Source of the DNA: a bacterium
Lineage (GTDB): Bacteria > Patescibacteriota > Patescibacteriia > Patescibacteriales > GWC2-42-12
Direction: 5' to 3'
Length of the DNA stretch: 32,154 nucleotides
Assembly: GCA_030649205.1 (NCBI GenBank)
Contig: JAUSGE010000009.1
Coordinates: 1-32,154 of the forward strand
Position numbers and translations under genes: made by a program. Below are positions 1 to 32,154 of the stretch, piece after piece (positions within the stretch are counted from its first letter, which is position 1; each line of letters starts with the position of its first letter). The notes under the pieces are model-generated. The model was given only the letters and a program-made list of their open reading frames with translations. It was not told the origin of the DNA and did not search any database.

Positions 1-391
1 ATGAAACCTGGCGATAGAAATCAGCGAGACCGGATTCTCTTCCGCCGTCTTCTTTTAAAAAATCGGCGAATTCTTTCTCGAGTTGGGTGCCGGGAAAATT
101 CAATTGGATGTCCCTCTTTAATAATTCTTTTTGCCCTACAATTTGCCAATAGCGGCGTTTGAATGTTAACAATGTCCTTCTGCCCCTGATGGGAAAATCC
201 GTAATCGTTATTTCTTTAAATCCTTTTGATATTATTTTTTTGTCTTTCAATTCCTCCTTAATTGGAGGAATATTTTTTTCTTCCAAAATTATCCTTAAAT
301 CGTTCTCGTCCTTATCGCCTTCGGCGATATCGAACCATTCAAGGATTCCCTCCGGAAGAATTAATTCCAAAATTGATTTTTCAATTGTCAT
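1..391 (-). CDS. ISAon1-type transposase, N-terminal region (partial at window edge)
   Basis: An open frame starts at the ATG complementary to 389-391 and stays open for 130 codons to the left edge, so the ORF track misses it. The predicted protein begins MTIEKSILELILPEGILEWF and contains EEKNIPPIKEEL, ITDFPIRGRR and FPGTQLEKEFADFLKE. From memory, these match the N-terminal region proteins of ISAon1-family elements, which are common in Bacteroidetes; there the N-terminal domain is a separate short ORF of roughly 120-130 aa upstream of the DDE catalytic ORF. The catalytic part would lie left of position 1 and cannot be seen. The 11-bp inverted repeat directly upstream (391-426) may be an operator or part of the element end. 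The plus-strand ORF 159-443 is a shadow of this gene. I am confident of the family and unsure whether the element is intact. Confidence 0.75.
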   Translation of the reverse strand, partial: MTIEKSILELILPEGILEWFDIAEGDKDENDLRIILEEKNIPPIKEELKDKKIISKGFKEITITDFPIRGRRTLLTFKRRYWQIVGQKELLKRDIQLNFPGTQLEKEFADFLKEDGGRESGLADFYRQVS

Positions 392-426
392 AATGATAAT
401 CGTTAGCTTAATTATGATTATCATTA
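391..426. repeat. Perfect 11-bp inverted repeat upstream of the transposase ORF
   Basis: TAATGATAATC (391-401) and GATTATCATTA (416-426) are exact reverse complements separated by 14 bases. The left arm touches the transposase start codon. On the minus strand a TTGACA lies just upstream of the right arm (within GTGTCAAC at about 431-438), so the dyad would sit across a promoter or 5' leader. An autoregulatory operator and a sub-terminal transposase-binding site are both possible. Confidence 0.6.
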
Positions 427-684
427 TACCCGTGTCAACTTAAATTTTCCAGCTTAGTCCAGCAATATTCTGTATGACCCACGAATACGCCATCATCGTT
501 ATTCACCGCCTCGGCCGGGGCCAGCGCCAGTTTTTATTTTAACGCGGCGGGAATTGTGTTTGAGGATAATCGGTGCAGGTAGACGTTTTACCAACAAACC
601 TGAGATTGCTTCGCCCCGACCAGAGCGTCGGGGCTCGCAATGACAATAAGAATTCTGGATCCCTGCCTCCGCAGGGATGACGAA
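427..684. other. Gene-free stretch with repeat fragments
   Basis: I see no convincing gene here. About 440-538 holds only a short open stretch without a start on the minus strand. Positions 601-645 are the right half of the GTCATTGCGA-type MITE seen elsewhere in the window: TGAGATTGCTTCGCCCC at one end and GGGGCTCGCAATGACA at the other. Positions 651-683 are a fragment of the second repeat family (CTGGATCCCTGCCTCCGCAGGGATGACG). The minus ORF 539-760 is made of these repeats and is not called as a gene. Confidence 0.6.
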
Positions 685-685
685 T

Positions 686-722
686 AAATAAAAACGCCGG
701 ATGTCCTTTTGGACGTCCGGCG
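686..722 (-). terminator. Rho-independent terminator of topA
   Basis: Arms CGCCGGATGTCC (695-706) and GGACGTCCGGCG (711-722) form a 12-bp stem with one imperfect pair and a TTTT loop. On the minus strand the stem is followed by TTTTTATTTATT. It lies 20 bases beyond the topA stop. The arm sequence is identical, including the imperfect pair, to a palindrome inside the coding sequence at 24473-24505. Confidence 0.85.
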
Positions 723-741
723 GCTTTTATATTAACCCGAT

Positions 742-2997
742 TTACTTTATATACCCGCAATCTTTATTAGAGCATTTGACTTCGCCTTTTTTCGCGTCTT
801 CAACCAGTAAACTGTCGCAGTCCGGGCATTTTTCGCCCGTGGGCTTGCCCCAGTAGGCGGTTTTGCATTTGGGATATTGGTTGCAGGCGTAAAAGAGGCC
901 GCGCTTACTGCGCTTCTGCACAATCTCGCCTTCGCCGCAAACCGGGCACTTGATGCCGGTGCCATTGGCGCCGCCGTTGATGTTCTTTAGATTTTTGCAT
1001 TTGGGATAGCCGGTGCAGGCCAGAAAGGGGCCGAATTTGCCGACTTTTATGGCCATAGGCGAACCGCACTTTTCGCAAATTTCGCCTTTATATTTTTCTT
1101 TTAGCTCTTCCACTTCTTTGGAGTCGGCTTGGCCGTTTTTATTTTTGTCAGCGCCGGGCAAGCCTTTGATGTTTTTACAGTCCGGAAAGCCGCTGCAGGC
1201 TAAAAATTTGCCATAGCGGCCGGTTTTGATGATCATGGGCGCGCCGCATTTGTCGCACACCTCGGTTGATTTTTCTTCAGGCATAATGTCTTGTTTATTT
1301 ATAACTTCATATTTATTTTCCAAATTGGCGTGAAACGGCTCGTAAAATTCCTTGATCACCGGCTGCCATTTTATTTCGCCCTCGGCAATGGCGTCAAACT
1401 GGTTTTCCATTTTGGCCGTGAACTGATAATCCACGATTTTGGGAAAATGCTCGGCTAATAAATCATTGACCACGAAAGCGATGTCGGTGGGCGCCAGGCG
1501 CTTGCCTTCGTCCCGCTGAACATAGTTTCTTTCAACAATCGTGTTAATGGTCGGGGCGTAGGTGGACGGGCGGCCGATGCCGTATTTTTCCAGCTCTTTA
1601 ACCAGTCCGGCATCGCTGTACCGCGCCGGCGGCTTGGTGAAATGCTGTTCCGGTTTTAATTCTTTTAAATCCAGCCGCTCTTTAATTTTTAATTCCGGCA
1701 ATTCAATCTCCTGGCTTTTTTCCGGGTAGATTTTCAGGTAGCCGTCAAATTTTAAAATTTGGCCGTTGGCGCGAAATTGATACGGCGTACCGCTGGCATC
1801 AACATCAACTACGGTGGCGTCCACGATCGCTTCTGCCATCTGCGAGGCAATGGCTCTTTGCCAAATCAATTTATATAATCTGCTTTGCGTCGGGCTTAAA
1901 GTTGCCGCCATTGCTTCGGGGGAGTTGGCGGCTTCAGACGGCCGGATGGCTTCATGCGCTTCCTGCGCGCCCTTGGTCTTGGTTTTAAAGCGGCGCGGCT
2001 GTTTCAGCGCGTAGCCGGCGCCTAAGTTTGTTTTTATATAATCAGCCGCTTGGCTTAAAAAATTTTCCGCTAAATTAAGCGAGTCGGTTCTCATGTAAGT
2101 AATTAGACCTTGCTCATAAAGCTGCTGCGCCAGCATCATGGTCTGCTTGGCCGAGAAGCCCAGCCAGCGGTTGGCAGTCTGCTGGAGGCTGGAAGTGGTG
2201 AATGGCTTGGGCGGCTGTTTTTTAGTCTGCTTTTTTTCCAAATTGGCTACCGAATATCCGGCGCCCGCCAGTTCGCTTAAAATTTTATCCGCCTGCTCCT
2301 GATTGGTTATTTCCAGCTTATCAATCGTTTTATTGGAAATTTTATTCAGCCTGGCCGTGAACGGCAGCTGCTGGCTGTTCTCTCTGGCTTCGCCAGATCT
2401 CGCGCAGCGAGATAACACAGCCGACACGGACCAATATTCCTGCGTAATAAATTTTTGTATCTCGCGTTCGCGCTCAATGATCAGGCGCACGGCTACGGAT
2501 TGCACGCGGCCGGCCGATAAGCCTTTAGCCACTTTTTTCCATAAGAAAGGCGACAGTTCATAGCCGACCAAGCGGTCAAGCACGCGCCTGGCCTGCTGGG
2601 CGTCAACCAGCTTCATGTCGATTTTTCTCGGATGCTCCAGCGCTTGGATAATCGCCGATTTGGTAATTTCATGAAAGACAATGCGTTCAGCTTTTTTTTC
2701 ATTGATTTTAAGCGCTTGCGCCAGATGCCAGGCAATAGCTTCGCCTTCGCGGTCTTCGTCAGTCGCCAGAATTATGTTATCCGATTTTTTAGCTAAATCT
2801 TGAAGCTTTTTAAGATTTTTTTTAGCCTTGGCCGGCACCACGTACTTGGGCTCAAAGTCATGTTCAATATCAATACCCATTTTAGAGACCGGCAAATCAC
2901 GCACATGGCCGAATGACGATTCTATGACAAAATCATCACCTAAAAATTTGGTGATGGTTTTAGCTTTAGTGGGTGATTCAACGATGACTAGTTTCAT
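742..2997 (-). CDS. topA: DNA topoisomerase I (type IA)
   Basis: This 751-aa enzyme relaxes negative supercoils through a transient 5'-phosphotyrosine link. The TOPRIM domain is at the N-terminus (MKLVIVESPTKAKTI), with acidic metal ligands in DEDREGE at residues 80-86. The catalytic tyrosine is Tyr301 in LITYMRTDS. From about residue 581 to the end there are C4-type zinc-ribbon repeats (CDKCG...CSGFPDC, CEKCG...CTGYPKC, CPVCG...CNQYPKC, CPDCD...CSNKDC), as in long bacterial TopA. It lies 16 bases downstream of dprA on the same strand, so the two are probably co-transcribed, and a strong hairpin terminator follows. Residues about 196-205 (RCARSGEARE) are encoded by two tandem small hairpins and look like a repeat insertion between conserved blocks. 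Family assignment is secure. Confidence 0.97.
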   Translation of the reverse strand: MKLVIVESPTKAKTITKFLGDDFVIESSFGHVRDLPVSKMGIDIEHDFEPKYVVPAKAKKNLKKLQDLAKKSDNIILATDEDREGEAIAWHLAQALKINEKKAERIVFHEITKSAIIQALEHPRKIDMKLVDAQQARRVLDRLVGYELSPFLWKKVAKGLSAGRVQSVAVRLIIEREREIQKFITQEYWSVSAVLSRCARSGEARENSQQLPFTARLNKISNKTIDKLEITNQEQADKILSELAGAGYSVANLEKKQTKKQPPKPFTTSSLQQTANRWLGFSAKQTMMLAQQLYEQGLITYMRTDSLNLAENFLSQAADYIKTNLGAGYALKQPRRFKTKTKGAQEAHEAIRPSEAANSPEAMAATLSPTQSRLYKLIWQRAIASQMAEAIVDATVVDVDASGTPYQFRANGQILKFDGYLKIYPEKSQEIELPELKIKERLDLKELKPEQHFTKPPARYSDAGLVKELEKYGIGRPSTYAPTINTIVERNYVQRDEGKRLAPTDIAFVVNDLLAEHFPKIVDYQFTAKMENQFDAIAEGEIKWQPVIKEFYEPFHANLENKYEVINKQDIMPEEKSTEVCDKCGAPMIIKTGRYGKFLACSGFPDCKNIKGLPGADKNKNGQADSKEVEELKEKYKGEICEKCGSPMAIKVGKFGPFLACTGYPKCKNLKNINGGANGTGIKCPVCGEGEIVQKRSKRGLFYACNQYPKCKTAYWGKPTGEKCPDCDSLLVEDAKKGEVKCSNKDCGYIK
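2384..2412. repeat. Two tandem short hairpins inside topA
   Basis: CTGGC-TTC-GCCAG (2384-2396) is followed directly by TCTCGC-GCA-GCGAGA (2398-2412). Both stems are perfect. They sit in frame in topA and encode an Arg/Ala/Glu-rich peptide in a loop region, which suggests a small palindromic insertion. Confidence 0.6.
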
Positions 2998-3013
2998 AAA
3001 TAAATCTTAGAAG

Positions 3014-4105
3014 TTATCTGGCTAAAACATAGTTCATGCCGCCCAGATTTTTTATTTGGCCTTTCATTTCCATAACCGTCAGTGTACTATTTATAAGAGA
3101 GGTGTCAAGTTTTGTCAGCCGCATGAGCTCGTCAACGTGCATCGGCTCGTAAGCCAGTTGCTTAAGGATCAGCTCTTCTTCGGCCGATTCGGCGATGATT
3201 TTTTTGTTTTCAATATAGGCGGCGGCATCGGCTAAATTCAGGGATTCAATTATATCGCGCGCGCCCGAAATTAATTTGGCGCCCATTTTTATTAAATTAT
3301 TGGTACCGGCCGAATATTGCGAATAAATGCTGCCGGGGATGGCAAAGACCTCCCGATTTTGCTCCAGAGCGTGCATCGCCGTGATCAGCGCTCCTGATTT
3401 TTCGCCGGCCTCAATTACCAAGGTGGCTTGAGACAGCCCGGAGATTAAACGATTGCGCTGGGGAAAGTGATGCTTTAGAGGCAGAGTGCCGATCGGGTAT
3501 TCGGATAAAATCAGCCCGCCTTGAGCCGTAATTTTATCGGCCAGATAGCGGTTTTGCGACGGATAAATATTTCGCTGGTCCAGTCCCGAGCCCAGAACCG
3601 CGATGGTTTTGCCGCCGGCTTCCAGGGCGGCCGAGTGAGCCAGGGCATCAGTGCCGATGGCCAGTCCGCTGACAATGGTTAAATTATTCAGCACCAAGTC
3701 CCGCACCAATTTTTCCGTTACCTGCCGGCCGTAGGGGGTGAATTTTCTGGCGCCGACTACGGCCAGGTTAAAGCCGGCCAAAGCGCCAGGATCGCCCCGG
3801 TAGTAAATAATGAAAGGCGGATCGTAGATTTGTTTTAATAATTTTGGATAAGTAATATCCGCGATAGTTAAAACACTCATTTTCTCCTTGTCTAAATCCT
3901 CAAGCAATTTATCCGGATTTATTTGGTGTTTAAAAATTATGAATTCTTCAGCGGTTTTTTCATCTAGGCCGGCCTGAAGTAAATCATTCAGCGGCGCGCG
4001 ATAAGCGCTTTCCATGCTAGGAAAATAATTCGCGAGTTTTTTAAATTTTACGGGTCCGAATTTATAAAACTGGCCCAGCGCCAGCCAATATTTTAGATCA
4101 TCCAT
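3014..4105 (-). CDS. dprA: DNA processing protein DprA/Smf
   Basis: This 363-aa protein belongs to the DprA family, which binds incoming single-stranded DNA during natural transformation and loads RecA. An N-terminal helix-hairpin-helix/SAM-like part (about 1-70) precedes the Rossmann-like DprA core, with VVGARKFTPYG, SGLAIGTDALAH, GSGLDQRNIYP and a long FPQRNRLISGLSQATLVIEA block. The C-terminal 65 residues (PMHVDELMRLTKLDTSLINS) fit the winged-helix DprA tail. The length is normal for the family. It is the upstream gene of a probable dprA-topA unit, and its start lies about 40 bases from the -35 of the divergent RNA promoter at 4145. Presence of DprA implies DNA uptake; no competence pilus genes are in the window. 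Confidence 0.96.
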   Translation of the reverse strand: MDDLKYWLALGQFYKFGPVKFKKLANYFPSMESAYRAPLNDLLQAGLDEKTAEEFIIFKHQINPDKLLEDLDKEKMSVLTIADITYPKLLKQIYDPPFIIYYRGDPGALAGFNLAVVGARKFTPYGRQVTEKLVRDLVLNNLTIVSGLAIGTDALAHSAALEAGGKTIAVLGSGLDQRNIYPSQNRYLADKITAQGGLILSEYPIGTLPLKHHFPQRNRLISGLSQATLVIEAGEKSGALITAMHALEQNREVFAIPGSIYSQYSAGTNNLIKMGAKLISGARDIIESLNLADAAAYIENKKIIAESAEEELILKQLAYEPMHVDELMRLTKLDTSLINSTLTVMEMKGQIKNLGGMNYVLAR

Positions 4106-4144
4106 GATGGTTAATTATATTTAATTTTAGCTAAAATACGTCGC

Positions 4145-4173
4145 TTGACAGGCAACTATTGATGTGATAATAT
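4145..4173 (+). promoter_or_regulatory. Strong sigma70-type promoter for the structured RNA
   Basis: TTGACA (4145-4150) and TAATAT (4168-4173) are separated by exactly 17 bases. The -35 box is a perfect consensus and the -10 box differs from TATAAT at two positions. The predicted start is near 4180. No plus-strand protein gene follows: the next coding sequences (dprA, pth) are both on the minus strand. Confidence 0.8.
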
Positions 4174-4179
4174 ACAATG

Positions 4180-4510
4180 ATAAATAATTTTATTTTTATG
4201 CGATAGCGTCCAGCGTGTTACTTGCTTAAGGGCATAATTTAATAAATAGTTTTCCTCCTTGACTGTTTATGAATCATGAATCCCTTCCAAGCAAGTAGCA
4301 TCTTGGGCGCTATTATTATATAATAACATATTTTACGCGGAGCAGGTAGTATCTGGAATTCTGTCTAGGAGCGGCGGAAGCTAGGCCTCCCTCCTGGTCT
4401 TGCCAACGCCTTAAATCGGGGTTATCCCCGGGCTTCTAGGCAGAATTGCGGATAGTAATTGCCTTTACATAATAAAAAAGGAACGGCGTTTAGGCCGTTT
4501 CTTTTTTTAT
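4180..4510 (+). ncRNA. Unidentified structured RNA with two long hairpins and CCUCCU loops
   Basis: Hairpin 1 pairs 4203-4232 with 4282-4313. It continues into an apical stem, 4242-4250 with 4262-4270, closed by an 11-nt loop UUUCCUCCUUG. Hairpin 2 pairs 4342-4372 with 4432-4462 (31 positions, three mismatches). It encloses GGCG/CGCC (4373-4376/4407-4410), AGGCC/GGUCU (4383-4387/4396-4400) with loop UCCCUCCU, and CGGGG-UUAU-CCCCG (4417-4430). All nine transition-type differences between the arms give G-U pairs when read from the plus strand and A-C mismatches from the minus strand, so the transcript is plus-strand. It begins at a near-consensus promoter and ends at a hairpin plus U-run. I do not see the conserved cores of tmRNA, RNase P RNA, SRP RNA or a 6S-like single rod. 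Function is unknown; the loops match the 16S anti-SD and suggest base-pairing with ribosome-binding sites. Confidence 0.7.
4475..4508. terminator. Bidirectional terminator between the RNA gene and pth
   Basis: AACGGC (4483-4488) and GCCGTT (4494-4499) form the stem. On the plus strand TTTCTTTTTTTATTT follows, and on the minus strand a TTTTTTATT run follows, so the hairpin can end both the plus-strand RNA and pth. It overlaps the pth stop codon. Confidence 0.75.
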
Positions 4511-4996
4511 TTGAGATATTATGAGGTTGATTATTTCTTTTTCTTCCGCTTTGAATTTTTGCAAGACAAACTTTTCCGCCGGAATTTTTTCCAGCGCCGG
4601 TGTTTTTACGCCGATTCTGACGCGTTTGAAATTTTTAGTTTTTAACCGATCAATGATTGACTGGACGCCTTTATGGCCGGCGCTCCTTGAATCCGCGGAA
4701 ATTTTGTATTTGCCCAGCTCAATATCCAGATCGTCATGAATGACGGTCAGGTTTTCCGGGGCGATTTTAAAATAGGCGAGAGCGGCCGCGGCTGTCTGGC
4801 CCGAATCATTCATGAAGGTTTGCGGTTTTAAAAAAATAATATCAGCGCTCTTGGTGATTTCAGCGTTAAATTTTTTGTTAGTTGACCAGTTTAAGCCAAG
4901 CTGTTCGGCCAGAGCGTCAACGGCCAAAAAACCGGCGTTATGGCGGGTGAATTGGTATTCTTTGCCCGGATTGCCCAGGCCGATGATGATATGCAT
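4490..4996 (-). CDS. pth: Peptidyl-tRNA hydrolase
   Basis: This 168-aa enzyme releases tRNA from peptidyl-tRNAs dropped by stalled ribosomes. GLGNPG (Asn9), the catalytic His19 in TRHNAG, KPQTFMNDSG (Asn63) and the HDDLD block (Asp88/89) match the family. The usual GGHNG motif appears as AGHKG, so the substrate-contacting Asn (Asn114 in E. coli) is Lys109 here. The protein is slightly shorter than the usual 180-195 aa. It is the last gene of the lcp-der-pth series, separated from der by a MITE-like repeat. The start is the ATG reading MHIIIGLGNPG; no extension is possible without entering the repeat. Confidence 0.95.
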   Translation of the reverse strand: MHIIIGLGNPGKEYQFTRHNAGFLAVDALAEQLGLNWSTNKKFNAEITKSADIIFLKPQTFMNDSGQTAAAALAYFKIAPENLTVIHDDLDIELGKYKISADSRSAGHKGVQSIIDRLKTKNFKRVRIGVKTPALEKIPAEKFVLQKFKAEEKEIINLIISQIKKETA

Positions 4997-5006
4997 AAAT
5001 TGGCAC

Positions 5007-5126
5007 TGTCATTGCGACCCCGGCCTTGAGCCGGGGGAAGCAATCTCACGAATGACAAAATTTGAATTAAGATAGATAGCGCGTGAGATTGCTTTGTCGC
5101 CCGAGTACGGACTCCTCGCAATGACA
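5007..5126. repeat. MITE-like GTCATTGCGA element (copy 1)
   Basis: The element starts TGTCATTGCGA and ends TCGCAATGACA, a perfect 11-bp terminal inverted repeat. Each half has its own inner hairpin, and GCAATCTCAC in the left half is answered by GTGAGATTGC in the right half. It fills nearly all of the spacer between der and pth. I recall similar GTCATTGCGA...GAAGCAATCTC elements from many bacterial genomes. Confidence 0.8.
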
Positions 5127-5132
5127 AGCGGA

Positions 5133-6545
5133 TTAGTCTTGATGCGACCCATGCACATTCTTATTTTTTGACACAATAATTGTTAGCGGCGTTCCCAAGA
5201 AGCCGTAAGTTTCGCGCAGGCGGTTTTCCAGAAAGCGGACATAGGAAAAATGCAGGTCTTCCTTGGCCCCGATTTTTAATTCAAACATCGGCGGGTTGGC
5301 GCCGGTTTGCCTGATATCGCGGATGCGGGGATGGCGGACCCCCTTGCCCTTGGCCGGGCGATGGACTTTGACTACGCGCGAGAGAAAGTGAGACAGCTGG
5401 GAATCGCTTAACTCTAATTTTCTTTCTCGGCTGATTTTTATAATTAAGTCGTAAATTTTTTTCACCTTGGCGCCGGTTGAGGCGGAAATAAATTGGATCG
5501 GAGCGAATCTGGCGAAGGGCAGTTTGCCGTAAATCAAATCAGCATATTTTTTAGTGTCGCGTTCGGCGACTTTATCCCATTTATTGGCGACAAAAATAAA
5601 GCTTTTTTTAGCGCTGACAATTTCTTCTATTAGTTTGGCGTCTTGGTGATAAAGGGGCTGGCTGATATCAATTACCAGCAAGGCGATATCGCTTTTTGAT
5701 AAAGCCGACAAGGACTTGGCGATGCCGAATTTTTCCAGTCCGCGCCCGGCGTGCCCATGCTTGGAAATTCCGGCCGTGTCAATCAGCCTGATGGCTTGAT
5801 CCTCGTAAATTATGTCGGTGTGCTGGGGCTCGCGGGTGGTATGCGGTGTCGGACTGACGATTACCCGTTCGTAACCCAGCAAGGAATTAAGCAAACTGGA
5901 TTTGCCCACGTTAGGCTGGCCGATGATGCAGACGCGCAACTCGCCACCCGTAACCCGCGGCTCTTCTTCATCTGTATTTGTATTTGCGCTGCTAGTTGCG
6001 AGCCGGTCAACGATAAGATCCAGCAGGTCGCCGGTGCCGGAGCCGTTAGCCGCGGAAAGCGGCTGGGGTTCGCCGAATGATAATTTGTAAAACTCGGAAA
6101 AATTCAAGCGGTCTTTGGGCGAGTCAACTTTGTTGACAGCCAAAACGACTTTTTCCGGATCAACATTTTTTTTAATTAGGAGCGCCATCTGGCTGTCTTG
6201 GGGCAGTAAGCCGGTTTTATTGTCCACTAAGAAGATAACCAAGTCAGCCGCGGTTAAATATTTTTTCGCCTGCCGCTGAACCTTGTCGTCAATGTCGTTT
6301 TTAGCCGAGGTTTTATTGATTAAATGCTTCAAATCAATGATGCCGCCGGTATCCACCAGCCTGAATTCGCGGCCGCGCCAAAAAACTTTCCCTAAATTGC
6401 TGTCGCGAGTGGTGCCGGCAACAGGCGAAACCAAAGCTTGGCGTTTTTCAGTCAAGCAATTGAACAGGGTTGATTTGCCCGCGTTGGCCCGGCCGAAGAT
6501 GACAACTAAGGGAAGATGGTTTTGTTTTTCTGATGATTCTGGCAT
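5133..6545 (-). CDS. der: Ribosome biogenesis GTPase Der (EngA)
   Basis: This double-GTPase acts in 50S subunit maturation. From the chosen start (MPESSEKQ) the first G domain has GRANAGKST (18-26), DTGG and NKVD. The second has GQPNVGKSS, DTAG and NKWD. A KH-like C-terminal domain follows (SHFLSRVVKVHRPAKGKGVRHPRIRD). Its 470-aa length fits the family (about 440-490). The ORF track extends 40 residues upstream to 6665, but that extension is translated from the MITE-like repeat at 6557-6674 and does not resemble Der, so I start at the ATG at 6545. It lies between lcp and pth on the same strand. C-terminal residues reach almost to the second repeat copy. Confidence 0.96.
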   Translation of the reverse strand: MPESSEKQNHLPLVVIFGRANAGKSTLFNCLTEKRQALVSPVAGTTRDSNLGKVFWRGREFRLVDTGGIIDLKHLINKTSAKNDIDDKVQRQAKKYLTAADLVIFLVDNKTGLLPQDSQMALLIKKNVDPEKVVLAVNKVDSPKDRLNFSEFYKLSFGEPQPLSAANGSGTGDLLDLIVDRLATSSANTNTDEEEPRVTGGELRVCIIGQPNVGKSSLLNSLLGYERVIVSPTPHTTREPQHTDIIYEDQAIRLIDTAGISKHGHAGRGLEKFGIAKSLSALSKSDIALLVIDISQPLYHQDAKLIEEIVSAKKSFIFVANKWDKVAERDTKKYADLIYGKLPFARFAPIQFISASTGAKVKKIYDLIIKISRERKLELSDSQLSHFLSRVVKVHRPAKGKGVRHPRIRDIRQTGANPPMFELKIGAKEDLHFSYVRFLENRLRETYGFLGTPLTIIVSKNKNVHGSHQD

Positions 6546-6556
6546 AAAAAATAGTT

Positions 6557-6674
6557 TGTCATTGCGAGCGACTGAAAGGAGCGAAGCAATCTCACGAATG
6601 ACAAGTTTTGGTAAAAGATTTTTGTCCGTGAGATTGCTTCGCCGCCCCCAAATGCGGGACTCCACGCAATGACA
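6557..6674. repeat. MITE-like GTCATTGCGA element (copy 2)
   Basis: This is the same family as 5007-5126: TGTCATTGCGA at one end and CGCAATGACA at the other, with GCAATCTCAC and GTGAGATTGC inside. It occupies the lcp-der spacer and supplies the false N-terminal extension of the der ORF. Confidence 0.8.
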
Positions 6675-6680
6675 GAAATT

Positions 6681-8159
6681 CTACTGTACCGCGTTTTCCA
6701 CGCCTGACCTGGTCGCGTCCGCGTCTTCGCCTAAAAGCAGGATAAAATCAGGCTGGACCGGATTTTTTTCTTTTGCCAGTCCTTTGGCCATATCGTCTAT
6801 CAGCCATTGCGGCATGCCCAGCGACACGTTGGCGTTAGTTTTGTTTTTTAATACCCGCAAGGCTTGGATTTTGGCGCCATAGGTTAGGTCGTAAACAACC
6901 GATTTTTGGAAATTTTGCTGGCTGGAGTTGCCGACGCGGACAATGTCAAAGCCGTATTTTTCCAAATCCAAAGCTACTCGGCTGGCCAGGCCGTTTATCC
7001 AGGTGCCGTTTCTGATTTCAATGGAAGCTTTTTCCCGCGCCACCGTTTCTTTATCATTGGCCGGCGCGTCATTAAAGAGGTTATTGACCAAATATTGAAT
7101 TTCCAAAAAATTACCGCTCCTGGGCGAGAGCAAATAGGCGCCGTCGACGCCGATCGTGTCCACCAGCAAGCCGCTCGGGCTATTGTCTAATACGCGATTA
7201 ACAATATCAGCGCCGTTGATATCTTTGACCAGGCCCCATAATTTAATAATTTCCCAGATTTTTAAATTAGTCTGATAATTGCCGGTTATATGGCCGATGA
7301 TTTTGGAAATCGCGCCCGGATGAAATAGCATGTTTAAAGACATGACTTTTTCTTTAACCGCTTCTAAAACTTTTTGCTGGCGCCGCGAGCGCGCGAAATC
7401 AGAGCCTTCAGCGCCTAAGGCGTGCCTGGAGCGCACGTATTTTAAGGCCAATTCGCCGTTCATTGTCTGTTCGCCCGCGTTTATGCGCAGGTGCTCCCAT
7501 CTTTGATCCCAGGGCGCGTCTTCCGAACCTAGGATAGGGTATTTGTAGTCGTCTAAAGTATTTTCCACGTTGATTTTAATGCCGCCTAAGTCATCAATGA
7601 TTTTTTCAAAGCCGCTGAAGTCAACCGTTAAATAATAGTCAATCGGCGTTTGTAAGATATTGCTGGCCGCCTGGCTGACGGCCAAGCCGCCCGAGCCCGG
7701 CGTTTTCATTTCGGCGAAAGCGTTTATGTTATTGATTTTACGCCAGCCCATATTTTCAATGGGTACTGACAGGTCGCGGGGAATAGAAACCAGCGCGGCT
7801 TTTTTTTCTTTGGGCTGTAAGCTGGCCAGCATAATAGTATCAGTCAAATAAGCCCCGTCATGGCCTTGGCCGCCGATGCCCAGCAGTAGAATATTAATCC
7901 TGTTTCGATCTTCGCCTTTCAGGGTGGTGTTGGCGCTTTCCACCAGATGTTTTACCTGGCCGACGAAAGGCAAATAATCAAGCCAAGACGACGAATTGCC
8001 GCCCGGACCGTAAAATTTGAAAATCAAAAAAATGACAAATAGAAAAATTAAAACATAGGCCAGGGCTTTAAGCGGCTTGTTTTTTGGCGGCCGGCCCGGC
8101 TTAATCAAGGCCGGTTCCTGCTCGGCCGGCGAATCAAGCAAATTTATTTTATCGTTCAT
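6681..8159 (-). CDS. LytR-CpsA-Psr (LCP) family transferase with LytR_C domain
   Basis: This 492-aa protein is a membrane-anchored LCP enzyme. The family transfers polyprenyl-pyrophosphate-linked glycopolymers to peptidoglycan or to surface proteins. A cytoplasmic N-terminus (1-30) is followed by one membrane helix (about 31-49). The LCP domain runs from about residue 82, with INILLLGIGG, TDTIML, VSIPRDL and the Arg-rich YVRSRHALGAEGSDFARSRRQQ that contacts the phosphate groups. The C-terminal part (about 390-480, IEIRNGTWINGLASRVALDL) matches LytR_C. It is divergent from lepB across a 165-bp region and is the first gene of lcp-der-pth. The acceptor polymer is unknown. Confidence 0.93.
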   Translation of the reverse strand: MNDKINLLDSPAEQEPALIKPGRPPKNKPLKALAYVLIFLFVIFLIFKFYGPGGNSSSWLDYLPFVGQVKHLVESANTTLKGEDRNRINILLLGIGGQGHDGAYLTDTIMLASLQPKEKKAALVSIPRDLSVPIENMGWRKINNINAFAEMKTPGSGGLAVSQAASNILQTPIDYYLTVDFSGFEKIIDDLGGIKINVENTLDDYKYPILGSEDAPWDQRWEHLRINAGEQTMNGELALKYVRSRHALGAEGSDFARSRRQQKVLEAVKEKVMSLNMLFHPGAISKIIGHITGNYQTNLKIWEIIKLWGLVKDINGADIVNRVLDNSPSGLLVDTIGVDGAYLLSPRSGNFLEIQYLVNNLFNDAPANDKETVAREKASIEIRNGTWINGLASRVALDLEKYGFDIVRVGNSSQQNFQKSVVYDLTYGAKIQALRVLKNKTNANVSLGMPQWLIDDMAKGLAKEKNPVQPDFILLLGEDADATRSGVENAVQ

Positions 8160-8210
8160 ATTTACAATCTACAACTTATTTTTAAATAAGTCTAATTTTA
8201 TGGCAGATTA

Positions 8211-8240
8211 GGTCAAAAAGCACGGGGTTGCTTTCTGACC
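8211..8240. promoter_or_regulatory. Inverted repeat overlapping the lepB -35 box
   Basis: GGTCAAAAAGCA (8211-8222) and TGCTTTCTGACC (8229-8240) pair at 11 of 12 positions around a CGGGGT loop. The right arm contains most of the predicted -35 TTGCTT. It lies between the divergent lcp and lepB genes, so it could be an operator for either gene. Confidence 0.5.
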
Positions 8241-8256
8241 GATAAGCTGTTATAAT
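8228..8256 (+). promoter_or_regulatory. Promoter of lepB
   Basis: TTGCTT (8228-8233) and a perfect TATAAT (8251-8256) are 17 bases apart. The start would be near 8263, giving a leader of about 62 nt before the lepB ATG at 8325. Confidence 0.7.
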
Positions 8257-8324
8257 AGCGAGTAGACAAAGAGTTAATTATATTGTAAGATTATTTAATA
8301 AACAGTTTAAGCGGAAGTTTTTTT

Positions 8325-8888
8325 ATGATAAAAAATTTTTTTAGCTATGTCTTTGAATTAATCAAAGTTGTAGCGATTTCTCTAGCCATTATTATTCCTA
8401 TCAGATATTATTTAATCCAGCCGTTTTATGTCAAAGGCGCTTCCATGGAGCCGAATTTTTACGATAAGGAATATTTAATCATTGACGAAATCAGCTACCG
8501 CTTTCACGAGTCGGAGCGCGGGGACATTGTTGTTTTCCGCTATCCGCGCGATCCGGATGAATTTTTCATTAAACGGATTATCGGTTTGCCCGGAGAAAAG
8601 GTGCAGATAAAAGACGGCGGGGTTTATATTTATAACCAAGCGCATCCGGATGGCTTTAAACTGGAAGAAAAATATTTGCCGGCGGACGTTAAGACTTACG
8701 GCATCAATGAAGAAATTATCAGCTTGAGCGATGGCGGGTATTTTGTCTTAGGCGACAATCGCGCCGCTTCAAAAGATTCCAGGAGTTTCGGCGTGCTGGA
8801 CAAAAAATTTATCACCGGCAAGGTATTATTGCGCGGCTGGCCGTTTAACCGCGTTAATGTTTTTTCAGCGCCAGAGTACAGCTATTAA
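8325..8888 (+). CDS. lepB: Signal peptidase I
   Basis: This 187-aa membrane serine protease removes signal peptides from exported proteins. One N-terminal helix (about 13-30) precedes the catalytic Ser40 in GASMEPNF; the general-base Lys83 is in FFIKRIIGLPGE. GDIVVFRYP and the C-terminal GDNRAASKDSRSFG box complete the family set. Length is typical of Gram-positive-type SipS/SPase I. It has its own promoter and is followed by an AT-rich spacer and hisS. Its obvious clients here are the secreted giants at 13150 and 16564 and the LamG-lipase at 29422, all of which carry AxA-type signal peptides. Confidence 0.96.
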   Translation: MIKNFFSYVFELIKVVAISLAIIIPIRYYLIQPFYVKGASMEPNFYDKEYLIIDEISYRFHESERGDIVVFRYPRDPDEFFIKRIIGLPGEKVQIKDGGVYIYNQAHPDGFKLEEKYLPADVKTYGINEEIISLSDGGYFVLGDNRAASKDSRSFGVLDKKFITGKVLLRGWPFNRVNVFSAPEYSY

Positions 8889-8889
8889 A

Positions 8890-8996
8890 ATACAATTTTT
8901 AAATTTTTAATTTTATAAATAATTTTTAACGAATTAATTTTTAAAAATTTAAGCATTATTTAAAAATTAAAAATTCAAAAAATTTAAAAATTTTTG
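8890..8996. repeat. AT-rich long inverted repeat between lepB and hisS
   Basis: CAATTTTTAAATTTTTAATT near the lepB stop is approximately mirrored by AAAATTTAAAAATTTTTG just before hisS. Nearly all bases are A/T, and the whole spacer could fold into one long weak hairpin. Insertion-like AT-palindrome spacers recur in this window. Confidence 0.5.
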
Positions 8997-8999
8997 TTT

Positions 9000-10388
9000 A
9001 TGCCAAAAATGTTTAAGAAAAAAGACGCTGAAGAAAAAGCCTTGAAGCCAAGAAGAGGCAAATTCGTTTCCCGCCTGCGCGGCATGAAAGATATTTTGCC
9101 GGATGAATACAAATATTGGAACTTGGTGATTAAGAAAGCCACGGAGCTGTCCAAGGCTTATGGTTTCAGGCGGATTGACACGCCGACGCTGGAAGCGCTG
9201 GAGCTTTACGAGCGCTCCAGCGGCCGCGGCTCGGATATTGTCGCCAAAGAAATGTTTTCATTCGTTGATAAAAACGGCGATAAAATCGCTCTGCGGCCCG
9301 AAGCCACGCCGGGCATTGTCCGCGCTTATATTGAGCACGGCATGTTTAATTTGCCCCAGCCGGTTAAGCTGCTTTGGCTGGGTCCGGTGTTTCGCCACGA
9401 CAAGCCCCAGGCCGGCCGTTTCCGCCAATTCAGCCAGTATAACCTGGAAAATATCGGCGAAGCCAGCCCGGTGGCCGACGCGGAGCTGATCGCCATTGCT
9501 TATTATTTTTTCCGCGAATTACAGCTTGACGTGATGACGCAAATCAATAGCATCGGCTGCGCCAACTGCCGCAAGGACTATTTAGTTAAGCTGGAGGATT
9601 TTTACAAAGAGCGCGGCCGCCGGAGCAAACTGTGCAATGATTGTAAAAAAAGGCTGGCCAAAAATCCGCTGCGCTTATTGGATTGCAAGGAAAAACAATG
9701 CCAGGAGCTAGCCGGCGACGCGCCGCAGATCGTGGATAGCTTATGCGAAGATTGCCGCAACCATTTTATTAAAGTGCTGGAATATTTAGATGAGCTGGAT
9801 ATACCTTACAACTTAAATCCAACCTTGGTCAGAGGCTTGGATTATTATAACCGCACGGTGTTTGAAATTTGGCCGGCTTTCGCGGAAAGCCAGGCGGGCA
9901 AGCCCGCTGACGCCGAGGCGGCCGGCAAAGTTGAACCGCCCAGGCAGAATGCTTTGGGCGGCGGCGGACGCTATGACGGGCTGGTGGAGTACATGGGCGG
10001 ACGGGAAACGCCGGCTTGCGGTTTCGGCATCGGCATTGAAAGAGTGATTTTAAAGATAAAAGAAAAAAATATTCCCTTGCGCGACGAAGAAAAAGGCGAT
10101 GTTTTTTTGGCCCAGCTGGGCGACCAGGCTAAAAGGAAGATTATGAAATTGTTTGAAGAGTTGCGCAAAGCCGGCTTAAACGTGCGCCAGGCTTTTTCCA
10201 AGGATAGCTTAAAAAGCCAGCTGGAGGCGGCCAATAAAATGGGAGTTAAGTACACTCTGATTTTAGGCCAAAAGGAAGTTATGGACGGCACGATTTTAAT
10301 CCGCGACATGGAATCGGGCATTCAGGAAATAGTTGATTATAAGAAAATTATGGGCGAGCTGGAAAAAAGATTGGATAATGGAAAGTAA
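9000..10388 (+). CDS. hisS: Histidyl-tRNA synthetase
   Basis: This class II synthetase charges tRNA-His. The N-terminal RGMKDILPDEYKYW, motif 2 RPEATPGIVRAYIEHG...GPVFRHDKPQAGRFRQF, the HisRS-specific GLDYYNRTVFEIW and GGGGRYDGL, motif 3 CGFGIGIERV and a C-terminal anticodon-binding domain are all present. A Cys-rich segment (NSIGCANCRKDY...LCNDCKKRLAKNPLRLLDCK) resembles the insertion of many bacterial HisRS. The ORF track begins at a TTG six bases upstream; I take the ATG at 9000 (MPKMFKKK), giving 462 aa. ATG 9009 is also possible because no SD is visible. It is followed 30 bases later by rpsU. Confidence 0.96.
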   Translation: MPKMFKKKDAEEKALKPRRGKFVSRLRGMKDILPDEYKYWNLVIKKATELSKAYGFRRIDTPTLEALELYERSSGRGSDIVAKEMFSFVDKNGDKIALRPEATPGIVRAYIEHGMFNLPQPVKLLWLGPVFRHDKPQAGRFRQFSQYNLENIGEASPVADAELIAIAYYFFRELQLDVMTQINSIGCANCRKDYLVKLEDFYKERGRRSKLCNDCKKRLAKNPLRLLDCKEKQCQELAGDAPQIVDSLCEDCRNHFIKVLEYLDELDIPYNLNPTLVRGLDYYNRTVFEIWPAFAESQAGKPADAEAAGKVEPPRQNALGGGGRYDGLVEYMGGRETPACGFGIGIERVILKIKEKNIPLRDEEKGDVFLAQLGDQAKRKIMKLFEELRKAGLNVRQAFSKDSLKSQLEAANKMGVKYTLILGQKEVMDGTILIRDMESGIQEIVDYKKIMGELEKRLDNGK

Positions 10389-10418
10389 ATAATATTATAT
10401 AGAAAGGCAGGTGGACTA

Positions 10419-10655
10419 ATGGCAGAATTTAAAAGAAAAAAAGGCGAAAGTTTTGAAAGCTTCTTAAGAAGGTTCAATAAAAAGCTTCAGCAAAGCGGCA
10501 AATTATATCTGGCTCGCCAGGTTCAGCATGTTCAGCCGCGGATAAACAAGACCCAGCAGAAGAAGCGGGCCTTGGTTGGCATGAAATTGAAATCAAAAAG
10601 GGAATATTTAAAGAGAATCGGCAAGTTAAAAGAAGAGCCGAGAAAAAGATGGTAA
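10419..10655 (+). CDS. rpsU: 30S ribosomal protein bS21
   Basis: This 78-aa very basic protein has the S21 core KKGESFESFLRRFNKKLQQSG near its N-terminus and a Lys/Arg-rich tail (KLKSKREYLKRIGKLKEEPRKRW). bS21 sits on the 30S platform near the anti-Shine-Dalgarno region and helps initiation. It is one of few genes here with a visible Shine-Dalgarno (GCAGGTGG, about 6 bases before ATG). It lies 30 bases after hisS in the same direction. The C-terminal extension is longer than in E. coli S21 (71 aa) but ordinary for other phyla. Confidence 0.92.
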   Translation: MAEFKRKKGESFESFLRRFNKKLQQSGKLYLARQVQHVQPRINKTQQKKRALVGMKLKSKREYLKRIGKLKEEPRKRW

Positions 10656-10698
10656 TTGAATTGTCATTAATGCTCGGCTGGAGAAATTATTTTTTATT

Positions 10699-10726
10699 TT
10701 CTACCCGGCTTCAGCCGGAGTTAAAA
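10699..10726. repeat. CCCGGCTTYAGCCGGAGTTAA repeat fragment
   Basis: TTTCTACCCGGCTTCAGCCG is a small hairpin (CCGGCT-TC-AGCCGG) followed by GAGTTAA. The reverse complement of 23668-23718 carries nearly the same string (TTTCTGCCCGGCTTTAGCCG then GAGTTAA), so both belong to one repeat family. Confidence 0.55.
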
Positions 10727-10735
10727 TATGCGGAC

Positions 10736-10900
10736 AGGATTAATTTCTGAATTTACTCGCATCCAGGATGATTTTTGCCTCCGGCACGGCTGAATTTGCC
10801 TAAAAATGGCAAACTCGCTCCGCTCAAACATGCCATTTTCTTAACGGCAAATTCAGCCTAAAAATCATATGTCTGCTCGTAAAATTCAGGAATTAATCCT
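10736..10900. repeat. Long imperfect palindrome upstream of yqeY
   Basis: Nested inverted repeats fold the whole spacer. AGGATTAATT (10736-10745) pairs with AATTAATCCT (10891-10900), and CTGAATTT with AAATTCAG. GATTTTT pairs with AAAAATC. GGCTGAATTTGCC is an exact 13-bp match to GGCAAATTCAGCC, and AAAATGGCA pairs with TGCCATTTT. The apex is a 19-nt segment including CTCGCTCCGCTC. An 11-bp direct repeat GTTAAAATATG flanks the unit at 10720-10730 and 10922-10932. It looks like a MITE-like insertion; a structured leader RNA is the alternative. Confidence 0.65.
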
Positions 10901-10929
10901 TACCGATTCTGTTAATGTTGCGTTAAAAT

Positions 10930-11379
10930 ATGTCTAAATTAGCAGAAAAAATTAGCAGCGACTTGAAAGCGGCGATGCTGGAAAAGCGCGCCGATGAGCT
11001 ATCAACATTACGCCTGCTGATCGCGGCCGCGCGCAATAAAGAAATTGCTTTAAGAAAAGATGGGCAGGCCGAATTATCCGATGAGCAAATTTTAGAAGTG
11101 GTCGGCTCGGAGGTAAAGAAGCGCCGCGATTCAGTGGAAGCGTACATTCAGGGCGGGCGGCAAGAGCTGGCGGAAAAAGAAAACGCGGAAATAAAAATTT
11201 TGCAGAAGTATTTGCCGGCGCAGATGTCTGACCAAGAGTTAGAAAAAGTTGTTCAGGAAGTAATCGCCTCGGGCGCTGATAATTTTGGCAAAGCTATGGG
11301 TCAAGTCATGGCTCGGGTCAAAGGCAAGACTGACGGCGGGAAGGTCGGAGAAATAGTGAAAAAGATGCTGGCGAAATAA
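10930..11379 (+). CDS. yqeY: GatB/YqeY domain protein
   Basis: This 149-aa protein matches the YqeY family, which is related to the tRNA-binding tail domain of GatB. An N-terminal helical domain (MSKLAEKISSDLKAAMLEKRADELSTLRLL) is followed by KKRRDSVEAYIQGGRQELAEKE, then LQKYLPAQMSDQELEKVV and GKAMGQVMARVKGKTDGGKV, all characteristic. The molecular role is not well established; a link to amidated tRNA metabolism is only inferred from homology. yqeY often neighbours rpsU, as here. The start codon lies inside the right copy of the 11-bp direct repeat that flanks the upstream palindrome, so the original leader may have been displaced. A strong terminator follows. Confidence 0.92.
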   Translation: MSKLAEKISSDLKAAMLEKRADELSTLRLLIAAARNKEIALRKDGQAELSDEQILEVVGSEVKKRRDSVEAYIQGGRQELAEKENAEIKILQKYLPAQMSDQELEKVVQEVIASGADNFGKAMGQVMARVKGKTDGGKVGEIVKKMLAK

Positions 11380-11395
11380 ATTGAGATGCCAATTG

Positions 11396-11432
11396 ACACT
11401 CGGTGTCCCCGTGGACACCGAGTGTTTTTTTT
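11396..11432 (+). terminator. Rho-independent terminator of yqeY
   Basis: ACACTCGGTGTCC (11396-11408) and GGACACCGAGTGT (11413-11425) are perfect 13-bp arms with a CCGT loop, followed by a run of eight T on the plus strand. The minus side lacks a T run, so it is a weak candidate for rel. The arms are identical to those of the in-frame palindrome at 24153-24185. Confidence 0.9.
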
Positions 11433-11443
11433 GAGGGCGTTTT

Positions 11444-12910
11444 TTATATTTTCGGAATATATCTTTTAAGGCTGTCCAGCACCGAATGCCTTAAGTTCTG
11501 CTTGATTTTATTTCTGGCCGAGGCGGTTTTGACGAATTTGAGCCAGTCGCGGTTCGGGCTTTTGCGTTTTTTATCAGTAATAATTTCCACCAGGTCGCCG
11601 TTTTTCAGTTCTTGATCCAGCTGCGCGATTTTATCATTTATCAGGGCGCTGACCGCTTGGTTGCCGATATCCGTGTGCACGGTGTAGGCGAAATCAATCG
11701 GCGTAGCGCCTTGGGGCAAATCAAAAACATCGCCTTTGGGAGAAAAGACGAAAATTCGGTCATGAAAAACGTCAAATTTAATTTGTTTGATAAAATCGTG
11801 CGTGTCCTCGGTTTCCTTTTGAATTTTTAAAACCTCTTTGACCCAGGCCGGCTGCTGCCTGGCGTCGTCATCGCTTTTGCCTTTTATTTTGTAATACCAG
11901 TGGGCGGCAATGCCGTATTTAGCTTCTTCATCCATCTCTTTGGTTCTGATTTGAAATTCCGCGGGACTGTTTTCCGGACCGAAAACCGTGGTGTGCAAGC
12001 CGCGGTAGCCGTTAGGCTTAGGCACGGCGATATAGTCCTTAAAACGAATCGGATTGGGCCGCCAGAGCGAGTGGATGATGCCCAGAGTTTTATAGCAGTC
12101 GGCGATATTGGGCACGATAATCCTTAAGGCGAAAACGTCATAAATTTCGTCAAATTTTCGGTCTTTTTTCTGCATTTTCAGATAAATGCTGTACAGGTGC
12201 TTAAAACGGCTGGTAATTTGGAAAGGGATTTTCGCTTCTTTGAGCTTGGCGCCCAGGGTATTTTTTACTTTTTGAATGTACTGGTTATGCTCAAGTTTTT
12301 TTTCCACCTCGTATTTATATTCCAGTTTTTTATATTCTTCAGGGTAAAGGTGCTTAAAGCAAATATCTTCCATTTGCCATTTTAGCCGGTAGATGCCTAA
12401 CAGGCCGGCGATGGGGGAATAAATTTCCAAAGTTTCTCTGGCGATGCGCTGGCGTTTTTCCAGAGGCAATGAATCCAGAGTGCGCAGGTTATGCAGGCGG
12501 TCGGCGAATTTTATCAGGATGACTCTTAGATCTTTGGCCATGGCCAAAAACATTTTGCGCAAGCTCTCGCGATAGCGCTCAATGCCGCGATATTTGATTT
12601 TGCTTAATTTAGTAATGCCTTCCACCAGGACAGCGATCTCTTGGCCGAAATTTTTTTCAATCTCCGCCAGCGTGTATTCGGTGTCCTCGGGAATATCATG
12701 CAATAATCCGGCCACCACGGTTTCCAGGTCGCCCTTGATCTGCGTTAACACAAAAGCGGTGTGCAGGCAGTGCTGGATATACGGTTCGCCGCTTTTTCTT
12801 TTCTGGCTGGAGTGGGCTTTAACCGCGAAGTCATAAGCCAGCTGGAGCATGGCAGTGTCGGCTTTGGGATTATTTTCTTTAAATTTGCTGATGACTTGGC
12901 TGATGGTCAT
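11444..12910 (-). CDS. rel: Bifunctional (p)ppGpp synthetase/hydrolase, short Rel
   Basis: This 488-aa RSH-family protein makes and degrades (p)ppGpp. The N-terminal HD hydrolase has His47, HDIPED (71-76) and KFADRLHNLRTL. The synthetase domain has SRFKHLYSIYLKM, YDVFALRIIV, FKDYIAVPKPNGYRGLHT and EFQIRTKEMDEEAKYGIAAHW. A TGS domain follows (FSPKGDVFDLPQGATPIDFAY). The protein ends soon after TGS with LRHSVLDSLKRYIPKI, so the helical, zinc-finger and ACT regions of the usual 700-750-aa Rel are missing. Key hydrolase residues are intact, suggesting both activities remain. It is transcribed alone, opposite the 13150 gene. Confidence 0.94.
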   Translation of the reverse strand: MTISQVISKFKENNPKADTAMLQLAYDFAVKAHSSQKRKSGEPYIQHCLHTAFVLTQIKGDLETVVAGLLHDIPEDTEYTLAEIEKNFGQEIAVLVEGITKLSKIKYRGIERYRESLRKMFLAMAKDLRVILIKFADRLHNLRTLDSLPLEKRQRIARETLEIYSPIAGLLGIYRLKWQMEDICFKHLYPEEYKKLEYKYEVEKKLEHNQYIQKVKNTLGAKLKEAKIPFQITSRFKHLYSIYLKMQKKDRKFDEIYDVFALRIIVPNIADCYKTLGIIHSLWRPNPIRFKDYIAVPKPNGYRGLHTTVFGPENSPAEFQIRTKEMDEEAKYGIAAHWYYKIKGKSDDDARQQPAWVKEVLKIQKETEDTHDFIKQIKFDVFHDRIFVFSPKGDVFDLPQGATPIDFAYTVHTDIGNQAVSALINDKIAQLDQELKNGDLVEIITDKKRKSPNRDWLKFVKTASARNKIKQNLRHSVLDSLKRYIPKI

Positions 12911-12916
12911 AATTAG

Positions 12917-12946
12917 TTGCGCTTGGCATTTTAATTATGTTATAAT
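12917..12946 (+). promoter_or_regulatory. Possible promoter for the 13150 gene
   Basis: TTGCGC (12917-12922) and a perfect TATAAT (12941-12946) are 18 bases apart on the plus strand. The leader would be about 200 nt and contain the inverted CTAAACT-type repeat. Confidence 0.4.
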
Positions 12947-12973
12947 AGTATTATAAAAAAGTGGAAAAGTCAA
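12945..12973 (-). promoter_or_regulatory. Probable promoter of rel
   Basis: On the minus strand TTGACT (complement of 12968-12973) and TACTAT (complement of 12945-12950) are 17 bases apart. The leader would be about 28 nt before the ATG at 12910. It overlaps the plus-strand promoter candidate, so the two genes may be divergently controlled. Confidence 0.5.
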
Positions 12974-12988
12974 AAGAGTTTGATTCAA

Positions 12989-13140
12989 AAATCCTAAACT
13001 CTAAACTCTAAATCCTAAACAAATTCTAATGCTCCAAATTCTAAATTCAAAACAAATGCAAATGTAAATGCAAATGCATTTAGTTTGGAATATTTGAATT
13101 TAGGATTTAGGATTTGTTTAGAGTTTAGGATTTAGAATTT
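12989..13140. repeat. Inverted array of CTAAAYT/CTAAATCC heptamer-like units
   Basis: The left arm consists of repeated units such as AATCCTAAACTCTAAACTCT; the right arm has the reverse complement type (TTTAGGATTTAGGATTTGTT). The apex is a near-palindrome TAAATGCAAATGCATTTA. The unit resembles telomere-type repeats, but here it forms one 150-bp hairpin-capable spacer. Confidence 0.7.
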
Positions 13141-13149
13141 ATTGTCCCC

Positions 13150-15933
13150 ATGCAAAAATTTAGTAAATACTCTAAAATTTTTTTACTAGCAATCTTTTTA
13201 TTGCTGGCCGCGGTTTTTTTGTCTCATTCCGTTCGCGCGGCCGCGGCTGACGTGGGATTAAACTACGCGGCCGGCACGGGCTTGAGCAATGCCCAGGATA
13301 TCAGGGTCATTATCGCTAAAATTATCAGGATCGCCCTGGGTTTTCTCGGCGTGATCGCGGTCAGCCTGGTTATTTACGCCGGCTGGCTGTGGATGACCAG
13401 CCAAGGCAATGAGGAAAAAATTGAGCAGGCGAAAAAGATCTTGAAGAACGCGGTTATCGGCCTGATAATTATTTTGTCCGCTTTCGCCGTCGTCAGCTTT
13501 ATTTTAAATCAGCTGACCGGCGAGGGCGGTAATTCCAATAAAGCCGGCGGCGGCGGGGGCGTAAAAAATTATGGCTTGTCGGCTTTAGGCAATGGCATAA
13601 TTGAATCGCATTATCCGGCGCGCGATCAAAAAGAAGTGCCAAGAAATGCCAGCATTATTATTACTTTTAGAGAGTTGATGAAGGCTGAAACTTTATGCAA
13701 GCCTAAAGATGCGACGCCAACTATCTGCGATGGCGATGATATTAACACAGATGTAATCAGGATTTTTAAGAAAAGCGATTCAGCCGTTTGCGTTACCGGT
13801 AGCTCGCCTGCGTCTGGCTGTACCTCTTTAGTTGACGCGAAAGTTTATACAACGGCTGACGGCAAGACTTATGTTTTCGCGCCAAAAAATTATTTGGGCT
13901 CGCCTTCGGAATATATTGATTATTCGGTTTATTTAAGCAAAGATTTAAAAAGAAAAACCGGTGATGGGGCATTTTTGGGTAAAACTCCAGAGGAATATGC
14001 CTGGAGTTTTGAAGTCAGCAATAAAATTGATTTGACGCCGCCGCAAGTTATAAAAAACAGCCTGGCGCCGGCGCCGGACAATATAAAAGATACAGTAGCG
14101 CCTGGTGCCGGCGCGTCAGCGACGGGCACGATTACGGTTAATTCAGAGCCGTCAATTTATAGCGAGGCGAAGGTATTGTTGGTAATGAAACCGATGGTGG
14201 ATGATCCCTCAGTAATTCCGCAAACAGATCCGCCGACTAAAATATTAGCTTCCTGGAGCGATGCCACGGCTACGGTTGATAAAAGTTGCGACCAAGGCGG
14301 AGAGTTCAAGGTCAATGTTGATAGCGCTAATAAGAGCATTATTAAATTAACAGATAGTAGCGGCATATCATTGGGCCAGGGCGCGGTTAGCGGTAAAACT
14401 GTTGCTTTTACCCTGTGTAATTTAAAATTAACGCTTAATTCCGGCAATTTCACGGAGGGGAACGAATGGACAGTTAAGATTAAAGCTATGACCGTTGCCG
14501 ATACCATAACCGCGGGAGATATAACCTATATCGCCAGTGATACGGCAGGCGGCGCTAATTTTGTAGTTGGAAATAATAATACAACCGCGAATAATTTAAA
14601 GGACGCAATAAATAACATATCATCTCCCAATCCAGACATTGCCGCTACTGCTTCGGGCAATGTTGTTACGGTGAAAGCCAAAGTCGCCGGTCTAGCCGGC
14701 AATAGCATTAATTTATCAAACAGTAACTCGGCGGCGCTAACGGTAGTCGCTATGAAAGACGGAAAAGATAAAATAGATGAGGTTAATAATACTTGCATAA
14801 AAAATCCTCCACAACTTAATTGTAAAACAGACGAGCCCATGAATTCGGCGATCCAAATTGAATTTAATGAAGCCATTATGCCCCTGGTAGTTTCCGGCGC
14901 GAGCGATGATTTAAAAGATTATATCAGAGTGGTTAATGCTGTCTCTATCCCAGTAGCAAAAGATGGCGCTTGTACGTCTGATGCAGACTGTCTGTCATAT
15001 AAATGCGATAACAATAAATGCGCGGGTAATTATTTGGCCGGAAAATTCGCGGTGTCCAATCAATACAGAACGGTTGATTTTTTATCAGACAAAGAGTGCG
15101 GTTTTAACGCCTGCGGGGAAAAAATTTATTGTTTGCCGCCTAATAGCCATTTGCGCGTTGAACTTTCCGCGGCCAGTTTGATTTCTTGCGCGAAGAATGG
15201 CAAAGCAGACGATAGTCTTTGCCAAGACAAGTCGCCGTTTAATACCTGCGACACAGCCAGAAAGTTTTGCCGTGATAGCGCGAATAAATATTTTCCTCAA
15301 GCCAATAAGGCCGGAACAAAAATCGTGGACGGCATAGTTGACGCGGCTTTTAATTCATTGGACGGCAATCGCAACGACTCGGCTTATGGTCCGGCCAGCT
15401 ATTATAATGAAAACGCGCCGGTTGCCGCAGAAGGCGATAGTTATCAGTGGTCGTTTTTTATCAGCAATAAACTTAATCTAACTCCGCCGAAAATTAAAAC
15501 GCCCACTATTCCGGTCAAGGACGAGTCTGGCGTTGATTTAAATAAAGCGATTACCATCAGTTTTGATAAATTAATGCTGTCATCGCGCTTAACCACCGGC
15601 AGTTTGACAATCAAAAATGGCAATGAAGACGTTCTGCATTATTTGCTTAATCTAAGAAGTTTTCTGGATCAGCCTTTGGGCTATTGGGCGACCAATCAGG
15701 GGAAACAAAGCGTTCCTGGCGCCAGTACCATAGATCAAACCGATGTTTATATTAATCATTCTCCCTTCAGCAATGCCGCCAGCTATAAAGCCCAAGCCGG
15801 GTCCGGCTTAAAAGATATTTATCAAAATTGTTTTAAGCCCTGCGCCGGTCCGGCCTGTTCGGGAGACGCTAATTCGGTTACCGATGGTTTGCCCTGCTGC
15901 TGCAACGGCGCTCGGGGAGAAAGTTGTCCATAA
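13150..15933 (+). CDS. Secreted VirB2/TrbC-like N-terminus fused to Ig-like and Cys-rich domains
   Basis: This is a 927-aa surface protein of unknown function. A signal peptide (1-31, ending SVRAAA) is followed by DVGLNYAAGTGLSNAQD and two hydrophobic helices (about 61-83 and 100-122) joined by a charged KKILKNA stretch, the VirB2/TrbC-pilin-like layout. Two SbsA-like (Big_5) Ig domains follow, one starting at GIIESHYPARDQKEVPRNASI and one at LTPPKIKTPTIPV. Residues about 446-540 (NTTANNLKDAINN, TASGNVVTVKAKVAGLAGNS) resemble a segment seen in phage tail proteins. Cys pairs occur in ACTSDADCLSYKCDNNKCAG, and the end is Cys-rich (CFKPCAGPACSG...CCCNG). It is paralogous at the N-terminus to the 16564 gene. 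A host-contact or appendage role is inference. Confidence 0.8.
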   Translation: MQKFSKYSKIFLLAIFLLLAAVFLSHSVRAAAADVGLNYAAGTGLSNAQDIRVIIAKIIRIALGFLGVIAVSLVIYAGWLWMTSQGNEEKIEQAKKILKNAVIGLIIILSAFAVVSFILNQLTGEGGNSNKAGGGGGVKNYGLSALGNGIIESHYPARDQKEVPRNASIIITFRELMKAETLCKPKDATPTICDGDDINTDVIRIFKKSDSAVCVTGSSPASGCTSLVDAKVYTTADGKTYVFAPKNYLGSPSEYIDYSVYLSKDLKRKTGDGAFLGKTPEEYAWSFEVSNKIDLTPPQVIKNSLAPAPDNIKDTVAPGAGASATGTITVNSEPSIYSEAKVLLVMKPMVDDPSVIPQTDPPTKILASWSDATATVDKSCDQGGEFKVNVDSANKSIIKLTDSSGISLGQGAVSGKTVAFTLCNLKLTLNSGNFTEGNEWTVKIKAMTVADTITAGDITYIASDTAGGANFVVGNNNTTANNLKDAINNISSPNPDIAATASGNVVTVKAKVAGLAGNSINLSNSNSAALTVVAMKDGKDKIDEVNNTCIKNPPQLNCKTDEPMNSAIQIEFNEAIMPLVVSGASDDLKDYIRVVNAVSIPVAKDGACTSDADCLSYKCDNNKCAGNYLAGKFAVSNQYRTVDFLSDKECGFNACGEKIYCLPPNSHLRVELSAASLISCAKNGKADDSLCQDKSPFNTCDTARKFCRDSANKYFPQANKAGTKIVDGIVDAAFNSLDGNRNDSAYGPASYYNENAPVAAEGDSYQWSFFISNKLNLTPPKIKTPTIPVKDESGVDLNKAITISFDKLMLSSRLTTGSLTIKNGNEDVLHYLLNLRSFLDQPLGYWATNQGKQSVPGASTIDQTDVYINHSPFSNAASYKAQAGSGLKDIYQNCFKPCAGPACSGDANSVTDGLPCCCNGARGESCP

Positions 15934-15940
15934 AAGTAAT

Positions 15941-16070
15941 CGTCATTCCCGTGAAAACGGGAATCCAGAAAAAATTCTGTCTGGATCCCTGCTTTCGCAG
16001 GGATGACGAAAAGGGGCAGGCATGACGGATAAGCAAACGTCATTCCCGCGCAGGCGGGAATCCAGAAAAA
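15941..16070. repeat. dRS3-like repeat cluster, left of GIY-YIG gene
   Basis: Positions 15941-16008 (68 nt, starting CGTCATTCCCGTGAAAACGG, ending CGCAGGGATGACG) are identical to 16427-16494. A second string ATGACGGATAAGCAAACGTC (16022 onwards, 27 nt shared) recurs at 16411. A further CATTCCCGCGCAGGCGGGAATCCAG hairpin runs up to the start codon of the GIY-YIG gene. Confidence 0.85.
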
Positions 16071-16071
16071 A

Positions 16072-16368
16072 ATGTACCAAGAAAAAATATCGTACATCTA
16101 TATCATGGCCAGCGGTAAGAATGGAACTTTGTATATTGGAGTAACTTCAAATCTGCAGGATAGAGTAAATAAACATAAGCAAGGCCTATTTGGCGGATTT
16201 ACCAAAAAGTATAATATTATAGATTTAGTTTATTACGAAATATTTGGCGATATTCAAGAAGCCTTTACCAGAGAAAAGCAGTTAAAAAAATGGAAAAGAA
16301 ACTGGAAGATAAAGTTAATTGAAAAAGATAATCCGGGCTGGAACGATTTATCTGATAAATTATTTTAA
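16072..16368 (+). CDS. GIY-YIG nuclease domain protein, repeat-flanked
   Basis: This 98-aa single-domain protein matches the small GIY-YIG family (UvrC N-terminal-like, YhbQ-like). YIYIMAS supplies the GIY strand, GTLYIGVTSNLQDRVNKHK the YIG and catalytic Arg, and FTREKQLKKWKR the metal-binding Glu. FTKKYNIIDLVYYE and NPGWNDL are typical of the subfamily. Cellular function of these solo nucleases is unknown. The gene sits between two paralogous giant surface-protein genes, and the repeats on both sides include an identical 68-nt block, so it may move as a cassette or have arrived together with the repeats. The first ATG abuts the repeat and gives the normal N-terminal length. Confidence 0.88.
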   Translation: MYQEKISYIYIMASGKNGTLYIGVTSNLQDRVNKHKQGLFGGFTKKYNIIDLVYYEIFGDIQEAFTREKQLKKWKRNWKIKLIEKDNPGWNDLSDKLF

Positions 16369-16373
16369 AATCG

Positions 16374-16545
16374 TCATTCGTGGAGTTTCTGGATGCCTGC
16401 CTACGCAGGAATGACGGATAAGCAAACGTCATTCCCGTGAAAACGGGAATCCAGAAAAAATTCTGTCTGGATCCCTGCTTTCGCAGGGATGACGGAGAGG
16501 GGCAAGGGATGACAAAAGAGGCGCGGGAATGACAAAGATAAGCCC
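16374..16545. repeat. dRS3-like repeat cluster, right of GIY-YIG gene
   Basis: It contains a partial element (TCGTCATTCG...CTGCCTACGCAGGAATGACGG), then the 27-nt and 68-nt blocks identical to the left cluster, then degenerating fragments (GGGATGACAAAAG, GCGGGAATGACAAAG, CCGCAATGACA). The first ATG of the downstream ORF (16549) lies in the last fragment. Confidence 0.85.
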
Positions 16546-16563
16546 GCAATGACAAGGTATAAA

Positions 16564-19500
16564 ATGACAAAAAAAATAAAAAAAATATTAATAGTTTTCA
16601 GCCTGTTAGCCGCGGTTTTTGCTGTGGCTCATTTCGCGCTGGCGGCGACCGCTGATGTGGGGCTGAATTACGCGGAAGGTACGGGTTTAAGCGCGGCCAG
16701 CGACCCCAGAGTTATCGCGGCTAACATTATTAGGATCGCGCTGGGCTTTTTAGGCATTATCGCGGTCGGCCTAATTATTTATGCCGGCTATTTATGGATG
16801 ACGGCTAATGGCGAAGCGGAAAAAGTGGAAAAAGCCAAGAAGATTTTAATCGGCGCGGTGATCGGGCTGTTAATTTGTTTAGCGTCATTCGCCATTGCCA
16901 GCTATATTTTATCCAGATTAACTGAAGCTACGGGCGGCGAGAATACTGATCCTTTCGCCTGCAGCGGTCCCGACTGCCCCGGCGGCGGGCCTGACTTTTC
17001 TTTTGGAGTTTCCGGAACCATACCTGGAGATCAGGCAAAAAATGTGATAAGAAATGTAAGAGTTAGAGTTTTTTTGAACGACGCTATGGCTGATAATATT
17101 GACCAAAACGTTTTAAATAATAATTTTAAAGTGGAAAAAATCGCTTTTATTAATTCAGCCGATGAAACGGAAACCAATTTGCCTGAAATACAGCCGGTGG
17201 AGGGTGTGGTGGAATCAGGCGGCGGCCGGCGGGAAATTAATTTTAAAAGCAATGCGAATTGCGGCGATGAAAATAATACGCAGAACTGTCTTGACTCTTG
17301 GAGCAAATATAAAGTTACTGTTAACGGCGGGAGCGGAATAAAATCAATCAACAACCAAAGCCTAAGTTGCGCGGGTAATTCCTGCAAGTTTGTTTTTTCC
17401 ACCAATAATCTAATAGATACCAGCGGTCCGACCGCTGGGATAATATCACAGCAAATTTGCCGCGATGACGGCTCGCTTAAGCTCGGCGCCAATACCGTAA
17501 CCGGCTGGGCGCGGGATGACGCGGGTTTTTCCAGTCTGGGATTTTTAGAACAAAAAGTCGGCGAGTCCAGAATAAAAACGGACATAGTTAAGCCTGGGAA
17601 AAAACAAACTTATCAATCCGAGTCTTATCAATATGATACAAAAGCCATGGCCGTGGGCGATCAATACAATTTTAGTTTTAGCGCTTATGATTTGGCTTAC
17701 CACAAAGCGGATAGCAGTTTTACTACTACGATCAGGCCCGGCCATTGCTGTAATGGCATAAAAGATCCAACTGAAACCGCTATTGATTGCGGCGGAGAGT
17801 GCGGCGCTTGCGACGGCGCGGCCTGCGCTAATGATATAAGCGTACCGGCAACTTGCAGTGATAATTTGTGCGCTTCGCAAACCTGCCGTTCTGAAGGCTC
17901 AACCGCCGCTAAATGCTCTGCCGCCGGTTACGCGGCCGGAACTACAAACTGCTGTCTTTGCCAGAGTCCGCCGGTTATCACCGGCATTTCTCCGGCCGGC
18001 GGATTTTGTAAAAATGAACCTAATGAAGCCTGTTTAGCGGACAGCGATTGCGCCAGCGGCGACAGTTGCGATCAGAGCGCGCCTAACGGCAAGGCTGGTA
18101 ATTTTTTTACAATTTACGGCAGAAATTTTGGCGCCAGCCCGGGCAATGGCGGAGTCTACGCCAGCAGTACATTAGGCTGGGTTAAAGCCAAATTAGCTAA
18201 CGACTCTGCGGCCGGCAATGTTCAATGCACAAATGTTTGGACTGATAATAAAATTACCGCGATTGTTCCGAGCGGCGCGCAAACCGGAGCCATAAAAATT
18301 GTAAAGTCCGACTCGGCGTCCACTACCAGCGTGTTTGATTTTAAAATAAATGATATTGACAGGCCGGGCATTTGTTCATTAGATCCTGATAGCGGAAAAC
18401 AAGATGAAGTTATAAATTATTATGGCATAAAATTATCAGGCGCCAGCCCTTATTTTGGAAACATAAATAATAGAATTGCCGGAGTAGGAGCGAGTTTTAA
18501 TGATAATAAAAAAGGAACTGCCAAGGTGCCAAACATAACAGCCGGTAATACGAGCAGTTTTGCCCTAAAAGATAAAGTCTATAGCAATTATTTGGATTTT
18601 ACTAAAGATAAAGAATTATATAAGGGTCCGTTTATTTCTTCGTTTGATCCTAAGGAAGGTCCGGCCGGACAATATGTAACCATTAACGGCGGCGGCTTCG
18701 GCGCTACAGCCGGAGAGGTTTATTTCGGCGATGCTATTACCGGCAAGCCAGCCAGTTTTGATTTTCCTAAAATCTGCGCGGATTCCATTTGGAGCGACAA
18801 GCAGGTGATTGTAAAAGTTCCAGAAAATTTGCAAAATCGTAGAAATTACAAAATAACCATGAAGATTGGAGCTTGGCCGGCAATTGATACGACTTCAATT
18901 CAGCCGGAGATTGACAGGAATTTTATATTTAACAGCGCCTCGCCCCTAAAGCCGAGTTTATGCAAAATAGACCCCGCAATGGGCAAAATAAATACTCGGG
19001 TAAGTTTGTATGGCGAATATTTTGGCGAGAAGAAAAATCCGGCTGTATTAATTGGCGACAAACCTTATCCTTTAATTAGATTTCAAGCCGATAAAGATCA
19101 AACAGTTTTTGACTATTGGGACAAAGATAATGACCCAAAAATAACCGGAATTAGACCGGACAAAATAATTACTAAAGTGCCTAACCAAGCCGTAACCGGT
19201 CCGGTTAAAGTGGTTCAGACTGTAACGGTCAGTACTCGGGCTGGCCAGGGGGTTAGCCAGGTAATAGGCAACGGCAAAAATTTTAAAGTCGGGATTTGCG
19301 AGACAAAAGATGACTGCGGTTCAGTCAGTCTATGTTGTTCAGCCGGCACGCCTTATGCCGGACAATGCAAAACCGGCACAGTAGAGCAAGATGTTTGTTT
19401 TCCTGAAATAAAGTCCTGCGTTTATGAATGGAACTTCAGCACCGGTGGAAGTTCTTCCGCTTGCGCCAGCGATAAAGATACTGATAATAATCCGGCTACT

Positions 19501-22500
19501 CTGTCAGAATGCGGAGACCCGGAATCATGTTCCGGCTATGGCAGTTCGCTGGCGAGTTGTTATGGCCAGATGTGCCCCAACTCGCCCGGGCAATGCTCGG
19601 GCAATTCCGGATCGGTTGCTACCGGAGTGAAATGCGGCAATGATGTCTGTAAAAAGGCGGCCGGTTGTCTGGATAAAGACGGAGTGACTTTGCTCTGTAC
19701 CTATAGCGCAACTCTTAATAGATGCGTAAAAAATTCCGTGGCCTGTAATTTAACCGATAGTATTACTGACGCGAACGGCGTAAAATTTGCCCTAAAGTGC
19801 GGCACGGTTGATAATAAAAATGTCTGGTATTATGACAGCAACAAAACTTGCGCCTCAAGCGGCTATACCAAGAGCGCTGATAAAAACAAGTGCTTAGGCT
19901 CGGCTTGCGAGACCTGCTCGTCCGGATTTGTCTGTCAAAAAGACGGCGGCGCCGGCGTCTGCGCGGTTAACAATAATATTTGTCCAGCCGGTTCAACTTG
20001 CGATCCAGCTAAAAATGAATGCCTTAAAACAACACCGCAGTCAAGCTGTGAATGCTGCTGCAGTATCAGCCAGAATACGGCCAGCGGCAACCCGGGCTGC
20101 TGTACCGGCCTTAAATGCGGCGACACCTGCGGGTCTGACACCAGTTTAACTGATGGCCCTGATACTAACGATGATGGAATCGGCGACAGCAATGCCGGGC
20201 AGGGCAAATGCACCGGCTGTACGGTTAAAAACGCGAACGGCCAGGTTAATCAGGCCGCGTCCAATGCCAGCTGTAATTGTTCCGGTACTAGCGGAAAATT
20301 CTGCGATACTAGCGGCGCGGGCGGCTTGGGCACTTGCAACGATTGTACGCAATTATCAACCGCCGGACTCTGCTCCGGTTTGGGCGCGGGTAGCTGTTGC
20401 TTGGACGCAACAAAAAGCGATGTTTGCCGCGGCGTTAGCGCGGGCGGAAGCACTGTGAAAGACACGGATTTTCAGGAAGTATATCGCCAGGACTTTAATA
20501 CTCCCGGTGATTTGGCCGGCTGGACACCCTCCGCGGAGTGCGCCGGGCAATACGCGGTTAAAGACGGTTTTCTTGAATTTCAAGGCAACAACGATTGCAA
20601 TTTAGGCGTAGAGTTTAATAAGTTTAATTTTAGGGTCGGATCAGAATATAAAATAAAAATAAAAATAAAAAGAGACGACACTAATGGCGCGATTGCTCTT
20701 GGTTTAGGTACGGCCAGCGGTAATTACACCATTAACCCGAGCTCGGCAAACAACGAAAAAAATTATGAATTTGTGTTTGGACCGGGTTTAATACCAACAA
20801 TTAGCGCGCGCTACAATCATATTAAGTTAAGCATTGATAAAGTTAATGATAGTTACAAAGTTGATGGGTTCTATCAAGTAGATTATATTGCCATTGAAGA
20901 GAAAAGTCCTTATTCTTTCTGCGCCTATTATAGCTGCGGCTCGGGCGCAGATGCCGCTAATTGCCAGGGCGCGCAGAAAACCGGAACTTACCGCACCAAA
21001 GATTGCGGCAACCAATGCCAGCTCTTTCCGCAATTCGGTTTGGAGTGCAACAACAAAACCGCCAAGGCCGATACGTGCGATGCCAATGTTTGTACGAACT
21101 TCAGTTGCTTAGATGAAAACGGCTATGGTGTGGGTAAGCCCAACCCAAGTTACGAGCCTACCGCCAAAAATAATACTTGCGGTACGTGCTGCTGTGATCC
21201 TAAGGCCGGTAGTGATCAGTGTAAGGCTGTCAACAGCAAACTATCATGCGTGGCCGATAAAGGCAGTTGTTCCGGCGCTAATCGCGGCTTATGCTGTGGC
21301 TGCAGCGCGGACAGCGATTGCGGCAGTTCGGCTACGACCGGTTGTGGTACGGATACTTGCTGTAGCAGTCGGCCGACTGTGACGGCCACGGTGCCGGTAG
21401 CCGGGGCAGGCAACAGCGATGACAAAACAAAAGTCTGCCGCAATGCTTTAATTCAAGCTGATTTTAATCGGCCCATGTCGCTTAATACTTTTAGCGGCAA
21501 TGTGATCGTGGCCGGAGAATATGGCGCTGATCAATGTCCGGACAATACCACCTATTTAACCGCCGCCTATAAGCCAACCTTTTTTGCCAAGGTAAAATTT
21601 TGGTTAGCCAAACTGCCGCTGATTGATAAGCTGTTCGCGTCCGCGGCCCGAGCCGACGCGGTGGACGGAAATTTTTGCGCCATCAAGGGCACGGTCAATG
21701 GAGTTAATAATAAAGATACTTCCACTCTGGAATTTGCCCCCTCGCAAATCCTGGAGCCAAAACGTAAATATTATGTTATAATAAAAGGCGATACCAATAC
21801 CTCGGACGCGGTGAAAGAAGGCGTCTTAAGCGTCGGCGGTATTAGCATGAAGCCTGTGCTGGTGGACGAAAAAACTTTTAATGGTATTACTTACAAGGGA
21901 AAAATTTGGTCGTTCACGACCATGTCGGATCAAGGCCCTAATAAGGGAGTTTGCGAAATCAGCAAAGTTATAATTGATCCGGACTCTCATCTGTTTCAGA
22001 CGAATAAAAATGATCCGAACGATGATGATCCGAAAAAAGATACCTTTGATAAGATAGCTGATAGCGATAGGGTGTTTACAGCCACGGCTCTGAATGTTCA
22101 AGGCCAGGCTTTGGCGCCGGTTAAAGAATATGGCTGGAATTGGATTTGGTCTACGGATAATAACAAGGTTGCTGTTGCCCGGCCGGTTGCCAACGGACCA
22201 GGATATTTCGGCAGAGAATTAATCAGGGCTAATGATAATATTACCGAAGGTGAAACTTACGTTAATGCCAAAGCGGAAATTACTATATCGTCAATTGTTT
22301 CATCGCCGATCGGCAAGACAATACCCGGCAAAGCCAAAGTTTATGTTTTAGTCTGTTCTAATCCCTGGCCCACGGTTGAGCCAAACGGAGAATGGCGTCC
22401 ATTTCGGGATTATGGCTTAAAATGCAGTGATCCGAACGGAGATTGTTCCGGGCCGTATTCAACAGAAGGCAGTTCATGCGGTGAGTCCGATAAATGCCAA

Positions 22501-23652
22501 TATAATAACTGCACTACTCAGAGTGCTTATTGCGATAACACAAATTTTGAATTATATTATTGCCGCGACGCGGGCGGGCCGGGCACGGCCGATGATTTGC
22601 CCGCGATTTTAAGTGATTCAGCCGTGATTAGGGGTAGAAGCGCAAATTTGAAATGCGATGATGGAACCGGAAGCTGTGAAGGCAAGGCACAAGACGACGA
22701 CTGCAGTGATGACAGCGGCAAATGTGAAGTTGATATTTTAAAAGAATTTTATTTTTTCCGGGAAGGCAAGCCGTCAGCCGCCGGAGATTTTAAGGTCAGC
22801 GTCTTGCCTCGAGGCGGGGCAGTTTCGGCCAGCTGGGATTCGGTGACTGGCGCTACCGGCTATAAAGTCTATTATGGAACGGCCAGCGGCAAATATACTG
22901 ATTCAGTTGAGGCAGCGGCACAGATTGAAACAACACAAACTAAAGAAATTACCGGTTTAACCAATGGCAAAAAATATTATTTTGCCATGACTTCCTATAA
23001 CGCGCAAAAAGCCGAGAGCGGATATTCGGATCCAATTAGTGTTACGCCAGCCGACAGCCAAGGTCCGGCAGTAGCGCCAACTCTATTTAAGGCAACACCC
23101 GGGAATATGAAAGTAGACTTAGAATGGGCTAATAATTATAGCGAAACGGTAAGCTTCAGGGCATTTTATAAAGCCACAGACGATTGCAACGATCAAGTAA
23201 ATTTTGGCAGTTCAATTCCGGTTGCCACTTCCCTGGCCGCAACTTCCACAGCCGCAATTAATAATCTGGCCAATGGCATAAATTATTGTTTTGGCGCAGT
23301 GGCTTACGATTCGTCCGGCAACAAGAGCGCCACCACTACGGCTTCGGCCAGGCCGTTCGCGCCAGCGGCTAATTTAGCTTTAGCGGGTGTTGGCGATGGG
23401 CTGGTGAAATTGTCATGGAGTTCAGCTTTAGGCGCGGCAAAATATAAAATATATTATAATAGAAGCGGAGATTCAGTTATTGCTTCTGCCGCCACATCCA
23501 CGCCCGGCACAACGGCTAATCCGCAAATTATTTTCGGCTTAACCAATGGCACGGCTTATAATTTTATGATTAGATCAGCGGGTGTTGATTCAGGCGGCGG
23601 CGACATAGAAAGCGCTAATTCCAATAAAATCAGCGCTACGCCGAGTAAATAA
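16564..23652 (+). CDS. Giant secreted VirB2-like-headed protein with TIG, Cys-rich, Big_5 and FN3 domains
   Basis: About 2362 aa. The N-terminus repeats the 13150 layout: signal peptide ending AHFALAA, DVGLNYAEGTGLS, and two membrane helices (about 56-79 and 95-117). Then come a Big_5-like domain (SGTIPGDQAKNVIRN), a Cys motif CCNGIKDPTETAIDCGGECG, and three to four TIG/IPT repeats beginning near 469, 600, 689 and 796 (PFISSFDPKEGPAG, GEYFG). A very Cys-rich region (about 920-1290) precedes a jelly-roll-like segment (about 1305-1440, YRQDFNTPGDLAGW) and more Cys. Next is another Big_5 domain (from about 1603) carrying an odd hydrophobic insert (1673-1700). Three fibronectin-III repeats occupy about 2074-2360 (GLTNGKKYYFAM, GLTNGTAYNFMI). 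I start at ATG 16564, because the earlier ATG lies in repeat sequence. Likely an adhesin or surface fibre, disulfide-stabilised; function unproven. Confidence 0.85.
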   Translation: MTKKIKKILIVFSLLAAVFAVAHFALAATADVGLNYAEGTGLSAASDPRVIAANIIRIALGFLGIIAVGLIIYAGYLWMTANGEAEKVEKAKKILIGAVIGLLICLASFAIASYILSRLTEATGGENTDPFACSGPDCPGGGPDFSFGVSGTIPGDQAKNVIRNVRVRVFLNDAMADNIDQNVLNNNFKVEKIAFINSADETETNLPEIQPVEGVVESGGGRREINFKSNANCGDENNTQNCLDSWSKYKVTVNGGSGIKSINNQSLSCAGNSCKFVFSTNNLIDTSGPTAGIISQQICRDDGSLKLGANTVTGWARDDAGFSSLGFLEQKVGESRIKTDIVKPGKKQTYQSESYQYDTKAMAVGDQYNFSFSAYDLAYHKADSSFTTTIRPGHCCNGIKDPTETAIDCGGECGACDGAACANDISVPATCSDNLCASQTCRSEGSTAAKCSAAGYAAGTTNCCLCQSPPVITGISPAGGFCKNEPNEACLADSDCASGDSCDQSAPNGKAGNFFTIYGRNFGASPGNGGVYASSTLGWVKAKLANDSAAGNVQCTNVWTDNKITAIVPSGAQTGAIKIVKSDSASTTSVFDFKINDIDRPGICSLDPDSGKQDEVINYYGIKLSGASPYFGNINNRIAGVGASFNDNKKGTAKVPNITAGNTSSFALKDKVYSNYLDFTKDKELYKGPFISSFDPKEGPAGQYVTINGGGFGATAGEVYFGDAITGKPASFDFPKICADSIWSDKQVIVKVPENLQNRRNYKITMKIGAWPAIDTTSIQPEIDRNFIFNSASPLKPSLCKIDPAMGKINTRVSLYGEYFGEKKNPAVLIGDKPYPLIRFQADKDQTVFDYWDKDNDPKITGIRPDKIITKVPNQAVTGPVKVVQTVTVSTRAGQGVSQVIGNGKNFKVGICETKDDCGSVSLCCSAGTPYAGQCKTGTVEQDVCFPEIKSCVYEWNFSTGGSSSACASDKDTDNNPATLSECGDPESCSGYGSSLASCYGQMCPNSPGQCSGNSGSVATGVKCGNDVCKKAAGCLDKDGVTLLCTYSATLNRCVKNSVACNLTDSITDANGVKFALKCGTVDNKNVWYYDSNKTCASSGYTKSADKNKCLGSACETCSSGFVCQKDGGAGVCAVNNNICPAGSTCDPAKNECLKTTPQSSCECCCSISQNTASGNPGCCTGLKCGDTCGSDTSLTDGPDTNDDGIGDSNAGQGKCTGCTVKNANGQVNQAASNASCNCSGTSGKFCDTSGAGGLGTCNDCTQLSTAGLCSGLGAGSCCLDATKSDVCRGVSAGGSTVKDTDFQEVYRQDFNTPGDLAGWTPSAECAGQYAVKDGFLEFQGNNDCNLGVEFNKFNFRVGSEYKIKIKIKRDDTNGAIALGLGTASGNYTINPSSANNEKNYEFVFGPGLIPTISARYNHIKLSIDKVNDSYKVDGFYQVDYIAIEEKSPYSFCAYYSCGSGADAANCQGAQKTGTYRTKDCGNQCQLFPQFGLECNNKTAKADTCDANVCTNFSCLDENGYGVGKPNPSYEPTAKNNTCGTCCCDPKAGSDQCKAVNSKLSCVADKGSCSGANRGLCCGCSADSDCGSSATTGCGTDTCCSSRPTVTATVPVAGAGNSDDKTKVCRNALIQADFNRPMSLNTFSGNVIVAGEYGADQCPDNTTYLTAAYKPTFFAKVKFWLAKLPLIDKLFASAARADAVDGNFCAIKGTVNGVNNKDTSTLEFAPSQILEPKRKYYVIIKGDTNTSDAVKEGVLSVGGISMKPVLVDEKTFNGITYKGKIWSFTTMSDQGPNKGVCEISKVIIDPDSHLFQTNKNDPNDDDPKKDTFDKIADSDRVFTATALNVQGQALAPVKEYGWNWIWSTDNNKVAVARPVANGPGYFGRELIRANDNITEGETYVNAKAEITISSIVSSPIGKTIPGKAKVYVLVCSNPWPTVEPNGEWRPFRDYGLKCSDPNGDCSGPYSTEGSSCGESDKCQYNNCTTQSAYCDNTNFELYYCRDAGGPGTADDLPAILSDSAVIRGRSANLKCDDGTGSCEGKAQDDDCSDDSGKCEVDILKEFYFFREGKPSAAGDFKVSVLPRGGAVSASWDSVTGATGYKVYYGTASGKYTDSVEAAAQIETTQTKEITGLTNGKKYYFAMTSYNAQKAESGYSDPISVTPADSQGPAVAPTLFKATPGNMKVDLEWANNYSETVSFRAFYKATDDCNDQVNFGSSIPVATSLAATSTAAINNLANGINYCFGAVAYDSSGNKSATTTASARPFAPAANLALAGVGDGLVKLSWSSALGAAKYKIYYNRSGDSVIASAATSTPGTTANPQIIFGLTNGTAYNFMIRSAGVDSGGGDIESANSNKISATPSK

Positions 23653-23667
23653 TCTAAAATTAATTTT

Positions 23668-23718
23668 CTGCCTGACTTTAGTCAGCTGTTAACTCCGGCT
23701 AAAGCCGGGCAGAAAGAA
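23668..23718. repeat. Imperfect palindrome after the giant gene
   Basis: TTTCTGCCTGACTTTAGTCA and its partner ending AGCCGGGCAGAAA form a 21-bp imperfect stem around CTGTTAACT. There is no T-run, so it is not a clear terminator. It shares the CCCGGCTTTAGCCGGAGTTAA string (reverse strand) with 10699-10726. Confidence 0.6.
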
Positions 23719-23731
23719 AAGTAATAATTCT

Positions 23732-24418
23732 ATGTTTGACGATTTGGATAAACAAAATGCGCCAGAGTCCTCTGCGAGAGACTCTGGCGGAGAAAGTAAC
23801 CCCCCTACCCCCCTTTTAAAGGGGGGCGCTTCGGCGCCGGTAAAAGTTGAAGACATTTTGGCCGAAGTTGACCGAGGTGGTAAGCCGGAAGCGTTTCGTC
23901 CCAGGCCGGCTAACGTTCCTCCAAGTTACGGCACGGTCATTCCGGCCGATGATAGCTGGTTAAAAAATAAAAAATTGATTTTTGGCTCGCTGGCCGGAAT
24001 TTTTGTTATTTTAGCCGGAGTTTATTTTGGGCTGATGCTGATGAAAAATAAAACACTGCCTGAAAGCGCGAGCGCGCCAGAGCAGCCGGTTAATCAGGTA
24101 AATAATGAAATCAACGCTCCGGCCGCGCCTGAAGACGCGCCTGCTAATCCCCAGACACTCGGTGTCCCGGGGACACCGAGTGTCTCTGCAGACACTGACC
24201 AGGACGGCTTGACCGATGAAGAAGAGTCCGCGCTGGGCGCTAATCCCAATGATCCGGACAGCGATCAGGACGGTTTGACCGACCGCGAGGAAGTTAAAGT
24301 CTATCTGACCGATCTTTTAAAGCCGGATACTGACGGCGACGGTTATCCTGACGGCACCGAAGTTAAAAATGGCTATGATCCCAAAGGGCCGGGTAAATTA
24401 TTGGAAATAAAACCATAG
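23732..24418 (+). CDS. Single-pass membrane protein with thrombospondin type 3 repeats
   Basis: This 228-aa protein has a disordered cytoplasmic N-terminus, one membrane helix (about 82-103, LIFGSLAGIFVILAGVYFGL), a Pro/Ala-rich linker and three Asp-rich TSP3-type calcium motifs (DTDQDGLTDEEE, DSDQDGLTDREE, DTDGDGYPDGTE). By family analogy the repeats bind Ca2+ outside the membrane. Three palindromic stretches are translated within the disordered parts: 23760-23788, 23812-23840 and 24153-24185. It is 5 bases upstream of a paralog with the same layout, suggesting tandem duplication, and follows the giant surface genes. No specific function recognised. Confidence 0.82.
   Translation: MFDDLDKQNAPESSARDSGGESNPPTPLLKGGASAPVKVEDILAEVDRGGKPEAFRPRPANVPPSYGTVIPADDSWLKNKKLIFGSLAGIFVILAGVYFGLMLMKNKTLPESASAPEQPVNQVNNEINAPAAPEDAPANPQTLGVPGTPSVSADTDQDGLTDEEESALGANPNDPDSDQDGLTDREEVKVYLTDLLKPDTDGDGYPDGTEVKNGYDPKGPGKLLEIKP
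23760..23840. repeat. Cluster of palindromes in the N-terminal coding part of the TSP3 protein gene
   Basis: GCCAGAGTCCTCT and AGAGACTCTGGC form one stem with a GCG loop (about 23760-23787). CCCCCC-TTTTAAA-GGGGGG follows (about 23812-23826), and GGCGC-TTCG-GCGCC overlaps its end with a UUCG tetraloop. All are translated in frame (NPPTPLLKGGASAP). Confidence 0.7.
24153..24185. repeat. In-frame perfect palindrome, subfamily 1
   Basis: AGACACTCGGTGTCC (24153-24167), loop CGG, GGACACCGAGTGTCT (24171-24185): perfect 15-bp arms. It is translated as part of QTLGVPGTPSVS in the extracellular linker of the TSP3 protein. The inner 13 bp of each arm are identical to the yqeY terminator at 11396-11425. 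Confidence 0.85.
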
Positions 24419-24423
24419 AGCTT

Positions 24424-25440
24424 ATGTTTAACATGCTTAACATAATCAGGAAAAAGCCAGTGGAAAATTCCCAGACGCCGGATGTCCCGGGGACGTCCGG
24501 CGTCTCCGGCGAAAAGCAGATTAATCTTGATAAAATCGCCATCCATGCCATGCCGGAGCATTTTCGCCATCAGACGGCTAAGGTTAAAAGCGCTAAAACC
24601 GCCGGCATTGTCATTATTGCCGGAGGCGGATTTTTACTGATTGCGGCTTCGCTCGGACTGTATTATTATTTATTCAGAACGCCCGCGCCGGCGGTTCAGA
24701 GCCAGCCCGCGGCTTTAAATAGCGCGCCTGATGATCAAAATCAAAACCAGCCGGCGGTTGAACAAAATACAGCCGGCTTGGCTACCACCACCGAGCCCGC
24801 GACTTTGCCCGCGGACAATGATTTAGCCGCTTCCACGGCCAGCACCACTTCGCCGGCCGGCGAGCCGGGCATGAGCGGCGACAGCCTAAAATCAGGATTG
24901 GACAGCGATAATGATAGCTTGACTGACGCGGAAGAAGATTTATTAGGCGCCGCGACCTCCACGCCTGATACGGACGGCGACGGCTATCCTGACGGCACCG
25001 AGCTGATTAATTTATATGATCCGGCGAGCCAAGGAAAATTAACCGATAACCCTCATATCGCGCTTTATGAAAATAAAACCTTTAATTATGGCGCGCTTTA
25101 TCCTAAAGTTTGGGAGCAGAGTTCTAATGGCGGAGACGATTCGGTGATGTTTAAATCCGCCGATAATCAGTTTATTCAAATTGTGGTTCAGCCCAATCCG
25201 GATAAACAGCCGCTAGACCAATGGTACATAGATCAGCTGGGCGTTGCTTCGGTTAGTGAAGCAAACCGCGCCGCCGGCGCGAACTGGCAGGGCATAAAAA
25301 GTTTGGATGGCTTGACTCTCTACTTAACCGACAGCCGGCAAAATTATATTTTCAGCCTGACGTATAATCCAACCGAGAGCAATATTTTAGAGTATATTGA
25401 TATTTTTCAGATGATGATTAAGTCGTTTGCGTTAAAATAA
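24424..25440 (+). CDS. Membrane-anchored TSP3-repeat protein with C-terminal alpha/beta domain
   Basis: This 338-aa protein has a short cytoplasmic part, one membrane helix (about 59-84, GIVIIAGGGFLLIAASLGLYY), a Thr/Ala/Pro-rich linker and two TSP3-type motifs (DSDNDSLTDAEE, DTDGDGYPDGTE). A folded C-terminal domain of about 110 residues follows (NKTFNYGALYPKVWEQS...IDIFQMMIKSF), resembling the PsbP-like domain of many bacterial lipoproteins; that resemblance is tentative. The palindrome at 24473-24505 is translated near the N-terminus (QTPDVPGTSGVS). The motif DTDGDGYPDGTE is identical to that of the upstream paralog. The stop overlaps the ybeY start (TAATG), indicating translational coupling. 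Confidence 0.8.
   Translation: MFNMLNIIRKKPVENSQTPDVPGTSGVSGEKQINLDKIAIHAMPEHFRHQTAKVKSAKTAGIVIIAGGGFLLIAASLGLYYYLFRTPAPAVQSQPAALNSAPDDQNQNQPAVEQNTAGLATTTEPATLPADNDLAASTASTTSPAGEPGMSGDSLKSGLDSDNDSLTDAEEDLLGAATSTPDTDGDGYPDGTELINLYDPASQGKLTDNPHIALYENKTFNYGALYPKVWEQSSNGGDDSVMFKSADNQFIQIVVQPNPDKQPLDQWYIDQLGVASVSEANRAAGANWQGIKSLDGLTLYLTDSRQNYIFSLTYNPTESNILEYIDIFQMMIKSFALK
24473..24505. repeat. In-frame palindrome, subfamily 2
   Basis: AGACGCCGGATGTCC (24473-24487), loop CGG, GGACGTCCGGCGTCT (24491-24505), with one G-U pair. The arms, including the imperfect pair, equal the topA terminator at 695-722. It has the same layout and loop as the palindrome 320 bp upstream. Confidence 0.85.
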
Positions 25441-25877
25441 TGAAATTAGAAATTAATAATCGGACAAAAAGCAAAATTGATTTGGCGGTGGTAAAAAAAA
25501 TTGCGAGCGCGTTCAGCCGGAAATATAAATTGGGCGATCAGGAGCTGTCCTTGGCTTTTATCGGCGACGCGGCCATGAAAAAGCTGAATCGGAAATATCG
25601 CGGACAAGACAGCCGGACGGATATTTTGTCTTTTCGGGGCGAAGCTGACTTTTTTGGAGAACTGATTATTGATTACGCGCAGATAAAGCGGCAGGCCAAA
25701 CAGTTCGGCCAAACCGCCGAGCATGAGCTGGCCTTTATCCTGGTCCACGGCCTCCTGCATTTGATCGGCTATGATGATAAGACGGAGCGGGAGAGGAAGA
25801 AGATGATAAAAATTGGAGAGGAGTTTATAAAGCGTCATTGCGAGCGACTGGAAGGAGCGAAGCAATCTCACGAATAG
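25440..25877 (+). CDS. ybeY: Endoribonuclease YbeY (rRNA maturation factor)
   Basis: This 145-aa protein is a zinc-dependent RNase family member involved in 16S rRNA 3' maturation and ribosome quality control. RKYRGQDSRTDILSF and GELIIDYAQIKRQA match the family, and the metal site is HGLLHLIGYDD. The usual third ligand in HGxxHxxxxxH is Asp here, which can still coordinate metal, so activity is not excluded. The last residues (RHCERLEGAKQSHE) are encoded by the MITE-like repeat that starts at 25834, so the native C-terminus seems to have been replaced. The start overlaps the stop of the upstream membrane-protein gene. dgkA follows, as is common for ybeY. Confidence 0.92.
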   Translation: MKLEINNRTKSKIDLAVVKKIASAFSRKYKLGDQELSLAFIGDAAMKKLNRKYRGQDSRTDILSFRGEADFFGELIIDYAQIKRQAKQFGQTAEHELAFILVHGLLHLIGYDDKTERERKKMIKIGEEFIKRHCERLEGAKQSHE

Positions 25878-25945
25878 AGAGTTTAGATAAAAGTTTATAG
25901 TTTGTGAGATTGCTTCGCCCCGCATCCGCGGGGCTCGCAATGACA
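25834..25945. repeat. MITE-like GTCATTGCGA element (copy 3), entering ybeY
   Basis: GTCATTGCGA (25834-25843) and TCGCAATGAC (ending 25944) are terminal inverted repeats, with GCAATCTCAC and GTGAGATTGC inside. The left 44 bases provide the 3' end and stop codon of ybeY. The right half is nearly identical to 601-645. Confidence 0.82.
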
Positions 25946-25955
25946 ATAAGAATTT

Positions 25956-26336
25956 ATGATTCGCGTTTCCAGATTATTTAAAAGTTTCGGCTATGCCCTT
26001 AAAGGCTTGCTTAAGACTTTTCGCGAGGAGCAAAATTTGCGCCTGCAAACCGCGGCCAGCCTGATAACTGTGGCGCTGGCGGCCTATTTTCGCTTGAGCC
26101 GGACCGAATGGGCGATGCTGGTTTTGGCAATTTGCCTGGTGCTGATCGCGGAAATTATCAACAGCGCCGTGGAAAGAGTTACTGATGTCTTAAAGCCCAG
26201 GATAAACAGCTACGTTAAAGAGATAAAAGATATCATGGCGGCCGCGGTTCTGCTTGCATCCTTAACCGCGATTATCGTCGGGATAATTATTTTTTGGCCG
26301 CACGCGTTTACCCTGTTAAATAATTTTAAATTTTGA
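25956..26336 (+). CDS. dgkA: Diacylglycerol kinase / undecaprenol kinase
   Basis: This 126-aa integral membrane kinase of the prokaryotic DgkA family, in Gram-positive relatives phosphorylates undecaprenol and so recycles the wall-lipid carrier. SFGYALKGLLKTFREEQNLRLQ is the amphipathic N-terminus. Three membrane helices follow (about 31-48, 51-70 and 93-117). The catalytic AEIINSAVERVTDVL and KEIKDIMAAAVLL motifs are present. It lies in the ybeY-dgkA pair; the spacer is filled by the repeat copy. The next gene starts 1 base after its stop. The substrate preference is inferred. Confidence 0.93.
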   Translation: MIRVSRLFKSFGYALKGLLKTFREEQNLRLQTAASLITVALAAYFRLSRTEWAMLVLAICLVLIAEIINSAVERVTDVLKPRINSYVKEIKDIMAAAVLLASLTAIIVGIIIFWPHAFTLLNNFKF

Positions 26337-26337
26337 T

Positions 26338-26601
26338 ATGGCAAAGTTTTATTATGTGTATACGCTTAAATCCAAGAAAGACAAGAAAAATTATGTCGGT
26401 TATACGGAAAATTTAAAATTACGATTTGAGCGGCATAATAAAGGGTTGGTTGAATCAACAAAAAATAGAAGGCCATTTGCCATAATATATTATGAAGCCT
26501 GCCTAAGCCGAACAGATGCTACGCGTAGAGAAAAATATTTGAAAACGTATCATGGCAAGATGTTTTTAAAGAAAAGGCTCAAATCGTATTTAACAGGGTG
26601 A
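26338..26601 (+). CDS. Small GIY-YIG nuclease domain protein
   Basis: This 87-aa protein is a second solo GIY-YIG protein of a different subfamily from 16072. YYVYTLKS is the GIY strand, KNYVGYTENLKLRFERHNKG carries a YVG variant of YIG and the catalytic Arg, and RREKYLKTYHGK contains the Glu. Length is normal for the subfamily. It starts one base after the dgkA stop and ends 44 bases before ftsA, so it is probably co-transcribed with ybeY-dgkA. Its role is unknown. No repeats flank it directly. Confidence 0.85.
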   Translation: MAKFYYVYTLKSKKDKKNYVGYTENLKLRFERHNKGLVESTKNRRPFAIIYYEACLSRTDATRREKYLKTYHGKMFLKKRLKSYLTG

Positions 26602-26606
26602 ATTAT

Positions 26607-26636
26607 TTGGACAGTTTTAAATTATTTTAGTATAAT
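26607..26636 (+). promoter_or_regulatory. Promoter of ftsA, suggesting a leaderless mRNA
   Basis: TTGGAC (26607-26612) and a perfect TATAAT (26631-26636) are 18 bases apart. A start about 7 bases after the -10 box (near 26643) would be only about 3 nt from the ATG at 26646. Confidence 0.6.
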
Positions 26637-26645
26637 GAGCTTATT

Positions 26646-27911
26646 ATGAGAAATAACATTATTGCCGGATTAGACATCGGCTCAACCGCCATTAGATTGG
26701 TAGTCGGCCAGAAAATCGCGAATGAATCGGGTGAACAGCTGCAAATTTTAGGCGCGGTGATCGTGCCGGCTGAAGGCATTAATCGCGGCGCGGTTAATAG
26801 CATTGAAGACGCGACTTCGGCGATTTCGGCTTGTTTGGAAAAAGCCGAAAGGCTGATCGGCGTGCCGGTGCAAAATATCTGGGTCGGCATCAACGGGCCT
26901 AATTTGAAATGCGAAAAAAGCCAGGGCGTGGTCGCGGTGGGCCGGAGCGACAACGAGATAACCGAAGATGACGTCAATCGGGCGATTGAAGCGGCGCAGG
27001 CCTTGTCCGTGCCGCCGAATTATGAAATCCTCCATGTCATTCCGGTTAAATTTACCGTGGATAACCAGGAAGACATTAAAGATCCGATCGGCATGACCGG
27101 GGTAAGATTGGAAGTGGAAACTTTAATAATCCAAGGGCTGTCCAATCAAATAAAAAATTTAACCAAGGCCATTTACCGCACCAGTTTGGAAATTGAGGAT
27201 CTGGTGCTGTCGCCTTTGGCCGCGGCCGAGGTAGTCATTAGCTCCAAGCAAAAAGAGCTGGGCGCCGCGCTGATTAACATCGGTTCGGCCACTACCAGCC
27301 TGGCGGTGTTTGAAGAAGGCGAACTATTGCACGCCGCCGTCATTCCCATCGGTTCCGAGCACATCACGGCTGATGTGGCCATCGGCTTGCGCTGTCCGAT
27401 TAATTTGGCTGAAAGAATTAAATTGGATTTCGGCTCGTCCCGAAGTGAAAAATACAGCAAAAAAGACGAAGTGGATATTTCCGATCTGGCCAAAGAAGAA
27501 AATGTGGGCGAGGAAAGCATGGTGATTTCCAAAAAATACGTGGCGGAAATAATTGAAGCGCGCGTGGAAGAAATTTTTGAGAAGATTGACAACGAACTTA
27601 AAAAGATTGACCGTTCCGGCATGCTGCCGGCCGGAGTTTTTTTGATCGGCGGCGGCGCTAAACTGGCCGATATCGTGGAAACGGCAAAAAATAAATTGCG
27701 CTTGCCGGCTTGCTTGGGCACGAATAAGAATATCTCGCTGGCGCTTGATAAAGTTAATGATATTAATTATTTAACCGCTTTGGGCCTGGTGGCCTGGGGC
27801 AATCAGTTAACCAAAGGCAAAAAAGGCTCAAGGCTGAATTGGCCGGGCGGCGGCGCGGCCGGTAAAACTCTGGACAAAGTCAAAGGCTGGTTCAACTCCT
27901 TGATTCCTTAA
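26646..27911 (+). CDS. ftsA: Cell division protein FtsA
   Basis: This 421-aa actin-like ATPase tethers FtsZ to the membrane. The phosphate-1 motif GLDIGSTAIRLVVG is at the start. The 1C (SHS2-like) insertion contains GPNLKCEKSQGVVAVG and VIPVKFTVDNQEDIKDPIGM. Phosphate-2 is ALINIGSATTSLAVFEEGEL, and the adenosine motif is GVFLIGGGAKLADIVE. The C-terminal LDKVKGWFNSLIP is the amphipathic membrane-targeting helix. The length is standard. It has its own promoter and is followed by a 243-bp palindrome-containing spacer before ftsZ. Confidence 0.97.
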   Translation: MRNNIIAGLDIGSTAIRLVVGQKIANESGEQLQILGAVIVPAEGINRGAVNSIEDATSAISACLEKAERLIGVPVQNIWVGINGPNLKCEKSQGVVAVGRSDNEITEDDVNRAIEAAQALSVPPNYEILHVIPVKFTVDNQEDIKDPIGMTGVRLEVETLIIQGLSNQIKNLTKAIYRTSLEIEDLVLSPLAAAEVVISSKQKELGAALINIGSATTSLAVFEEGELLHAAVIPIGSEHITADVAIGLRCPINLAERIKLDFGSSRSEKYSKKDEVDISDLAKEENVGEESMVISKKYVAEIIEARVEEIFEKIDNELKKIDRSGMLPAGVFLIGGGAKLADIVETAKNKLRLPACLGTNKNISLALDKVNDINYLTALGLVAWGNQLTKGKKGSRLNWPGGGAAGKTLDKVKGWFNSLIP

Positions 27912-27930
27912 GATAGGCGGCGCATGAAGG

Positions 27931-28029
27931 CTTGGGTAAAATTTATTAAATTTTCTACTGCGGAACTCGGCCGCCTGCTGGCGGCCTCAAACAGTCCTCG
28001 CACGAAAATTTAACAAAATTTTACCCAAG
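27931..28029. repeat. Long palindrome between ftsA and ftsZ
   Basis: CTTGGGTAAAATTTATTAAA continuing TTTTC (27931-27955) pairs with GAAAATTTAACAAAATTTTA then CCCAAG (28004-28029), with one substitution and one extra base. An inner stem GGCCGCC-TGCT-GGCGGCC sits at the apex. There is no T-run. The layout resembles the palindrome at 10736-10900, so it is probably a MITE-like insertion or a large leader hairpin. Confidence 0.75.
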
Positions 28030-28036
28030 ACATAGG

Positions 28037-28055
28037 TGTATAAAAGTTTTATACA
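28037..28055. promoter_or_regulatory. Perfect 9-bp inverted repeat upstream of ftsZ
   Basis: TGTATAAAA-G-TTTTATACA is a perfect dyad around one base. It lies 30 bases upstream of the ftsZ -35 candidate. The form is that of a dimeric regulator site; no regulator is identified in the window. Confidence 0.45.
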
Positions 28056-28084
28056 GTCTGATTTTTAAGCGATTGGACAAGTAC

Positions 28085-28113
28085 TTGATAAAATTTTAAG
28101 AATAAGTTAAGAT
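28085..28113 (+). promoter_or_regulatory. Promoter candidate of ftsZ
   Basis: TTGATA (28085-28090) and TAAGAT (28108-28113) are 17 bases apart, with a leader of about 35 nt before the ATG at 28155. Confidence 0.5.
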
Positions 28114-28154
28114 GCAAATAGATAGCAAGGGCTTCATAATTTGAAAATATTAAT

Positions 28155-29342
28155 ATGGCTGAAGTAAAACCCATCGTGGAAACGTTCGCCAAAATAAAAG
28201 TCATCGGCGTGGGCGGCTCGGGCGGCTCGGCCGTTAACCGCATGATTGATTGCGGCATCAGAGGCGTGGAATTCATCGCGGTTAACACCGATGTGCAGGC
28301 TTTGCATTACAACAAAGCCAGCAAAAAAATTCATATCGGCAAGACTATTACCCGCGGCTTGGGCGCGGGCATGAATCCTGATTTAGGCAAGCGTTCGGCC
28401 GAAGAAGCGCAAAATGAAATTCGCGATATGCTGAAAGACGCGGATATGATATTTGTTACTTGCGGCCTGGGCGGCGGCACCGGCACCGGCGCTTCGCCTT
28501 CCATCGCCGAGATCGCCCGCGACCTGGGAGCCTTGACCGTGGCCGTGGTAACCAAGCCGTTTTCGTTTGAAGGCGCGCAGAGAAAAAATATCGCCGAGCG
28601 CGGTTTGGCTGATTTGACCGATAAGGTTGATACGATTATTACCATTCCCAATGATAAATTACTGCAAGTGATTGATAAAAAAACTTCGCTGTTAGACGCC
28701 TTTATGGTAGTGGACGAGGTTTTGCGCCAGGGCGTGCAGGGCATTTCGGAGTTAATCACCATTCCGGGCTTGATTAACGTTGATTTTGCCGATGTTAAGG
28801 CCGTGATGGCCAATGCCGGCTCGGCCTTAATGGGCATCGGCCAGGCGTCGGGCGAAAACAAAGCCATTGAAGCGGCCAAAATGGCCATCAGCTCGCCGCT
28901 GTTGGAAATGTCCATTGAAGGCGCGCGCGGCATTCTCTTTACCGTGGTTGGCGGGCCCAACTTATCCATGCATGAAGTCAATGAAGCGGCCAAAGTGGTA
29001 ACCAGCTCGGCCGACGAGGACGCGAAGATCATTTTTGGCGCCGTAATTGATGAAAAATATAAAGATGAAATTAAGATTACGGTGGTGGCGACCGGCTTTG
29101 ACGGCCGCCGCGTCGGCATCAGCGAGTCAATGCAGGCGGAAAGAAGCTACACCCCTAATCCCTATATCATGGCCGAAGAAGAAAAAGAGAAGAAAGAGGC
29201 CATGAGCCTGAATTTGAAAAAGAAAAGCAAGATCTCTCCTTTAAAGCAGGCCCAGGCCGAACCGGCGCAAAAGAAAGGCGCGGAAGTTGACGAAGACGAC
29301 GAGTTAGGCATCCCGGCCTTTATCCGGAAGAAGATGATGTAA
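28155..29342 (+). CDS. ftsZ: Cell division protein FtsZ
   Basis: This 395-aa tubulin-like GTPase forms the division ring. [16 protein letters not shown] is the N-terminal nucleotide loop. The signature GGGTGTG is at 106-112, with ASP in place of the usual AAP. The T7 synergy loop is [22 protein letters not shown]. After a Lys-rich linker, the C-terminal [15 protein letters not shown] is the conserved peptide that binds FtsA and other partners. The length is normal. It follows ftsA, with its own promoter candidate. A dRS3-like repeat follows the stop. Confidence 0.98.
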
Positions 29343-29348
29343 AAGGCA

Positions 29349-29391
29349 GCCGTCATTCCGGCCGTAGCGGAGCGGAGAGCCGGAATCCAGA
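29349..29391. repeat. dRS3-like element after ftsZ
   Basis: CGTCATTCCGGC...GCCGGAATCCAG with an inner CGTAGCGGAGCG stretch. It belongs to the same family as 15941 and 16427 but is a diverged copy. It could act as a transcript-end hairpin although no T-run follows. Confidence 0.7.
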
Positions 29392-29421
29392 AAGCTTGCA
29401 TTTAATTCTTAACCATAGTTT

Positions 29422-32154
29422 ATGAAGAGGAGGACTTCATTATTAATCATGCCAATTTTATTATTGGTCTGGTTTTTTGTTTTGGGCGCGGCGGCTAAAG
29501 CCGCGGTCCAACCCGATCATCTCTGGCATTTTGACGAATGTGGAGGCAGTGTGTTAAAGGACAGCGTCGGCGCGGAAGACCTGCCGCAAAATTCGCTCTG
29601 GATTGTGGGCAAATCACAGTGCGCCATCAGCCAGCCCTGGCAAGCGCAGTATAGTATAGACAAAATTTTCAGTTCCCCTTTGCCGGCTGGCGAACTGACA
29701 CTGTCTTTTTATTGGCGCAACAGCGCATACCCCAATGAAGGCAGAAACCACTTATATTTAAAAAAGGCCGACGGCGCGATTATGGCCGGCGTGAGAACGT
29801 CCATTTACACCAGAAATTTATTCTTTGACGGCGGCGCCACCAGCACTATCGCTACCATGCCGGGCGACAGCGATTGGCATTTAATCACCATAACTTACGG
29901 CCGCGGCAGTCTGGCCTTTTATCTTGACGGTTTAGCCAAGGCGTTTTATCCCGGCGATTTTACTATGCACGGCCTGGTCAGCCGGCTGGAGATCGGGGGT
30001 GAAAATTGGCCGGTGGATATGGACGAACTGGCCATCTGGCCAAAGGCATTAAGCGCCGCCGAGGCGGCAGAAATTTATCAAGCCGCCGCGCCGCTGGAGC
30101 CATACACGCCCAGGCCGGCCCAGGAGAAAGCGCGCTTGGTCCATTCGTGGCATTTTGACGAAGGAGCCGGCGCCATCGCGGCCGATAGCGCCGGCGCTAC
30201 CGCGCTGAACCCGATTGTGAAATGGACCGCGGGCAAATTCGGCGTCGGCATTGAACATACCTGGGAGAACGGCTATTTAATCAGCCAGGAGTTGGATCAG
30301 CCGATTGACAGCAAGGACTTGTCAATTGATTTTTGGTGGAAGAACAATGCGTATCCTAACGAAGGCCGGGTTAGCTTGAAGCTGCAAAACAGCGCCGGAG
30401 TGGAAGTTTTCGGCATCAGGCCGAGCATGTTTGGCGGCGGTTATTATTTTGACGGTGCCGCCGCGTTCATTAGCAATCTTATTCCCGGAGACGGCGCGTG
30501 GCATCATCTGGCGCTGGTCTATAATTCACATAATTTTTACCTGGCCTTTTATGTTGACGGCGTGGAAAAAATCAGAGCGCCCAAAGTTTGGTTCAGGCAG
30601 CCGATTACTAAATTGGTGATTAGCGGGGAAAATTGGTTTTACGGCATTGATGAGCTGGCGATCTGGCAGGGCGCGCTAAGCCAGCAGGAAATTGCCGATT
30701 ACTATAACTCCGGCCAGCCGCATGGTTTGGCCGCTCCCGCGCCCGACCCGGTGATCATCGTGCCCGGTATTTTAGGCAGTTGGAATATTTCCGGCCGCTG
30801 GCAGATTGATCCGATTTTTCATACCTATGATAACTTGATGGAAGCGCTGATCGCGGCCGGGTATAAAGAAGACAGTCTGGGAGAAGCTAAACCAATGTTA
30901 TTCACTTTTCCCTATGACTGGCGGCAGGACAATAATCTGACGGCGAATTTGCTTAAAGAAAAAATTCAGCAGGTTAAGGAGATCACCGGCGCCAGCCAGG
31001 TGGACATCGTGGCGCATTCAATGGGCGGGCTGGTTGCCCGTTCGTACGCGCAAGGCAGTGATTATCAAAATGATATTGATCAGGTAATTTTTTTAGGCAC
31101 GCCGCATCGAGGAGCGGTGGATACATATTTAAAATATGAGGGAGCAGCCTTTACTGGACAATGGGTATGGCCACAAAAATTTTTATTTCAAATAGAAGCC
31201 GCGCTGAACGGTTATTTTGACTTAGTTGATTACATTAGAGTTAAAGTGCCAACCGTAGAACAATTATTGCCGGTGTATGATTATTTAAAAGACCAACAGC
31301 CGGATAATTCCTATCAACTACGGCCATATCCGTTAAACTATCCGCAGAATATTTATTTGGAAGATTTAAACAGCCAAGCAGGCGTTGATCTGCTAAAACA
31401 AAGAGTAAAAATTACTAACATTGTAAGCGATTTAGGCGCGTCCAGCACTTTAAATTATCTGCGCGTCATAGCCGACCCTGATCCAAGCGATAATAAATGG
31501 CAGTCCGGTTACCCGGAAAATTTGGACAACAATTTATATAGTCTGGAAATGGGCAATGGTGATGATACTGTGCCGCTTAAAAGCGCGAATAGCCTGACCG
31601 GCGTGGAGACAATAGAAAGTGTCAGCGCAGACCACACTAATCTGCCCACGATCATGCAAAAAGAAATTATTAAAACTTTGACCGGAACAGCGCCGGATAA
31701 TTATTTTAACAGTAAAATCACTTCTACTATTAAACGCTGGGCGTTTTTCCGCGTCTATTCGCCGGTTGATTTCGCGGTCATAGCGCCGGATGGAAAGAAG
31801 ATTGGCAAAGATTTTTTAAACAACGTGGAGATTAACCAAATCCCGGATGCGTTTTACAGCGGTTTTAATTCTGAAGCCGAATTCGTTTTAATTCCTAATC
31901 CTTTAGACGGGGAATACAAAGTAGAGTTGCAAGGCGTGGCTAAGGGCGGCGAATATACTCTGGTCAATAGCCTGATTGACGGGGATAAAGAAATCAGTAA
32001 AGAATTTACCGGTACTATCGCGCCGGAGCAGGAAAGAGAATTTACCGTTGACTATACTGCCGCGGCCGATAATCCAATCAGTGATTTAGCTCCGGTAGAT
32101 ACTGTGCCGCCGGTCATCACTATAACTTCACCCCTGGAAAACTCCCAGTATCCG
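29422..32154 (+). CDS. Secreted LamG-LamG-lipase (LCAT-like alpha/beta hydrolase), partial at window edge
   Basis: The frame is open for 911 codons to the right edge, so it is absent from the ORF track. MKRRTSLLIMPILLLVWFFV and GAAAKA form a signal peptide. Two similar LamG/concanavalin-like domains follow, starting at HLWHFDECGG and HSWHFDEGAG; both contain NxAYPNEGR, DGDxxWHxLxxxY-type strands and ENW...DELAIW. From VPGILGSW (448-455) an LCAT-like alpha/beta hydrolase begins, with the nucleophile Ser533 in AHSMGGLVAR, a likely acid at Asp714/715 in GNGDDTVPL and His738 in SADHTNL. The triad therefore looks intact. After the hydrolase come beta-rich segments and an Ig-like start (DTVPPVITITSP) at the edge. 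Likely role: extracellular ester or phospholipid cleavage with LamG-mediated binding; the substrate is inferred only. Confidence 0.85.
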   Translation, partial: MKRRTSLLIMPILLLVWFFVLGAAAKAAVQPDHLWHFDECGGSVLKDSVGAEDLPQNSLWIVGKSQCAISQPWQAQYSIDKIFSSPLPAGELTLSFYWRNSAYPNEGRNHLYLKKADGAIMAGVRTSIYTRNLFFDGGATSTIATMPGDSDWHLITITYGRGSLAFYLDGLAKAFYPGDFTMHGLVSRLEIGGENWPVDMDELAIWPKALSAAEAAEIYQAAAPLEPYTPRPAQEKARLVHSWHFDEGAGAIAADSAGATALNPIVKWTAGKFGVGIEHTWENGYLISQELDQPIDSKDLSIDFWWKNNAYPNEGRVSLKLQNSAGVEVFGIRPSMFGGGYYFDGAAAFISNLIPGDGAWHHLALVYNSHNFYLAFYVDGVEKIRAPKVWFRQPITKLVISGENWFYGIDELAIWQGALSQQEIADYYNSGQPHGLAAPAPDPVIIVPGILGSWNISGRWQIDPIFHTYDNLMEALIAAGYKEDSLGEAKPMLFTFPYDWRQDNNLTANLLKEKIQQVKEITGASQVDIVAHSMGGLVARSYAQGSDYQNDIDQVIFLGTPHRGAVDTYLKYEGAAFTGQWVWPQKFLFQIEAALNGYFDLVDYIRVKVPTVEQLLPVYDYLKDQQPDNSYQLRPYPLNYPQNIYLEDLNSQAGVDLLKQRVKITNIVSDLGASSTLNYLRVIADPDPSDNKWQSGYPENLDNNLYSLEMGNGDDTVPLKSANSLTGVETIESVSADHTNLPTIMQKEIIKTLTGTAPDNYFNSKITSTIKRWAFFRVYSPVDFAVIAPDGKKIGKDFLNNVEINQIPDAFYSGFNSEAEFVLIPNPLDGEYKVELQGVAKGGEYTLVNSLIDGDKEISKEFTGTIAPEQEREFTVDYTAAADNPISDLAPVDTVPPVITITSPLENSQYP

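Follow-up and report, generated by a model that had tools for sequence, protein, structure and literature searches.

Lipases, phospholipases, polyester depolymerases and acyltransferases are built on one common fold, and the closest described counterparts of the enzyme part of the protein treated here belong to these groups. The family of LCAT and group XV phospholipase A2 (PF02450) shares with the lipase encoded on contig C29 the alpha/beta-hydrolase domain, the PGI.GS entry motif, the HSMGG nucleophile, the GDxTVP acid and the order Ser-Asp-His of the catalytic residues. Unlike LCAT and the group XV enzyme, which are both absent from the top 50 structure matches of its enzyme half, the C29 family adds beta, Ig-like and helical domains behind the hydrolase and exchangeable modules in front of it. 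The bacterial lipases (BlEst2, the family I lipases and Lipase_2, PF01674) provide the best structure matches, with PF01674 also scoring above its cut-off, but identity to them is mostly 13–18% and the full-length TM-score is low. None of the bacterial lipase matches, as far as these were examined, combined several domains with a variable front. The polyhydroxybutyrate depolymerase PhaZ7 (NF050060) has the same fold and nucleophile region, although the C29 lipase falls far below the cut-off of the equivalog model. For the front of the protein, a counterpart exists in surface proteins of the LTD-LamG type from the same order, in which the double LamG module recurs (with up to 61% identity, in a protein of genome G003), but there the pair is C-terminal, following a lamin-tail domain, and no lipase is present.

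With respect to the lifestyle of CPR bacteria, fractions rich in these organisms were found to be enriched in lysolipids, and uptake of lipids from other bacteria was proposed (PMC7242380). For Vampirococcus, a predatory CPR bacterium, disruption of the host membrane by a secreted phospholipase was proposed (PMC8080830). Acquisition of a lysophospholipase by transfer has been reported as well (PMC12455944). The general idea is therefore not new. The lipase family described below and the exchange of its front modules were not found in the literature searched, which covers few subscription journals.

The window, i.e. the whole stretch of DNA that was analyzed, comprises all of contig C29 (32,154 nucleotides) of a genome of 1.22 Mb that is distributed over 50 contigs and 97.7% complete. 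The lipase open reading frame (29422–32154, forward strand) counts 911 codons and is free of stops up to the end of the window; no RNA families were found in the window. In the initial annotation the product was described as a secreted lipase of the LCAT type with two LamG domains and a catalytic triad, a description that is confirmed by the Pfam domains, the leader and the conserved residues (Table 1). Judged from its sequence, the product is a real ester hydrolase, predicted to be exported and probably active.

Table 1 Features of the lipase gene at the end of contig C29
Feature	Position	Strand	Basis
Predicted signal peptide, residues 1–28	29422..29505	+	KRR, hydrophobic core, AKAA; read from sequence
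First LamG domain, ~residues 32–222	29515..30087	+	Pfam PF13385; approximate boundaries
Second LamG domain, ~residues 241–430	30142..30711	+	PF13385, best stretch residues 293–425; start approximate
LCAT/lipase-type alpha/beta-hydrolase, ~residues 438–757	30733..31692	+	Pfam LCAT and Lipase_2, AlphaFold2, Foldseek
Module junction	30738..30753	+	Abrupt start of homology to C25 copy (blastn C29 vs C25)
Ser533, nucleophile in AHSMGG	31018..31020	+	Kept in 60/60 aligned relatives
Asp714, catalytic acid	31561..31563	+	Kept in 61/61 relatives
His738, catalytic histidine	31633..31635	+	Kept in 60/61 relatives
All-beta domain after hydrolase, ~residues 772–878	31735..32055	+	Model strands; aligned in close relatives
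141 bp identical to C25 end	32014..32154	+	Longest identical run; holds Ig-like domain start

The N-terminus (MKRRTSLLIMPILLLVWFFVLGAAAKAA) resembles, by eye, a type I signal peptide, and this leader is common to lipase copies that have quite different front modules. Two LamG domains had been proposed to precede the hydrolase, and both stretches indeed score above the cut-off for Laminin_G_3 (PF13385; 75.3 bits, E 7.4e-21, cut-off 27.6). The structural model of the LamG pair, built from two sequences only, has a pLDDT of 48, a low confidence for reading a jelly-roll fold from it. Such a pair of front domains would probably serve in surface binding. Between ftsZ and the lipase gene, at 29374–29390, the sequence GGAGAGCCGGAATCCAG resembles a dispersed bacterial repeat; it occurs once in the window, and an exact search of the loci examined with its first 15 bases returned the same place only.

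The hydrolase domain is recognized by Pfam both as LCAT (PF02450; 43.3 bits, cut-off 21), with a match that covers only model positions 67–169 of 392 instead of most of the family model, and as lipase class 2 (PF01674; 37.6 bits, cut-off 20.3). In an alignment of 61 sequences, including relatives down to about 27% identity, the Ser-Asp-His triad is conserved in essentially all members, in agreement with the claim that it is intact. Of the two neighboring aspartates that had been considered as the acid, Asp714 can be assigned this role because Asp715 varies among the aligned relatives. A structure-based search had been suggested for this part of the protein, and an AlphaFold2 model of residues 437–911, built with relatives, was obtained with a pLDDT of 91.6 and a pTM of 0.89. 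Ser533 is located in this model at a strand-helix elbow, between strand 91–96 and helix 98–108. The nearest solved structures found with Foldseek are lipases (BlEst2, family I lipases), Tle4 and PhaZ7, with modest TM-scores; the full-length structural alignment is weak, with values of 0.19–0.39 over the query for the top 50 matches. When sequences were compared by profile, group XV phospholipase A2 (4x90, at 1.5e-13) and LCAT (at 5e-11) were among the best matches of the family. A lipid is the likely substrate.

A second lipase gene is present in the same genome on contig C25, of which the protein is 89% identical to the C29 copy from residue 439 onwards. Its front is parallel beta-helix-like and unrelated to the LamG front of C29, and in blastn comparisons the homology between the two is limited to a short signal peptide stretch and everything past the junction. 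The two contigs terminate at the same base after 141 identical bases. De Bruijn assemblers, which often use words of at most 141 bases, break at a repeat of this kind, and this accounts for the truncation of the C29 lipase. When the missing rest of the gene was sought in the own genome with the tail of a relative as query, only the start of contig C38 (L143 1–153) was retrieved; it encodes a diverged tail end of the lipase family (41% identity) that is not assignable to the C29 copy and is perhaps the end of a third one. What may follow the hydrolase can be seen in a near-complete relative from genome G011, a protein of 1097 residues in which an Ig-like domain and a helical tail are present, and of which the final residues appear out of step with other relatives. 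The tails of full-length relatives score 17.3–20 bits with FIMAH (PF22888), below the cut-off of 24.8, which indicates resemblance only. Behind the hydrolase, the beta domain is predicted to be followed by an Ig-like domain and then by a FIMAH-like tail of helices, the latter being seen only in complete relatives.

One scan yielded at least 446 related loci, and the best 80 of these are nearly all from Patescibacteria; the named close relatives among the matches listed are Parcubacteria and Falkowbacteria MAGs. A match to the lipase family occurs in 63 of 287 genomes spread over the phylum (22%), and with the whole protein as query 61 of 98 relatives gave a match, a number in which LamG-only matches are counted. 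Of the 69 front modules compared, 17 were identified by Pfam as beta-helix, the most frequent kind, 4 as LamG and 3 as kelch. The architecture had been called unusual, which is correct for the exact combination, but the protein belongs to what is apparently a large and undescribed patescibacterial lipase family with varied front modules.

The histories of front and enzyme part (the engine) do not agree. In a tree of the engines, copies from one genome fall together (in G000, in G003 and, for two of its copies, in G009), and C29 is paired with C25 (support 97/96). The LamG front of the C29 copy is 68% identical to that of a G011 lipase, and 67%, over the part compared, to that of a G009 lipase. 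Grouping of the C29 copy with the G011 LamG copy in the engine tree was rejected (p-AU 0.0002), which together with the C29/C25 pairing suggests that front modules have been exchanged between lipases. The fusion of LamG domains to a lipase is not an assembly artefact, since it is independently present in G011. A similar situation is found on two long contigs of G003, where two lipase copies are 95% identical over 109 bases around the leader, have unrelated fronts, and are again 88% identical to the end. From these sequence comparisons, front-module exchange among the lipases can be considered well supported. The mismatch itself may have arisen by a module swap or by homogenization of the engines through gene conversion, and both would fit. 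In the C29/C25 pair, one stretch of identity is longer than would be expected (p 0.003, on synonymous codons), with the caveat that it is such identity that determines where contigs end. No unusually long run was found in the lipase pairs of G003 and G009, and conversion as a general rule was rejected, the signal being confined to C29/C25. One of the G009 lipases gives the impression of being a mosaic of two others. An exonuclease gene lies upstream of the LamG lipase in G011, of beta-helix lipases in G003 and G005, and of a more distant lipase gene in G008; the exonuclease locus was considered as the original lipase site in the source genome and discarded, since the orthologue on contig C22 is not adjacent to a lipase.

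Regarding lipid metabolism, the organism had been suspected of lacking fatty acid synthesis of its own, and this view is strengthened by single-family searches of the 97.7% complete draft genome in which neither ketoacyl synthase nor FabA/FabZ was found, with the proviso that diverged enzymes may escape. A lone FabD-like acyl transferase is encoded on contig C25 (L051 6079–6966; PF00698, 111.8 bits) in this genome without a recognized ketoacyl synthase. It is conceivable that the lipase frees fatty acids, which are then imported and built into the cell's own phospholipids, as would suit an exported lipase-type enzyme in an organism without fatty acid synthesis and the notion that CPR bacteria obtain lipids from neighbors (PMC7242380). 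However, PlsC, PlsY, AMP-binding acyl synthetases and DegV/FakB were all missing in single-family searches of the draft genome, which can miss diverged enzymes but were positive for several control genomes in each case. Released fatty acids would have no recognized use, because no known enzyme for their activation or esterification was found; scavenging in its simplest form, as free fatty acids, is thus not supported, and we regard this reading as very unlikely. Should the enzyme serve to nourish the cell, it would more likely yield lysolipids or transacylated lipids than free fatty acids. Lipid scavenging is plausible only in such a revised form, in which uptake of lysolipids or whole lipids, or transacylation, would be possible. 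That a host cell is the target is something we infer.

Beta-helix, kelch and LamG domains are frequent carbohydrate binders, which would be in line with a non-lipid ester as target (polyhydroxyalkanoate or an acylated polysaccharide), the fronts then binding carbohydrates or polymers. Even though PhaZ7 is matched both by sequence and by structure, such a target appears unlikely: the PhaZ7 equivalog model (NF050060) gives 29.4 bits against a cut-off of 450, and the E-values at which the family profile finds LCAT and group XV phospholipase A2 are better. The enzyme may also act as a weapon, a surface-bound phospholipase that harms membranes of hosts or competitors, with nutrition being secondary. 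The solved structures closest to the model include the type VI effector Tle4, the proposal for Vampirococcus (PMC8080830) is of this kind, and several copies with varied fronts would suit changing targets; but Tle4 is only one among many lipase matches, and neither an immunity gene nor a delivery system was recognized next to the lipase gene, and a role of this kind seems improbable to us.

The explanation that we prefer, at a probability of about 0.6, is that the product of the C29 gene is an exported serine ester hydrolase related to LCAT and the lipases, with one conserved engine and exchangeable fronts, which acts on the acyl chains of extracellular lipids. The acyl chains would be cleaved or transferred outside the cell, the front modules would set the target, and the useful product would be a lysolipid or a remodeled lipid instead of a free fatty acid. 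Because one conserved engine is combined with exchangeable fronts, each genome could carry several versions for different surfaces. A more far-reaching possibility, which we offer as speculative and rather doubtful, is that the family supplies membrane lipids via lysolipids or via acyl transfer between host and own lipids outside the cell, and that cassette-like front swaps retarget it to other hosts. If this were true, neither acyl activation nor an acyltransferase would be needed inside, because lysolipids would be made, or acyl chains transferred, outside the cell. The lipase family provides a concrete and widespread candidate enzyme, front exchange on one enzyme offers a route to studying how small-genome bacteria might change targets, and with no known acyl-activating enzyme found in the draft genome, fewer uses of the product come into question.

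Elsewhere in the window, at 25956–26336, a small membrane protein is encoded that by eye is diacylglycerol- or undecaprenol-kinase-like, and it is possibly relevant to the use of scavenged diacylglycerol. Close to their N-termini, two large proteins of 927 and 2367 amino acids (13150–15933 and 16549–23652) have a domain similar to a type IV secretion pilin, with the best stretches at residues 51–118 and 56–120, respectively; domains of the Ig-like or fn3 type lie nearer their C-termini.
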